A stretch of DNA of 51,805 nt, from the NCBI GenBank assembly GCA_905479985.1, contig CAJQOM010000032.1:1-51805 (forward strand). The letters are read 5' to 3'. Of this stretch, positions 1 through 51,805 are shown piece after piece (within the stretch, counting starts at the first letter, position 1; each line of letters starts with the position of its first letter). Below the pieces are notes generated by a model. It was not told the DNA's origin. It did no database searches and worked only from the letters and a program-made list of their open reading frames with translations. The translations under genes were made by a program, and so were the position numbers. Source of the DNA: an uncultured Gammaproteobacteria bacterium. GTDB taxonomy: Bacteria; Pseudomonadota; Gammaproteobacteria; Nitrosococcales; Methylophagaceae.

Positions 1-428
1 GCATGTTGGAACAATCTACCGAGTGATTTGCCGACAGAACGATGGTGTAAAGCATCGCTATAAGCAGTCTTAATTTGCCCCAAAATTTGCGGTTCACCCA
101 GTACCATAGAATCCAATCCACAGGCGACACGAAGGAGGTGACGAATCACCTCATCGCCTTCGTGCTGATAGAGGTAATTATCTAAGGTGTTCGCTTGAGC
201 TTGATGATATTGGTGCAGCCATTCGCTGACATTGATCGCATTGTCATCTTCGAGATGGCAATAAATCTCAGTCCGGTTGCAGGTGGAAACAATGACAGCT
301 TCTACTACGCCGGGCTCTGCTTTTAATGCTGTTAATGCCTCTGGCAAAGCTTCCGGGCTAAAGGCGATGTTTTCGCGAATATCGACAGGTGCTGTAGTGT
401 GATTAACGCCATAGGCCACGAGTTGCAT
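1..428 (-). CDS. hemA: Glutamyl-tRNA reductase, N-terminal part (partial)
   Basis: Reads on the minus strand from ATG at 426-428 and runs off the left edge, so only about 142 N-terminal residues are present. HemA reduces glutamate on charged tRNA-Glu to glutamate-1-semialdehyde, the first committed step of C5-pathway haem synthesis. The start MQLVAYGVNHTTAPVDIREN is typical of the family, and the nucleophilic cysteine falls at residue 50 in VSTCNRTEIY, as expected. A GLDSMVLGEPQILGQIK stretch is also a family hallmark. It is divergent from the lipoprotein-lolB-ispE run, a common arrangement in Gammaproteobacteria. The C-terminal half cannot be judged from this window. Confidence 0.96.
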   Translation of the reverse strand, partial: MQLVAYGVNHTTAPVDIRENIAFSPEALPEALTALKAEPGVVEAVIVSTCNRTEIYCHLEDDNAINVSEWLHQYHQAQANTLDNYLYQHEGDEVIRHLLRVACGLDSMVLGEPQILGQIKTAYSDALHHRSVGKSLGRLFQH

Positions 429-518
429 TTGCTCTACTCGCCTCGATTACTGTTTTGAGATGGGTCCTGAACTTGGGCGCAGCCAGACTTCGCCATATCA
501 ACAAATCGGGCTGTCCTA

Positions 519-547
519 TTGTGAAGGCTACTATTAATGCTTAAGAT
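519..547 (+). promoter_or_regulatory. Candidate sigma-70 promoter for the TPR lipoprotein-lolB-ispE run
   Basis: TTGTGA at 519-524 and TAAGAT at 542-547 are separated by 17 bases; each matches four of six consensus bases. It lies in the hemA divergent gap and would give a leader of about 160 bases. The match is only moderate and other promoters in the gap are possible. Confidence 0.35.
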
Positions 548-713
548 AAAGTGTCTTGGCATAAAATCTAAAGTCATGACTTGCTTAGGGTCGTCTTTGG
601 TGAAGGTCTATGTAAAAATGCTGTTAAACTTGCAGCAATTACTTAATATTTGTTGTCTGTTTGTTAGTGCAATGCAGCATTCTAACAAAATCAATCGGTC
701 AGGTCGTTTTATT

Positions 714-2483
714 ATGGATTTATCGCAAGCAATGTGGCAGAAGCTCAGCCGTTCTACCCGGCATAGTGGGCTCGTCTGCTCTTTGGTTTTACTCTCTGCT
801 TGTTCTTCGGTCCCAACCGAAACACCCATACCCGCAACTGATTCTATTGCTGCTTCAACGCCTGTTGTCGCTGAAGAAAAACCCGTTGAAACTATTCCTT
901 TAACAGCGGAACTGACTTATTTAATTCTGACGGCAGAAGTGGCAGCTCAGCGTGGTGATGTGATCAGTGCCGATGAACTGTATAACCGTGCTGCCGGTTT
1001 AATCGAATCGCCTAATCTGTCTAGTCGTTCGACTCAAATGGCGAATGCAACACGCGATGAAAAACGCATTGATCGCGCTTTAAACCGCTGGGTTGAAGTC
1101 GACCCAACTGATGCTGACATCTATATGTTAAAAGCACCTTTTTTATTAATTAAAGGTCAACATAAAGAGGTCATCGCCTCCGTTAATAAAGCCCTTACCA
1201 TTGCGCCTGAACGATCGGCGCTTTACTTGGGCCGTTTAACCGACAACCTCAGTAAATTAGTGAAAGCAGAACCGGCATTAGAAGTCATGTCTCAATTAGA
1301 CTTATTCAAACAACAAGATCCGCTTGCGCTTTATCAATATAGTCGTTTGGCTGCTTATTATCAGAGATATGATGCCGCCTTGCCTGCTATTAATACTGTG
1401 TTGGATAAACAAGCCGATTTTGAAGATGCCCTTATTTTAAAATCAAAAATATTGCAGCGTTTGAATCGTGGTGAAGCTGCGTTAAAAACGCTAAAATCTG
1501 CTGCTAATAAAAGAGACGCCAGTCGCCAGCTTCGCTTCACTTATGCCCAATTGCTAGGTGAAAACAATCATATTGATGCCTCTCGTCGGGGCTTTGAACA
1601 ACTCTATACCCAGCAAGACAATGAACCTGATGTCGCTTTTGCTTTAGGTGTCATTGCCATTGAGCAAGGCGAGGGCGAAAAGGCAAAAACATATTTTAAT
1701 CGTTTGCTTGATTTGGGTGACCCGGGCCGACAAGCGGCTTACTTCCTCGGTCTTGCTGAAAAACTGAATGGCAATGTTGAGCAAGCCCAAGTTTGGTTTA
1801 CATCTGTGCCTAACAATAACCCGCGTTTTCAAGCTGCTCAAACACATTATGTGACGTTACTCGCTGATAATGGTGCCATGGCGAAAGCGCGTCAACATTT
1901 GGCTAATATCCGAACAGCTAATCCAAAACTAGCGGTGCAATATTATTTATTTGAGTCTTCATTCTTAAGAGAGCGCAACTTAAACCAAGCAGGTTACGAC
2001 ATACTGGATAAAGCCATCGCTGAGCATCCAAAAGATATCGACTTATTATATGGCCGTGCGATGGCAGCCGAATCTCTTGAGCGACTCGACTGGCTTGAAC
2101 GCGATCTCCGTGCGATTTTAGTCATTGATCCGCAACATGCTCAGACTTTAAATGCCTTGGGTTATACCTTGACCGATCGAACAGATCGCCATCAAGAAGC
2201 ACTAACGTTGATTAATCAAGCTTTAGCCATCGCCCCGAATGATCCTTTCTACCTTGATAGTTTGGGTTGGGTTTATTACCGTTTGGGTGATTTAGAAAAG
2301 GCCGAGTTGTACCTCAAGAAAGCGGTGGAAATTCAGGGTGACCCTGAGTTTCTAGCTCATCTTGGTGAAGTCCTTTGGCAGCGTGGTGAGCGACGCCAAG
2401 CCAAAAAGGTTTGGCAACAAGGATTAGAGTTTGATGCTGATAATAAGTTGCTGCAAGACACAATGCAGCAGTTTGGGCTATAA
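714..2483 (+). CDS. Tetratricopeptide-repeat outer-membrane lipoprotein
   Basis: A 589-residue TPR protein by the start chosen here. The reading frame is open back to 537, but ATG at 714 gives a short basic n-region, a hydrophobic core and a lipobox (LLSAC), so this or the in-frame ATG at 732 is the likely start. After the lipid-anchored cysteine comes a Pro/Thr-rich linker, then about a dozen helical repeats; the C-terminal ones are clearest (LNALGYTLTD, YLDSLGWVYYRLGD, FLAHLGEVLWQRG). Proteins of this kind upstream of lolB occur in many Gammaproteobacteria and probably scaffold envelope assembly, but the exact role is not known to me. The stop at 2483 is 4 bases before the lolB start, so the two are probably co-translated. 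Confidence 0.85.
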   Translation: MDLSQAMWQKLSRSTRHSGLVCSLVLLSACSSVPTETPIPATDSIAASTPVVAEEKPVETIPLTAELTYLILTAEVAAQRGDVISADELYNRAAGLIESPNLSSRSTQMANATRDEKRIDRALNRWVEVDPTDADIYMLKAPFLLIKGQHKEVIASVNKALTIAPERSALYLGRLTDNLSKLVKAEPALEVMSQLDLFKQQDPLALYQYSRLAAYYQRYDAALPAINTVLDKQADFEDALILKSKILQRLNRGEAALKTLKSAANKRDASRQLRFTYAQLLGENNHIDASRRGFEQLYTQQDNEPDVAFALGVIAIEQGEGEKAKTYFNRLLDLGDPGRQAAYFLGLAEKLNGNVEQAQVWFTSVPNNNPRFQAAQTHYVTLLADNGAMAKARQHLANIRTANPKLAVQYYLFESSFLRERNLNQAGYDILDKAIAEHPKDIDLLYGRAMAAESLERLDWLERDLRAILVIDPQHAQTLNALGYTLTDRTDRHQEALTLINQALAIAPNDPFYLDSLGWVYYRLGDLEKAELYLKKAVEIQGDPEFLAHLGEVLWQRGERRQAKKVWQQGLEFDADNKLLQDTMQQFGL

Positions 2484-2487
2484 AAAG

Positions 2488-3102
2488 ATGTACTTCTGTC
2501 GCAATGCCGCTGTTAGTCTCGTTATTTTATTAATTGCTGCTTGTGCACCTCTACAACAGCAACCGACTACTTTTGCTGTTGATCCCGACTTGATTTGGCA
2601 AGAGCGCCAAATTGAATTGCGCCAACTCACCAAGTGGGAAATTCGCGGCAGAACAGCCATCACCCAAGGCGACGAAGCTTGGAATGCCGGTTTAAATTGG
2701 CGCGAAAACACCGGTATTTATCGTATAAAATTGATGGGCCCTTTTTCACAAGGCGGGATTCATTTAGATGGCACACCTGAACAAGTCGTCTTAACATTGT
2801 CTGATGGCGAAATGATTGCCGCATCAACGCCAGAAGCTTTATTGACCAAGACCTTTAATTTGAAATTTCCCATCAGTGCTTTGCGTGACTGGGTTCGCGG
2901 CTTGCCTTATGACGGTACGCCTTATCAAGCAGCAGAAATTGACAACCAAGGTCGGCTTAAACACCTTGAGCAGCAAGAATGGACGATCGATTATCAACGT
3001 TATGAAACCTATGGCGCGCAACAAATGCCCGCCAAACTCTTCATATCTCATCCTGAATTTAGTTTGCGCCTGGTCGTGAACAATTGGAAAGATGTGCAGT
3101 GA
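2488..3102 (+). CDS. lolB: Outer-membrane lipoprotein receptor LolB
   Basis: LolB accepts lipoproteins from the periplasmic carrier LolA and inserts them into the inner leaflet of the outer membrane. The ATG at 2488 gives 204 residues with a short signal peptide and lipobox (LLIAAC), and the mature N-terminus is itself lipid-anchored. Further on, WEIRGRTAIT and the PFSQGGIHLDG region match the LolB half-barrel pattern. An upstream in-frame ATG at 2431 lies inside the previous gene and would spoil the signal peptide, so it was not used. The stop codon overlaps the GTG start of ispE (GTGA), which implies translational coupling. Confidence 0.93.
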   Translation: MYFCRNAAVSLVILLIAACAPLQQQPTTFAVDPDLIWQERQIELRQLTKWEIRGRTAITQGDEAWNAGLNWRENTGIYRIKLMGPFSQGGIHLDGTPEQVVLTLSDGEMIAASTPEALLTKTFNLKFPISALRDWVRGLPYDGTPYQAAEIDNQGRLKHLEQQEWTIDYQRYETYGAQQMPAKLFISHPEFSLRLVVNNWKDVQ

Positions 3103-3938
3103 TTGCATGGCCAGCCCCTGCAAAAATCAACCTTTTCTTACACATCACCGGCCAGCGCGATGATGGTTATCATGAACTACAGACCGCTTTTCAATTCTTA
3201 GATGTCGCCGATTCTTTGCAGTTCCGGGTGCAAGATAACGCTGACATCACGCTCTTAACGCCAATCGCGGGTGTCGCCGATAAAGATAATTTAATCGTGC
3301 GTTCTGCGTATGCGTTGCAGCAATACGCCAATGTCTCGAAAGGCGTACAGATTAGCCTTGAAAAACGCTTACCAATGGGCGGTGGTTTGGGTGGCGGTAG
3401 CTCTAACGCAGCCACTACATTAGTCGCGTTAAATGATCTCTGGCAATGTGGTTTGTCTGTCGATACATTGGCCACATTAGGCTTATCTTTGGGCGCAGAT
3501 GTACCCGTTTTTATTCGCGGTACGGCCGCTTGGGCGGAAGGTGTTGGCGAGAAACTGACAGCAATATCACCACCTGAGCCTTGGTATGTCGTGATTGCAC
3601 CGGATTGTCATGTTTCGACGGCAGAAGTATTTTCCTCGCAAGAATTGACACGCGATTGTGAACCTATCACAATATCGCGCTTCCTTTCGGGGGAAGGCAG
3701 AAATGTCTGTGAGGATGTTGTGGTCAAACACTATCCCGCTGTTTCTGAGGCATTAGATTGGTTGAGTCATTATGGTGAATCACGGATGTCCGGAACAGGT
3801 GCTTGTGTGTTCTCTGGCTTTGATAGTCAACGACGGGCACAAGCAGTATTTGAGGCCATGCCAGAACATTGGCAAGGTTTTGTAGCAAAAGGGTGCAATA
3901 AGTCTCCTTTAACTGCATTAAAAGCTATAAAAAATTAA
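3099..3938 (+). CDS. ispE: 4-diphosphocytidyl-2-C-methyl-D-erythritol kinase
   Basis: IspE phosphorylates CDP-methylerythritol with ATP in the non-mevalonate isoprenoid pathway. The GHMP-kinase glycine-rich loop is plain (PMGGGLGGGSSNAATT), as are the N-terminal PAPAKINLFL motif with the conserved lysine and GADVPVF with the catalytic aspartate. GTG at 3099 is preferred: it overlaps the lolB TGA by three bases, has GGAAAG about eight bases upstream, and gives 279 residues, close to the family norm. An alternative TTG at 3084 would add five residues. tRNA-Gln follows 41 bases downstream. Confidence 0.95.
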   Translation: MIAWPAPAKINLFLHITGQRDDGYHELQTAFQFLDVADSLQFRVQDNADITLLTPIAGVADKDNLIVRSAYALQQYANVSKGVQISLEKRLPMGGGLGGGSSNAATTLVALNDLWQCGLSVDTLATLGLSLGADVPVFIRGTAAWAEGVGEKLTAISPPEPWYVVIAPDCHVSTAEVFSSQELTRDCEPITISRFLSGEGRNVCEDVVVKHYPAVSEALDWLSHYGESRMSGTGACVFSGFDSQRRAQAVFEAMPEHWQGFVAKGCNKSPLTALKAIKN

Positions 3939-3979
3939 GCTACTAACGTGGCAAGATGTTAAAATTACGTTTCATCAGT

Positions 3980-4054
3980 TGGGGTATCGCCAAGCGGTAA
4001 GGCACAAGGTTTTGATCCTTGCATTCCCAGGTTCGAATCCTGGTACCCCAGCCA
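3980..4054 (+). tRNA. tRNA-Gln (anticodon TTG)
   Basis: A 75-base cloverleaf with seven acceptor pairs (TGGGGTA with TACCCCA), anticodon stem CAAGG/CCTTG, loop TTTTGAT giving anticodon TTG, T-arm with GGTTCGAATCC, discriminator G, and an encoded CCA tail. It sits between ispE and prs, as in many Gammaproteobacteria, and was probably once in one transcription unit with them. Confidence 0.98.
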
Positions 4055-4144
4055 TTTTTTATTTCTGATAGACGACATCGGCAGCCTACCGTGAGCAAAA
4101 ATAGTTTTTATCAACGCCAGCAACGTACAGCTGATAGCAACCTG

Positions 4145-5077
4145 ATGGTCTTTTCGGGTAATGCTAATCCGGAATTATCCTCTAAAGTTGCACGCTTCCT
4201 TAATGTTCCCTTAGGCAAAGCAACTGTCGAATCTTTTAGTGACGGCGAAATCATGGTCGAGATCCTCGACAATGTCCGCGGCAAAGATGTCTTTATTATC
4301 CAGCCCACTTGCATGCCCGCCAATAACAACCTGATGGAATTAATGGTGATGACTGACGCGATTCGTCGTTCTTCCGCCAAACGTATTACCCTTGTTATTC
4401 CTTATTTGGGATATTCCCGCCAAGACCGCCGTCCTCGTTCAGCCCGTGTTGCCATCACCGCTAAAGTGGTTGCCAATATGTTGACTGGCGTCGGTGCTGA
4501 CCGCGTTTTAACCGTTGATTTGCATGCTGACCAAATCCAAGGCTTTTTTGATTGCCCTGTTGATAATATCTATGCGTCACCGGTTTTATTAGGCGATATC
4601 TGGAAGCATAAATACCAAGATTTAGTGGTGGTTTCGCCTGATGTCGGCGGTGTTGTTCGTGCCCGCGCATTGGCTAAACTATTAGATGTTGAATTAGCGA
4701 TTATTGATAAACGTCGGCCACAAGCTAATGTGGCTAAAGTGATGAATATCATTGGTGATGTTGAAGGCCGAGTTTGTGTGTTGATTGATGATATGGTCGA
4801 TACCGCGGGCACTTTATGTGCTGCAGCAGAAGCCTTGAAAGAGCAAGGTGCTTCACGCGTCGTAGCTTATTGTACCCATGCTGTTTTATCTGGCCCTGCT
4901 GTCGACAATATTGAAAACTCTGTGTTGGACGAATTGGTGGTAACGAATACCATCCCATTACGCCCAGAAGCACAAAAATGTGATAAGATCCGGCCGCTTA
5001 GCATTGTCGAAATGCTTGGTGAAGCCATGTACCGGATTAATACAGACGAGTCTGTTAGCTCTTTGTATATGGATTAA
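4145..5077 (+). CDS. prs: Ribose-phosphate pyrophosphokinase (PRPP synthetase)
   Basis: Makes phosphoribosyl pyrophosphate from ribose-5-phosphate and ATP, feeding purine, pyrimidine, NAD, histidine and tryptophan synthesis. Conserved class I motifs are all present: FSDGE, the flexible loop YSRQDRR, the divalent-cation stretch [13 protein letters not shown], and the PRPP loop [13 protein letters not shown]. The frame is open back across the tRNA to 4019, but ATG at 4145 aligns with the family start ([11 protein letters not shown]) and gives 310 residues. A GTG at 4091 is possible and would add 18 residues. No strong ribosome-binding site precedes either. A terminator-like hairpin follows. Confidence 0.95.
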
Positions 5078-5133
5078 CGCGTTATTTAGAGTAGCGTGTT
5101 CAAGATGCTGACCCTGGTCGCGGGGAGGCAAAC

Positions 5134-5155
5134 GCCGCCATTTGGCGGCATTTTT
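5134..5155 (+). terminator. Rho-independent terminator after prs
   Basis: GCCGCC at 5134-5139 pairs with GGCGGC at 5144-5149 across a four-base loop, followed by a run of five T. It stands between prs and rplY, so rplY probably has its own promoter or depends on read-through. Confidence 0.8.
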
Positions 5156-5197
5156 AATGGGCAACTAAAAACTTGCTCATGATTTTTGGAGAACACA

Positions 5198-5884
5198 ATG
5201 GAAAATTTATTCGAAGTTCAAGCTGAACTCCGTACTGACGCGGGGAAAGGTGCGAGCCGCCGTCTACGTCATGCCGGTAATGTACCAGCTATTGTTTATG
5301 GTGGTAGTGATGCGCCAATGTCGATCACGATTGACCACAACCGTTTTTTACGTCATTTGCAAGAAGAAGCGTTTTACGCCCATATCTTGACCGTTAATGT
5401 TGATGGTAAAAAACACAAAGTCGTACTAAAAGACTTACAACGTCATCCTACAAGCGATATGAGAATCATGCACGCTGATTTCTTCCGTATTGATGCAAAA
5501 CAAGCGATGACAATGACTGTGCAATTACACTTTATCGGTGAAGATGTTGCGCCTGGTGTTAAAGCCGGTGGTTTAGTATCTCACTTAATGAGTGATGTCG
5601 AAATCTCTTGTTTGCCGAAAGACTTACCTGAGTACATCGAGCTAGATGTGTCTGCATTAGAGTTGGATCACAGTATCCACTTGTCAGAGATTGCTTTACC
5701 TAAAGGTGTAACGTTAACTGCGTTATCACATGCTAAAGAAGAGCATCTTGAAGAAGGCGAGCATTCTTCATATGACCAAGCTGTTGTTAATATTCATACA
5801 CCTCGTGTTGTAGTAGATGTTGATGAAGAAACAGTTGTAGATGATGCTGAAGCTGCTGAAGGTGAAGAAGCGACTGAAGAGTAA
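5198..5884 (+). CDS. rplY: 50S ribosomal protein L25, long (Ctc) form
   Basis: L25 binds 5S rRNA in the large subunit; this is the two-domain long form (228 residues), with an N-terminal L25 domain (AELRTDAGKGASRRLRHAGNVPAIVYGG) and a C-terminal TL5-like beta domain. The C-terminus ends in a very acidic tail rich in Glu, Asp and Ala. ATG at 5198 is chosen because GGAG stands six bases upstream; an in-frame TTG four codons earlier lacks one. Gene order prs-rplY-pth-ychF is conserved across Gammaproteobacteria. Confidence 0.95.
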   Translation: MENLFEVQAELRTDAGKGASRRLRHAGNVPAIVYGGSDAPMSITIDHNRFLRHLQEEAFYAHILTVNVDGKKHKVVLKDLQRHPTSDMRIMHADFFRIDAKQAMTMTVQLHFIGEDVAPGVKAGGLVSHLMSDVEISCLPKDLPEYIELDVSALELDHSIHLSEIALPKGVTLTALSHAKEEHLEEGEHSSYDQAVVNIHTPRVVVDVDEETVVDDAEAAEGEEATEE

Positions 5885-5909
5885 TCTAGTCGTTTGAGGA
5901 CCGCGTTTT

Positions 5910-6488
5910 ATGGCTAACTGGTTAATTGCCGGATTGGGTAATCCGGGTCCTCAATATGAACACACCCGACATAATGTCGGGTTCTGGTGGCTGGATCAAC
6001 TGGCGCGTGAATTGTCGACAACGTTTAGTGTTGAAAACAAATTTCACGGTCAGTTGGCCCAGAGCCAATCTGCTCAAGATAAGCTATTTTTGCTTAAACC
6101 CCTGGTATTTATGAACCGTAGCGGCCAATCTGTTGCTGCTTTAGCCAATTTTTATAAAATTCCTACCAGCAATATTTTGGTCATTCACGATGAGTTGGAT
6201 TTACCAACGGGTACGGCTAAGCTTAAACGTGGCGGTGGTCATGGCGGCCATAATGGGTTACGAGATATTATTTCAGCCACTGGCAGCAAAGATTTTTTAC
6301 GCTGTCGTTTAGGCATCGATCACCCCGGTCATAGCAGCTTGGTCTCCAATTATGTGCTCAGTAAACCATCGCTTGCCGACCGACAAAATATTGAACTGGC
6401 TATCGATAACGCATTACGTGTATTGCCTGATGTTTTATCCGGTGATCTTGAAAAAGCCATGCACTGGCTACATTCACAAAACGCTTAA
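5910..6488 (+). CDS. pth: Peptidyl-tRNA hydrolase
   Basis: Releases peptides from prematurely dropped peptidyl-tRNA so that the tRNA can be recycled. The 192-residue product has the family landmarks in order: GLGNPGPQYEHTRHNVGF with the catalytic histidine, MNRSGQSV, HDELDLP with the catalytic aspartate, and GGHGGHNGLRDI with the substrate-binding asparagine. GAGGA stands nine bases before the ATG. It lies 25 bases after rplY and 51 before ychF, as expected for this conserved group. Confidence 0.97.
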   Translation: MANWLIAGLGNPGPQYEHTRHNVGFWWLDQLARELSTTFSVENKFHGQLAQSQSAQDKLFLLKPLVFMNRSGQSVAALANFYKIPTSNILVIHDELDLPTGTAKLKRGGGHGGHNGLRDIISATGSKDFLRCRLGIDHPGHSSLVSNYVLSKPSLADRQNIELAIDNALRVLPDVLSGDLEKAMHWLHSQNA

Positions 6489-6505
6489 TTATTAATAGAA
6501 TTTTT

Positions 6506-6526
6506 ACCTCTTAATTATAAAGAGGT
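6506..6526 (+). repeat. Perfect inverted repeat in the ychF leader
   Basis: ACCTCTT at 6506-6512 pairs with AAGAGGT at 6520-6526 around a seven-base AT loop. No T-run follows, and the ychF ribosome-binding site (GAGGA, 6529-6533) starts two bases after it. It may fold in the mRNA just ahead of the Shine-Dalgarno sequence; function is unknown. Confidence 0.5.
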
Positions 6527-6539
6527 CTGAGGACGGAAC

Positions 6540-7631
6540 ATGGGATTTAAATGTGGCATTGTCGGTTTACCTAATGTGGGTAAATCCACTTTATTTAATG
6601 CGCTGACACAAGCAGGTATTGAGGCGCAGAACTATCCGTTTTGTACCATTGAACCTAATGTCGGCATTGTGCCAGTCCCTGATCCTCGGCTCGATGCATT
6701 AGCTGCCATCGTCAACCCTGAACGCATCTTACCGACCACGATGGAATTTGTTGATATCGCCGGTCTTGTCGCGGGAGCATCTAAAGGTGAAGGCCTAGGC
6801 AATAAGTTCTTAGCCAATATCCGCGAAACTGATGCCGTTGCCCATGTTGTTCGCTGTTTTGAAGATGATAATGTTATTCATGTCGCTGATAAAATATCAC
6901 CATTAGATGATATTGAAGTCATTAACACTGAATTGGCGCTCGCTGATTTAGAAAGTGTTGAGAAAGCCATTACCAAGACCGCTCGTGATGCTAAAGGTGG
7001 CGACAAAGAAGCCATCGCTCGGCTTGCCCTACTCAACCAAATGCAAGCACACTTAGACCAAGGTCTGGCTGTTCGTAGTATGGGCCTAGATGAAGAGCAA
7101 CATGCTTTGCTGAAAGAGATACATTTATTAACCATTAAGCCCACTATGTATATTGCCAATGTGGCGGAAGATGGCTTTGAAAACAACCCTTTTTTAGATC
7201 TGTTGAACCAACATGCAGAAGCAGAAGGCGCCATTGTTGTGGCGATTTGTGCCGCCATTGAGTCTGAAATTGCTGAACTTGAAGATGATGAAAAAATGGC
7301 CTTTTTAGAAGACCTAGGCCTTGAAGAGCCTGGCCTAAATAGGGTTATCAGAAGTGGCTATAGTCTACTGGGCTTACAAACCTACTTAACGGCAGGTGTT
7401 CAAGAAGTTCGCGCATGGACAGTCCCAATTGGGGCAACTGCACCACAAGGTGCCGGCGTCATTCATACTGACTTTGAAAAAGGCTTTATCCGTGCCGAAG
7501 TCATTGGCTATGATGACTACATCGAATACCAAGGCGAATCTGGTGCCAAAGATGCTGGGAAATGGCGTTTAGAAGGCAAGGATTACGTCATTCAAGATGG
7601 TGATGTCATGCACTATCGGTTTAATGTCTAA
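6540..7631 (+). CDS. ychF: Redox-regulated ATPase/GTPase YchF (OLA1 family)
   Basis: A ribosome-associated P-loop nucleotidase of the Obg-related family that hydrolyses ATP better than GTP in characterised members. The 363 residues show G1 [15 protein letters not shown], the TIEPN switch, G3 DIAGLV, the altered specificity motif NVAED in place of NKxD, a helical insert, and a C-terminal TGS domain. The motif change explains relaxed base preference and is normal for the family. It lies downstream of pth, the usual neighbour. Confidence 0.96.
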
Positions 7632-7716
7632 CGGTCACTAGAAAGACATCTGACCTTATCCTGTTATTAAAGTGGCCGCACTTTGATATTCAATTACCTG
7701 ATTGATGGTAAATAAC

Positions 7717-7745
7717 TTGATATTTAAGCAGTGGCATCGTAAAAT
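7717..7745 (+). promoter_or_regulatory. Promoter of tRNA-Met
   Basis: TTGATA at 7717-7722 and TAAAAT at 7740-7745 are exactly 17 bases apart, close to the sigma-70 consensus. A GC-rich discriminator (GCCCTGC) follows, as usual for stringently controlled stable-RNA promoters. The tRNA starts 15 bases after the -10 element. Confidence 0.7.
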
Positions 7746-7759
7746 GCCCTGCTTCGCAA

Positions 7760-7836
7760 GGCTATGTAGCTCAGTTGGTTAGAGCACATCACTCATAATG
7801 ATGGGGTCGGTGGTTCGAATCCACCCATAGCCACCA
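7760..7836 (+). tRNA. Elongator tRNA-Met (anticodon CAT)
   Basis: A 77-base cloverleaf with acceptor GGCTATG/CATAGCC, anticodon stem CATCA/TGATG enclosing CTCATAA, T-arm GTTCGAAT, discriminator A and encoded CCA. The body closely follows the enterobacterial elongator tRNA-Met rather than the initiator (no C-A mismatch at the first acceptor pair) or the lysidine-modified tRNA-Ile2. trmL follows and may be co-transcribed. Confidence 0.95.
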
Positions 7837-7888
7837 CAGTTCTCTCAACCGTTTATTTCCCTACCAGAACTCATAGAAGTTGCCTCTT

Positions 7889-8353
7889 ATGTTCCATATC
7901 GCTCTTCATGAACCTCGCATCGCACCTAATACCGGTAATATCATTCGTTTATCAGCCAATAATGGCTGTCAATTACATTTGATTGAACCATTAGGCTTCG
8001 GATTAGAAGAAAAACAATTACGACGTGCAGGGCTTGATTATCACGACCTGACTAATGTCACTCGTTATGCCAACTACGAACACTTTCTAGAAGTCATGGG
8101 GAAGCATCGTATTTTTGCGTGCACAACAAAAGGGTCTCAGCCTTACCACCAAGTTAATTATCAAGCAGAAGATGTCTTGCTATTTGGCTCTGAAACATCT
8201 GGCTTACCCGAAGAGATTATCGACAGCTTGCCAGCTGAACAGCGTATTCGCATTCCGATGCAAGCGGCTAATCGCAGCTTGAATTTATCTAATTCAGTCG
8301 CGATTATTAGTTATGAGGCTTGGCGTCAACAGCAGTTCTTAGGTGGTCAGTGA
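7889..8353 (+). CDS. trmL: tRNA (cytidine/uridine-34 2'-O)-methyltransferase TrmL
   Basis: A small SPOUT-fold methyltransferase that methylates the ribose of the wobble nucleotide in tRNA-Leu isoacceptors. The 154-residue product has the expected ends: [17 protein letters not shown] at the start, then the knot motifs [14 protein letters not shown] and [10 protein letters not shown] in the C-terminal half. ATG at 7889 matches the family start; a TTG at 7880 would add three residues. The nearest gene upstream is a tRNA, a pleasing but probably incidental neighbour. Confidence 0.95.
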
Positions 8354-8363
8354 GCTAACCCCT

Positions 8364-8392
8364 TTTATACCCTAAGGCATTGAAACTATAAG
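8364..8392 (+). promoter_or_regulatory. Candidate promoter for the fatty-acid operon
   Basis: TTTATA at 8364-8369 and TATAAG at 8387-8392 have a 17-base spacer (four and five matches of six). This would give a leader of about 65 bases before the first gene. No palindrome resembling a FadR or PsrA operator was recognised nearby. Confidence 0.35.
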
Positions 8393-8466
8393 CACTATTT
8401 TTATTCTGGTAACTTTCTCCATTGTGCGCTGTCGATATATTAAGCGTCTTACTCTAGGAGATCGTC

Positions 8467-9342
8467 ATGTTTCCTTTAGGGAAATGGATAACACGACAGT
8501 TTACTGAATGGCTCACGTACGAACCGGATCGTGCGGCTAATTTTACGTCTTTAACTAATTACGAGCGTCTCTGCGATGAGATAAAGCCTGGCGATATTAT
8601 TCTTGTCGAAGGCCATAGCCGCGTCAGTAAAATCATCAAACTGATCACACAAAGCCCATGGACACATTCCATGCTGTATCTGGGTAATTACCATCAGCTT
8701 ACTATGGCTGGATTAGCACCTACTTCTCTTAGCCATTACGCCACTAGCCCACAAGCCCATTTAATTATAGAGGCCGTATTGGGTGAAGGCACCATTGTGA
8801 CGCCTTTACAAACATATAAGGATGAACATCTTCGTATTTGCCGGCCGAGTAGCCTCACATTACAAGATAGAAATAAAGTCCTTCAACATACTTTGGCTAA
8901 AATAGGTTATCAGTATCATACTCGCCAATTATTTGATCTAGCACGTTTTTTACTGCCTTACAGCTTGATTCCGGGTCGATGGCGTTCAAGCCTCTTTCGC
9001 TACCATGCGGGTGATTCGACGCAGACTATTTGTTCGTCCATGTTAGCTGAAGCCTTTCTTTCAGTTCATTACCCCGTGTTGCCTGTGATTGAAAACACGG
9101 AGCAAGGTCTCCGCTTTTTCAAACGGAACACGAAATTGTTTACCCCACAAGATTTCGACTATTCACCCTACTTCGACATTATCAAATATCCCTTTATCGG
9201 GATTGATGAGATTGCCGCTTATCGGAGTTTGCCGTGGGATGAAGAAGGTTTTGTCTGCAATGAACAAGGGGATTGCACTTTGCCAGTCGCGGATGGCAAG
9301 GATAATGACGAGATAAAGCAGGAGATTCAACAAGGAGTGTGA
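8467..9342 (+). CDS. YiiX/C92-type permuted NlpC/P60 (papain-like) hydrolase
   Basis: A 291-residue protein that begins with an amphipathic segment and then PGDIILVEG, the usual entry to the permuted NlpC/P60 fold. Likely catalytic residues are His67 in PWTHSMLYLG, an acidic residue near Glu102 in HLIIEAVLGEG, and Cys189 in QTICSSMLAEAF; the His-before-Cys order is typical of the permuted YiiX/LRAT-like branch. Members of that branch include lipid acyltransferases and phospholipases as well as amidases, so the substrate is open. Its stop is one base before the fadE ATG, and it has the strong site AGGAG before its own start, so it heads the beta-oxidation operon. I infer a lipid-releasing role from context only. 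Confidence 0.7.
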   Translation: MFPLGKWITRQFTEWLTYEPDRAANFTSLTNYERLCDEIKPGDIILVEGHSRVSKIIKLITQSPWTHSMLYLGNYHQLTMAGLAPTSLSHYATSPQAHLIIEAVLGEGTIVTPLQTYKDEHLRICRPSSLTLQDRNKVLQHTLAKIGYQYHTRQLFDLARFLLPYSLIPGRWRSSLFRYHAGDSTQTICSSMLAEAFLSVHYPVLPVIENTEQGLRFFKRNTKLFTPQDFDYSPYFDIIKYPFIGIDEIAAYRSLPWDEEGFVCNEQGDCTLPVADGKDNDEIKQEIQQGV

Positions 9343-9343
9343 C

Positions 9344-11680
9344 ATGACACGATTATGGGTTTTTCCATTATTGCTTATCACTTTGTTGATACTTCTTTTC
9401 TGTGGTTATTTTCTAGATGCACTGTTTGTTGCTATTGCCCTTTTCTTGCCTTTGCTTATTCCCAGTTTCCGACAGCAGGTCGTTATTCAGCCTATTTTGT
9501 CGGCTTTTCGGCGGGCTATGCCGCCATTATCTGCCACCGAACGTGAAGCGCTTGAATCAGGCACGGTTTGGTGGGATGGCCAACTTTTTAGTGGTCGACC
9601 TGATTGGCAACCCTTCCTAGATAGTGCCCAGCATGACTTAACTGATGAAGAGCAAGCCTTTTTAGCTGGGCCCGCCGAGGTGCTATGTGACCAACTCAAT
9701 GATTGGGAAATCACCCATCATCACCATGACTTACCTGAGGATGTTTGGGCTTTTCTTAAACAAGAACGTTTCTTTGGCCTGATTATTCCAAAGAAATATG
9801 GTGGTCTGGGCTTTTCGGCGCTGGCCCATTCTCAGATGGTGATGAAAGTGGCCAGTCGCAGTTTAACGGCGGCTGTCACAGTCATGGTACCTAATTCACT
9901 CGGCCCCGCTGAATTACTGCTGCACTACGGTACAGAAGCGCAAAAGCAATATCACCTACCTCGTCTTGCACGTGGTGAAGCCTTACCTTGTTTTGCCTTA
10001 ACGGGTCCCGAGGCCGGGAGTGATGCCAGCAACTTGCCCGATACTGGTTTCGTTTGTGAGCGTGAATTCAATGGTCATTCCACTGTGGGCATCTTGCTTA
10101 ATTGGGATAAGCGCTACATTACGCTAGGGCCGGTCGCCACATTACTCGGACTCGCCTTTCATCTTTACGATCCCGATCATCTTATTGGAGATGTCGATGA
10201 TATTGGCATTACGCTGGCACTGATTCCGACTGATACCGCTGGGGTTGAAATCGGTCAGCGGCATTGGCCGATGGGGATGGCATTTCAGAATGGTCCTAAT
10301 TGGGGTAAAGATGTCTTTATCCCTTTGGATTGGATTATCGGTGGCGTCGAACAGGCTGGTAAAGGCTGGCGTATGTTAATGGAATCACTGGCGGCAGGGC
10401 GTTCTATTTCTCTCCCTGCTTTAAGTGCTGGCGCGTCAAAGCTCGCCTGCCAAACGACATCTGCTTATGCCCGCGTCAGAGAACAGTTCCATTTACCCAT
10501 CGGGCGCTTTGAGGGTGTTGCCGATGTGTTAGGCCGTATGGCGGCACTGACCTATATGATTGATGCGACCCGTATTACAACCGCGCAGGCGGTGATGGAC
10601 GGTGAGCGGCCTGCTGTCTTGTCTGCAATCTCCAAATACCATTTAACTGAAATGATGCGGGAGATTATTAATGATGCGATGGATATTCATGGTGGCAAAA
10701 GTATCTGCCTTGGCCCAAGTAATCCATTAGGCCATGCTTATCAAGCCATTCCGATTAGTATTACAGTCGAGGGCGCAAATATTCTGACCCGTAACCTGAT
10801 TATCTTTGGGCAAGGATCTGTCCGTGCTCACCCTTACCTTCTACAAGAGATATCAACCCTAACGCTCGATGAAGCAGATGCGGTTATGACGTTTGATCGC
10901 TTATTAGCCAGTCATTTTGCTTATCTCATGGGCAATATAGGTCGAAGCTGGTTTTTTTCCCTCTCTCGCGGTCGTGGTAGTGCGGCACCTGACTCCCCAT
11001 TAAAACACTATTATCAACAACTCAATCACCTTAGTGCTGCGCTAGCTGTGGCCACGGATGTTAGCTTAGCCGTATTGGGTGGCAGCTTAAAACGTAAAGA
11101 GTCCTTGTCTGCACGGCTGGGAGATGTCTTAAGCCAGCTTTATCTTGCCAGTTGCACCTTGCGTCATTTCGAATCTCAGCACAGTGATGACGATACACCG
11201 CTTGCTGAATGGGCTTGTACTTATGCTATTTATCAAGCTCAGGCTGCTCTACTTGGCTTAATTGATAATCTGCCTAATCGTCCTATTGCACTGTGTTTAC
11301 GGTTGATTATATTCCCGATTGGACCTCGATATAAAGCGCCTAGCGATCAGCTTGGTCATGCTATTTCAACATTACTTTTACAGCCTGGTGCCGTCAGAAG
11401 CCGACTCATTAATGGCATTTATCAACCTCAAAACCAGCATGATTACCTGAGCCAATTGGAGACTGCCTTGTCCTACTGTGTTGATGCCGATCCGGTTGAA
11501 AGAAAAATCAGGGAGCTGGCCTCCGACTCCCTTGATGCAGCATTAGAAAACGGCGACATTACCGCTGATGAATATCACACTGTCACTACCGCTAGAACGG
11601 CTAGAAACCAAGTTATCGCCGTTGATCACTTTAGCGCCGATCTTGATTTGCTCACTTCGCTTAAGGAGAGTGCGTTATGA
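9344..11680 (+). CDS. fadE: FadE-type acyl-CoA dehydrogenase, membrane-anchored
   Basis: Catalyses the first, FAD-dependent step of beta-oxidation, acyl-CoA to trans-2-enoyl-CoA. The 778 residues are close to enterobacterial FadE: two hydrophobic N-terminal segments within residues 3-45, then the acyl-CoA dehydrogenase core with FGLIIPKKYGGLGF, CFALTGPEAGSDASN, and GPNWGKDVFIPLDWIIGG, the flavin-binding GRSISLPALS region, DIHGGKSICLGPSN and a FadE-specific C-terminal domain. The start follows AGGAGTGTGAC. Its stop overlaps the fadI start (ATGA), implying coupled translation. Confidence 0.92.
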   Translation: MTRLWVFPLLLITLLILLFCGYFLDALFVAIALFLPLLIPSFRQQVVIQPILSAFRRAMPPLSATEREALESGTVWWDGQLFSGRPDWQPFLDSAQHDLTDEEQAFLAGPAEVLCDQLNDWEITHHHHDLPEDVWAFLKQERFFGLIIPKKYGGLGFSALAHSQMVMKVASRSLTAAVTVMVPNSLGPAELLLHYGTEAQKQYHLPRLARGEALPCFALTGPEAGSDASNLPDTGFVCEREFNGHSTVGILLNWDKRYITLGPVATLLGLAFHLYDPDHLIGDVDDIGITLALIPTDTAGVEIGQRHWPMGMAFQNGPNWGKDVFIPLDWIIGGVEQAGKGWRMLMESLAAGRSISLPALSAGASKLACQTTSAYARVREQFHLPIGRFEGVADVLGRMAALTYMIDATRITTAQAVMDGERPAVLSAISKYHLTEMMREIINDAMDIHGGKSICLGPSNPLGHAYQAIPISITVEGANILTRNLIIFGQGSVRAHPYLLQEISTLTLDEADAVMTFDRLLASHFAYLMGNIGRSWFFSLSRGRGSAAPDSPLKHYYQQLNHLSAALAVATDVSLAVLGGSLKRKESLSARLGDVLSQLYLASCTLRHFESQHSDDDTPLAEWACTYAIYQAQAALLGLIDNLPNRPIALCLRLIIFPIGPRYKAPSDQLGHAISTLLLQPGAVRSRLINGIYQPQNQHDYLSQLETALSYCVDADPVERKIRELASDSLDAALENGDITADEYHTVTTARTARNQVIAVDHFSADLDLLTSLKESAL

Positions 11681-12996
11681 ATACTTATGCTATGCGTCCT
11701 GCCTACCCCTACCGAAAAGTGTTTATTGTTGATGGCAGCCGTACTCCTTTTCTTAAAGCCTCCGGTCGGCCCGGTTCACTGACCAGCAGCGATCTTGCCT
11801 TGGCCGCTGCACGACCCTTAATGATGCGGCAACCTTTTGAGCCTGACGCGTTAGACGAAGTCATTTTGGGCTGTGTCATGCCCCGGGCCGATGAAGCCAA
11901 TATTGCACGGCTGGTTTCTCTTCGCTTGGGTTGTGGTGATGCCGTTCCGGCTTGGACAGTCCAAAGAAACTGCGCATCAGCGATGCAAGCCCTTGATAGT
12001 GCTGCAACACATATCAGTATTGGCAGAAGTGACTTGGTTTTAGCCGGCGGCTGTGAAGCGATGAGCCATGCGCCGGTGTTATTTAAGCCCGAGATGGTGA
12101 CTTGGCTTTCAGATTGGCAAAAAGCCCGTAGCAATAGGCAGAAACTAGCGGCGCTCTCAACATTACGCCCCAAACTTTTTGCGCCAGTTTTCGGTTTAGC
12201 TAAAGGTTTAACTGATGCCACGGTTAACTTGTCCATGGGAGAAACGGCTGAGGTATTGGCCTATCATTTTGATATTCAACGTGAGGCGATGGATCAGTTT
12301 GCTTTATCTAGCCATCAGAAATTGGCTCATGCCGTGGACAAAGGTTATTTACCTGAGATCGAACCCATTATTAACCGAAATGGCTTTATTTTTGAACAAG
12401 ATAATGGCTTGAGAAAAGAAAGTTCGCTGGCACAGTTAGCCAAGCTTAGGGCTGTTTTCGATCAGTCTGGATCCGTCACGGCAGGTAATAGTGCTCAACT
12501 CACCGATGGTGCGGCTTGTGTGCTATTGGCTTCCCAAGATGCCATTGATTATTATCATTTGCCTATTTTGGGTGAAATCGTTGATAGCCACTGGTCAGGT
12601 CTTGACCCCGCCAAAATGGGATTGGGCCCAGTTTATGCTTCAACAGCCTTATTACAGCGCCACCAATTGGGCCTCGGCGATATTGATTTTTGGGAAATCA
12701 ATGAGGCTTTTGCCAGTCAAGTTTTAGCGTGTTTAACCGCTTGGGAAGATGACACTTTTTGTCAAGATGAACTCAACCTTGACGCTGCCTTTGGTTCACT
12801 CGACTCCCGTTGCTTGAACGTCGATGGTGGTGCGATTGCATTAGGTCACCCTGTCGGTGCGACGGGCGCCCGTTTGGTATTACATCTACTCCATGTATTG
12901 AAAAGACATGATGCCAAACTCGGTGTGGCCACATTGTGTATTGGTGGTGGGCAAGGCGGTGCGATGTTAATTTCTCGGGAAGGAGCCACATCATGA
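11677..12996 (+). CDS. fadI: FadI-like 3-ketoacyl-CoA thiolase
   Basis: Thiolytic cleavage of 3-ketoacyl-CoA to acetyl-CoA and a shortened acyl-CoA. The 439-residue length equals FadI-type thiolases and exceeds FadA. The nucleophilic cysteine lies in VQRNCASAMQALDSA, the active-site asparagine/glutamate in WEINEAFASQ, the histidine in GGAIALGHPVGATGAR, and the second cysteine in LCIGGGQGGAM, so the enzyme should be active. The start overlaps the fadE stop and its own stop overlaps the fadJ start, both as ATGA. Confidence 0.9.
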   Translation: MNTYAMRPAYPYRKVFIVDGSRTPFLKASGRPGSLTSSDLALAAARPLMMRQPFEPDALDEVILGCVMPRADEANIARLVSLRLGCGDAVPAWTVQRNCASAMQALDSAATHISIGRSDLVLAGGCEAMSHAPVLFKPEMVTWLSDWQKARSNRQKLAALSTLRPKLFAPVFGLAKGLTDATVNLSMGETAEVLAYHFDIQREAMDQFALSSHQKLAHAVDKGYLPEIEPIINRNGFIFEQDNGLRKESSLAQLAKLRAVFDQSGSVTAGNSAQLTDGAACVLLASQDAIDYYHLPILGEIVDSHWSGLDPAKMGLGPVYASTALLQRHQLGLGDIDFWEINEAFASQVLACLTAWEDDTFCQDELNLDAAFGSLDSRCLNVDGGAIALGHPVGATGARLVLHLLHVLKRHDAKLGVATLCIGGGQGGAMLISREGATS

Positions 12997-15029
12997 CCTC
13001 CGCTGCCATTTGGAAAAAGTCTGTCGATGACGACAACCTCGTTTGTTTAAGCTTGGATATGCCGAATAGCCAAACCAATATTTTGACTCAAGCGGTGATT
13101 GATGCTTTATCGGTCGAACTCGATCAACTCCCGTCCCCGCCACCACGTGGTGTCATTATTCGATCTGAGAAGCAAAATGGCTTTATCGCTGGTGCGGATA
13201 TTAATACCTTTGCTGAACAATATGATATCGAAGAAACATTTTCCACCATCAAGCAAGTACAGGCTATCTTTAATCGCTTAGCCGCTTTACCGTGTCCCAC
13301 TGTGGCCCTTATTCATGGTTTTTGCCTTGGTGGTGGACTAGAGCTCGCTTTGGCTTGCCAATACCGCATTGCCGACAATGCCCCGACAACTAGGATTGGG
13401 TTACCTGAAGTTAAATTAGGTATTCACCCTGGTTATGGTGGCAGTGTGCGCCTGATCGATTTGATTGGTGTTATTCCTGCGATGACTATGATGTTAAGTG
13501 GTCGGATACTTTCTGCTCATGCAGCAAAAAAGCTATCTGTTATTGATGCCAGCGTGCCAACAAGACAGTTATTTAATACGGCACGTCGATTCCTGCTTGA
13601 CCCGCCGCCTCGCCAGACACCGCCTCTTCATCAACGTCTGCTTTCCCGCCGACTATTAAGACCTGCTGTCGGCTACTTACTCCGTCGAAAAACAGCGCAA
13701 AAGGTGCTGCAGAAACATTATCCCGCTCCTTTCGCTTTAATTGAATGTTGGCAAAAAAGACCAGCTGATCGCCAAGCTTATTTTGCTGCTGAAGCGTCAT
13801 CTGTCGCAACGCTGATTCAAACAGCCCAAGCGCAGAATTTAGTCCGCCTATTCTTATTGCAAGACCGGCTCAAGGTCTTTGGCAAGCAATCTGATTTTAA
13901 GGCGCGTCATGTCCACGTCATTGGCGCTGGCACGATGGGAGGAGATATTGCAGCTTGGTGTGCGTTACGGGGCTTAAACGTTACGTTACAAGATCAATCT
14001 GCTGAACGCATTGCCCCCGCATTGATTCGTGCGCACACGCTGTTTCAACGCCACTTAAAAACACCTTACTTAATACAAGCCGCCATGGATAGGCTCATGC
14101 CCGATCTCATGGGGACAGGCTTATCCAAAGCTGATGTGGTGATTGAGGCTATTTTTGAAGATCTGGCTGCCAAACAAGCTTTATTCGCAACCATTGAACC
14201 TCAGCTACAACCACACGCCTTATTAGCCAGTAATACTTCGAGTATTCCTTTGGATAAGATTGCCGAACATCTCCAACAGCCTGAACGACTGGTTGGACTG
14301 CATTTTTTTAATCCGGTCGCCAAAATGCAGTTAATTGAGATTGTGCAAGCCACCACAACTGATGCGCAATGGTCACAGCATGCTGCCGCGTTTGCCCGAC
14401 AGATTGGTCGCCTCCCTTTGCCCGTAAAAAGTGCGCCGGGCTTTTTGATTAACCGTTTGCTAATGCCTTATCTATTAGAAGCGGTTCTGATGGTTGAGGA
14501 AGGACTTCCCGCCACGGTTATCGATCAGGTCGCGGTCGATTTTGGTATGCCCATCGGCCCTATTGCACTTGCAGATCAAGTCGGTTTAGATATTTGCTTG
14601 TCTGTTGCTCAGGTGCTCGGCCCCTCATTGGGCTTTTCTGTCCCGACATCACTAGAACAGGCTATTTCTGACGGTCATTTAGGCCGTAAAAGCGGCCAAG
14701 GATTTTATCACTACACCCAAAAAGGCAATAAAAAAGAGGTGTCGGATCATGACACCACTCAGGATGTCGATAAAAACTTGATTCAACAACGGCTCATCTT
14801 AAGGTTACTAAATGAATGTATTAGTTGCTTAGCCGATCATATCGTCGAGGATAGTGACCTACTTGATGCAGGTATGGTCTTTGCCACTGGTTTTGCACCC
14901 TTCCATGGTGGACCAATGCGTTACCTACAACAAGAAGGCGCAGCCTCACTATACGAGCAACTTACTCAGTTGCAATCCACCTTTGGAAACCGGTTTTCAC
15001 CACATTCAAAATGGGAGACTTGGTTATGA
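12993..15029 (+). CDS. fadJ: FadJ-like enoyl-CoA hydratase / 3-hydroxyacyl-CoA dehydrogenase
   Basis: A bifunctional alpha-subunit type protein (678 residues) carrying the middle two steps of beta-oxidation. The crotonase domain (about 1-190) has GFCLGGGLELALACQYRIA and the catalytic-glutamate motif GLPEVKLGIHPGYGG. The NAD-binding domain begins near 305 with HVIGAGTMGGDIA, and the dehydrogenase catalytic histidine is in GLHFFNPVAKMQLIEIV. ATG at 12993 is taken because AGGAG stands seven bases upstream and it overlaps the thiolase stop; the frame is open further upstream inside fadI. It probably forms a complex with the preceding thiolase. Confidence 0.92.
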   Translation: MTSAAIWKKSVDDDNLVCLSLDMPNSQTNILTQAVIDALSVELDQLPSPPPRGVIIRSEKQNGFIAGADINTFAEQYDIEETFSTIKQVQAIFNRLAALPCPTVALIHGFCLGGGLELALACQYRIADNAPTTRIGLPEVKLGIHPGYGGSVRLIDLIGVIPAMTMMLSGRILSAHAAKKLSVIDASVPTRQLFNTARRFLLDPPPRQTPPLHQRLLSRRLLRPAVGYLLRRKTAQKVLQKHYPAPFALIECWQKRPADRQAYFAAEASSVATLIQTAQAQNLVRLFLLQDRLKVFGKQSDFKARHVHVIGAGTMGGDIAAWCALRGLNVTLQDQSAERIAPALIRAHTLFQRHLKTPYLIQAAMDRLMPDLMGTGLSKADVVIEAIFEDLAAKQALFATIEPQLQPHALLASNTSSIPLDKIAEHLQQPERLVGLHFFNPVAKMQLIEIVQATTTDAQWSQHAAAFARQIGRLPLPVKSAPGFLINRLLMPYLLEAVLMVEEGLPATVIDQVAVDFGMPIGPIALADQVGLDICLSVAQVLGPSLGFSVPTSLEQAISDGHLGRKSGQGFYHYTQKGNKKEVSDHDTTQDVDKNLIQQRLILRLLNECISCLADHIVEDSDLLDAGMVFATGFAPFHGGPMRYLQQEGAASLYEQLTQLQSTFGNRFSPHSKWETWL

Positions 15030-16840
15030 CTATCAAAACAGACATTATTGCACCCGAGCTGGCACAACATTTACCGGGATTGTTGGCCGAACGCGTTGCC
15101 CGATCTCCAGATGCTATCGCTTGCCGGCAATTCAATGAACACACGAAGCACTGGGACACGGTCACTTGGCAGCAGATTGCTACCATTGTTGAGCACCGTA
15201 AAGCGGCACTAGCGGCAGAACACTTTAATCCAGGCGATCGTATTGCGATTATGCTGCGCAACTGCTGCGAATGGATTTATTTTGACATGGCGGCGTTAAG
15301 TTTAGGACTAGTGACGGTGCCGCTTTATCCTAATGACCGCGCTGATAATGTGGCTTATATCCTCGAACACTCTGGCGCTAGACTCTTGCTGCTTGAAGAC
15401 TTATCCACACAGCCAGAATTGGCGGAACATACGATCCTAACCACGTTGGATCGCATTATTTCTTTGACCCCATCATCGATTGTTGAGACATTGCCTGAGT
15501 GCCATTCTCTCGATGCTTGGTTGGGAGCAAGTGAGCAAGACGATATTGTCATGCCAACGCCCGTTATTCAGCCCAATGACTTGGCCTCAATTGTCTATAC
15601 TTCTGGCACGACTGGGCCACCAAAAGGCGTGATGCTTAGTCATCATAATATGTTGTGGAATGCTTGGAGTGGCTTACAAAGTATCCCTATTTTCCCAACT
15701 GACATCTTTCTGTCTTTTTTACCCCTTTCCCATACGTTAGAACGTAGTATCGGCTATTACTTGCCTATTATGGCGGGCGCTTCGATTAGTTATGCCCGTT
15801 CTGTTGCTCAATTAGCTGAGGATTTACTAACACAGCATCCCACTGCCTTGATCAGTGTGCCGCGTATTTATGAACGTGTTTATCAGCGCATATACGATCA
15901 ATTGCATCAAAAATCGCCGCTGGCGCAATACCTCTTTAAGGCCGCAGTGGATGTTGGCTGGCGTTATTTTGAATATCAGCAGCACCGGGTAGGCTGGCAT
16001 CCCACTTTGCTGTTATACCCGTTGCTCAATCAACTTGTCGGTAAGACATTACGAGCCCGATTGGGCGGCGAACTGCGCGTTGCCATTTGTGGTGGTGCGC
16101 CGTTGCCAGAGCATATTGCAAAGACCTTTATTGCACTGGGTGTGCCTATTTTTCAGGGTTATGGCCTCACTGAAACCAGCCCCGTTGTGAGTGTTAATAC
16201 GCTAGACAACAACCTGCCTAAGAGCATCGGTCATCCCTTACAAGATGTGGCTATCCGGTTCAATGATGCGGGCGAATTACAGGTTAATAGCCCAGGTGTG
16301 ATGTTAGGTTATTGGCAAAATGCCACTGCGACCACAGAGACTATTGATCAGGCAGGCTGGTTAAGTACTGGTGACCTTGGTCATCAAGATGCCGCCGGTT
16401 TTTTACATATCACTGGTCGATTAAAAGATATTATTGTGATGGCCAATGGCGAAAAAGTCTCTCCCAGCGATATGGAACTGACAATTGCTAAAGATCCCTT
16501 GATTGATTCTGTCTTGGTCATCGGAGAAGGTAAGTCCTTTCTCACTGCCTTGCTGGTATTAAACGATGGTGCATGGCTTGAATTAGCCCAGCAACTCCAT
16601 ATTGCCATGGTCAATCCCGAACAACTCCGATTTCATCCTGATGTCGACCGTTTTTTGCTCGAGCGGATTCAGCAACAATTGCATGATTTTCCACGTTACG
16701 CACGCATTCGTAAGCTGGTCGTTTCGCTAGATGCTTGGACGGTAGAAAATGATTTATCAACCCCGACATTGAAAGCCAAACGGCCGCAGATTCTGCAGCG
16801 CTATGCCGCGGAAATAGACCAACTTTATGAGGGACATTAA
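15026..16840 (+). CDS. Long-chain acyl-CoA synthetase (AMP-forming)
   Basis: Activates fatty acids to acyl-CoA through an acyl-adenylate. The 604-residue protein is of the long FAA/ACSL type rather than E. coli FadD length. Motifs in order: P-loop-like YTSGTTGPPKGVMLSH, LPLSHTLER, adenine motif GYGLTETSPV, and the hinge STGDLGHQDAAGFLHITGR with the following KDIIVMANGEKVSP. The true start is ATG at 15026, overlapping the fadJ TGA and preceded by GGGAG eight bases away; an ATG-free extension to 15011 is not needed. It supplies substrate for the upstream dehydrogenase, thiolase and hydratase. Confidence 0.92.
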   Translation: MTIKTDIIAPELAQHLPGLLAERVARSPDAIACRQFNEHTKHWDTVTWQQIATIVEHRKAALAAEHFNPGDRIAIMLRNCCEWIYFDMAALSLGLVTVPLYPNDRADNVAYILEHSGARLLLLEDLSTQPELAEHTILTTLDRIISLTPSSIVETLPECHSLDAWLGASEQDDIVMPTPVIQPNDLASIVYTSGTTGPPKGVMLSHHNMLWNAWSGLQSIPIFPTDIFLSFLPLSHTLERSIGYYLPIMAGASISYARSVAQLAEDLLTQHPTALISVPRIYERVYQRIYDQLHQKSPLAQYLFKAAVDVGWRYFEYQQHRVGWHPTLLLYPLLNQLVGKTLRARLGGELRVAICGGAPLPEHIAKTFIALGVPIFQGYGLTETSPVVSVNTLDNNLPKSIGHPLQDVAIRFNDAGELQVNSPGVMLGYWQNATATTETIDQAGWLSTGDLGHQDAAGFLHITGRLKDIIVMANGEKVSPSDMELTIAKDPLIDSVLVIGEGKSFLTALLVLNDGAWLELAQQLHIAMVNPEQLRFHPDVDRFLLERIQQQLHDFPRYARIRKLVVSLDAWTVENDLSTPTLKAKRPQILQRYAAEIDQLYEGH

Positions 16841-16842
16841 TC

Positions 16843-17220
16843 ATGACGCAATTACCAACAGAACACGCGACACTTAGAATAGTTGCAAGCCCTAATGATG
16901 TGAATGCCACGGGGGATATTTTCGGCGGTTGGTTGATGGCGCAGGCAGACATTGCGGGTAGCATTGTTGCCGTTCGGCGTATCCGAGGGCGGGTTGTCAC
17001 CGTTGCCGTTGAACACTTCCACTTTATTAAACCGGTTTTAGTCGGTGATGTGGTCAGTATTTATAGTGAGATCCATAGTCTAGGCAAAAGCTCTGTGACG
17101 GTCACGGTCAGTATTTACATTGAACGTAAACCGATACACGATGTGCTGGTCGAGAAAGTAGCGCAAGGTCAATTTATTTATGTGCATCTTGATGAAGCTG
17201 GTCAGCCTCGTACTATCTGA
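16843..17220 (+). CDS. YciA-like hotdog-fold acyl-CoA thioesterase
   Basis: A 125-residue acyl-CoA hydrolase with the single hotdog domain of the YciA/BFIT group: NATGDIFGGWLMAQADIAGSI includes the conserved Asn and the Asp of the active-site helix, followed by EHFHFIKPVLVGDVV. It would release free CoA from acyl-CoA and so relieve CoA sequestration when beta-oxidation stalls. It starts two bases after the synthetase stop with GAGGG upstream, and is the last gene of the operon; the convergent mltD stop is 28 bases away with no obvious hairpin between. Confidence 0.88.
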   Translation: MTQLPTEHATLRIVASPNDVNATGDIFGGWLMAQADIAGSIVAVRRIRGRVVTVAVEHFHFIKPVLVGDVVSIYSEIHSLGKSSVTVTVSIYIERKPIHDVLVEKVAQGQFIYVHLDEAGQPRTI

Positions 17221-17248
17221 TGGGATTCGTCGCGCCTTGTTGAGTCTA

Positions 17249-18853
17249 TTACATCAAATGCAAGGTCAGCATCTGTCCTGGCTTTAACAATGTCCTTGTG
17301 CTCAAGCCATTCCATTCTCTAACGTCAGCCACGCTGACATTAAATTGCTGCGAAATCTTCCAAAGCGAATCACCGGTTTTAATTTGGTAATTAACTGTTT
17401 TAGTTTTGTTAGATCCTGCTGATACTTTCGGTGTCCATACTGTTAATTTTTGGCCCAATGCTAATGTGTCTCTTGGGGTTTTATCGTTCCAGCTTGCTAG
17501 CTGCTTGATCCCGACCTTATACGCCTTCGCCAAGTCCCACCAAGTATCACCTTTACTCACAATATGAATCGTTTTTTTACTGTTACCGGGGATTTTGGCA
17601 ACCTTTTTCTTCGCTATTTTATTTTGACTCACAAAATCGCTGGCCCTGCCCACCGACATCGGAATCAATAAATGGCGACCAGTACGAATCTTATTATTGG
17701 CTAGTTTGTTAGTCTTTTTTAATACTCTTACCGTCGTTTTATATTTTTTAGCAATTAGGCCTAATGATTCGCCTTGTTTGATTTTATGCCGTTGCCATTG
17801 CATGCGATCTTTTGCTGGTAATGCGGCTAACTTGCGTTTGAAGTTATCGATTTTCTCTACTGGCAATACTAATTGGTGTGGCCCTTCTGGTTGCGTCGCC
17901 CAATAGTTAAACCCTGGATTGAATTGATAAAGTTCATCACTACTCATCCCTGCTAACTTGGCGGCTAATGCTAAGTCTATTTGTGATCCTGTACCGACCA
18001 CGGCAAAGACTGGTTTATTTGCTAGCGGTCGCAACGTTAAGCCATATTGATTCGGCTGAAAAACTAGCTGGGATACTGCCATGAGCTTAGGAATATACGC
18101 CGTCGTCTCTGCCGGCAAATCTAAAGACCAAAAATCGGTCTGTTTCCCCGCTTTTTTGTTCTTCTTGATCGCTCGGCCGACTGTGCCTTCGCCCGCATTA
18201 TAAGCCGCAATCGCTAATTGCCAATCACCAAAATAACCATGTAGTTTTTGTAAGTAATCTAACGCTGCATCAGTCGATGCAACAATATCTCTGCGCCCGT
18301 CATACCAGCCATTTTGCTCCAGCCCAAATGCTTTGCCTGTCGCGGGCATAAATTGCCATAGCCCGGCAGCCCCACTGTGTGAATAAACATGAAACTTAAA
18401 CCCACTCTCTACAATAGGTAGTAACGCAATTTCCATTGGCATATTGCGTTTATCTAATTCAGAGACAATGTAATGTAAATAAGGCCGAGCCCGCTCTGCA
18501 ACGGTATTAAGGTATTGGCGGTTTTTTAAAAACCGATCTAATTGCTTTTGTGTTGGTTTATTTAGAGGTAACGTCGGCGTCATCGTAAAGCCCGATCTAA
18601 CACGCTGCCAAACATCTACTTCTGGCGCTATTGCACTTGCTGTCGATAGCGTATTTGGCGTTGGCTCTTGGGCTGTACCGTAACTGTTTTGCCAATGGGT
18701 ATTTTGTTGGGTCGCTGGCTGTTCTGGCTCGACTTCAATAATCGGGTCGACTGAGGCCTTTTTAGCTGTCGGCACCGTTGCGCTACAGGCCGTTAAAATA
18801 AGGGCACAAAGCCAAATTAAGGCGACCGTTTTTATATTAAAAAGGCTTTTCAT
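17249..18853 (-). CDS. mltD: Membrane-bound lytic murein transglycosylase D with three LysM domains
   Basis: A lipoprotein (lipobox ILTAC after a hydrophobic segment) of 534 residues that cleaves peptidoglycan glycan strands to 1,6-anhydro ends. The SLT domain spans about residues 120-250, with the catalytic glutamate in LPIVESGFKF, then GAAGLWQFMPATGKAFGL and AIAAYNAGEGTVGRAI. Three LysM modules follow (about 355-400, 425-470, 488-533), each starting with a KxGD/ES motif. It lies downstream of the Y-family polymerase on the same strand with a 46-base gap, so it may be separately transcribed. Confidence 0.92.
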   Translation of the reverse strand: MKSLFNIKTVALIWLCALILTACSATVPTAKKASVDPIIEVEPEQPATQQNTHWQNSYGTAQEPTPNTLSTASAIAPEVDVWQRVRSGFTMTPTLPLNKPTQKQLDRFLKNRQYLNTVAERARPYLHYIVSELDKRNMPMEIALLPIVESGFKFHVYSHSGAAGLWQFMPATGKAFGLEQNGWYDGRRDIVASTDAALDYLQKLHGYFGDWQLAIAAYNAGEGTVGRAIKKNKKAGKQTDFWSLDLPAETTAYIPKLMAVSQLVFQPNQYGLTLRPLANKPVFAVVGTGSQIDLALAAKLAGMSSDELYQFNPGFNYWATQPEGPHQLVLPVEKIDNFKRKLAALPAKDRMQWQRHKIKQGESLGLIAKKYKTTVRVLKKTNKLANNKIRTGRHLLIPMSVGRASDFVSQNKIAKKKVAKIPGNSKKTIHIVSKGDTWWDLAKAYKVGIKQLASWNDKTPRDTLALGQKLTVWTPKVSAGSNKTKTVNYQIKTGDSLWKISQQFNVSVADVREWNGLSTRTLLKPGQMLTLHLM

Positions 18854-18899
18854 GACAGCGCATTATAAGCGAGTTGGCCTTGCTTGTCTTTTAAGTGCA

Positions 18900-20138
18900 T
18901 CACACTATTTTTCGGTGGCCGCTAGGTTGCCATGACGGCGTGATGACATTTGGCATTTCAGACCGGCCTATCAGCCGTGATGGGGCGATGGTAAACTCGC
19001 CAAACTTTTGATTAATCCCATCCATTGCTTGATTCATTTTTTCACGTTGGGGTGATGCAACGACCCGTTCAAATAAATCATCCTGTTTTTCCGACTGTAG
19101 ATCTACGGCAAGCACATGCACCTGCCATACACCTTGGCCATGCCAATCTTGCGCTATAAAGTCCAGGCATAAGTTAAAAATTTGTTTGCCATCGTCGGTT
19201 GGATAAGCCGTCGCCGCTTTTCTCGTCAACCAACCTTGTGACTTCGTCTTAAGACTTATCACGAATTTTTTTGATCGAAAACCATACCGACGTAGACGCG
19301 CTGCTAATCTTTCCGCCATATGTTGAAAGTAGGTCAAAATAATATGGCCATCCTTGGTCTCAGGTGGCATATTTTTACCATGGCCCATTGTTTTAGGTGC
19401 TTTGATATGCGTATCGACTTTCTCTGGGTCTTGGCCTTGTGCCATCAGCCAAATACGCCTGCCTGGGTTACCATAACGTTTTGCCAAAATACTGATTGGT
19501 AGCTTTTTCATATCGCCACAAATTATCACGCCATATTGCCTCAAAAAATGGGCTACGCCTTTGTTAATGCCACTTAATTCAGTCACTGGATAAGGTGCCA
19601 GTATCCGCTCTGCCTCCCAAGGTGGAATGATGGTTAAGCCATTGGGTTTATTTCGTTTTGCAGCAAACTTAGCCGTCGTTTTATCACCGCTGACGCCAAC
19701 TGAGCAATATAATCCTGAGGCTTGATAAACGATTTTTTTTATCCGTTTTGCTATTTGATTTGGTGTGCCGAACAGACTTTGACAGTGGGTAACGTCAATA
19801 AAGGCTTCATCAATGGAATAAATTTCAACATCTGGGCTAATTTGTTGTAACGACGCCATGATGTTTGTCGATATTTCGGCATACCGATTGGGTCTCGATG
19901 GCGCTTGTATTAAGCTTGGACATAATGCACGTGCCACGCCGAGCCGCATGCCTGTTTTAACACCAAAAGCCCGTGCTTCATAAGAAGACGTGATAATCGT
20001 TGTCCCTAATAGACCATTGGTGACGGCAACAGGTTGCTGTCGCCAGACTGGATTATCAAGCTGCTCTACCGCAGCAAAGAAGCAATTCATGTCGGCTAAT
20101 GCTATCGCCCTTGCCCACGGCGACTCCGACACGCTCAT
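18900..20138 (-). CDS. Y-family translesion DNA polymerase (DinB/UmuC group)
   Basis: A 412-residue damage-tolerant polymerase. Family motifs are visible: ALADMNCFFAAVEQ with the first metal-binding Asp, SSYEARAFGVKTGM, the catalytic SIDEAFIDV, then GVSGDKTTAKFAAKRNKPNG. The little-finger region follows from about residue 240. A short C-terminal extension without a clear beta-clamp motif ends the protein. The start lies 16 bases after the lexA stop, so it is probably co-transcribed with lexA and SOS-induced. It is closer to DinB in core motifs, but its length is nearer UmuC, so I leave the symbol blank. Confidence 0.85.
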   Translation of the reverse strand: MSVSESPWARAIALADMNCFFAAVEQLDNPVWRQQPVAVTNGLLGTTIITSSYEARAFGVKTGMRLGVARALCPSLIQAPSRPNRYAEISTNIMASLQQISPDVEIYSIDEAFIDVTHCQSLFGTPNQIAKRIKKIVYQASGLYCSVGVSGDKTTAKFAAKRNKPNGLTIIPPWEAERILAPYPVTELSGINKGVAHFLRQYGVIICGDMKKLPISILAKRYGNPGRRIWLMAQGQDPEKVDTHIKAPKTMGHGKNMPPETKDGHIILTYFQHMAERLAARLRRYGFRSKKFVISLKTKSQGWLTRKAATAYPTDDGKQIFNLCLDFIAQDWHGQGVWQVHVLAVDLQSEKQDDLFERVVASPQREKMNQAMDGINQKFGEFTIAPSRLIGRSEMPNVITPSWQPSGHRKIV

Positions 20139-20154
20139 AGTGCTTTACTCTGGT

Positions 20155-20757
20155 TCAATAAGTCCGTAGTTGCCCAACAATGACGCCTTGGATACTGATG
20201 CGCTCCGCGGGGAGTGTGACCGGTTCGTAGTCATCATTGGCGGGCATCAAAGTAATGGTTTTGTTTTTATTAAATAAGATGGTTTTCAATGTCGCATCAA
20301 AGCCATCCACCAGCGCAACAACGATATCACCATGATCGGCGGTTTGTTGTGACTGTACGACGACCCAATCACCCGACATGATCGCTTTATTGATCATCGA
20401 GTCTCCGTTGACCTTAAGAACAAAACGGCCTTTGCCAGCAAACATGCCACCTAAATCAATTTCATCTTCGTCTGGCACCGCTTCGATCAAGCGACCCGCT
20501 GCAATCCTGCCCATCACAGGCAGTGTCACGGTCGCTTGTCGTTGATTGGTCTCGCCACTTAGCTTTAGGCCACGAGAGCGGCCCACAGAGCGGGTCAACA
20601 GGCCTTCATTCACTAATGCCTGAATATAGTTATGGACTGACCCTTGCGACGATAGGCCTATCCCTTTTGCCACCTCTGAAAGGAGGGGTGAACGGCCATA
20701 TTGCGCAATATATTGCGCAATAAAGTCGTAAGTGTCTTGCTGTCGTTCTGTTAACAT
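20155..20757 (-). CDS. lexA: SOS-response repressor LexA
   Basis: A 200-residue repressor that self-cleaves when stimulated by RecA filaments. The N-terminal winged helix has the recognition region GLSSQGSVHNYIQAL, which differs from the enterobacterial form and suggests a different operator. The cleavage site lies in MGRIAAGRLIEAV (Ala-Gly bond), the catalytic serine in VNGDSMINKAI, and the lysine in DGFDATLKTI, so auto-cleavage should be intact. A perfect palindrome stands just upstream. It is followed by the translesion polymerase gene in the same direction. Confidence 0.94.
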   Translation of the reverse strand: MLTERQQDTYDFIAQYIAQYGRSPLLSEVAKGIGLSSQGSVHNYIQALVNEGLLTRSVGRSRGLKLSGETNQRQATVTLPVMGRIAAGRLIEAVPDEDEIDLGGMFAGKGRFVLKVNGDSMINKAIMSGDWVVVQSQQTADHGDIVVALVDGFDATLKTILFNKNKTITLMPANDDYEPVTLPAERISIQGVIVGQLRTY

Positions 20758-20769
20758 TTCTCTGCCTTG

Positions 20770-20790
20770 TTATGATTGAGAAAATCATAA
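20770..20790. promoter_or_regulatory. Perfect 8-5-8 inverted repeat before lexA, possible LexA operator
   Basis: TTATGATT at 20770-20777 and AATCATAA at 20783-20790 are exact reverse complements around five bases, ending 13 bases before the lexA start codon. It does not match the enterobacterial CTGT-N8-ACAG box. Given the atypical LexA recognition helix, autoregulation through this site is plausible but unproved. Confidence 0.45.
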
Positions 20791-20848
20791 GAAGAAAATA
20801 TAGAGAAAATCTAGCTAAGGATCAAGCTTTTTCACTGTCAGCATCGAA

Positions 20849-22306
20849 TTAACGAATGCCTTTCGATGTGATTACAATCATTTTTTCGACTTGCATATCC
20901 TCTAAGGTATACGGCACGCCTCCCGTTCCTAAACCAGACTGGCGTAGCCCTGCAAATGGCATCCAATCAACACGAAAAGCAGTATGTTCGTTGATCATGA
21001 CCGCAGATGCGGCTAAGCGATCGGAGATATACAACGCATTATCAATATTTGAACTATAAACTGACGCCTGAAAAGCGACATCTAAACTATTGGCATCCGC
21101 AATGGCTTGATCTACATCGTCAAAAGGATAGACACACACAACGGGGCCAAATATTTCGGCATTCGATACTTTGCTGTCTTTCGGTGGATCGAATAATACG
21201 GTCGGGGCGTAACAATGGTTTGGCAAGGCCTTAGCACCACAGAGTACTTCCGTTCCTGCATCGACCGCCTCTTGTACCCATTCTGCAACACGTTCTACTT
21301 CACCTTCTCTAATCAATGGTCCTACTTCTGTTTTATCCGATAAGGGATCTCCGACCACCATTTTTTGTGCTGCAACAGCAAGTTTCTCTGCTACCTCTCT
21401 GGCAATGGAACGGTGTACATAAAGGCGTTGTACTGAGACACACACTTGACCAGCATGATAAAAGCCGCCTTTTGCCAGTGATGGCACTGCGTTATCAATG
21501 TCGGCATCTGCCGTCATAATGACCGGTGCAACACCACCATGCTCTAGGGCACAACGTGTCCCAGGCGCCAATTTAGAGCGTAAATACCAACCGACTCTGG
21601 CGCTGCCAATAAAGCTAAAAAAAGCAACGCGTGGATCTGTGACTAAGGCTTCTGCAATATCGTGGTTTTCAGGTAATAACACCTGACACCACTGCGCAGG
21701 CAAACCCGCTTGATGGAAAAGTTTAACCAGCCTAAAACAAGACAGAGGCGTATTCTCCGCTGGCTTAACCACAACCGGGCAACCTGCCGCGATTGCTGGG
21801 CCCACTTGATGCGCGATTAAATTTAAGGGGTGATTAAAAGCACTAACCGCAACGACAACACCAATGGGTTCCTTATTCATGATGGTAAAGCGGTGTTGTG
21901 ACGAGGCATTAAGCGCCATTGGCACTGGCGTGGCAACATCATGGCGTAAGGTATCAGCACACAGGCGGATGCTGTCAATACATCGCACCATCTCAACCTG
22001 TGAATCTAATAAAGGTTTCCCCCCCTCTTCTGCTGAGCCTTTCGCTAAGCTATCCGCTTCGGCTTCCATTAACCCGACTGCACGTTCTAAGATGGCAATT
22101 CTTTCAGCGACTGATAACCATTGCTGTCGATCAGAAAACAAACCTTGTGCTGTGCCGAGTGCTTGATTCACATCTTGCAATTCAGCGGTTTCAACCGTCG
22201 CAATCAGATGGTCATCATAAGGCGATCTCACCTCAATGTGATGCTCATTGCGTTTATTACTACCTGCCAGCATTAAAGGAAAATGTTCAATGTTACTCAT
22301 GTTCAC
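20849..22306 (-). CDS. NAD(P)-dependent aldehyde dehydrogenase
   Basis: A 485-residue member of the ALDH superfamily. The nucleotide-binding region (AFNHPLNLIAHQVGPAIAAGCPVVVKPAENTPLS), the general-base glutamate in ALEHGG and the catalytic cysteine in GGFYHAGQVCVSVQR are all present, so it should be active; the substrate cannot be read from sequence. Six bases separate it from the upstream TPP-enzyme gene, so the two form an operon, and the natural guess is that the aldehyde is linked to that enzyme's chemistry. A second ATG two codons in (22300) is an alternative start. The lexA gene lies downstream on the same strand. Confidence 0.88.
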   Translation of the reverse strand: MNMSNIEHFPLMLAGSNKRNEHHIEVRSPYDDHLIATVETAELQDVNQALGTAQGLFSDRQQWLSVAERIAILERAVGLMEAEADSLAKGSAEEGGKPLLDSQVEMVRCIDSIRLCADTLRHDVATPVPMALNASSQHRFTIMNKEPIGVVVAVSAFNHPLNLIAHQVGPAIAAGCPVVVKPAENTPLSCFRLVKLFHQAGLPAQWCQVLLPENHDIAEALVTDPRVAFFSFIGSARVGWYLRSKLAPGTRCALEHGGVAPVIMTADADIDNAVPSLAKGGFYHAGQVCVSVQRLYVHRSIAREVAEKLAVAAQKMVVGDPLSDKTEVGPLIREGEVERVAEWVQEAVDAGTEVLCGAKALPNHCYAPTVLFDPPKDSKVSNAEIFGPVVCVYPFDDVDQAIADANSLDVAFQASVYSSNIDNALYISDRLAASAVMINEHTAFRVDWMPFAGLRQSGLGTGGVPYTLEDMQVEKMIVITSKGIR

Positions 22307-22312
22307 TCTCCC

Positions 22313-23953
22313 TTATAAGATGCAAATCTTTTCTTTTAAGCCTTCGTTCAAAATAGAATGGTTCAGCGAATAATCCACGGCTAATTCAATCAAGTGAACC
22401 CCTTTTGACTCTAAAGCTGTTTCAAGCGTTTGAGTAAATTCGGCATGACTTGTTGGCCGATGACCATGTGCGCCATAACTTTCAGCATATTTCACGAAAT
22501 CCGGGTTGTTGTAATCTAAACCAAAGTTCTCGAAGCCCATGCCTTCTTGTTTCCATTTGATCATGCCGTAAGCATTGTCATTCAGGATAATCACGACCAT
22601 ATCAAGCCCAAGCCTGACGGCCGTTTCCATTTCTTGTGAATTCATCATAAAGCCGCCATCACCACAGACGCTGATAACTTTACGATCTGGATTAATGAGT
22701 TTGGCCAACATAGCGGATGGTAAACCTGCCCCCATTGTTGCTAAGGCATTATCGAGTAATAATGAGTTATTTTGATAACAAGGGTAATTGCGTGCAAACC
22801 AAACTTTATAGACGCCATTATCTAAGGTCAAAATACCGTCGTCGTCTAAGGTTTCACGAATAGTATGAACGGCGCTTTGTGGCAACATTGGGAAACGGGT
22901 GTCTTCACTGTAGCGTGATAGACGTGTTAGCACTTCTTCTTTGACACGATAGAAATATGAAAAATCCCAATGATCTTGCTTCGTTGACGCTTCTGTCATT
23001 CGGTTCACTGACGTGGCAATATCACCAACTACATCCAATTGTGGGAAATAAACCGGGTCAATTTGTGCTGGTTGGAAGTTGACATGGATCACTTTTGATC
23101 CGCCTTCTTCCATAAAGAAAGGCGGCTTTTCGATCACATCGTGTCCGACATTAATAATTAAGTCTGCCCGATCAATCGCACAGTGCAAGAAATCATGATC
23201 TGATAATGCCGCGGTGCCAAGATAAGCAGGATGACGTTCGTCAATGACGCCTTTACCCATTTGAGTATTAAAGAAAGGGATGCCTGTTTTTTCTATGAAT
23301 TCGGTCAGTGCAACACTGGTTCTTTTTCTATTTGCCCCAGCACCCACTAATAATAATGGCATTTTGGCATTTTTGAGCATTTCCATCGCCGTATCTATCG
23401 CATAGCTGTCCGCATCTGGGCGCCGTGTGGTCGCCACTGGATACACTCTATCTTCTGCATCTTCCGCTGCAATGTCTTCTGGCAACTCAATATGTACCGC
23501 ACCTGGGCGCTCTTCAGTCGCGAGTCTGAATGCTTCTCGGACTGTTGCTGATATGTTACTGCCATGGACAACCTGTTGCGTATATTTGGTTATCGGTCGC
23601 ATCATGTTGACGACGTCGACAATTTGAAACTGGCCTTGTTTACTTGATTTAATTGGCTTTTGGCCAGTAATCATCAGCATCGGCATCCCGCCCAATTGCG
23701 CATAAGCCGCTGGGGTGACAAAATTAGTCGCGCCTGGCCCTAATGTCGCGAGACAAACACCCGGTTTACCCGTTAAGCGACCATATGTCGCAGCCATAAA
23801 ACCCGCACCTTGCTCGTGACGTGTCAGAATTAACTTTATTGTGGAATTCCTAAGAGAGTCGAGAAAATCTAGGTTTTCCTCGCCGGGGATGCCGAAAATA
23901 TACTCAACCCCTTCATTTTCTAACGCTTTAACAAATAAATCCGATGTTTTCAT
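22313..23953 (-). CDS. Acetolactate-synthase-like thiamine-diphosphate enzyme
   Basis: A 546-residue ThDP-dependent enzyme of the acetohydroxyacid synthase/AlsS group. The catalytic glutamate lies in LTRHEQGAGFMA near residue 47, GPGATNFVTPAAYAQ and the ThDP-magnesium motif (GDGGFMMNSQEM...NDNAYGM) are present. No regulatory small subunit (ilvN/ilvH) is adjacent, and the partner is an aldehyde dehydrogenase instead, which argues for a catabolic or detoxifying carboligase rather than branched-chain amino-acid synthesis. Acetolactate formation from pyruvate is the simplest guess; other 2-oxoacid or aldehyde ligations are possible. Confidence 0.8.
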   Translation of the reverse strand: MKTSDLFVKALENEGVEYIFGIPGEENLDFLDSLRNSTIKLILTRHEQGAGFMAATYGRLTGKPGVCLATLGPGATNFVTPAAYAQLGGMPMLMITGQKPIKSSKQGQFQIVDVVNMMRPITKYTQQVVHGSNISATVREAFRLATEERPGAVHIELPEDIAAEDAEDRVYPVATTRRPDADSYAIDTAMEMLKNAKMPLLLVGAGANRKRTSVALTEFIEKTGIPFFNTQMGKGVIDERHPAYLGTAALSDHDFLHCAIDRADLIINVGHDVIEKPPFFMEEGGSKVIHVNFQPAQIDPVYFPQLDVVGDIATSVNRMTEASTKQDHWDFSYFYRVKEEVLTRLSRYSEDTRFPMLPQSAVHTIRETLDDDGILTLDNGVYKVWFARNYPCYQNNSLLLDNALATMGAGLPSAMLAKLINPDRKVISVCGDGGFMMNSQEMETAVRLGLDMVVIILNDNAYGMIKWKQEGMGFENFGLDYNNPDFVKYAESYGAHGHRPTSHAEFTQTLETALESKGVHLIELAVDYSLNHSILNEGLKEKICIL

Positions 23954-23984
23954 GAGCGTGATTCCTTATCACAAGTGCGAAATA

Positions 23985-24004
23985 GTTTGGCTTTAAGCCC
24001 AAAC
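23985..24004. repeat. Inverted repeat in the leader of the TPP-enzyme gene
   Basis: GTTTGG at 23985-23990 pairs with CCAAAC at 23999-24004, with a further CTT/AAG inside and one bulged base. It lies about 30 bases upstream of the start codon at 23953 and after the cyclase stop. It could be an operator or a weak terminator; no T-run supports the latter. Confidence 0.35.
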
Positions 24005-24060
24005 CTTCATTTGGTTTTACCACACTTTCGATAAAAAGCACTAGCGGTCGACAGCAAGAA

Positions 24061-26148
24061 TTAGACCTGTTTCATCTTTTCCTTATCTTTATACATTGAA
24101 AGATCGGCATAGTTCAATAATGCTTCTAATGTATCGCCATGCTCAGGATAGTTTGCCATCCCTATACTGGCTGTGACTTGCACCGTAATTTCACCTTCTA
24201 TTATCGGTTCTGCAATCGCCGCTTTCAATTTCTCGACCATCACTTGGCATATCGCCAAATCATCAATCTCGTTCAACAATATGCAAAATTCATCGCCGCC
24301 GATTCTTGACGCCGTGTCGCTGTCTCGAATGCAGGCTTTCATTTGATTCGCAGCATGCTGTAATACAACATCGCCCATAGCATGACCATGAGTATCATTG
24401 ATCGGTTTAAAATTATTTAAATCGATAAAAAGCACTGCTAATGGCTTATTATGGCGCTTAGCTAAAGCTAGCGTCGACTGGAAACTCTGTTGTAGTAAGA
24501 TTCTATTGGGTAAGTTCGTTAAATTATCAAACTCTGCTAACTGCTTAAAATGAAGCTTTTGCTGTCGCTCTTTCGTGATATCCGTGAACATGGCGATGTA
24601 ATACTCAATCTTCCCTTGCTCATCATGCAACAACTTGATGGTTAGACTTTGTAAATAAACTCCGCCATCCTTTCGGCCACTATAGACCTCTCCTTTCCAA
24701 AGCTTATCGTCCTGTAACCTGCTCCAAAATTCCGCATAGAATAATTGATTGTAACGATCAGAGTTGAGTATGTCCGGATGCAGTCCTAATACTTCGTCCG
24801 CTTGATAGCCAGTAATATCGGAAAAGGCCCCGTTGACCCTAATAATCAAATTATCTTTATTGGTGATCATAATCGCTTGTGGTGATAACTCACACACTTG
24901 ATTTCCTAGTCGAAGCTGCTGTTCTTTAGCCAAACGTTCTGAAATATCAATCACTGATGCGAAATAACAATCTCGGCTCATATGATGAATAGATTGGATA
25001 TGCACTTCTGCTGGATACACGCCGTTTACAGATTGGATCACAGTCTCAAAACTCAGTGCTAATTTTTCTTTATTTGATAATGGCGCCAATAAGTCTCTAA
25101 ATTGCCCTTCATCATAAAGTGGCTTTAAATCGACTGGACTGAGTTTAAGGGCATCGCTAAAAGGGACGCCTAACGCCTCTAACGTCGCATTATTTACAAA
25201 CTCAAACCGTAAATCTTGTGCATTGAAAATATAGTTGCTGGCTTGACTATCATTAACGGTCTGATAAAGGATATTCCGTTCGTTGACAATATAAGAAATA
25301 GCTAAGCTAATCAATGCCATCACCATGAAATAGGTCCAAAATAAGATTAAATTTGCTTGCGAGTCTTGCCCAACGAAAAAACCTTGTTGTTCAGTTAACC
25401 CCCAAACACCTATCACGGTATATTCAAACACGATCAAAGCCGTCATCACTTGGCCAAACCGTAATATTGACCAAACCAAAGGAATGCTTAATAAATAACT
25501 ACTTTTGAGTGCCGTTGTGAGGCCAAAATCCGACCCCATCAATACTATCAAAGCAATGAGAATGGAAAAGGCAATTAAAAATAAGGCCTCGACAGATTGT
25601 TTCGTGACGACTTTAAACAATGCCGCCGGAGTATAAAGTAATAGCAAAGGCGTTATAAGTACGATACCCAGGACGTCGCTCATCCACCAATTCATTAATA
25701 GACTGTTATCGCCTAATGACAATGCTGGGTATAACGCTATATAGCTATTACCACCAATTAACATACTCAATATGGCTGTTAAGCCCGCAGCAAACACCAG
25801 CGATAAGTAATCATTTAATCGGTATAAATGACTTGAAAAAGGCAATGCTTTGAGCAAAAATACGGCTAAAACAGGTGCCAATGTGTCGCCAGCTGCAATC
25901 GTAATACTTGTCCAAAGTGGGTAATTAATCATTAAGTTAGCCACTAACGCACCAGCAAACACACCTAGGGCGTAATGGATTCCGAAGCGTATAAACACAG
26001 CCAAGGCAAGCCCAGCCGCAGGCCAGATGATTGTGTGCCCGTGTTCAAATGAAGCGAACTCTAACGTAAGCAAAGACAATGAACAATACAGTAATGCTAT
26101 CAGACATTGATAACTCAACATCCGTGCATTGTTTAGAACGACCGCCAT
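24061..26148 (-). CDS. MASE1-PAS-PAS-GGDEF diguanylate cyclase
   Basis: A 695-residue inner-membrane sensor. The first 290 residues hold about eight hydrophobic segments with the MASE1 pattern (TIIWPAAGLALAVFIRFG, MNWWMSDVLGIVLITPLL). Two PAS domains follow (about 295-410 and 412-525; the second has SPQAIMITNKDNLIIRVN and SDITGYQADEVLG). The C-terminal GGDEF domain has an intact catalytic site (SRIGGDEFCIL) and the product-inhibition site RDSD five residues upstream, so it should make c-di-GMP with feedback control. No EAL domain. The start codon overlaps the stop of the ANTAR gene by one base, making the two an operon. Confidence 0.93.
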   Translation of the reverse strand: MAVVLNNARMLSYQCLIALLYCSLSLLTLEFASFEHGHTIIWPAAGLALAVFIRFGIHYALGVFAGALVANLMINYPLWTSITIAAGDTLAPVLAVFLLKALPFSSHLYRLNDYLSLVFAAGLTAILSMLIGGNSYIALYPALSLGDNSLLMNWWMSDVLGIVLITPLLLLYTPAALFKVVTKQSVEALFLIAFSILIALIVLMGSDFGLTTALKSSYLLSIPLVWSILRFGQVMTALIVFEYTVIGVWGLTEQQGFFVGQDSQANLILFWTYFMVMALISLAISYIVNERNILYQTVNDSQASNYIFNAQDLRFEFVNNATLEALGVPFSDALKLSPVDLKPLYDEGQFRDLLAPLSNKEKLALSFETVIQSVNGVYPAEVHIQSIHHMSRDCYFASVIDISERLAKEQQLRLGNQVCELSPQAIMITNKDNLIIRVNGAFSDITGYQADEVLGLHPDILNSDRYNQLFYAEFWSRLQDDKLWKGEVYSGRKDGGVYLQSLTIKLLHDEQGKIEYYIAMFTDITKERQQKLHFKQLAEFDNLTNLPNRILLQQSFQSTLALAKRHNKPLAVLFIDLNNFKPINDTHGHAMGDVVLQHAANQMKACIRDSDTASRIGGDEFCILLNEIDDLAICQVMVEKLKAAIAEPIIEGEITVQVTASIGMANYPEHGDTLEALLNYADLSMYKDKEKMKQV

Positions 26149-26822
26149 TATTTTCTATTTTTATTAAAAATATTTTCTTCAAGCCATAACGTTAAATTAC
26201 AAATGGGCTTTGGCTTGATTTTTTTCTTTTCCGTCGAGGTGATTTCACTGCTGAGTGAGTGAATGATTTTGTTAGCAACGTCAGAGACACGTTGCTGCTT
26301 ATGTCTACTAACTGTTTTGATTTCATCAAAAATATAGTCTGCGCTCAAGCCTGTTTTGCTCATTAGCAAGCCTGTCGCAATCCCGTTTAAACGGTTATTT
26401 TCTATTTTTATTGTGATATCTTGAACCCGCCTTAAATAATTCTCGCGCTCTCGATGCCGGTGTAGGCCTAGTTGAATATTTAGACAAATGCTGCTTGCTG
26501 AAGGTTCTTCTATGAAATAACCCACAGCGCTATAAAGTACAGCCACAATCTGCTCATTCGTTGGCAGTTCTTTAATGCCATACACTAGAAAGGGGAGGTT
26601 TTTATTTTGGAGTAGCTGGTTAGAGGGTTCTAACGCTGAGATATCGACAATGCAAATATCAGAGCCAGAGACTCTCCCTGCTTCCTGCACATTTGTTTCA
26701 AAGCTTAGCTGATAGCCAATACCCTGGAGCTCTTGTTGATATTGCGCGAAGACTGCTGACTTAATGCCACAGATTGCAACATGTATCGGTTTATTATTTT
26801 CTTTCCGTACGACACGCACCAT
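26148..26822 (-). CDS. Receiver-like/ANTAR-domain RNA-binding regulator
   Basis: A 224-residue protein. Residues about 10-120 form a receiver-like domain (VAICGIKSAVFAQYQ, ICIVDISALE) without a clean acidic pocket, so phosphorylation is doubtful. Residues about 125-185 look like an ANTAR domain: RLNGIATGLLMSKTGLSADYIF followed by the RVSDVANKII helix with conserved Ala and Leu positions. ANTAR proteins bind paired hairpins in nascent RNA and prevent termination (AmiR, NasT, EutV). A lysine-rich, non-conserved C-terminal tail of about 40 residues follows. Its stop overlaps the start of the cyclase gene by one base. The RNA target is unknown. Confidence 0.8.
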   Translation of the reverse strand: MVRVVRKENNKPIHVAICGIKSAVFAQYQQELQGIGYQLSFETNVQEAGRVSGSDICIVDISALEPSNQLLQNKNLPFLVYGIKELPTNEQIVAVLYSAVGYFIEEPSASSICLNIQLGLHRHRERENYLRRVQDITIKIENNRLNGIATGLLMSKTGLSADYIFDEIKTVSRHKQQRVSDVANKIIHSLSSEITSTEKKKIKPKPICNLTLWLEENIFNKNRK

Positions 26823-27224
26823 CCCAACCTTATCCTTATATAAGTTGTGCTAAGGCGGGGTGTCGGCCAGCATTGATTTTCTAAGCTTATATTTAACACC
26901 TATCTTGTCATGCTAGGTAACTGTAAGCCAATTTATCCTGTGTGTGAAATTACATTATTGACACTAAAATGTCTAATTGATTTCCCTGATAACTTCTAGA
27001 GTTAAGCGCATTGATACGTTTATAGCCATAGGCTTCGCCCTAAAGCTAACACTGAATGGGTAACTCAGCACATATTCTCGTGCTTTCACTCATCCACTTT
27101 TGAGACCAGCGCAATATATCGCAACCAAAATACTTGCTTATTAAACACTGGTTTTTTATTTCCAGAATCTCACAGCAGATAATGTTTTTTGTGACTTTAC
27201 TGATGCAAGTTCAGATTGAAAATT
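26823..27224. other. 402-base gene-free region between the ANTAR gene and tRNA-Ile2
   Basis: No convincing open frame. It should hold the ANTAR-cyclase promoter (minus strand) and the end of the rpoD-tRNA transcript. A palindromic CTTATATAAG stands about 15 bases before the ANTAR start. A hairpin at 27024-27047 pairs AGC with GCT and TAGGC with GCCcTA. CTGG/CCAG arms near 27150 flank an A/T run but make a weak terminator at best. I see no two-hairpin ANTAR target by eye. Confidence 0.4.
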
Positions 27225-27301
27225 TGGTGGGCCCACCAGGACTTGAACCTGGGACCAATCGATTATGAGTCGAGTGCTCTAACCAGCTGAGCTATGGGCC
27301 C
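27225..27301 (-). tRNA. tRNA-Ile2 (anticodon CAT, lysidine-modified)
   Basis: A 77-base cloverleaf on the minus strand with acceptor GGGCCCA/TGGGCCC, anticodon stem around CTCATAA, T-arm GGTTCAAGTCC, discriminator A and encoded CCA. The anticodon CAT alone would say Met, but the GC-rich GGGCCC acceptor, the CGA-CTCATAA-TCG stem and the TTCAAGT loop follow the bacterial ileX/Ile2 pattern, which TilS converts to read AUA. It lies seven bases downstream of the rpoD stop and is probably read from the same transcript. Confidence 0.85.
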
Positions 27302-27308
27302 TTAAACT

Positions 27309-29135
27309 TTAATTATCGGTATCTAAGAAGCTGCGTAATTGATCTGACCGTGTTGGATGACGCAACTTACGCAATGCTTTTGCTTCAATTTGGCGAATAC
27401 GTTCACGCGTTACGTCAAACTGTTTGCCCACTTCCTCTAGGGTGTGGTCAGTGTTCATATCGATACCAAAACGCATCCGCAATACTTTGGCCTCGCGCTC
27501 TGTTAAACCGCCTAGCATGCCTTGTGTTGCTTCTCTCAGGCCTTCAATCATCGCAGCATCTTGTGGTGACATGACGTTCACATCTTCTACAAAATCACCT
27601 AGATGTGAATCTTCATCATCACCAATCGGGGTTTCCATTGAAATAGGCTCTTTGGAAATTTTAAGTACTTTTCGTACTTTATCTTCTGGCATATCGACGC
27701 GTTCCGCCAATTCTTCTGGCGTTGGTTCACGGCCCATTTCTTGTAGCATTTGGCGTGCAATACGATTCAATTTATTGATCGTTTCGATCATATGTACCGG
27801 AATACGGATTGTACGCGCTTGGTCAGCAATTGAACGGGTAATCGCTTGGCGAATCCACCACGTTGCATACGTTGAGAATTTATAACCACGTTGATATTCA
27901 AATTTATCAACTGCTTTCATCAAGCCAATATTACCTTCCTGGATTAAATCTAGGAATTGTAGGCCGCGATTAGTGTATTTTTTAGCAATTGAAATCACTA
28001 ACCGTAAGTTTGCTTCGACCATTTCTTTCTTAGCGCGACGGGCTTTTGCTTCAGAAATCGACATTTGGCGGCTGATTTCTTTGATTTCAGCAATATCCAT
28101 GTCACGGTCTTTTGACAACGTGGCCATGATTTTTTGCGCTTCTAAGACTTGGTCTAAGTTTTTCTTAATGGTCGATGAATAATGTTTTTTGGCTCGGATA
28201 TGTTTATCCGTCCATTCCAAGTTTATTTCATTGCCGGTAAATGAATCGATAAAATCACGGCGATTCATTCGTGCTTGATCAACGACAATTTTTGCAATGC
28301 CACGTTCTTGTGTACGAATCACGTTAACCGTTTCATGCATTAAGCCATTGAGGAAAATTAACGTTTTTGGCGTTAATTTAAATTCCATGAATAAGTTACT
28401 TACTGCTTCACTGAATAGGGCTAATTTTGCATCGCCGTCTATTTTCGCTTTAACCGCTTTATCATTGGCTACACGTAAGGCGTCAAATCGTTCTTTAGCT
28501 TCTTCTGGATCAACACCAGTGGGACCTTCTTCTTCCTCTTCTTCGCTCTCGGTTCCTGCTGGTGCAGCGGCAGCAGCGGCAGCGGCGGCAGCGACTTGCT
28601 CAGCTAATGCAGTGGCTTCTGCTTCAGGCAGAATAAACCCTTTAATAAGCTCGTTAAGGCGCATTTCTCCCGCTTCAACGGCATCATATAATTCTAAAAA
28701 GTTAGTAATACAAGGTGGGTATGTGGATAACATGTAAAGGCTTTCACGCAAACCCGCTTCAATGCGTTTTGCGATGACAATTTCGCCTTCGCGCGTCAAC
28801 AGTTCTACTGAACCCATTTCGCGCATATACATCCGAACTGGATCCGTTGTACGGCCAAACTCACCATCTGAGCTCGCTAATACTGCGGCGGCTTCTTCGG
28901 CAGAGACCTCATCACCTGATGAGGCCGCTTCAGCCAAGCGTTCCATCTCATCGGTATCCATGCCATCTTCATGCACTACGATGCCAAGATCACTGAACAT
29001 ACCGATGATATCTTCAATTTGATCCGCGTCGACCATATCTTCTGGTAAGTGATCATTGATCTCACCATAGGTAAGGTAACCACGCTCTTTACCTAGGGTA
29101 ATAAGCGCCTTAATGCGGGATTGTTGATCTTTCAT
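27309..29135 (-). CDS. rpoD: Housekeeping RNA polymerase sigma-70 factor
   Basis: The primary sigma factor (608 residues). It has the N-terminal region 1.1, region 1.2 ([21 protein letters not shown]), the long non-conserved insert of gamma-proteobacterial sigma-70, then regions 2 ([36 protein letters not shown]), 3 and 4 ([26 protein letters not shown]). Within the insert lies a low-complexity stretch of ten alanines soon followed by six glutamates, probably a flexible linker. It is the last protein gene of the rpsU-yqeY-dnaG-rpoD unit; a separate promoter in the 99-base gap behind dnaG is likely. Confidence 0.98.
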
Positions 29136-29197
29136 TTGGCCTCTTTTTTCTTCATGTCAGACAAATAGTGCGAACCGTCTATTATAACGATAAGCCT

Positions 29198-29225
29198 ATA
29201 ATATTGCACGTTTTTTGATGCGCAA
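29198..29225 (-). promoter_or_regulatory. Candidate internal promoter for rpoD
   Basis: On the minus strand TTGCGC (29220-29225) and TATTAT (29198-29203) have a 16-base spacer. A second good -10 box, TATAAT, lies at 29181-29186 nearer the gene. An extra rpoD promoter behind dnaG is known from E. coli, which fits. Which box is used cannot be told by reading. Confidence 0.4.
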
Positions 29226-29234
29226 CTTTTAGGC

Positions 29235-30971
29235 TTAGGCCTTCAATATCGCGGCTAGTTGTTGTATTTCCTGTCGTTCTTGCTGTGTTAACTGGCTTAA
29301 ACCTTTCGCCATTAAAAATTCGTGGCGCAATTTTAGCGCTTCTTGTTGTAGTTGTTCGACCACACCAACGAGCTCATGTTGCAACTCTTCCGGGCTTAAA
29401 TCTAAAGTTTGGATCGCCAGCTTGTTTAAATGTTCACCGTAATCGCTTTCTCTCGCCCGCTCTAATAAGGCTGCAGTGGTTAAATGAGGCTGTTGATGCA
29501 AAGTTTCAAGTAGCTCGGCTAAAATAGTGATACCTGCGCGCGATAATGTGGTGATTTTATCGAACATGCCGACCGAAACGTGCAGTTCAGGGTGTTGTAT
29601 TAAAATCGTAATGGCCATTCTGATTGGTGAAATACCAGTCGATATCGGTGCTGATTTTTTCATCTTGTTTTGTGCTAATGGTGCTTTCTCTAAATGTTTA
29701 TGTAGCACTGATGTGCTGGTTTGCGCGCGTTCTGCTAGACGTTGTTCAAACATGTCCCGGTAAACACCAGCAGGAATATGGCGCAAATAAGGGCGGGCAA
29801 TTTCGATCAATCTCGCTCTGCCATCCATAGAGTTAATATCTAATCGACTTTCGAGACTTTCAAAAAAGAAATCAGAATAATTTTTGGCCTGTTCGACCAT
29901 TTGATTAAAGGCTTCTGCCCCTTGTTGCTTAACTAAGGTATCGGGATCTTCACCATCCGGTAAAAACATAAACCTCAGTTGATGGTTACCGCCTAATAAT
30001 GGCAAGGCATTTTCCGCAGCGCGCCAAGCAGCTTCTCGCCCGGCTCTATCACCATCAAAACAAAAAACCACTTCGGGTGCACTGCGTTGTAGCTGTTTTA
30101 AATGTTCTGGGGTCGTTGCTGTCCCTAAGGTTGCCACCGCATTGTTAATGCCTTTTTCGGCTAAAGCAATGACGTCCATATAGCCTTCTACGATGACGAC
30201 TCGGTTCAGTTTTCTATTGGCTTTTCGGGCTTGGTATAAGCCATACAATTCATGGCCTTTATGAAATACCGGCGTTTCTGGCGAGTTAAGGTATTTTGGC
30301 GTGCTGTCATCTAATACTCTGCCTCCAAAACCAATTACCCGGCCTCGGCGATCTCGGATTGGAAACATCACACGATTGCGAAAACGATCGTAAGTCCGCC
30401 CTTTATCATTGCTACTTAACAACCCAGCTTCCGTCAGCTGATCGACAGCCTGTTTATTACCACCAAAAGTTTTAAGCACATTGTCCCAGCCATCGGGCGC
30501 CATACCAATATTGAAATGCTCAACCGTTTGGGCAGATAAGCCCCGTCGTTTCAGATATTCAACAAATTCAGCTCGTTTCGGATGTGTCTGTAACTGATGT
30601 ACATAATATTGGCTGACTTTATCGAGTAAGTCATACAGATTCTTCTTGGCCGGATTGGGGGCTAATGATTGTGTGGTCGGGACAGTCATGCCCACTGACT
30701 CAGCCAATTCATGGATGGCTTCCGGGAAGCTCATTTGATCGTATTCCATCAAAAAGCCAATGGCCGTGCCATGGGCGCCACAACCAAAGCAATGATAAAA
30801 CTGCTTTTCTGGGCTGACGGTAAATGAAGGGGATTTTTCGTTATGGAAAGGGCAGCAGGCTTGTAGATTTTTACCGGCTTTCTTTAATGGCACGCGCGCA
30901 TCAATGACATCCGTGACATCAACACGGGTCAATAAGTCATCAATAAATTGGGGGGGGATTTGGCCGGCCAT
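29235..30971 (-). CDS. dnaG: DNA primase
   Basis: Synthesises RNA primers at the replication fork with DnaB helicase. The 578 residues have the N-terminal CHC2 zinc finger (CCPFHNEKSPSF then FYHCFGCGAHG), the RNA-polymerase-like core with the TOPRIM glutamate in VVIVEGYMDVIAL and the acidic FDGDRAGREA, and a C-terminal helicase-binding domain. It lies 73 bases after yqeY and 99 before rpoD, in the usual macromolecular-synthesis order. Confidence 0.97.
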   Translation of the reverse strand: MAGQIPPQFIDDLLTRVDVTDVIDARVPLKKAGKNLQACCPFHNEKSPSFTVSPEKQFYHCFGCGAHGTAIGFLMEYDQMSFPEAIHELAESVGMTVPTTQSLAPNPAKKNLYDLLDKVSQYYVHQLQTHPKRAEFVEYLKRRGLSAQTVEHFNIGMAPDGWDNVLKTFGGNKQAVDQLTEAGLLSSNDKGRTYDRFRNRVMFPIRDRRGRVIGFGGRVLDDSTPKYLNSPETPVFHKGHELYGLYQARKANRKLNRVVIVEGYMDVIALAEKGINNAVATLGTATTPEHLKQLQRSAPEVVFCFDGDRAGREAAWRAAENALPLLGGNHQLRFMFLPDGEDPDTLVKQQGAEAFNQMVEQAKNYSDFFFESLESRLDINSMDGRARLIEIARPYLRHIPAGVYRDMFEQRLAERAQTSTSVLHKHLEKAPLAQNKMKKSAPISTGISPIRMAITILIQHPELHVSVGMFDKITTLSRAGITILAELLETLHQQPHLTTAALLERARESDYGEHLNKLAIQTLDLSPEELQHELVGVVEQLQQEALKLRHEFLMAKGLSQLTQQERQEIQQLAAILKA

Positions 30972-31044
30972 ACTAGACTTTATAACCGGAAAGTTTTAAC
31001 AAGCCAAGTGCAGTGTTAATCTGACTTAGCAAGTTTAAGATCTG

Positions 31045-31506
31045 CTACGCGGTGAGCGCCGCCTTAACTAGGCCGCTCACTGCTCCCATATCAGCCCGAC
31101 CTTGTAACTGAGGTCTAAGCTTGTTCATCACTGCGCCCATTTCTTTAGGACTAGAAGCGCCTGTTGCTGCAATCGTCTCAGCTATCGCAGCCGCAACTTC
31201 ATCTGCAGTCATTGCCGTTGGCATGAACTCTTCGATAATCGCTAACTCGGCCACTTCAATTTCTGCTAGATCGGTACGACCTGCTGCTTCAAATTGGCTT
31301 AAAGAATCACGGCGTTGCTTACACATCTTAGTCAAGATGGTGACAATCCCTTCATCATCGACGTCAATGCGTTTATCGACTTCGACTTGCTTTATCGCGG
31401 CAGTGATTTGGCGTAATGTCGCAAGACGGTCTTTTTCTTTGGCACGCATAGCGGCCTTGACATTGTCTTGGATTGTCAGCTTTAACGGACTCGCTTCTGC
31501 AGGCAT
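31045..31506 (-). CDS. yqeY: GatB/YqeY-domain protein
   Basis: A 153-residue helical protein related to the tRNA-binding tail of the amidotransferase subunit GatB. Landmarks are the AMRAKEKDRLATLRQITAAIK start, CKQRRDSLSQFEAAGR, and ELAIIEEFMP followed by the KEMGAVM region. Its function is unproved; it may contact tRNA. It stands between rpsU and dnaG, as in many non-enteric Gammaproteobacteria, 22 bases after rpsU. Confidence 0.93.
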   Translation of the reverse strand: MPAEASPLKLTIQDNVKAAMRAKEKDRLATLRQITAAIKQVEVDKRIDVDDEGIVTILTKMCKQRRDSLSQFEAAGRTDLAEIEVAELAIIEEFMPTAMTADEVAAAIAETIAATGASSPKEMGAVMNKLRPQLQGRADMGAVSGLVKAALTA

Positions 31507-31528
31507 AGTAATTTTTATTAACGACTAT

Positions 31529-31744
31529 TTAGTACATGCGAACGCGACGTGCGCTTTCACGAGATGTTTTCTTTTGGTGACGCTTAACAGCTGCTGCTGC
31601 TGCGCGTTTACGTACAGTTGTTGGTTTTTCGTACGCTTCGCGTGCTCTTGCTTCTGCAACGGTACCGGCTTTTTCACAAGCACGTTTGAAACGACGTAGA
31701 GCAATATCAAAGGGCTCGTTTTCTTTTAGACGAACTGATGGCAT
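31529..31744 (-). CDS. rpsU: 30S ribosomal protein S21
   Basis: A 71-residue, very basic protein of the small-subunit platform, involved in initiation. The whole sequence follows the family ([26 protein letters not shown] at the start, RRVRMY at the end). It heads the rpsU-yqeY-dnaG-rpoD unit and is divergent from tsaD. A minus-strand TACAAT at 31786-31791 could be its -10 element, though its -35 is poor. AGGA lies about ten bases before the ATG. Confidence 0.98.
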
Positions 31745-31886
31745 AGTTTGTTTCCTGAACTAAAAATTTTATGGAAAAGCCCTCAATTGTACGAAAGATC
31801 TGACAGAAAGAAAACACCTTGATCCACTTTCTTTTAAAAAAGGCATAATATAGCGCTATTTTACAACGTCGAGAACACGCTTAAAC

Positions 31887-32897
31887 ATGCTTGTATTAGG
31901 TATCGAATCTTCCTGTGATGAGACAGGCATTGCCCTCTATGATACTGAGCAAGGCTTGCTTGCCCATGCATTGTATAGCCAAGTTGAGCTGCACGCAGAA
32001 TATGGTGGTGTCGTGCCGGAACTCGCTTCACGCGATCATATCCGCAAAGCGTTGCCTTTAATTGAAGAAGTCTTAGTCACTGCGGGATTAACCCAACAAG
32101 ATATCGATGCCATTGCCTATACTGCGGGCCCCGGCTTAGTCGGTGCTTTATTAGTCGGCGCTGCTATTGGGCGGAGTATGGCTTGGGCTTTAGATATTCC
32201 TGCTTTGGCAATCAACCACATGGAAGGCCATTTATTATCACCGTTATTAGAAGATAATCCGCCCGCCTTTCCTTTTGTCTCTTTGTTAGTCTCCGGTGGC
32301 CACACCTTGCTGGTCGATGTGAAAGGCGTTGGCGAATACACCCTATTAGGTGAGTCGATTGATGATGCCGTCGGTGAAGCCTTTGATAAAACCGCCAAAA
32401 TGTTAGGTTTGGGTTACCCCGGCGGCCCTATTTTGGCGAAGCTTGCGGAACAAGGCATTGAAGGGAAATATACTTTCCCACGACCAATGACCAACCGGCC
32501 GGGGTTAGATTTTAGTTTTAGCGGCCTAAAGACCTTTACCATGAATACCTGGCTTGAAAGTGACCAAACAGCACAAGATAGGGCCAATATTGCCTTGGCC
32601 TTTCAGACTGCGGCAGTAGAAACACTGACCATAAAATGTAAACGCGCTTTGAAAGAAACCGGGCAACGGACTTTGGTTGTCGCGGGTGGTGTCAGCGCCA
32701 ATATTGCTCTAAGGGCACGGTTAGATAGCTTGCATGGCATTACGGTTCATTACCCCAGACAAGACTTCTGTAGTGATAATGGTGCGATGATTGCGTTTGC
32801 AGGTGCAATGCGTCAAGACGCTTTAGTAAAAGATAATAATCCACCGACTTTTTCTGCCCGCCCACGCTGGCCTTTGGATGAACTCAGCCCGCCTTAA
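31887..32897 (+). CDS. tsaD: tRNA N6-adenosine threonylcarbamoyltransferase
   Basis: Transfers the threonylcarbamoyl group to A37 of ANN-decoding tRNAs, acting with TsaB and TsaE. The 336 residues show the ASKHA-fold landmarks [10 protein letters not shown], the metal-binding pair of histidines in NHMEGHL, VSGGHT, and the C-terminal VVAGGVSAN and [10 protein letters not shown]. Divergence from rpsU across a 142-base gap is the classic gammaproteobacterial arrangement. The gap has a TAATAT box and the palindrome ATAGCGCTAT near 31852-31861. The stop is four bases from the convergent plsY stop. Confidence 0.97.
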
Positions 32898-32901
32898 ACC
32901 G

Positions 32902-33495
32902 CTAAGACTTCGATTCTTCGCCAGATAAGAGGCGCTTGATATTACCACTGTGACGCAATAACAACATGGTCGCCATAATGAAAATAATCCAACGCGCGAC
33001 CAAACTTTCCATAAACCAAATGCTATACAGCGGTGCTAATGACGACGCTATAATGGCTGACAATGACGAGATTCTTGTCAACGCGAACACCACCAACCAG
33101 CTGAGTAAAATGGCACCTGCGAAGGGTAATGACAACGCTAAAAAACCGCCTAACGCTGTTGCCACGCCTTTTCCGCCTTTGAACTGGAAAAAGACAGGGT
33201 AAAGATGCCCTAGAAAGGCTGCGAAGGCTGTGGCTGTTAACCAAACCATGTCTAGCCCTAAAAGACTGGCTATCACGACTGGTAACACCCCTTTGAGCAC
33301 ATCGATGATTAGCACCGTTGCCGCCAGCTTTTTACCGCCAAAGCGTAAAACATTGGTTGCCCCAGGATTGCCTGAACCTTGCGATCTAGGATCCGGTAAA
33401 CCTGCTAATTTACACAATACGATGGCACTGTTGAGTGAGCCGATAAGATATGCCGCAATCAATACACTGATTGGCAGAGTCAACGTTTCAAGCAT
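32902..33495 (-). CDS. plsY: Acyl-phosphate:glycerol-3-phosphate acyltransferase
   Basis: An integral membrane enzyme that puts the first acyl chain on glycerol-3-phosphate from acyl-phosphate. The 197 residues have five hydrophobic segments and the three conserved loops: GSGNPGATNVLR, GHLYPVFFQFKGGKGVAT, and the C-terminal RHSGNIKRLLSGEE. Convergent with tsaD and divergent from folB, the conserved gammaproteobacterial order. Confidence 0.96.
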   Translation of the reverse strand: MLETLTLPISVLIAAYLIGSLNSAIVLCKLAGLPDPRSQGSGNPGATNVLRFGGKKLAATVLIIDVLKGVLPVVIASLLGLDMVWLTATAFAAFLGHLYPVFFQFKGGKGVATALGGFLALSLPFAGAILLSWLVVFALTRISSLSAIIASSLAPLYSIWFMESLVARWIIFIMATMLLLRHSGNIKRLLSGEESKS

Positions 33496-33564
33496 GATAT
33501 GATGCAGCCTAAAATTAATGATTGCGCCATTATAGGGCTATTTTTTAGATTAGATGCAGGCAAT

Positions 33565-33915
33565 ATGGATAAAATTTTTCTAAACGATTTAAAAGTCGAC
33601 ACTATTATCGGTATCTACGATTGGGAACGCCAAGCAACACAAACACTCCGTTTTGATTTTGAAATGGACTGGGACATTCGTGCTGCCGCAGCCAGTGATG
33701 ATATTTCAGATACATTAGATTACGGCGCAGTCGCACAAGCCGTCGTAGGGTTTGTTGAACGTAGTGAATATCAGCTTATTGAAACGCTCGCAGAGGATTT
33801 AGCCGCCCTACTACTCTCTCAGTTTAATATGCCAAAAGTAATATTATCGGTGACTAAACCGGTCAAACTATACGGTCAAAACTTCGCCAAAATTGTCATC
33901 GAACGCTCGGCGTAA
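33565..33915 (+). CDS. folB: Dihydroneopterin aldolase
   Basis: Splits dihydroneopterin to 6-hydroxymethyl-dihydropterin and glycolaldehyde in folate synthesis. ATG at 33565 gives 116 residues, near the family length; the frame is open back to 33499, inside the plsY promoter region, and was not extended. Landmarks: MDKIFLNDLKVDTIIGIYDWER with the conserved Glu, LDYGAV, and the catalytic-lysine region SVTKPVKLYG. GCAGG lies just before the start. The stop overlaps the folK ATG by one base (TAATG). Confidence 0.93.
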   Translation: MDKIFLNDLKVDTIIGIYDWERQATQTLRFDFEMDWDIRAAAASDDISDTLDYGAVAQAVVGFVERSEYQLIETLAEDLAALLLSQFNMPKVILSVTKPVKLYGQNFAKIVIERSA

Positions 33916-34433
33916 TGCAGACACAGCACCAAACCGGCTATCTGCTAGGCATTGGTAGCAATCTCTCACCGAATAGCAATATTACCGACATTATCGACTC
34001 GCTTTTACAGCACTTCCCGCGTTTAACACTCAGCCGTGTCCTCCATATTCCGCCCGTGGGCATGAATAGTCAGCATGATTTTTTGAATATGGCGGTGTTC
34101 ATTGAAACGGATATTGCGCAAACAACGTTGAAAGGGTTTTGCAATGATATCGAAATCGCGTTGGGCCGAGATCGCACCGACCCTGCCAGAAAGATGAAAG
34201 ATCGGCCTGCTGATTTGGATATTTTATTTCGTGTGACGCATGAAGAAGATTTTCATCGACCCGCCAATAGCATTACAGATGAATACTTTCTTTACCCGGT
34301 GATTGATGAGTTGTTTGCTTACATATCAAACCGACCATGGCGTGCGTTACAGGCCGGTGTTGCACTTCAAGTGGGCGACCTAACGTTTGGAGAGACGGCG
34401 ACCACCATCGACCGGAATGCTACAGCCCGTTAA
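33915..34433 (+). CDS. folK: FolK-like hydroxymethyldihydropterin pyrophosphokinase
   Basis: A 172-residue protein with the FolK opening YLLGIGSNLSPNSN and LNMAV, and an acidic active-site region ending DLDILF. In standard FolK this part reads R-x-x-x-W-G-P-R-x-x-D-L-D; here it reads RDRTDPARKMKDRPADLDILF, so the W/G/P segment is replaced while the two metal-binding aspartates remain. It may be a real FolK or a related enzyme acting on another pterin. It overlaps folB by one base and its 3' end overlaps the convergent folM by 54 bases. Confidence 0.7.
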   Translation: MQTQHQTGYLLGIGSNLSPNSNITDIIDSLLQHFPRLTLSRVLHIPPVGMNSQHDFLNMAVFIETDIAQTTLKGFCNDIEIALGRDRTDPARKMKDRPADLDILFRVTHEEDFHRPANSITDEYFLYPVIDELFAYISNRPWRALQAGVALQVGDLTFGETATTIDRNATAR

Positions 34434-35114
34434 AAACGGATTCGTTAAAATACTTTTAACGGCCAAATAAACGGGCTCCGCCCCACCCTCTTTTTTCAAT
34501 AATGTTTCATCCAACATTTTTTCTATTGTTTCTTCGGTATGCGTTGGGGTAAATAACACTGGGCCCGGCGCGACCGCATTGACCTTGATCTTTGGCCCCC
34601 ACTTTTTCGCCAATGCCAGCGTCATATTGTGCAGACCCGCTTTTGTGGTGCCATAAATATCGAATGCCGGCGTCGGGTTTTCAACATTAATATCGGTGAT
34701 ATGAATAATATCGGCCGGATCGCCGCCCTCTCCTACCATCATCGCTTCCAAGCTTTGATTAATTAGATATGGCGCCATCATGTGAATCGTAAAAAATTGT
34801 TGATATTGCTTGGCTGCTTGCTCCAAATCATCTGACGTTGGCTCAAATGACGATGCATTGTGAATCACCGCTCGAAACTGCTGGCAATGTGCTTTCAACT
34901 GTTCGACAAAAGCCAGTATCTGTTCACTATTCGATAAATCCGCTTGTACCGTTGTCATGCCTAATTCAGTTAAGGCTTGGATCTCTGGCGTGCGCGTACG
35001 ATAATGCGCTATCACGGTATAACCGTCTTGGTGTAAGCGTTGGGCAATATGATACCCCACTCGCCGTCCCGCGCCGGTTACGACCACCGCATTCTCTAAT
35101 AGCTGATTTGCCAT
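34380..35114 (-). CDS. folM: Dihydromonapterin/dihydrofolate reductase (short-chain dehydrogenase)
   Basis: A 244-residue SDR close to E. coli FolM, which makes tetrahydromonapterin. The nucleotide motif is TGAGRRVG, in place of TGxxxGxG, the FolM/pteridine-reductase signature. Other matches are VIHNASSFEP, DIIHITDINVE, the catalytic YGTTKAGLHNMT and the C-terminal LTGCSIPVDGGRRL. ATG at 35112-35114 is used; an upstream extension in frame looks like midA antisense. Its start shares two bases with the divergent midA ATG. Pterin context (folB, folK) supports the call. Confidence 0.87.
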   Translation of the reverse strand: MANQLLENAVVVTGAGRRVGYHIAQRLHQDGYTVIAHYRTRTPEIQALTELGMTTVQADLSNSEQILAFVEQLKAHCQQFRAVIHNASSFEPTSDDLEQAAKQYQQFFTIHMMAPYLINQSLEAMMVGEGGDPADIIHITDINVENPTPAFDIYGTTKAGLHNMTLALAKKWGPKIKVNAVAPGPVLFTPTHTEETIEKMLDETLLKKEGGAEPVYLAVKSILTNPFLTGCSIPVDGGRRLSKR

Positions 35115-36288
35115 GACTGATTCTGATCCTTTGCTTAATATTGACCCGCTTGCACAAGCACATAGTGATCGATTATTCGCTGTCATTCAACAGCATATTG
35201 TCGATGCCGGCGGCAAAATACCCTTTGCCGATTATATGCAGCTTTGTCTTTATACGCCGGGTTTGGGTTATTACAGCGCTGGCAATCAGAAGTTTGGTCA
35301 ATATGGTGACTTCACCACCGCGCCAGAAATTTCACCGTTATTTTCTCAAACCCTAGCCCGTCATATTCAAGATGTCCGCCAGCAACTGACCGAATTTAAT
35401 CTACTGGAATTTGGCGCTGGCAGCGGCAAAATGGCTGGTGATATTCTATTACAGCTCGAGAAAGACGGCGCTTTACCCGATCATTATTACATTATTGAAG
35501 CAAGTGCTGACTTACAATATAGACAGCGTCAATACTTAGAACAGCATCTCCCAAACCTATTTGAAAAGGTCATTTGGCTAGATCAACTGCCAGAACAGTT
35601 TGTTGGCGTGATCGTCGCCAATGAAGTGTGTGATGCGATGCCCATTCATCGCCTGCATTTTGACCAAGCAACATGGCATGAATGTTATGTGACGATTGAT
35701 GATGGTGTTTTGCAATGGGCTGATGGCCCAATCAGCAATGAAGCATTAAAGCAACGTTCAGACTTAATCTCACGAGATGATTCACAAGTTGATTATTTTG
35801 CTGAAGTAAATTTGGCGGCAGAAGGGTGGGTGGCCAGTTTGGCTGATTGCTTACAGCAAGGCGCGATCTTCATTATTGATTATGGCCATGATCGCGGCAG
35901 TTACTATCATCCACAACGCAGCCAAGGCACTTTGATGTGTTATTACCAACATCAAGGCCATGACAATCCCCTTATTTTCCCGGGTTTACAAGATATTACC
36001 AGCCATGTTGAATTTACTGCTTTGGCAGAAATGGCTCAGTCGTGTGGACTGGATGTTGAGGGCTTTCAAACCCAAGCTGATTTCTTATTGGCGGGGGGGA
36101 TTACAGAGTTATTGGCTGATCCATCATCTAACGGTGTGACTTTGGATACCTTTCAACAAACGACTGCTATTAAACGGCTGACATTGCCGTCTGAAATGGG
36201 GGAGAGCTTTAAGGTTTTGACGTTAACGAAAGACTTGCCAGAGTTGTTGCCGCGGCTTCGGTTGGCGGATCGGCGGTATAGTCTTTAA
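35113..36288 (+). CDS. MidA/NDUFAF7-type SAM-dependent methyltransferase (DUF185)
   Basis: A 391-residue protein of the NDUFAF7 family, whose mitochondrial member methylates an arginine of a complex I subunit. The start (FADYMQLCLYTPGLGYYSAG) and GDFTTAPEISPLFSQTLAR are strong family landmarks, followed by the SAM-binding LLEFGAGSGKMAGDIL and IVANEVCDAMPIHR. The bacterial substrate is not established. It is divergent from folM with overlapping start codons, and is the last conserved gene before the accessory insert. Confidence 0.9.
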   Translation: MTDSDPLLNIDPLAQAHSDRLFAVIQQHIVDAGGKIPFADYMQLCLYTPGLGYYSAGNQKFGQYGDFTTAPEISPLFSQTLARHIQDVRQQLTEFNLLEFGAGSGKMAGDILLQLEKDGALPDHYYIIEASADLQYRQRQYLEQHLPNLFEKVIWLDQLPEQFVGVIVANEVCDAMPIHRLHFDQATWHECYVTIDDGVLQWADGPISNEALKQRSDLISRDDSQVDYFAEVNLAAEGWVASLADCLQQGAIFIIDYGHDRGSYYHPQRSQGTLMCYYQHQGHDNPLIFPGLQDITSHVEFTALAEMAQSCGLDVEGFQTQADFLLAGGITELLADPSSNGVTLDTFQQTTAIKRLTLPSEMGESFKVLTLTKDLPELLPRLRLADRRYSL

Positions 36289-36416
36289 ACTCTTTCGGTT
36301 ATAATCTTTATCAGTTTGGAACTACGGCGATTTACCGAACAATAGATTAGGGAAGATCAAGCCAATTAACCCTTTCATTCGGGTAAGTAAGGCCTTAAAT
36401 TTTTAGGAGAACTTAA

Positions 36417-37659
36417 TTGGGTAACGGGACGTTCGGACTTCAAGATGAAGCAACAGTAATAAAAAGCGGCGTAAGAAGCGTCTTTACACCCCATATACCT
36501 GTTGATGATGTGAGCCATTTTTTCGGTCGTGAAGATGAAGTATCAAGGCTTGTTAGTGTCATAAATTCACCAGGACAACATATCCTTCTTTATGGTGACA
36601 GGGGTGTTGGAAAAACATCACTGGCAAAGACGACTTGCAAAGTCATATTGCAAAAAATACAAAAGGGTGATTTTTTTGAAAAAAGATGTGATTCTGATGA
36701 TACTTTCTCTTCAATTTTTGAAGAACCTTTAGAAAAATGTGGAATAGACCTTTCCTTTAAAGAAGAAACAAAAACACTCAATCAAGCTGGTGATGCTGGT
36801 GTCAATACGGGCTTTCTAAAGGCAGGTGTCACATCAAAGCGTGAAACCACAGAAACAAAGCTCTCAAGCTATAAAACCGAACTCACCCTCCTGGGTTGCG
36901 GATCAACTAAAGTCTTTGTCAGGAATAATTCTTATTGATGAGGCTGATGCGATAACTAACAGTTCTGACAAGAAGAAAATTGCAGAGCTGATCAAACAAT
37001 TAAGTGATGCCAATTCTCCTTTCAAAATTGTTGTCGTTGGAGTAGCCAAAACAGGTGAAGAATTAACTGCTGGCCACCCATCTGTTGAGAGATGCCTAAA
37101 AGAGGTTTCTCTACAAAGAATGACTGATGATGACTTAAAAAAGATCATCTTAAATGGTATGAATAAGCTCTCACTCAGGCCTGATGATGTGGTAGTTAAT
37201 AAAATTGTAGACATTAGTGCCGGCTACCCTCACTTCACTCACCTTGTTTGCTTGAAGTGTGCCGAATCTGCAATCATAAATGGAAATAAACATATAACAA
37301 AGGAGACTTTAAAAAGTGCATTAAACGAAGCTGTCAAAGATTCTGAGGGAGCACTTCAAAGAATGCTGGAATCTACGCTTCGAGTCCTGAGCAAACCACA
37401 GGAATACAAATTTCTACTATTAACAGCATCATATTGCAATACACCAGAGTTTAGAAGCTCAGAGTTAAGGGACAAGTTGAAGGAAAAATTTAACCTCGAC
37501 GTTAATTCGACATCATTAAGTCGGCGACTAACAAAATTAACGGATGGAAGGAAGTTAACGATCTTGGAAAAGCCTGCCCGAGGTTGTTTCAAGTTTTCAG
37601 ACCCAAGAATGCCGAGCTTTTTAAAAATGGCGTTAAATAGTGATGACATAGAAATTTGA
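36417..37659 (+). pseudogene. AAA/STAND-type ATPase gene split by a frameshift
   Basis: Two frames together make one protein of about 413 residues. The first (TTG start at 36417, AGGAGA six bases upstream, stop near 36938) carries a GREDE box and Walker A (GDRGVGKTS). The second carries Walker B (GIILIDEAD), a sensor-like VVVGVAKTGEE, a lid with SAGYPHFTHLVC, and a C-terminal winged helix. The frame changes by one base near 36886-36892, at a CCC run, where LT joins SWVAD. One extra base explains it, so this may be a true mutation, an assembly error, or programmed shifting. It resembles Orc/Cdc6-like NTPases; no function can be assigned. AT-rich codon use differs from its neighbours, and it breaks the conserved order, so it is probably acquired. 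Confidence 0.75.
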
Positions 37660-37775
37660 CAGGTCAAAGAGGAATCAAAGGGTTAATCTAGCTTGGTTCA
37701 ATAGAAACCGGGTGGGCTTGCTTACCTAACAATATATGCCAAAGTGCCCTTATTCGAAGCCGAGCTTTGAAGAGC

Positions 37776-37833
37776 TATTTGAGAAAATACGACGAGTGTT
37801 TGAGCGTAGCGAGTTTTCGTCGTATCTCAAATA
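37776..37833. repeat. Long imperfect inverted repeat after the ATPase
   Basis: Arms at 37776-37795 and 37817-37833: TATTTGAG and TACGACGA on the left pair with TCGTCGTA and CTCAAATA on the right, separated by a four-base AAAA insertion in the left arm. A central TGAGCGTAGCGAG region is the loop. It starts a palindrome-rich stretch running to about 37990. Confidence 0.7.
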
Positions 37834-37899
37834 GATTGAAAAGTGAGGGAACCCGTAGGGCATGCATGGGCTGGCCTTTTGTTTGGTTCTGTTTATTTT

Positions 37900-37973
37900 G
37901 GCCACGCACAAATTCGTAGGGAACGAATTTAAACACCGGAGGTGGCCCGAAGGGTGAGTAGCAGGGATGCTAC
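37900..37973. repeat. Nested hairpin block of a probable dispersed repeat
   Basis: GGCCAC (37900-37905) pairs with GTGGCC (37942-37947), enclosing AAATTCGT (37910-37917) paired with ACGAATTT (37923-37930) across a five-base AGGGA loop. A third hairpin, GTAGCA/TGCTAC, spans 37958-37973 with loop GGGA. The shared GGGA loop and the phrase 'GTAGGG/GGGTGAGTAG' look like units of a known style of intergenic repeat in Gammaproteobacteria, recalled but not checked. The block fills most of the 379-base gap between the ATPase and gpsA. Confidence 0.6.
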
Positions 37974-38038
37974 GAATAAAATAAATGAACGCCCCCACGG
38001 CAGTGGTATCAAATTAAAGGGATATTACCTAGAACTAA

Positions 38039-39055
38039 CTAGCGGCTAGTTTCCGGTTTCTGTTCCCGACATAACAAAGCCTGCACCGCTTGCCTCGGAT
38101 CATGCCCTTCAAAGAGAATCTTATACACTTGCTCAACAATCGGCATTTCAATACCCGCTTGTTTGGCCCGCATTAACACTTCACGGGCGGCATTCATGCC
38201 TTCAACCGTTTTACCGACTTCTGCGACTGCTTGTTCGACCGTTAAACCGCGACCAATCGCTAATCCTAACTGACGGTTACGACTTTGATTATCGGTGCAG
38301 GTGAGGATGACATCCCCGACACCAGATAAGCCGATCATGGTTTCTGTTTCGGCGCCTAAACTGGCTGCAAAACGCAATATTTCAGCCATTCCGCGCGTGA
38401 TCAAGGCAGCCCTCGCGTTAGCGCCATAGCCTAAGCCATCTGAGATGCCGGCACCGATTGCTAAGACATTTTTTACTGTGCCGCCCACTTGTACGCCTTG
38501 CACATCTGATGTGGTGTAAACACGCAGGGTAGGGCGATGCATGGCCGCGGCGAGATCTTGGAAGAAAGCCGGGTCTTTTGATGCGACAGTCATGGCAGTC
38601 GGTAAATCTTTGGCGACCTCCATTGCAAAAGAAGGACCTGATATCACGGCTAATGGATGGTTCTCACCCAAAATATCTGCTGCCGTATCGTATAAGAAGC
38701 GTCCAGTGTCAGGCGTTAAGCCTTTGGTGGCCCAACTAATTGGCGTACCCGGCTTTAACATCGGTTTGATGGTCTCTAACATGCCTGAGAATGCACTGCT
38801 TGGTACAGAGACTAAAACATGTTTTGCGTGCTGTATCGCTTGCGCTAGGTCGGTAACGACTTCTAAGCTGGCAGGGAAGGGCACATTGGGTAAATAACGT
38901 TCATTACTATGGCTTTGCTGCATCGCTTTGAGGTGATCAGTGTTACGCCCCCAAAGTAAGACTTCATGACCATTTCTGGCCATGGCAATCGCCAGTGCTG
39001 ATCCCCACGCACCTGCGCCAATGACTAAGGTAGGAATCAACACTGAGTTTGCCAT
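38039..39055 (-). CDS. gpsA: NAD(P)-dependent glycerol-3-phosphate dehydrogenase
   Basis: Reduces dihydroxyacetone phosphate to glycerol-3-phosphate for phospholipid synthesis. The 338 residues have the nucleotide loop VIGAGAWGSALA, GPSFAMEVA, the catalytic lysine in GTVKNVLAIGAG, and the GLSGVGDVILTC substrate region. ATG at 39053-39055 gives MANSVLIP and has GGAG eight bases upstream; an in-frame extension upstream would overlap secB and is unlikely. It lies 13 bases after the secB stop, the standard secB-gpsA order. Confidence 0.96.
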   Translation of the reverse strand: MANSVLIPTLVIGAGAWGSALAIAMARNGHEVLLWGRNTDHLKAMQQSHSNERYLPNVPFPASLEVVTDLAQAIQHAKHVLVSVPSSAFSGMLETIKPMLKPGTPISWATKGLTPDTGRFLYDTAADILGENHPLAVISGPSFAMEVAKDLPTAMTVASKDPAFFQDLAAAMHRPTLRVYTTSDVQGVQVGGTVKNVLAIGAGISDGLGYGANARAALITRGMAEILRFAASLGAETETMIGLSGVGDVILTCTDNQSRNRQLGLAIGRGLTVEQAVAEVGKTVEGMNAAREVLMRAKQAGIEMPIVEQVYKILFEGHDPRQAVQALLCREQKPETSR

Positions 39056-39068
39056 GCTAAAGCTCCGT

Positions 39069-39551
39069 TTAGTGTGTTGTTTGCTGTTCAGCCGCTTGTT
39101 TCGCTTGTTCAAGCTGATTCATATACAAAGCATCAAAATTAACTGGGGCTAATACTAATTGTGGGAAGCCGCCTTTTAATACTAAGTCTGAAATCACTTC
39201 GCGTACATAAGGAAATAGAATATTCGGACAATGATTACCGATCAATGGGCCCATTTCTTCATTGCTGTAGCCGACTAATGAAAAAACACCGGCTTGTTTG
39301 ACTTCAATTAAGAAAGCCGTTTTATCGCCTAGTTTCGCTGTCACTGTCGCGACTAATGTGACGTCGTGGTTGTTGTCATCGAGTTGCTTGTATTCATTGG
39401 TCAGTTGTAAATCGAGTTCTGGCTTCCATTCTTCACGAAAAATTTCAGGTGAATTGGGTGTTTCAAACGAAATATCTTTGGTGTAAATTTTTTGAATGAT
39501 AAATTGTGGTTGCGCTTTTTCTGTTTCTGCTGCGCCATTTTCTTCAGCCAT
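39069..39551 (-). CDS. secB: Protein-export chaperone SecB
   Basis: Holds precursors unfolded and hands them to SecA. The 160 residues show the family core FIIQKIYTKDISFETPNSP and CPNILFPYVREVISDLVLKGGFP, ending in a short acidic-to-basic tail. It forms a tetramer in known cases. It stands between grxC and gpsA with gaps of 26 and 13 bases, the same order as in E. coli. Confidence 0.97.
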   Translation of the reverse strand: MAEENGAAETEKAQPQFIIQKIYTKDISFETPNSPEIFREEWKPELDLQLTNEYKQLDDNNHDVTLVATVTAKLGDKTAFLIEVKQAGVFSLVGYSNEEMGPLIGNHCPNILFPYVREVISDLVLKGGFPQLVLAPVNFDALYMNQLEQAKQAAEQQTTH

Positions 39552-39577
39552 GATGCTTCCTTAATAAAATAATAGGG

Positions 39578-39835
39578 TTAAGATTCGGCCAATAGGCCAT
39601 CTAATTTCTTGGCACGATCTAGGGCGACGAGGTCTGTGTAACCCCCAATCGACTGATCGTTAATAAAAATTTGCGGAACCGTTCGTTGACGGCTTTTAGT
39701 CATCATTTCATGGCGTTTCTCAGGATTGGTATCGACACGAATTTCATCGTAACTCACCTTTTTACGCTCCAGTAGTTGTTTTGCCATGATGCAATAAGGA
39801 CATTGTCCTGTGGAATATACTTCAACCTTTGCCAT
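39578..39835 (-). CDS. grxC: Glutaredoxin 3
   Basis: An 85-residue monothiol/dithiol reductase with glutathione-reduced CPYC active site (VEVYSTGQCPYCIMAKQLL), the cis-proline loop RTVPQIFIND, and the GGYTDL glutathione contact. ATG at 39833-39835 is the family start; an upstream open extension lies inside the rhodanese gene and was rejected. The position between yibN-like and secB is conserved. Confidence 0.95.
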   Translation of the reverse strand: MAKVEVYSTGQCPYCIMAKQLLERKKVSYDEIRVDTNPEKRHEMMTKSRQRTVPQIFINDQSIGGYTDLVALDRAKKLDGLLAES

Positions 39836-39866
39836 TACTTTTGCCCTTAAATCTGTAAATGATGCA

Positions 39867-40286
39867 TTAACTAAATAGGGGCAACTTAGCCTCTTTCCAA
39901 GTGTTGAGGCCACCTTTTAAGATATAAATAGCCGGCACACCATCTGTTTGTAGCTGTTTTACAACGATGCTGGTATTTTGGCCCATCGCTGGCACAATGA
40001 TCACTGGCTTGGTCTTGTCTTTCATTGATGCCGTACCGGCAGTAAATGCGGATAATGGCATATTGATTGAGTCAGCAATGTGCTCTTTGTCAAACTCGGC
40101 TTTGGCGCGGGTATCAAGAAATACGCCTTTTTTCTGATTTACTACTTGGACCGCTTGGGCTGTATTCACCTTTATGCCGCCACCAATATTGCTACTGATG
40201 ATGCTGCCAATTAACAATGCTACTAACCCAAAAAACAGGATCCATAAGATCCAATGATTGACCACAAATTCCCCGAAATTTTCCAT
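39867..40286 (-). CDS. YibN-like membrane-anchored rhodanese-fold protein without catalytic cysteine
   Basis: A 139-residue protein with one N-terminal membrane segment (about residues 11-31) and a rhodanese domain (GVFLDTRAKAEFDKEHIADSINMP, ILKGGLNTWKEAKLPL). Where active rhodaneses have a loop beginning with cysteine, this reads VPAMGQNTSIVV, so no thiosulfate-type sulfur transfer is expected. E. coli YibN likewise has an altered loop. It is divergent from gpmI and upstream of grxC-secB-gpsA, as in E. coli. Recent reports link YibN to membrane insertion, so a role near SecB-dependent export is a reasonable guess. Confidence 0.85.
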   Translation of the reverse strand: MENFGEFVVNHWILWILFFGLVALLIGSIISSNIGGGIKVNTAQAVQVVNQKKGVFLDTRAKAEFDKEHIADSINMPLSAFTAGTASMKDKTKPVIIVPAMGQNTSIVVKQLQTDGVPAIYILKGGLNTWKEAKLPLFS

Positions 40287-40313
40287 ACTTGACCTTGTTA
40301 GACGTTCGTTCTC

Positions 40314-40328
40314 TGACAGAATCTGTCA
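40314..40328. promoter_or_regulatory. 15-bp perfect palindrome overlapping the gpmI -35 box
   Basis: TGACAGA at 40314-40320 and TCTGTCA at 40322-40328 are exact reverse complements around a single A. The right arm contains the -35 hexamer CTGTCA of the gpmI promoter, and the left arm lies 28 bases from the divergent yibN-like start. This is the geometry of a repressor site for one or both genes; the regulator is unknown. Confidence 0.5.
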
Positions 40329-40351
40329 TTCACTACAAAACATCCTATAAT
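40323..40351 (+). promoter_or_regulatory. Promoter of gpmI-envC-ctpA
   Basis: CTGTCA at 40323-40328 and a perfect TATAAT at 40346-40351 with a 17-base spacer. Transcription would start near 40358, leaving a leader of about 64 bases with GAGGAG before the ATG at 40422. Confidence 0.7.
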
Positions 40352-40421
40352 ACACGGCATCATCACTCATTTACATGTATTAAGTGATCTCAGATCTTAC
40401 TAACAATATTGAGGAGTTTTC

Positions 40422-41957
40422 ATGAATCAGTCTCACCGCCCATTAGCCCTGATTATTCTCGATGGATGGGGTTATAGTGACACACCACAGCATAATGCCA
40501 TTTATGCTGCCAATACACCGGTCTGGGATCAGTTATGGGCTAATTACCCGCATACGTTGATCAGTGCTTCCGGCGAAGGCGTTGGCTTACCTGACGGTCA
40601 AATGGGTAATTCTGAAGTCGGTCATTTGAATATCGGTGCCGGTCGTGTGGTGTATCAGGAGTTCACTCGCGTCAGCTTAGCCATTCGTGATCGATCCTTT
40701 TTTGATAATGCAACATTATTGCAAGCGGTTAATAACGCCAAACAAGCCGATAAAGCAGTTCATATTCTCGGTTTATTATCGCCGGGTGGTGTGCATAGTC
40801 ATGCCGATCATATCGAAGCCATGGTCGAAATGGCGGTTAAGCAGGGTGCCAAAAAAGTGTATGTCCATGCATTTCTCGATGGCCGAGATACCCCCCCTAA
40901 AAGTGCCCAAGCTTCAATTGATGCAATGGAAGCCAAATTTGCAGCACTTGGTGGCGGCCAATTTGCGTCATTAATCGGCCGTTTCTATGCCATGGATCGT
41001 GATCAACGCTGGGAGCGGGTCGAAACGGCTTATCACTTGCTGACAGATGGTATCGCTGACTATGCGGCTAATTCGGCAACGGCAGGACTTGCCATGGCTT
41101 ATGATCGTGATGAGACCGATGAGTTTGTTCAAGCGACGCGTATTGGTTCAGAAGCCATCAAGATGGAGGAGGGCGATGCCATCGTCTTTATGAATTTCCG
41201 TTCCGATCGTGCCCGCGAATTAACCTTGGCGCTAACGGATCCTGACTTCGCTGAATTTAAACATCCAAGGCCATTAAACTTGGCTTCTGTTGTAACATTA
41301 ACCGAGTATAAAAAAGAATTTACTAATCCTATCGCCTTTCCTTCTGCCTCTTTGAATAATGTCTTAGGCGCTTATTTAGCCGATCAAGGTAAACGCCAAT
41401 TACGTATTTCTGAAACTGAAAAATATGCCCATGTGACCTTTTTCTTTAGTGGTGGTCGGGAGCAACCCTTTGAAGGTGAAGACCGGATTTTAGTCCAATC
41501 GCCACAAGTTAAAACCTATGATTTACAGCCTGAAATGTCTGCGCCTGAAGTGGCTGAAAAACTGGTAGAAGCGATTCATAGTGAAAAGTATGATGCGATT
41601 ATGTGTAATTTCGCCAATGCTGACATGGTGGGTCATAGCGGAAAATATGATGCGGCTGTTAAGTCAATTGAGGCTTTGGATACCGCATTAGGCCAAGTCT
41701 GGTCGGCATTAAAAGCGGCCGGTGGGGAAATGATTGTGACCGCTGATCACGGTAATGCTGAATTAATGCTAGATGAAGCGACGGGGCAAGCTCATACCGC
41801 GCACACGACCAATCCTGTGCCATTAATTTATGCTGGCCGCGCAGCACAATGTGCCGAGCAGGGATCCTTGTCTGATATCGCGCCAACAATGCTGTCGTTA
41901 ATGGGCTTACCTATTCCAGATGAAATGGGCAAACACCTTTTGGTTAAGCTGACATAA
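40422..41957 (+). CDS. gpmI: 2,3-bisphosphoglycerate-independent phosphoglycerate mutase
   Basis: Interconverts 3- and 2-phosphoglycerate using two manganese ions. The 511 residues have [10 protein letters not shown] with the first metal-binding Asp, the phospho-serine loop [47 protein letters not shown], and the C-terminal [12 protein letters not shown] and VTADHGNAE metal motifs. All catalytic residues look intact. It is the first gene of a forward run with envC and ctpA, matching the E. coli order. Confidence 0.97.
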
Positions 41958-41978
41958 AGGCTCAAGCCTGACGTTACT

Positions 41979-43112
41979 ATGTTGACACGTGCTCTATTTT
42001 TCGGTTTTTTCTTGGTATTGATATCAACTAAGCTCTGGGCTGAGACTGATTCTGCCCAGCGGTTAGAGGATGTGCAGGCAGAGATTCAATCTCTGTCTGA
42101 CTCGCTGGATAAAGATAAAAAAGCCCGTTCGACGCTTTATAAGCAACTCAAAAAACAAAGTCAGGCTGTCTCCCAATTAAACCGCGAATTGCGTGATTTA
42201 AACCAGCAACTTGCACAAAAGAATAAAGAGCTCGAACAGCTCGAGCAAGCGCAAGATGATTTTCGGCAATCTCATGCTAAGCAGCTTGGTGCATTAAGCA
42301 CCCAACTTCGGGCCGCTTATCTCACGGCGCAACCCCATTATTTAAAAGTGTTTCTGAATCAACAAGCGCCAGCAAAATTAAGCCGTTCAAGCACTTATTT
42401 TCATTACTTTCATGCCGCGCGCCAAACGCAATTGGCAGCAATCAGCGATAGCCTCAATACGCTGGATAATAATAAGGAAGCCTTATTAGCCGCGCGCCAG
42501 CAGCAGCAAGCCTTGTATGAAAAATCGCAACAGCAGCAACAAAATTTAAAAACCCAAAACAAACAACGCCTGGCAACGGCCAAAAAGCTCGATAAACGGG
42601 TTAATTCACAAGGCGTCCGTGTGGCATCACTTAAAGACGAAGCACAGGCATTGAGAGACCTGCTTCAATCTTTGGCCCAGCAAAAGTCAGTAAAATCCAT
42701 TTCTAAGCAACCTTTTGCGTCATTGAAAGGTCAACTGACATGGCCAGTCAACGGCAAAGTGATTGCCCGTTACGGTAGTTCGAGAAAGCTTGGTAAATTG
42801 ACTTGGCAAGGCATTATGATTAAGTCCGTGGCAGGTCGGGAGATTACTGCTGCTGCTGTTGGTCGTGTGGTATTTTCAGACTGGCTCCGTGGCTTTGGCT
42901 TATTGCTTATTATTGACCATGGTGATAAATATATGACCCTATATGGTAATAACCAGAGCTTACTCAAAGAAGTAGGTGACACGGTCAACGCTGGTGAGTT
43001 GGTTGCTTTAAGTGGCAATCAAGGCATTAAACAATACGCTGGGCTTTATTTTGAGCTGCGGCATCAAGGTAACCCAACCGACCCCGTTAAGTGGCTCGGT
43101 AAACGCAGTTAA
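41979..43112 (+). CDS. envC: EnvC-like murein hydrolase activator with degenerate LytM domain
   Basis: A periplasmic protein of 377 residues with a signal peptide (cut after about residue 21, KLWA), a long coiled coil (about 25-225, rich in Gln, Lys and Leu) and a C-terminal M23/LytM domain (about 250-375). The first metal-binding histidine/aspartate motif is replaced (WQGIMIKSVAGREI), while ending motifs DHGDKYMTLYGN and LYFELRHQGNPTDP remain recognisable. Loss of the zinc site matches EnvC, which activates amidases AmiA/AmiB at the septum through FtsEX rather than cutting itself. 21 bases after gpmI. Confidence 0.9.
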   Translation: MLTRALFFGFFLVLISTKLWAETDSAQRLEDVQAEIQSLSDSLDKDKKARSTLYKQLKKQSQAVSQLNRELRDLNQQLAQKNKELEQLEQAQDDFRQSHAKQLGALSTQLRAAYLTAQPHYLKVFLNQQAPAKLSRSSTYFHYFHAARQTQLAAISDSLNTLDNNKEALLAARQQQQALYEKSQQQQQNLKTQNKQRLATAKKLDKRVNSQGVRVASLKDEAQALRDLLQSLAQQKSVKSISKQPFASLKGQLTWPVNGKVIARYGSSRKLGKLTWQGIMIKSVAGREITAAAVGRVVFSDWLRGFGLLLIIDHGDKYMTLYGNNQSLLKEVGDTVNAGELVALSGNQGIKQYAGLYFELRHQGNPTDPVKWLGKRS

Positions 43113-43131
43113 ATAAATTTAGGGAAGGGCT

Positions 43132-44448
43132 ATGAGTTTTTTGAGACGAGATATTGGTTTAATTTCTGCTGGTGCAGTTCTAGGTGCTTCGCTGATATTC
43201 GGCCAAATGGTATTCGCTGACAATCAAAGTAATCGCCCTGATATTCCGCTTGAAGAGCTCCGCGCTTTTTCAGAAATTTTCGGCCGTATCAAAAATAATT
43301 ATGTTGAACCGGTTGAAGACAAAGAATTACTACAAAATGCCATTCGCGGCATGTTGTCTGGCTTAGATCCTCACTCTACTTATCTTGATTTAGATGACTT
43401 CAAACAGCTCCGTGAAGGGACGTCAGGTGAGTTCGGTGGCCTCGGCATTGAAGTCACCATGGAAGATGGATTTGTTCGTGTCGTCTCACCTATCGATGAT
43501 ACGCCCGCTGCAGAAGCCGGTTTACAAGCGGGTGACTTGATTATCCGTCTCGCCGACAAGCCGGTGAAGGGGATGGACTTACGTGATGCTGTCGAGATTA
43601 TGCGCGGTAAACCCGGCACTGATTTAGACTTGACGATTATTCGCGAGGGTGAAAATAAGCCGCTTCAGGTCACCTTAACCCGGGCGATTATTAAGGTACA
43701 AAGTGTTAAATCTCGTATGCTTGAGCCGGGTTATGGTTATGTCCGAATTAGTACTTTTCAGCAACGCACGGGCGAAAGCTTAAATGATGCTATCGAGCAG
43801 CTGAAAAAAGACAATGACGGCACTTTAAATGGCTTAGTGTTAGATTTACGTAATAACCCCGGTGGCCTATTAAATGCTGCTGTGGATGTGTCTGACAGCT
43901 TTATCACTAAGGGTATGATTGTCTATACCGACGGTCGTATTCCAGACTCTAAACAAGAGTTTACTGCGAAACCAAGAGATATATTGAAAGGCGCGCCTTT
44001 GGTTGTTTTGGTTAACGGTGGCTCTGCGTCAGCCTCTGAGATTGTCGCGGGTGCTTTACAAGACCATCACCGTGCTGTCATTTTAGGCACAAAGACCTTT
44101 GGTAAAGGCTCCGTTCAAACGGTTATGCCTTTAACCGATAATACCGCCGTTAAGATGACCACTGCCCGTTATTTCACCCCATCAGGCCGCTCAATTCAAG
44201 CGGAAGGTATTGTCCCTGATATCATCGTTGAACGCGTTAAGGTCACTGCTGGCGAAAAGACTGGTTTTGAGCCTTTACGTGAGCAAGACTTATCAAAGCA
44301 TATTTCGAATGGTAACGGTAAGACAGATGCTGACATTGCGAAAGCCGCGGCAGAGAAGAAGAAAGATGATGCGCCGTTAGCCGTATCGGACTATACCTTA
44401 TCTGAAGCATTGAATTTATTGAAAGGAATTCACATCCTTAACCGTTAA
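43132..44448 (+). CDS. ctpA: Carboxy-terminal processing protease (S41, CtpA)
   Basis: A periplasmic protease of 438 residues: signal peptide/anchor at residues 1-29, a helical cap with AIRGMLSGLDPHSTYLD, a PDZ domain (about 90-175, FGGLGIEV then AGLQAGDLIIRL), and the S41 core. The catalytic serine is in GGSASASEIVAGALQD and the lysine in LGTKTFGKGSVQT, so the Ser-Lys dyad is intact. The gene follows envC by 19 bases with AGGGAAGGG upstream, the usual gpmI-envC-ctpA order, and probably works in peptidoglycan turnover control. Confidence 0.95.
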   Translation: MSFLRRDIGLISAGAVLGASLIFGQMVFADNQSNRPDIPLEELRAFSEIFGRIKNNYVEPVEDKELLQNAIRGMLSGLDPHSTYLDLDDFKQLREGTSGEFGGLGIEVTMEDGFVRVVSPIDDTPAAEAGLQAGDLIIRLADKPVKGMDLRDAVEIMRGKPGTDLDLTIIREGENKPLQVTLTRAIIKVQSVKSRMLEPGYGYVRISTFQQRTGESLNDAIEQLKKDNDGTLNGLVLDLRNNPGGLLNAAVDVSDSFITKGMIVYTDGRIPDSKQEFTAKPRDILKGAPLVVLVNGGSASASEIVAGALQDHHRAVILGTKTFGKGSVQTVMPLTDNTAVKMTTARYFTPSGRSIQAEGIVPDIIVERVKVTAGEKTGFEPLREQDLSKHISNGNGKTDADIAKAAAEKKKDDAPLAVSDYTLSEALNLLKGIHILNR

Positions 44449-44474
44449 TCAGCTTACTATTACGTTCATTATTT

Positions 44475-44503
44475 GAGAACAATTAGCACCCTTGATTGTT
44501 CTC
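44475..44503 (+). repeat. Hairpin just ahead of the response-regulator start
   Basis: GAGAACAAT (44475-44483) and ATTGTTCTC (44495-44503) are exact complements around an 11-base loop, with TTTG/CAAA extending the stem past a two-base bulge. The ribosome-binding site AAAGGG begins three bases later. No T-run follows, so it is more likely an mRNA control element or an operator than a terminator of ctpA. Confidence 0.55.
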
Positions 44504-44517
44504 TCAAAGGGATAGAT

Positions 44518-45318
44518 ATGTCTACATCTGAGCTCTCTGCCTTGTCTATTTTGTTGGTTGAACCTTCGCCGACACAATGCAAGATTATCACTTCGCATTT
44601 GAGTGAAGAGGGTGTCGAGCACATTGATAGCGTCAGCGATGGAGAAGAAGCTATCGCCTTTATTCAGAAGTACCCGCCAGATTTAGTCATTAGTGCGATG
44701 TACTTGCCTGATATGTCAGCAACTGAGCTGTTAACAGAATTACGACACCGCAAAGATTCTGAAGCCCTTAATTTCATGCTGATTTCAAGTGAAACCGCAT
44801 TTACCATGCTGGATCCTATCCGGCAGGCGGGCGTTGTTGCGATTCTGCCTAAGCCTTTTGCTCACAGAGATTTGCTTCGCGCTTTAAGAACCACCCTCGA
44901 CTATATCAGCCCTGAAGAGTTGGCTTTAGCCAGTTATGAGGTTGACGAGCTAAAGGTGCTGGTTGTCGACGACAGTATGACCGCTAGGAACCATATTGCC
45001 CGAGTATTGGGGAATATGGGCATTATGAACATTACAAAGGCTGAAAACGGCCTTGACGCCATTGCTAAGCTTGCTGATGATGCTTTTGACTTGATTATCA
45101 CTGACCTTAACATGCCTGAAATGGACGGGCAGCAGCTTATCGAACATGTCCGTCATGAAATAGGCAATACCTATATCCCTATCATGATGATCACCAGTGA
45201 GCACGATGCGGCTCGATTGAGTAGCGTGCAACAATCCGGGGTGTCTGCCATTTGTGATAAGCCCTTTGAACCTCAAGCCGTCCGTGAGATTTTGTTTAGG
45301 GTACTAGATGAGGCGTAA
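44518..45318 (+). CDS. Double-receiver response regulator
   Basis: A 266-residue protein made of two CheY-like receivers and no output domain. The first (about 8-125) begins ILLVEPSPTQCKII but has DLVISAMYLPDM where the phospho-acceptor should be, so the aspartate is replaced by alanine; the conserved lysine is kept (PKPFAH). The second (about 142-262) is complete: LVVDDSMTARNHI, DLIITDLNMPEMDG with the acceptor Asp, MITSE, and CDKPFEP. ATG at 44518 is chosen for AAAGGG six bases upstream. It lies 69 bases after ctpA; a bidirectional terminator follows. Confidence 0.88.
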   Translation: MSTSELSALSILLVEPSPTQCKIITSHLSEEGVEHIDSVSDGEEAIAFIQKYPPDLVISAMYLPDMSATELLTELRHRKDSEALNFMLISSETAFTMLDPIRQAGVVAILPKPFAHRDLLRALRTTLDYISPEELALASYEVDELKVLVVDDSMTARNHIARVLGNMGIMNITKAENGLDAIAKLADDAFDLIITDLNMPEMDGQQLIEHVRHEIGNTYIPIMMITSEHDAARLSSVQQSGVSAICDKPFEPQAVREILFRVLDEA

Positions 45319-45348
45319 AATTAAGACGAAGCGTAAATAACAGGCAAA

Positions 45349-45376
45349 AAAATAGGTCACCGAAGTGACCTATTTT
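45349..45376. terminator. Bidirectional terminator between the regulator and the GST-like operon
   Basis: AAAATAGGTCAC (45349-45360) and GTGACCTATTTT (45365-45376) pair perfectly around CGAA. The A/T ends provide T-runs on both strands, so it can serve both the double-receiver gene and the convergent GST-like operon. Confidence 0.9.
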
Positions 45377-45399
45377 CACATCATCTAATGATGACTCAT

Positions 45400-46182
45400 T
45401 TAGAACTCGCCACACTCAACATCAGCCAATGTTTTTGACTTGATGTCTTCAAGAGACGGCAATAAATCATAGGCAATAATGTCTTGGCCTGAATAGCTCT
45501 TGTGTGTTTTAATTTTTTCAAGCCACCCTTTGACATTTGGGCGTGAATTCAACATCTCTGCTTCACCAATCACTGACAATAAGTGTAGGTAAGCTGTGAA
45601 ATGGATATCAACGTAGCAAAAGTCACCCACGATGTATTCTGACGCAATTTTTGCATTCAAAGCATCTAGCGGTGTTACAAGTGCGGCACGGGCTGCTTCA
45701 ACAGCCGCATTGTCTGCTGCATAACCAGCATCACCCATTGGGCCAATAACAAGCTCTTGCATTAATGTTTCAACATGGGGCTGCACTTCGGTACGGCCGA
45801 TGTCAATCCAATAGTTTTGATCAGCTAATATGGCAGCATTACGTGGTGCTAAAAAAGTCCCTAAGCCTTTTCCTTCAACAAATACACATGTGCCGTGTTC
45901 ACCAATAACAACATAATTTGCTTCTTTCAGTGCCGGCAAAATGCCGAGTGGTGAAATTTTGCGATAGTCTTCACTGTCTTGTTGTTTAGCTGACATATCA
46001 ACAACAGCGGTTTCCGCTTCTATACCTTTTTCAGCTGCCGTTAACATCACTTTTAAGGTATCAGGATCACCAGGGAATCCTAGTAATTGCATCATGTACT
46101 GGTTTTTTTTCATCTCGCCGTCACCCTCAGTTTGGGATTCGAACGGTTTTGCAGCAGAGCCAAAATGAAATAAATCACTCAT
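45400..46182 (-). CDS. GST-fold protein, long form, copy 2
   Basis: A 260-residue protein of glutathione-transferase architecture, paired with a short form upstream. An N-terminal tail (MSDLFHFGSAAKP) precedes a thioredoxin-like half with LLGFPGD, AAEKGIE and the cis-proline loop ISPLGILPALKE, then a helical half with an N-capping box (FCYVDIHFTAY) and WLEKIKTHKSY. The usual ESxAI glutathione-binding stretch is absent (it reads GEHGTCVFVEG), so glutathione binding is uncertain. It ends in DVECGEF, identical to the last seven residues of copy 1. Ribosome-binding site GGAGG precedes the ATG. 24 bases separate it from the short form. Confidence 0.75.
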   Translation of the reverse strand: MSDLFHFGSAAKPFESQTEGDGEMKKNQYMMQLLGFPGDPDTLKVMLTAAEKGIEAETAVVDMSAKQQDSEDYRKISPLGILPALKEANYVVIGEHGTCVFVEGKGLGTFLAPRNAAILADQNYWIDIGRTEVQPHVETLMQELVIGPMGDAGYAADNAAVEAARAALVTPLDALNAKIASEYIVGDFCYVDIHFTAYLHLLSVIGEAEMLNSRPNVKGWLEKIKTHKSYSGQDIIAYDLLPSLEDIKSKTLADVECGEF

Positions 46183-46206
46183 TATTTTTTCCTCCAGATA
46201 AGCCGA

Positions 46207-46869
46207 TTAGGCTGCGTTTAATTGTTTTTGTTTAATGTCTTCAAGTGAAGGTAGGCTCGCGTAACTAGGGCGCTGCTTAACTTTGTCATACCATGCTTTG
46301 GTATTGGCACGAGAATCAATCATGTCTTGTTTGCCTGCAAGCACTAAGAAGTGTGCGACAGCTGTCCAATGGACATCTGCGTAGCTATATTCACCGACAA
46401 TAAGCTTTTTGCCTGTCAGGGCAGCATCAAACGCATTTAAGCCGACTTCGACTAAATCGGTGGCATCTGCATCCGCTGTGCTACCAAAGGCAGCAGCATG
46501 TAGTAAAGATTCAACGGGAGTGCTAATAGTTTCAGCGACTTGGGCCCAGTAATTTTGGTGGCCAAAGTGCTGGGCTTTTTTCGGGTTCAGGAACCCTTTG
46601 CCGCGTGTATCTAAGTAAGCTAAACCCGCTTCTGCTCCAATCGCAACTGCATCGCCTTCTTGTAAGTAAGGATGCTTTCCAAAGGGCGATAAGCCACGGT
46701 AGTCCGCTTGATCTTGCTCACCAGCTTGTGTATCGAGCAGTTCCGTTTCTAGCTTGACTTCCTTCTCTGCAGCCATAACTAGGCATTTAACCGTACTCAA
46801 GTCTCCTGGAAACCCTCGTAGTTTCATGCCTGCTTCTGCTTTCTTTTTCTTTTTAAAAAGCCCAAACAT
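46207..46869 (-). CDS. GST-fold protein, short form, copy 2
   Basis: A 220-residue partner of the long form. It starts with a lysine-rich tag (MFGLFKKKKKAEAG), then LRGFPGD, CLVMAAEKEVKLE, the cis-proline loop LSPFGKHPYLQEGD, and a helical half with YSYADVHWTAVAHFL (the N-cap Ser-x-x-Asp of GSTs) and a closing SYASLPSLEDIKQKQL. No catalytic Ser, Cys or Tyr stands at the normal N-terminal position in a recognisable motif. The basic N-terminus might contact membrane or nucleic acid. It is the first gene of the second operon copy, with GAGG upstream. Confidence 0.75.
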   Translation of the reverse strand: MFGLFKKKKKAEAGMKLRGFPGDLSTVKCLVMAAEKEVKLETELLDTQAGEQDQADYRGLSPFGKHPYLQEGDAVAIGAEAGLAYLDTRGKGFLNPKKAQHFGHQNYWAQVAETISTPVESLLHAAAFGSTADADATDLVEVGLNAFDAALTGKKLIVGEYSYADVHWTAVAHFLVLAGKQDMIDSRANTKAWYDKVKQRPSYASLPSLEDIKQKQLNAA

Positions 46870-47226
46870 TTTATTACCTCTTTTTCATTAATATAATCTT
46901 AAGCCAGCCACGTAAGCTATCGATGTTAACCAAGCTTTGTGGCTAGTCCTACCCTAAAATTTAGCCGTACTCAAAATGTGGACGTCATTGCTAAAATCTA
47001 AATCAACGACATAACAGCTAACAACAATAGCAAAAAGCGGTTATCTCTGACTAGTCTCAACGGCAAATTTATTGAGATAGCGAGCCGCCGTTCAGTACAT
47101 TGATCCATTATAATAATTGGGGTTAATTGAAAATGAGGTGCTGCAGTTTACACCGGCAAGCCGGCTGAATCTTTTATTCTTTTGCCCTAGGGCTGTGCTT
47201 ATTTGCGCATAATTTCGACACACGCA
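46870..47226. other. Gene-free spacer between the two GST-like operon copies
   Basis: No credible open frame. It should carry the promoter of copy 2; on the minus strand a perfect TATAAT lies at 47107-47112 but lacks a good -35 box, and would give a leader of about 230 bases. A second possible pair, TTGTTA with a weak TTAGAT, lies nearer the gene. I see no similarity by eye to the region upstream of copy 1. Confidence 0.4.
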
Positions 47227-47256
47227 TAAAAGTTAGGCCGCGTGATGCGGCCTAAC
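47227..47256 (-). terminator. Terminator after GST-like operon copy 1
   Basis: GTTAGGCCGC (47232-47241) and GCGGCCTAAC (47247-47256) form a perfect 10-bp stem with a five-base loop. On the minus strand it is followed by TTTTA, so it ends transcription from the long-form gene that stops at 47281 and keeps the two copies separate. Confidence 0.88.
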
Positions 47257-47280
47257 CAACGAATATCTTAAAGGTTGAAC

Positions 47281-48072
47281 TTAGAACTCACCACATTCAA
47301 CATCTTTCATTACTTTTGCTTTGATTTCATCCAATGTTGGTAAGAAATCGTAACTAATAATGTCTTGGCCTGAAAAGCTTTTATGCGCTTTGATACGTTC
47401 AAACCAAGCCTTGATATTACTATGTCTAGCAAATAAGACGCCTTCGCCCATCACGGTAAGTAAATGAATGTAGATGGTCCAGTGAATATCAGCATAGGAG
47501 TAAACGCCGACAACGAATTCATTCGATGTTAATTGCTCATCGAACGCATCCAATGGATCAGTAAGCGCTTCACGTGCTGTTTGAACGGCAATGTCATTGG
47601 TCACAAAGGCAGGATCCGCCATTTGACCACAGACTTTTTGCGTCATTAATGCTTCAATATGTGGCTGGACATCTTCTTTACCTACTTCCATCCAGTACAT
47701 TTCTGTTGCTAGTACTGCCGCATTACGTGGCGCCAGTCTATTACCTAAACCACGGCCTTCAATAAAGACACCGACACCAGGTTCACCAGCGATGGTGTAG
47801 TAAGCTTCTTTTAGTGCTGGCGTCAGGCCAAACGGTGAGATAGCGCGATAATCAGCACTGTCTTGCTCACCTTTTGTCATATCTAAGATACCGCTTTCTA
47901 CTTCAATGCCTTTTTCTGCTGCTGTTAACAGACATTTTAAGGTCTCTACATCGCCCGGGAAGCCAAGCAACTGCATAATATATTGTGTTTTCTTCATCTC
48001 GCCGTCACTACCGTAACGATCATCTGCATCTAATGCTTTGGCCGCAGAGCCATAATGAAATAAATCAGCCAT
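47281..48072 (-). CDS. GST-fold protein, long form, copy 1
   Basis: A 263-residue paralogue of the long form at 45400-46182, about half identical by eye. It has the same N-terminal tail (MADLFHYGSAAK), LLGFPGD, LLTAAEKGIE, cis-proline loop ISPFGLTPALKE, N-capping YSYADIHWTIY and C-terminal VECGEF. The ESxAI position reads GEPGVGVFIEG. Copy 1 has a cysteine after the first helix start (LKCLL) that copy 2 lacks (LKVML), so that residue is not essential. 24 bases separate it from its short partner, equal to the copy 2 gap. Confidence 0.75.
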   Translation of the reverse strand: MADLFHYGSAAKALDADDRYGSDGEMKKTQYIMQLLGFPGDVETLKCLLTAAEKGIEVESGILDMTKGEQDSADYRAISPFGLTPALKEAYYTIAGEPGVGVFIEGRGLGNRLAPRNAAVLATEMYWMEVGKEDVQPHIEALMTQKVCGQMADPAFVTNDIAVQTAREALTDPLDAFDEQLTSNEFVVGVYSYADIHWTIYIHLLTVMGEGVLFARHSNIKAWFERIKAHKSFSGQDIISYDFLPTLDEIKAKVMKDVECGEF

Positions 48073-48096
48073 TTTGTTTCTCCTCGTTAGTTATGA

Positions 48097-48768
48097 TCAG
48101 GCGACTGATCTAAGTTGTTTGTTTTTGACATCATCTAATGATGGTAAACCCGCGTAGCTACTCCGCGCTTTTACTCTGTCAAACCAAGCACTGAGATTAC
48201 TGCGCGATGCGATCATGTCTTGCTCTCCTGCGAGCGTTATCATGTGCGCTACGGCTGTCCAGTGAATATCTGCGAACGAATACACGCCAATGATATATTC
48301 TTTGTTATCAATAAATCCGTTCAATTCATCTAAGACGATTGCAATTTGTGCTCTTGCAGCATCTAAATCACCACCTTCAATGTCATAAAGGCTTGCTTTA
48401 ACCAACGTATCAACGGCAGGCTCACATAGCTTTCTCGACACTTGGGCCCAGTAATTTTGCTGACCAAATAATTGTGCTTTTGGTGGATTTAATAAGCCAC
48501 CTTGACCTCGCACATCGAGGAATGACAAGACTGCATTAACGCTCGTTGTTGAATAATCGCCTTCTTCCAGATAGGGATACTTGCCGAATGGTGATAACGC
48601 TCGATAGGCTTCTTGATCACAAGCACCACCTAAAACATCAAGTACTTCTACGTCGAGTTTTACTTTCTTTTCTGCTGCCATCAGCAAGCATTTACAGGTG
48701 TTAGCATCCCCCGGGAAACCTCTCATCGTCATGCGTAATTCTTTCTTTTTCTTTCTAAAAAATGGCAT
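48097..48768 (-). CDS. GST-fold protein, short form, copy 1
   Basis: A 223-residue paralogue of the short form at 46207-46869, with a basic start (MPFFRKKKKELR), MRGFPGD, KCLLMAAEKKVKLD, cis-proline loop LSPFGKYPYLEEGD, YSFADIHWTAVAH and a closing SYAGLPSLDDVKNKQL. It heads the first operon copy. The gap upstream to the exporter gene is 521 bases and holds a periodic repeat array. Paired long and short forms with constant spacing suggest a heterodimer; this is inference. Confidence 0.75.
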   Translation of the reverse strand: MPFFRKKKKELRMTMRGFPGDANTCKCLLMAAEKKVKLDVEVLDVLGGACDQEAYRALSPFGKYPYLEEGDYSTTSVNAVLSFLDVRGQGGLLNPPKAQLFGQQNYWAQVSRKLCEPAVDTLVKASLYDIEGGDLDAARAQIAIVLDELNGFIDNKEYIIGVYSFADIHWTAVAHMITLAGEQDMIASRSNLSAWFDRVKARSSYAGLPSLDDVKNKQLRSVA

Positions 48769-48970
48769 ATTTAACCCCTTCCTATCTCAAATTTATGTCT
48801 GAAATTATCAAATCGAGATGCAATCCTCCTTTCACACATCGATCGAACCCTTGTCTCGATTCGGCCTCACAAATCAGTCTTAATGACGGCTTGCCTGCTA
48901 TCGATATCTGTTAACTTCTTCAGATAGGGCGCAACGTTAGCCTTCAAGATTCAGAACGGCCTATACGTAT

Positions 48971-49092
48971 AAACACCACAATAACGAGGTGTTTTTAACC
49001 TTTGTAAATGTAATGTTATTTAACCCTTTGAATACAAGGCCTTTTTAACCACAGTATTTTTGTGGGTTATTACTAAAAATAAGCTTATTTTT
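48971..49092. repeat. 25-bp-periodic array of direct repeats and small palindromes
   Basis: On the plus strand T-rich tract plus AACC recurs with AACC at 48997, 49022 and 49047, exactly 25 bases apart (on the minus strand GGTTAAAWA). Within or next to each unit is a small inverted repeat: AAACACC/GGTGTTT centred near 48982, CCTTTG/CAAGG near 49032, AACCAC/GTGGGTT near 49057, and an 18-base palindrome with central AAGCTT at 49075-49092. Their centres also fall close to 25-base steps. It sits 200-320 bases upstream of the copy 1 GST-like operon and before the exporter gene. The remaining parts of 48769-49289 show no gene. Confidence 0.5.
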
Positions 49093-49289
49093 TATTTAAA
49101 AACAACGGTCTCATAGATATTTAATCTCGACTATTCCGCTGGGTTATTAGCTTAATAACTATTGATTCTGACCAATTTAATACCACTTTAGTCGTCTCAC
49201 TCTGTTAACCAACCTTGCTAAATGACACGGCTTCCCAAGCTCACTCACACGCTGAATTCCCATCTCGTAAGCGTGATAAGCTTATTTTT

Positions 49290-49916
49290 ATGTTTGGTAA
49301 CGATCCCTTATTTATTTTTTTATTGGCCTCTCTTTTTCTGGCGATAACGCCCGGGCCAGATAACCTTTTTGTCTTAATGCAGTCTGCTGTTTACGGTTAT
49401 AAAACGGGAATCTTTATTACGCTTGGCCTGTGTACAGGGCTTATTTTTCATTCCGCGGCGGTTGCGCTTGGTTTGGCCACTGTGCTGCAAACATCACCTT
49501 TTGCCTTTCCCTTATTGAAGGTTTTTGGCGCTAGTTATTTGCTATACCTTTCATGGCAGGCCTATCGAGCCGCTAACGTCGGTTTATCACTTCAGGCTGT
49601 TGTACCTTTAACGCCGTTTCAGTTTTACCGACGTGGCATTATTATGAACATTAGTAACCCCAAGATCGGGCTGTTCTTTTTGGCTTTTTTGCCCCAGTTT
49701 ATCGTTGTTAAGCATGGTGAACTGGCAAGCCAAATTATGTTGTTAGGTGGCATTTTTATTGTGATTGCGTTCATTGTAATGACCTGCATCGCCCTCATTT
49801 CAGGCTCACTCAGCAACTGGCTTATGTCATCCCCAAAAGTTCAGAAAATCATGCACCGTCTGACTGCAATTGTATTATTAGGTCTTGCCTTACATATCCT
49901 ATTGTTAACACAATAA
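49290..49916 (+). CDS. LysE/RhtB-family amino-acid exporter
   Basis: A 208-residue inner-membrane protein with about six hydrophobic segments. The family signature is clear near the N-terminus (AITPGPDNLFVLMQSAVYG) together with GLCTGLIFHS, FGASYLLYLSW, and NISNPKIGLFFLAFLPQF. Members export small solutes such as threonine, homoserine lactone or other amino acids; the substrate is not readable here. ATG at 49290 aligns with family starts; an in-frame upstream ATG at 49215 would add a polar tail and was rejected. The ribosome-binding site is weak. Confidence 0.9.
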   Translation: MFGNDPLFIFLLASLFLAITPGPDNLFVLMQSAVYGYKTGIFITLGLCTGLIFHSAAVALGLATVLQTSPFAFPLLKVFGASYLLYLSWQAYRAANVGLSLQAVVPLTPFQFYRRGIIMNISNPKIGLFFLAFLPQFIVVKHGELASQIMLLGGIFIVIAFIVMTCIALISGSLSNWLMSSPKVQKIMHRLTAIVLLGLALHILLLTQ

Positions 49917-49968
49917 AATACAAATGCCTGACCAATTTCATTCCACCATTCAATTTTGGGTATAAGCA

Positions 49969-50514
49969 ATGACTCCCCGCTATCAGAACATTATCGATTT
50001 TTGGTTTACAGCCTGTAGTCCACACCAGTGGTGGCATAAAGACTCTGATTTTGATCAACTTATTCACGATCAATTTGCTGATCTTCACCGGCAAGCAAGA
50101 CAATGCGAACTGCATCGTTGGAGAACAAGCGCACAAGGCCGCTTAGCAGAAATATTGATCCTTGATCAATTTTCAAGGAATCTGTTCCGGGATTCGCCAC
50201 TTGCTTTCGCTTATGACGCTATGGCGCTCGCTTTAGCACAAGAGGCTATTGCGTTAGGGGCTGATAAACAGCTCACGCCCCAAGAACGATCTTTTCTTTA
50301 TATGCCCTATATGCATAGTGAGTCTTTGACCATCAACCAACTTGCTGTCTCATTATTCGAGCAGAATAATAATCCTGACAGTCTTGAATTTGAAATGAAA
50401 CACCAGCGTATTATCGAACGCTTTGGCCGTTACCCGCACCGCAATGCAGTCTTAAAAAGGCCATCAACGGACGAAGAATTGGCCTTTTTGGAACAGCCCA
50501 ACTCTGCCTTTTGA
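49969..50514 (+). CDS. DUF924-family protein
   Basis: A 181-residue helical protein of the DUF924 family, with the landmarks IIDFWF, WWHKDSDFDQLI, LILDQFSRNLFRDSPLAFAYD, FLYMPYMHSES and a C-terminal RFGRYPHRNAVL. Function is unknown to me; the conserved His, Asp and Arg residues hint at a tetratricopeptide-like binding fold. It follows the exporter by 52 bases on the same strand. Its 3' end overlaps the convergent MfnB-like gene by 85 bases. Confidence 0.88.
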   Translation: MTPRYQNIIDFWFTACSPHQWWHKDSDFDQLIHDQFADLHRQARQCELHRWRTSAQGRLAEILILDQFSRNLFRDSPLAFAYDAMALALAQEAIALGADKQLTPQERSFLYMPYMHSESLTINQLAVSLFEQNNNPDSLEFEMKHQRIIERFGRYPHRNAVLKRPSTDEELAFLEQPNSAF

Positions 50515-51200
50515 CCGCCAGCACTGTGCATCGCTTGTTGAATTTGTACCGCTAAGTCTGCTTGTAGCTGCGTTGTACGTTCTCGGTTTTGGCATAGGGC
50601 ACTTCTAAAACCCAAATAGTCTGCCCCTAAAAATTTCAGCTCGGCAATATCTTCATAGCGCAGTGCGCCTGCTAAGCCACACAGCATGTCATATTGCTCA
50701 GCCTCATTGATAAAGGCATTAATTTGTTGCTGGTTCCAATGATCTCGTAAATGCCGACCATCTTTAATAGCAGTATCGACCATCACGCCTTGAAAGCCGC
50801 TTTGCTTTAACACCGATATCACATTTTGACCGGGCATCTTATCGGCAAATAATACCGCAATAACCGGTACTGGAAGTTTTTCGATCGTCGTCGCCATGGC
50901 TTCAATACATCCCATCAGGTGCAGATCGGGAAAAAGACCGACTTTGACATAGTCAACACCTGATGTTGCCATTGCGACCATGGCAGGGTTGATTACCGCC
51001 GCTTGCATGGGCAAATCACCTATTGTGGCGCTGGTCTGACAGCGTTTTGATACTAAGCCCACGATCTGGGCCACAGACGTGATGTCTAAGGCGCCTAACG
51101 CACCTTGTGACGGGTTTTTTATATCTAAGATATCTGGCAGTGTAGGGAGGAGCGTTTTCGCCTCTTCAAGCGACTGTACGCTTGCTAACCATTTAGTCAT
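50430..51200 (-). CDS. mfnB: MfnB-like (5-formylfuran-3-yl)methyl phosphate synthase (DUF556)
   Basis: A 256-residue TIM-barrel enzyme. In methanogens MfnB condenses two glyceraldehyde-3-phosphates to the furan precursor of methanofuran; methylotrophic bacteria keep it for the formyltransferase/hydrolase complex. The start ASVQSLEEAK and DILDIKNPSQGALGA hold the conserved lysine at residue 28, VDYVKVGL and VMVDTAIKDGRHL carry further conserved residues, including a second lysine. The last 30 or so residues (from about AGGQKAEL) lie in the convergent overlap with the DUF924 gene and look unlike family C-termini. Start overlaps the stop of the DUF447 gene by eight bases. Confidence 0.88.
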   Translation of the reverse strand: MTKWLASVQSLEEAKTLLPTLPDILDIKNPSQGALGALDITSVAQIVGLVSKRCQTSATIGDLPMQAAVINPAMVAMATSGVDYVKVGLFPDLHLMGCIEAMATTIEKLPVPVIAVLFADKMPGQNVISVLKQSGFQGVMVDTAIKDGRHLRDHWNQQQINAFINEAEQYDMLCGLAGALRYEDIAELKFLGADYLGFRSALCQNRERTTQLQADLAVQIQQAMHSAGGQKAELGCSKKANSSSVDGLFKTALRCG

Positions 51201-51777
51201 GTGTCAATTCAATACCGTAATCTTCTATCTTGTCCATCAACCAGCCCCAAGCCTCATGTTCACGATCGCCTGCTGTTTTATCAATCGCTATTTTAAGATA
51301 GCTAATTTCTTGTTGGACTTTTTCAACCGGTAACATCTGTAAGCGGCTGGTTAATACCGCTGCTTCAATCACGGCATTTTGAGCGCGATTAAACCCTCGG
51401 AAGGGGCGATGCGTAATTTCTTTTATGATACTGCCCGTAAAACGCGCACGCGGATCAGTGTCGTCAAAGTCCACCAGTTCAAGTTCAATATGGGCCAATG
51501 CTTGTTCAAGGTATTGACCCTCTATTTGCTGACAGGGCAGGGTGGACCAGTTTCTACGGCCTGTTAATGCGCCTGCAAAAACACGTACATCATCGGTAAA
51601 ATTAACCGTACATTGGCGATGACGTTTTAAATTGTTATAGGTTGCCGACGGTTTAAAAGGCTGGATAATGATTTGAGCTTCGCTTTCCGTGATCCCCATT
51701 GGAGCTGAATGGGCCATGCCTTCTTCTGATAATGTGGTCACGATGACTTCATAAATTTTTTTATTCTGCTGTGCCAC
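51193..51777 (-). CDS. DUF447-family protein of the H4MPT/methanofuran gene set
   Basis: A 194-residue protein with a split-barrel, flavin-reductase-like beginning (IYEVIVTTLSEEGMAHSAPMGI) and a C-terminal helical pair. The family is found mainly in methanogenic archaea and in bacteria with tetrahydromethanopterin-linked C1 metabolism; the biochemical role is unsettled as far as I recall. It overlaps the MfnB-like gene by eight bases, so the two are co-translated, and its upstream neighbours lie outside the window. The window ends 28 bases before any upstream gene could be seen. Confidence 0.85.
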   Translation of the reverse strand: MAQQNKKIYEVIVTTLSEEGMAHSAPMGITESEAQIIIQPFKPSATYNNLKRHRQCTVNFTDDVRVFAGALTGRRNWSTLPCQQIEGQYLEQALAHIELELVDFDDTDPRARFTGSIIKEITHRPFRGFNRAQNAVIEAAVLTSRLQMLPVEKVQQEISYLKIAIDKTAGDREHEAWGWLMDKIEDYGIELTHD

Positions 51778-51805
51778 ACTTTTTTCCTGTTGTCATTGTT
51801 GTGCC

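Follow-up and report, generated by a model that had tools for sequence, protein, structure and literature searches.

Two adjacent pairs of genes for GST-fold proteins, each pair a short form followed by a long form, lie in a 51,805-nucleotide stretch of DNA (the window) from an uncultured gammaproteobacterium of the Methylophagaceae. In our reading, which we hold at about even confidence, they encode dedicated, probably heteromeric, partners of a marine methylotroph monooxygenase of the AlkB/XylM class that acts on a methylated sulfur volatile. The case for a linkage of the pairs to a membrane monooxygenase system is strong, and dimethyl sulfide (DMS) or a similar volatile is the likely substrate. 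The basis consists of the genes themselves, their homology, synteny and co-occurrence, the loss of a catalytic residue and purifying selection, all of which were observed.

Organization of the gene pairs

The minus strand carries all four genes. Short1 (48097..48768, 223 aa, N-terminus MPFFRKKKKE) is followed by long1 (47281..48072, 263 aa, N-terminus MADLFHYGSAAK, C-terminus VECGEF), and short2 (46207..46869, 220 aa, N-terminus MFGLFKKKKK) by long2 (45400..46182, 260 aa). The initial annotation described a tandemly duplicated two-gene unit with 24-base internal gaps and separate terminators, and this description is upheld. The coordinates are exact, the gaps (48073–48096 and 46183–46206) are both 24 nt in length and at the DNA level the two units are 73–80% alike in the longest aligned blocks. 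A terminator-like hairpin follows long1 (47231..47257, minus strand, −20.2 kcal/mol, z −4.7, with a short T run) and another follows long2 (45348..45377, minus strand, −17.0 kcal/mol, z −5.8, T-rich after); neither was listed by a consensus terminator scan. Of the sequence tags that had been proposed, the alignment retains the lysine-rich N-terminus of the short form and the VECGEF end of the long form, while FH(Y/F)GSAAK is the N-terminus of the long form and not its tail. The start of short2 is similar to that of the XylA-like reductase discussed below (MFGFFKNKKQ).

The four genes look functional, since dN/dS values of 0.02–0.09 indicate purifying selection (ten of the 12 comparisons were computable; dS was saturated in two and exceeded 1 in several others). 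The values were 0.047–0.048 for short1 against the related loci L032 and L033, and 0.021–0.094 for long1.

Conserved pairing, which the initial annotation had proposed as a check, is found in 12 genomes, where every long gene with its upstream side covered has a short partner. There are 14 complete pairs, one with a short gene that extends past the end of the retrieved sequence (G425) and two that are damaged; G022, with only a contig-edge fragment, stands outside this judgement. In the tree, short1 separates from short2 in the same way as long1 does from long2, and the pair was evidently duplicated as one unit. The G425 pair, in which the short gene is truncated where the locus stops, is outside the tree and alignment. 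A plasmid search with the long protein gave no match, and the matches listed for GST5, a paralogue described below, were generic GSTs at about 30%.

The two forms may associate as the obligate short–long heterodimer that the initial annotation suggested. A tethered short1–long1 read-through model reached a pLDDT of 54.6 and a pTM of 0.46, and is a poor model derived from nine sequences only. These represent nine of the 11 complete pairs from the window and loci L032–L037; pair 1 of L032 and pair 2 of L036, in which short and long do not share a reading frame, were omitted, as were the pairs of G015, G084, G224 and G425, whose loci were fetched separately.

A GST fold with an altered active site

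Pfam GST domains were detected above the curated cut-off in three of the four window proteins, with short1 slightly under it, and Pfam and Foldseek together identify the N- and C-terminal domains and a cytosolic, Phi-like fold. The long1 model (pLDDT 71.6) was matched to Phi GSTs with a Foldseek probability of 1.00. Among the 50 matches listed the TM score (query) was 0.31–0.40 and global superposition was poor (rmsd 12–15), so that the structural conclusion is limited to the fold class. The closest solved structures, by sequence and by fold, are plant Phi-class GSTs (PDB entries 1aw9, 5f06 and 6ezy). These differ from the window proteins in sharing only about 20% identity, in having Ser where the latter have Asp and in lacking an extra C-terminal segment of the LPSLDEIK type that is common to the window proteins and GST5.

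Asp occupies, in each of the four window proteins, the position that we take to be the catalytic, GSH-thiol-activating Ser of Phi GSTs, and none of the four has a Ser, Tyr or Cys there. Across 29 short and long sequences this position is Asp in 21, His in five, Cys in two and Asn in one, compared with Cys in 17 of 17 GST5 paralogues. The initial annotation had suggested that thiol chemistry might have been lost, that a cis-proline loop had been kept and that an ESxAI stretch was lacking. Our alignments support all three: the ESxAI-type γ-glutamyl binding motif is absent in the four window proteins and one position, presumably the GST cis-Pro, is invariant in 23 of 23 short and long proteins (alignment A2). 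Membership of the canonical GSTs was rejected on the catalytic-position residue and the ESxAI motif, and membership of FzlA on a best score of 36.4 bits against the NCBIfam NF050814 cut-off of 300. With the change from Ser to Asp the window pairs have lost the catalytic residue, and they are probably non-thiol proteins. Given this loss in the genus, the pair would probably be a docking, scaffold or coupling subunit and not a glutathione transferase.

A monooxygenase gene adjacent to the pairs in related genomes

In seven of the 12 pair-bearing genomes the pair adjoins MO_B, a gene for a membrane di-iron monooxygenase of the AlkB/XylM class. MO_B is the next gene upstream, on the same strand and at a distance of 0.3–0.9 kb, in five genomes of the genus (G002, G003, G010, G011 and G016). 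In two genomes of another family it is about 1.4 kb from the pair and 72–73% identical. We found no MO_B in four of the 12 (the genome of the window, G015, G018 and G425) and only a fused fragment in G012, and MO_B is therefore not strictly needed by the pair. Within the genus, nine genomes carry both GST-family and MO genes, one carries the former only (as a contig-edge fragment), none carries MO only and 19 carry neither.

By comparison with its relatives, the genome of the window is missing MO_B at the site upstream of short1; the matches to the MO_B query in G000 are 49–61% identical and thus MO_A-like. The region at its place (48769..49148, minus strand) is homologous to the MO_B–short1 spacer of relatives, with 76–78% identity to L032 and L033 over about 490 bp. 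It contains a conserved 22-nt element, AATAACCnAGCGGAAyAGTCGA (49127..49148, minus strand; expected by chance 0.00), upstream of short1 and in a single copy in the window. L032, L033 and L037 each carry two copies, one before short1 and one before MO_B. Since the window itself has no such oxygenase gene, the initial annotation could not have revealed the link to a monooxygenase.

A paralogous module consists of MO_A, GST5 (a Cys-type GST) and an XylA-like reductase, frequently accompanied by genes for a globin and a FadL/TodX porin, and in several families it adjoins sox and/or mtoX (methanethiol oxidase) genes; the f143 gene run, for example, is MO-GST5-RED-P90-FadL-MtoX-SCO1/MauG. Nine His residues, as in AlkB/XylM membrane di-iron monooxygenases, are conserved in all 22 MO-family members and in four known relatives, and presumably bind metal. 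PF00487 scores above the cut-off for MO_A and for one MO_B (G084). GST5 (E value 1e-30 or better) is present in 11 of 369 genomes, all 11 of which have MO and ten of which have mtoX. Two genomes, G161 and G286, have MO without GST5, and GST-fold partners are thus not essential to every MO. There is no annotated GST among 20 neighbours of an MO relative in Polaromonas.

Comparison with known oxygenases

In the toluene/xylene monooxygenase XylM/XylA of pWW0, the membrane hydroxylase, the 2Fe-2S reductase and an outer-membrane transport protein are likewise encoded close together, the order xylM, xylA-like gene and porin resembles the MO module and the nine His residues are conserved. XylM is, however, only about 30% identical to MO and separated from it by a very long branch, and the six genes of the pWW0 stretch that was read include none with a GST fold. 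AlkB, the alkane 1-monooxygenase, provides the two solved structures matched by MO_A (PDB entries 8sbb and 8f6t), and AlkB of Rhodococcus opacus has the same conserved His columns as MO. The R. opacus B4 stretch encodes rubredoxins, whereas MO is partnered by an XylA-like reductase and GST-fold proteins. To our knowledge, GST-fold proteins are dedicated subunits in no oxygenase of the AlkB/XylM class.

Linkage with methanethiol oxidase

Both linkage and co-occurrence with methanethiol oxidase, as would suit a system that converts DMS to methanethiol, were found. Among 369 Gammaproteobacteria, mtoX is present in 11 of 13 genomes with MO and in 22 of 356 without a match to it; the Fisher tests on these counts ignore phylogeny. 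In a sister genus (g3, 24 genomes) MO and mtoX occur in the same two genomes. The E-value limits, which we chose ourselves, were 1e-70 for MO and 1e-100 for mtoX in the class sample, and 1e-8 and 1e-30, respectively, in the genus. A contig-edge mtoX-like ORF beside MO in G161 was kept out of the Fisher tables, and mtoX of G002, in two contig-edge pieces under the family cut-off, was scored as present. In G425 the short/long pair comes shortly after the mto cluster, at a distance of about 8 kb from mtoX. In the genus, G022 and G025 have mtoX with no MO match, and G010 has MO with no mtoX match.

A model for DMS oxidation

We propose that a FadL/TodX porin would let in the hydrophobic volatile and that a 2Fe-2S/FAD reductase would hand electrons from NADH to the membrane oxygenase. 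The latter would hydroxylate a methylated sulfur volatile (most likely DMS) at one of its methyl groups, giving formaldehyde and methanethiol, and methanethiol oxidase with the sox/sulfide genes would complete the breakdown. GST5, with its conserved Cys, would act together with MO_A and the reductase, whereas the short/long pair, of the same family origin and with the paralogous MO_B as its neighbour in seven of 12 genomes, may serve in docking.

DmoA is a flavin-linked enzyme, like our candidate in its proposed net reaction from DMS to methanethiol but of a different type from the membrane MO. It is the only monooxygenase for this conversion named in the passages of a 2026 review considered here (PMC13360808), and dmoA homologues are described as absent from the Methylophaga genomes studied in PMC6548844. 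According to the same source, no biogenic source brings more sulfur from the ocean to the atmosphere than DMS, and growth of Methylophaga thiooxydans on DMS induced a fatty acid desaturase, a flavin reductase and a FadL-type porin; the enzyme that starts DMS breakdown in this organism is stated there to be unidentified (PMC6548844). By description, MDMS009_226, _61 and _906 may correspond to MO, RED and FadL; G427 has, besides, a 307-aa PF00487 gene, which is a possible candidate for the reported desaturase. PMC6548844 also cites Boden et al. (2010), who could detect no activity of a DMS monooxygenase in M. thiooxydans and put forward a methyltransferase. Among the open-licence PMC titles and starts of abstracts listed, none describes an MO–GST-fold system as a DMS oxygenase.

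Alternative explanations

The oxygenase might instead epoxidize an alkene or hydroxylate a hydrocarbon, with the GST-fold proteins conjugating or sequestering the product. We consider this unlikely, although there is a precedent in isoprene degraders, where two GST genes, isoI and isoJ, accompany a monooxygenase operon (PMC10057887) and conversion of epoxyisoprene has been shown for their products. A FadL/TodX porin and an XylM-like enzyme would suit such a role, and the host family has been reported both from gas seeps and from blooms (PMC10199937, PMC8371827). The Iso oxygenase is, however, described as a multicomponent di-iron enzyme, whereas MO is of the membrane type, and the window pair is without the catalytic residue. 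An IsoI/IsoJ-type pathway, in which the GSTs lie beside a soluble isoABCDEF-type oxygenase, was rejected: the neighbouring oxygenase is of the PF00487 membrane type. Moreover, MO tracks mtoX, and the flanking genes are sox and mtoX, with no iso-type dehydrogenase or CoA transferase noticed by eye. The guess in the initial annotation that the pairs handle formaldehyde or other electrophiles, which would make them active glutathione enzymes, finds little support and strikes us as distinctly improbable. The fold class would allow it, the pathway proposed above would release formaldehyde and methylotrophs of a North Sea bloom (Methylophilaceae and Methylophagaceae) express 'glutathione S-transferases' (PMC8371827), a mention that could not be traced to the window genes. 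Nevertheless, Asp or His occupies the thiolate-stabilizing position in the genus, the four window proteins are missing the ESxAI motif and the surrounding genes suggest a monooxygenase system tied to methyl-sulfur oxidation.

That the proteins are stand-alone regulators or structural proteins resembling FzlA or SspA, unrelated to any oxygenase, is a reading to which we give very little weight. The similarity to FzlA is weak (36.4 bits at best, far from the curated cut-off of 300), and set against it are a presence that tracks the oxygenase within the genus, the conserved synteny and an upstream element in common with MO_B. Scarcely any weight falls on the view that the PF00487 gene encodes a conventional desaturase of lipids and responds to oxidative stress, which is how MDMS009_226 was read by the authors of the M. 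thiooxydans study (PMC6548844). PF00487 is indeed the sole Pfam match of MO_A. Yet the only solved relatives of MO_A found by sequence are AlkB enzymes, an XylA-like reductase and a porin adjoin the gene, and in g3 MO is confined to the two genomes with mtoX, whereas other PF00487 genes occur in all three g3 genomes scanned.

Implications

We return to the proposal of GST-fold partners for a methyl-sulfur monooxygenase. Its broader form is that the MO–GST-fold–reductase operon encodes a membrane di-iron DMS monooxygenase, with a Cys-type GST and a pseudo-enzyme heterodimer in two duplicated isoforms as dedicated subunits, and that this is the missing enzyme with which marine methylotrophic Gammaproteobacteria begin DMS catabolism; this we advance tentatively, as somewhat less than an even prospect. 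The co-occurring, syntenic oxygenase module, together with the published hint from expression, would turn the open question of the first DMS enzyme into a specific gene-deletion test. Degenerate GSTs would, in turn, gain a plausible role, that of partner proteins to a membrane oxygenase.

The paired genes and their origin

All four GST-fold genes lie on the minus strand: short1 at 48768-48097, long1 at 48072-47281, short2 at 46869-46207 and long2 at 46182-45400. The 24-nt gap claimed within each pair in the initial annotation is present in both, as are the lysine-rich N-terminus of the short forms, the VECGEF end of the long forms and a strong terminator-like hairpin 3' of each pair. The FH(Y/F)GSAAK motif also occurs in the long forms, at their N-terminus and not as the tail that had been described. 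Three of the four proteins reach the curated Pfam cut-off for GST domains, and the solved structures closest in sequence are plant Phi-class GSTs. Against two close relatives dN/dS was 0.02-0.09 in eight comparisons, with dS above 1 in all four involving locus L032 and in one involving L033. Orthologous loci occur in six MAG records titled Piscirickettsiaceae or Gammaproteobacteria. The genome itself (G000; 2.2 Mb in 46 contigs) carries a fifth family member, GST5, on a separate contig. Going by published work, its genus is probably GCA-002733105 of the GTDB family Methylophagaceae. Elsewhere in the window, at 36417-37659, a P-loop ATPase gene seems to be split by a frameshift into two ORFs that overlap in different frames.

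The proposed conserved pairing was borne out: a short gene lies directly upstream of every long gene whose upstream side is covered. The pairs, 14 complete, two damaged and one (G425) with its short gene leaving the sequenced stretch that was read, come from 12 genomes; G022 has a contig-edge fragment only. In one damaged pair (G012, locus L034) short1 is fused to the start of the neighbouring membrane monooxygenase gene, MO_B; the hybrid ORF (L034 5698-6234, on contig C13) joins an MO_B start to a short1 end, i.e. a deletion, or an assembly join, between the two. In the other (G018, L041 11931-13405) short2 and long2 are split ORFs and the pair seems decayed.

In the tree GST5 (17 rows) is set apart from all other members (support 100/100) and the short forms cluster (14 rows, 98/94). 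Long forms divide into two groups, 12 rows of the genus and G015 with G084 and G224, whose branching order is unresolved. Duplication as a unit, as had been suggested, is upheld within the genus, where the short1/short2 split mirrors that of long1/long2. Given these splits and the single pairs at the loci read in G015, G084, G224 and G425, the pairing of a short with a long gene seems to be the older event; it was apparently kept in two families, and the pair was later duplicated as a unit in the genus.

The active site

When aligned with solved Phi GSTs, all four window proteins have aspartate at the position of the catalytic serine. Among 29 short and long rows this position is Asp in 21, His in five, Cys in two and Asn in one; in GST5 it is Cys (17/17). 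Since the serine is replaced, the short/long pair is probably not a standard glutathione transferase here. Both Cys-bearing rows are long proteins from family f45, which suggests that the cysteine was lost later, within the genus.

The oxygenase module around GST5

GST5 follows MO_A, a paralogue of MO_B, and precedes a XylA-like reductase, with a truncated globin between MO_A and GST5 in several genomes. MO_A is a member of PF00487 and matches AlkB structures; one MO_B (G084) also passes the PF00487 cut-off. Nine histidine columns are kept in 22 of 22 sequences of this oxygenase family and in XylM, AlkB and two more known relatives. In the genus and its sister genus g3, genes for a FadL/TodX porin, another globin-like protein and a 396-residue protein come after the reductase, and CbbQ and VWA genes run divergently from the module. 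The oxygenase-reductase-porin layout is similar to that of the pWW0 xyl genes. The conserved protein of about 396 residues lies at L040 857-2044, L043 5171-6367 and L134 2359-3555; its L040 copy, the one scanned, gave no hit in Pfam at E 0.001. The CbbQ-type AAA ATPase and VWA protein (L040 8079-11002, L134 11159-14067) may together activate the di-iron enzyme or insert its metal.

The module also occurs in the g3 genomes G425 and G427 and in family f45. In G011, G012 and G018 the contig that carries the module also has the methanethiol oxidase gene, mtoX, farther downstream, and in family f143 the module is followed in one run by the porin, a methanethiol oxidase scoring 693 bits against a cut-off of 650, and SCO1/MauG. 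SoxC near the module passes its cut-off; other sox-like genes were assigned by reading their sequences. In families f40 and f165 GST5 adjoins the reductase (L118, L119, L120) while the oxygenase is on another contig, a hint that GST5 and the reductase act together. Genes for an acyl-CoA-dehydrogenase-like protein, a histidine kinase and a response regulator are also conserved next to the oxygenase in three families (L125 1837-5555, L210 3953-5825, L211 4222-8529), possibly as a sensor of the volatile.

Co-occurrence with methanethiol oxidase

In the genus sample (own genome plus 28) nine genomes have both the GST family and the oxygenase, one the GST family only (the G022 fragment), none the oxygenase only and 19 neither. 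For oxygenase and mtoX the counts are eight with both, one with the oxygenase only (G010, 81% complete), two with mtoX only (G022, G025) and 18 with neither. Both genes occur in G425 and G427 and neither in the other 22 of the 24 g3 genomes. Because the tests ignore shared descent, the p-values for the class sample of 369 genomes are too small: 13 have the oxygenase, 33 mtoX and 11 both (p = 3.6e-11); by genus, mtoX is found in 7/8 with the oxygenase vs 18/263 without (p = 1.8e-7); and GST5 at E 1e-30 or better marks 11 genomes, all with the oxygenase and ten with mtoX (p = 8.4e-11). Recurrence across several families is the better argument. As to the exceptions, the contig of G390 stops inside the porin gene, and in G161 a cut mtoX-like ORF does come after the oxygenase. 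Eight more genomes have weak GST5 matches alone, probably generic GSTs. The short/long pair of G425 comes directly after the mto cluster but on the opposite strand, about 8 kb from mtoX; MO_B was not found in that genome.

A possible route for dimethyl sulfide

We infer a route from porin to sulfur oxidation, most likely with dimethyl sulfide (DMS) as substrate. DMS would enter through the porin; electrons would pass from NADH through the reductase to the membrane di-iron site; a hydroxylated methyl group would collapse to formaldehyde and methanethiol, the latter passing to methanethiol oxidase and then to sulfur oxidation. In this scheme the short/long pair would serve for coupling or as a scaffold, without catalysis of its own, whereas GST5 would be a thiol-active version of such a subunit. 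The short proteins begin with aromatic-basic stretches (MFGLFKKKKK, MPFFRKKKKE) and the reductase starts alike (MFGFFKNKKQ), a resemblance in sequence that suggests that they dock at one shared site on the membrane oxygenase; the f143 reductases show no close likeness to this start. A tethered short1-long1 model was of poor quality. The long1 model was only fair, and Foldseek placed it in the GST fold class with a poor global fit.

Published data bear on this reading in both directions. According to excerpts of PMC6548844, M. thiooxydans grown on DMS has highly raised transcripts for methanethiol oxidases, the FadL-type porin MDMS009_906 and the fatty acid desaturase MDMS009_226, and high upregulation is also stated for MDMS009_61, an NAD(P)H flavin reductase. 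These hint that MDMS009_226, _61 and _906 are candidate counterparts of the oxygenase, reductase and porin; in the authors' own view the desaturase may serve to maintain lipids. The same excerpts describe the first DMS enzyme as missing, with a monooxygenase as one option, and cite a failed detection of DMS monooxygenase activity, which speaks against a DMS oxygenase. Two mtoX genes are given there for M. thiooxydans; G427 also has two, and our guess is that its mtoX count would fit that organism; it carries as well a second PF00487 gene of 307 residues, which may itself correspond to MDMS009_226. DmoA is the only DMS-to-methanethiol monooxygenase named in the part of a 2026 review seen (PMC13360808).

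The partner oxygenase in the window

In L032, L033, L036 and L037 the gene next upstream of short1 is MO_B, of about 391 residues; the same holds in G002, judged by coordinates. MO_B is absent from the window upstream of short1. There, 490 bp around the short1 start match the MO_B-short1 spacer of the relatives, and part of this stretch also matches the region upstream of their MO_B. In L032, L033 and L037 MO_B and short1 are each preceded by the 22-nt element AATAACCnAGCGGAAyAGTCGA, and in L036 MO_B only; the window has one copy. Loss of MO_B between two copies, or a collapse in assembly, would explain this pattern.

A single MO_A-type gene is complete in the genome. Another runs into a contig end, a further one is a start with a stop close to the end of its contig, and two oxygenase tails lie at contig starts. 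Its contigs break within oxygenase copies at the starts of C21 and C12 and the ends of C34 and C23. The oxygenase is multicopy and may fragment MAG assemblies, and the operon could then go unseen in genomes already published.
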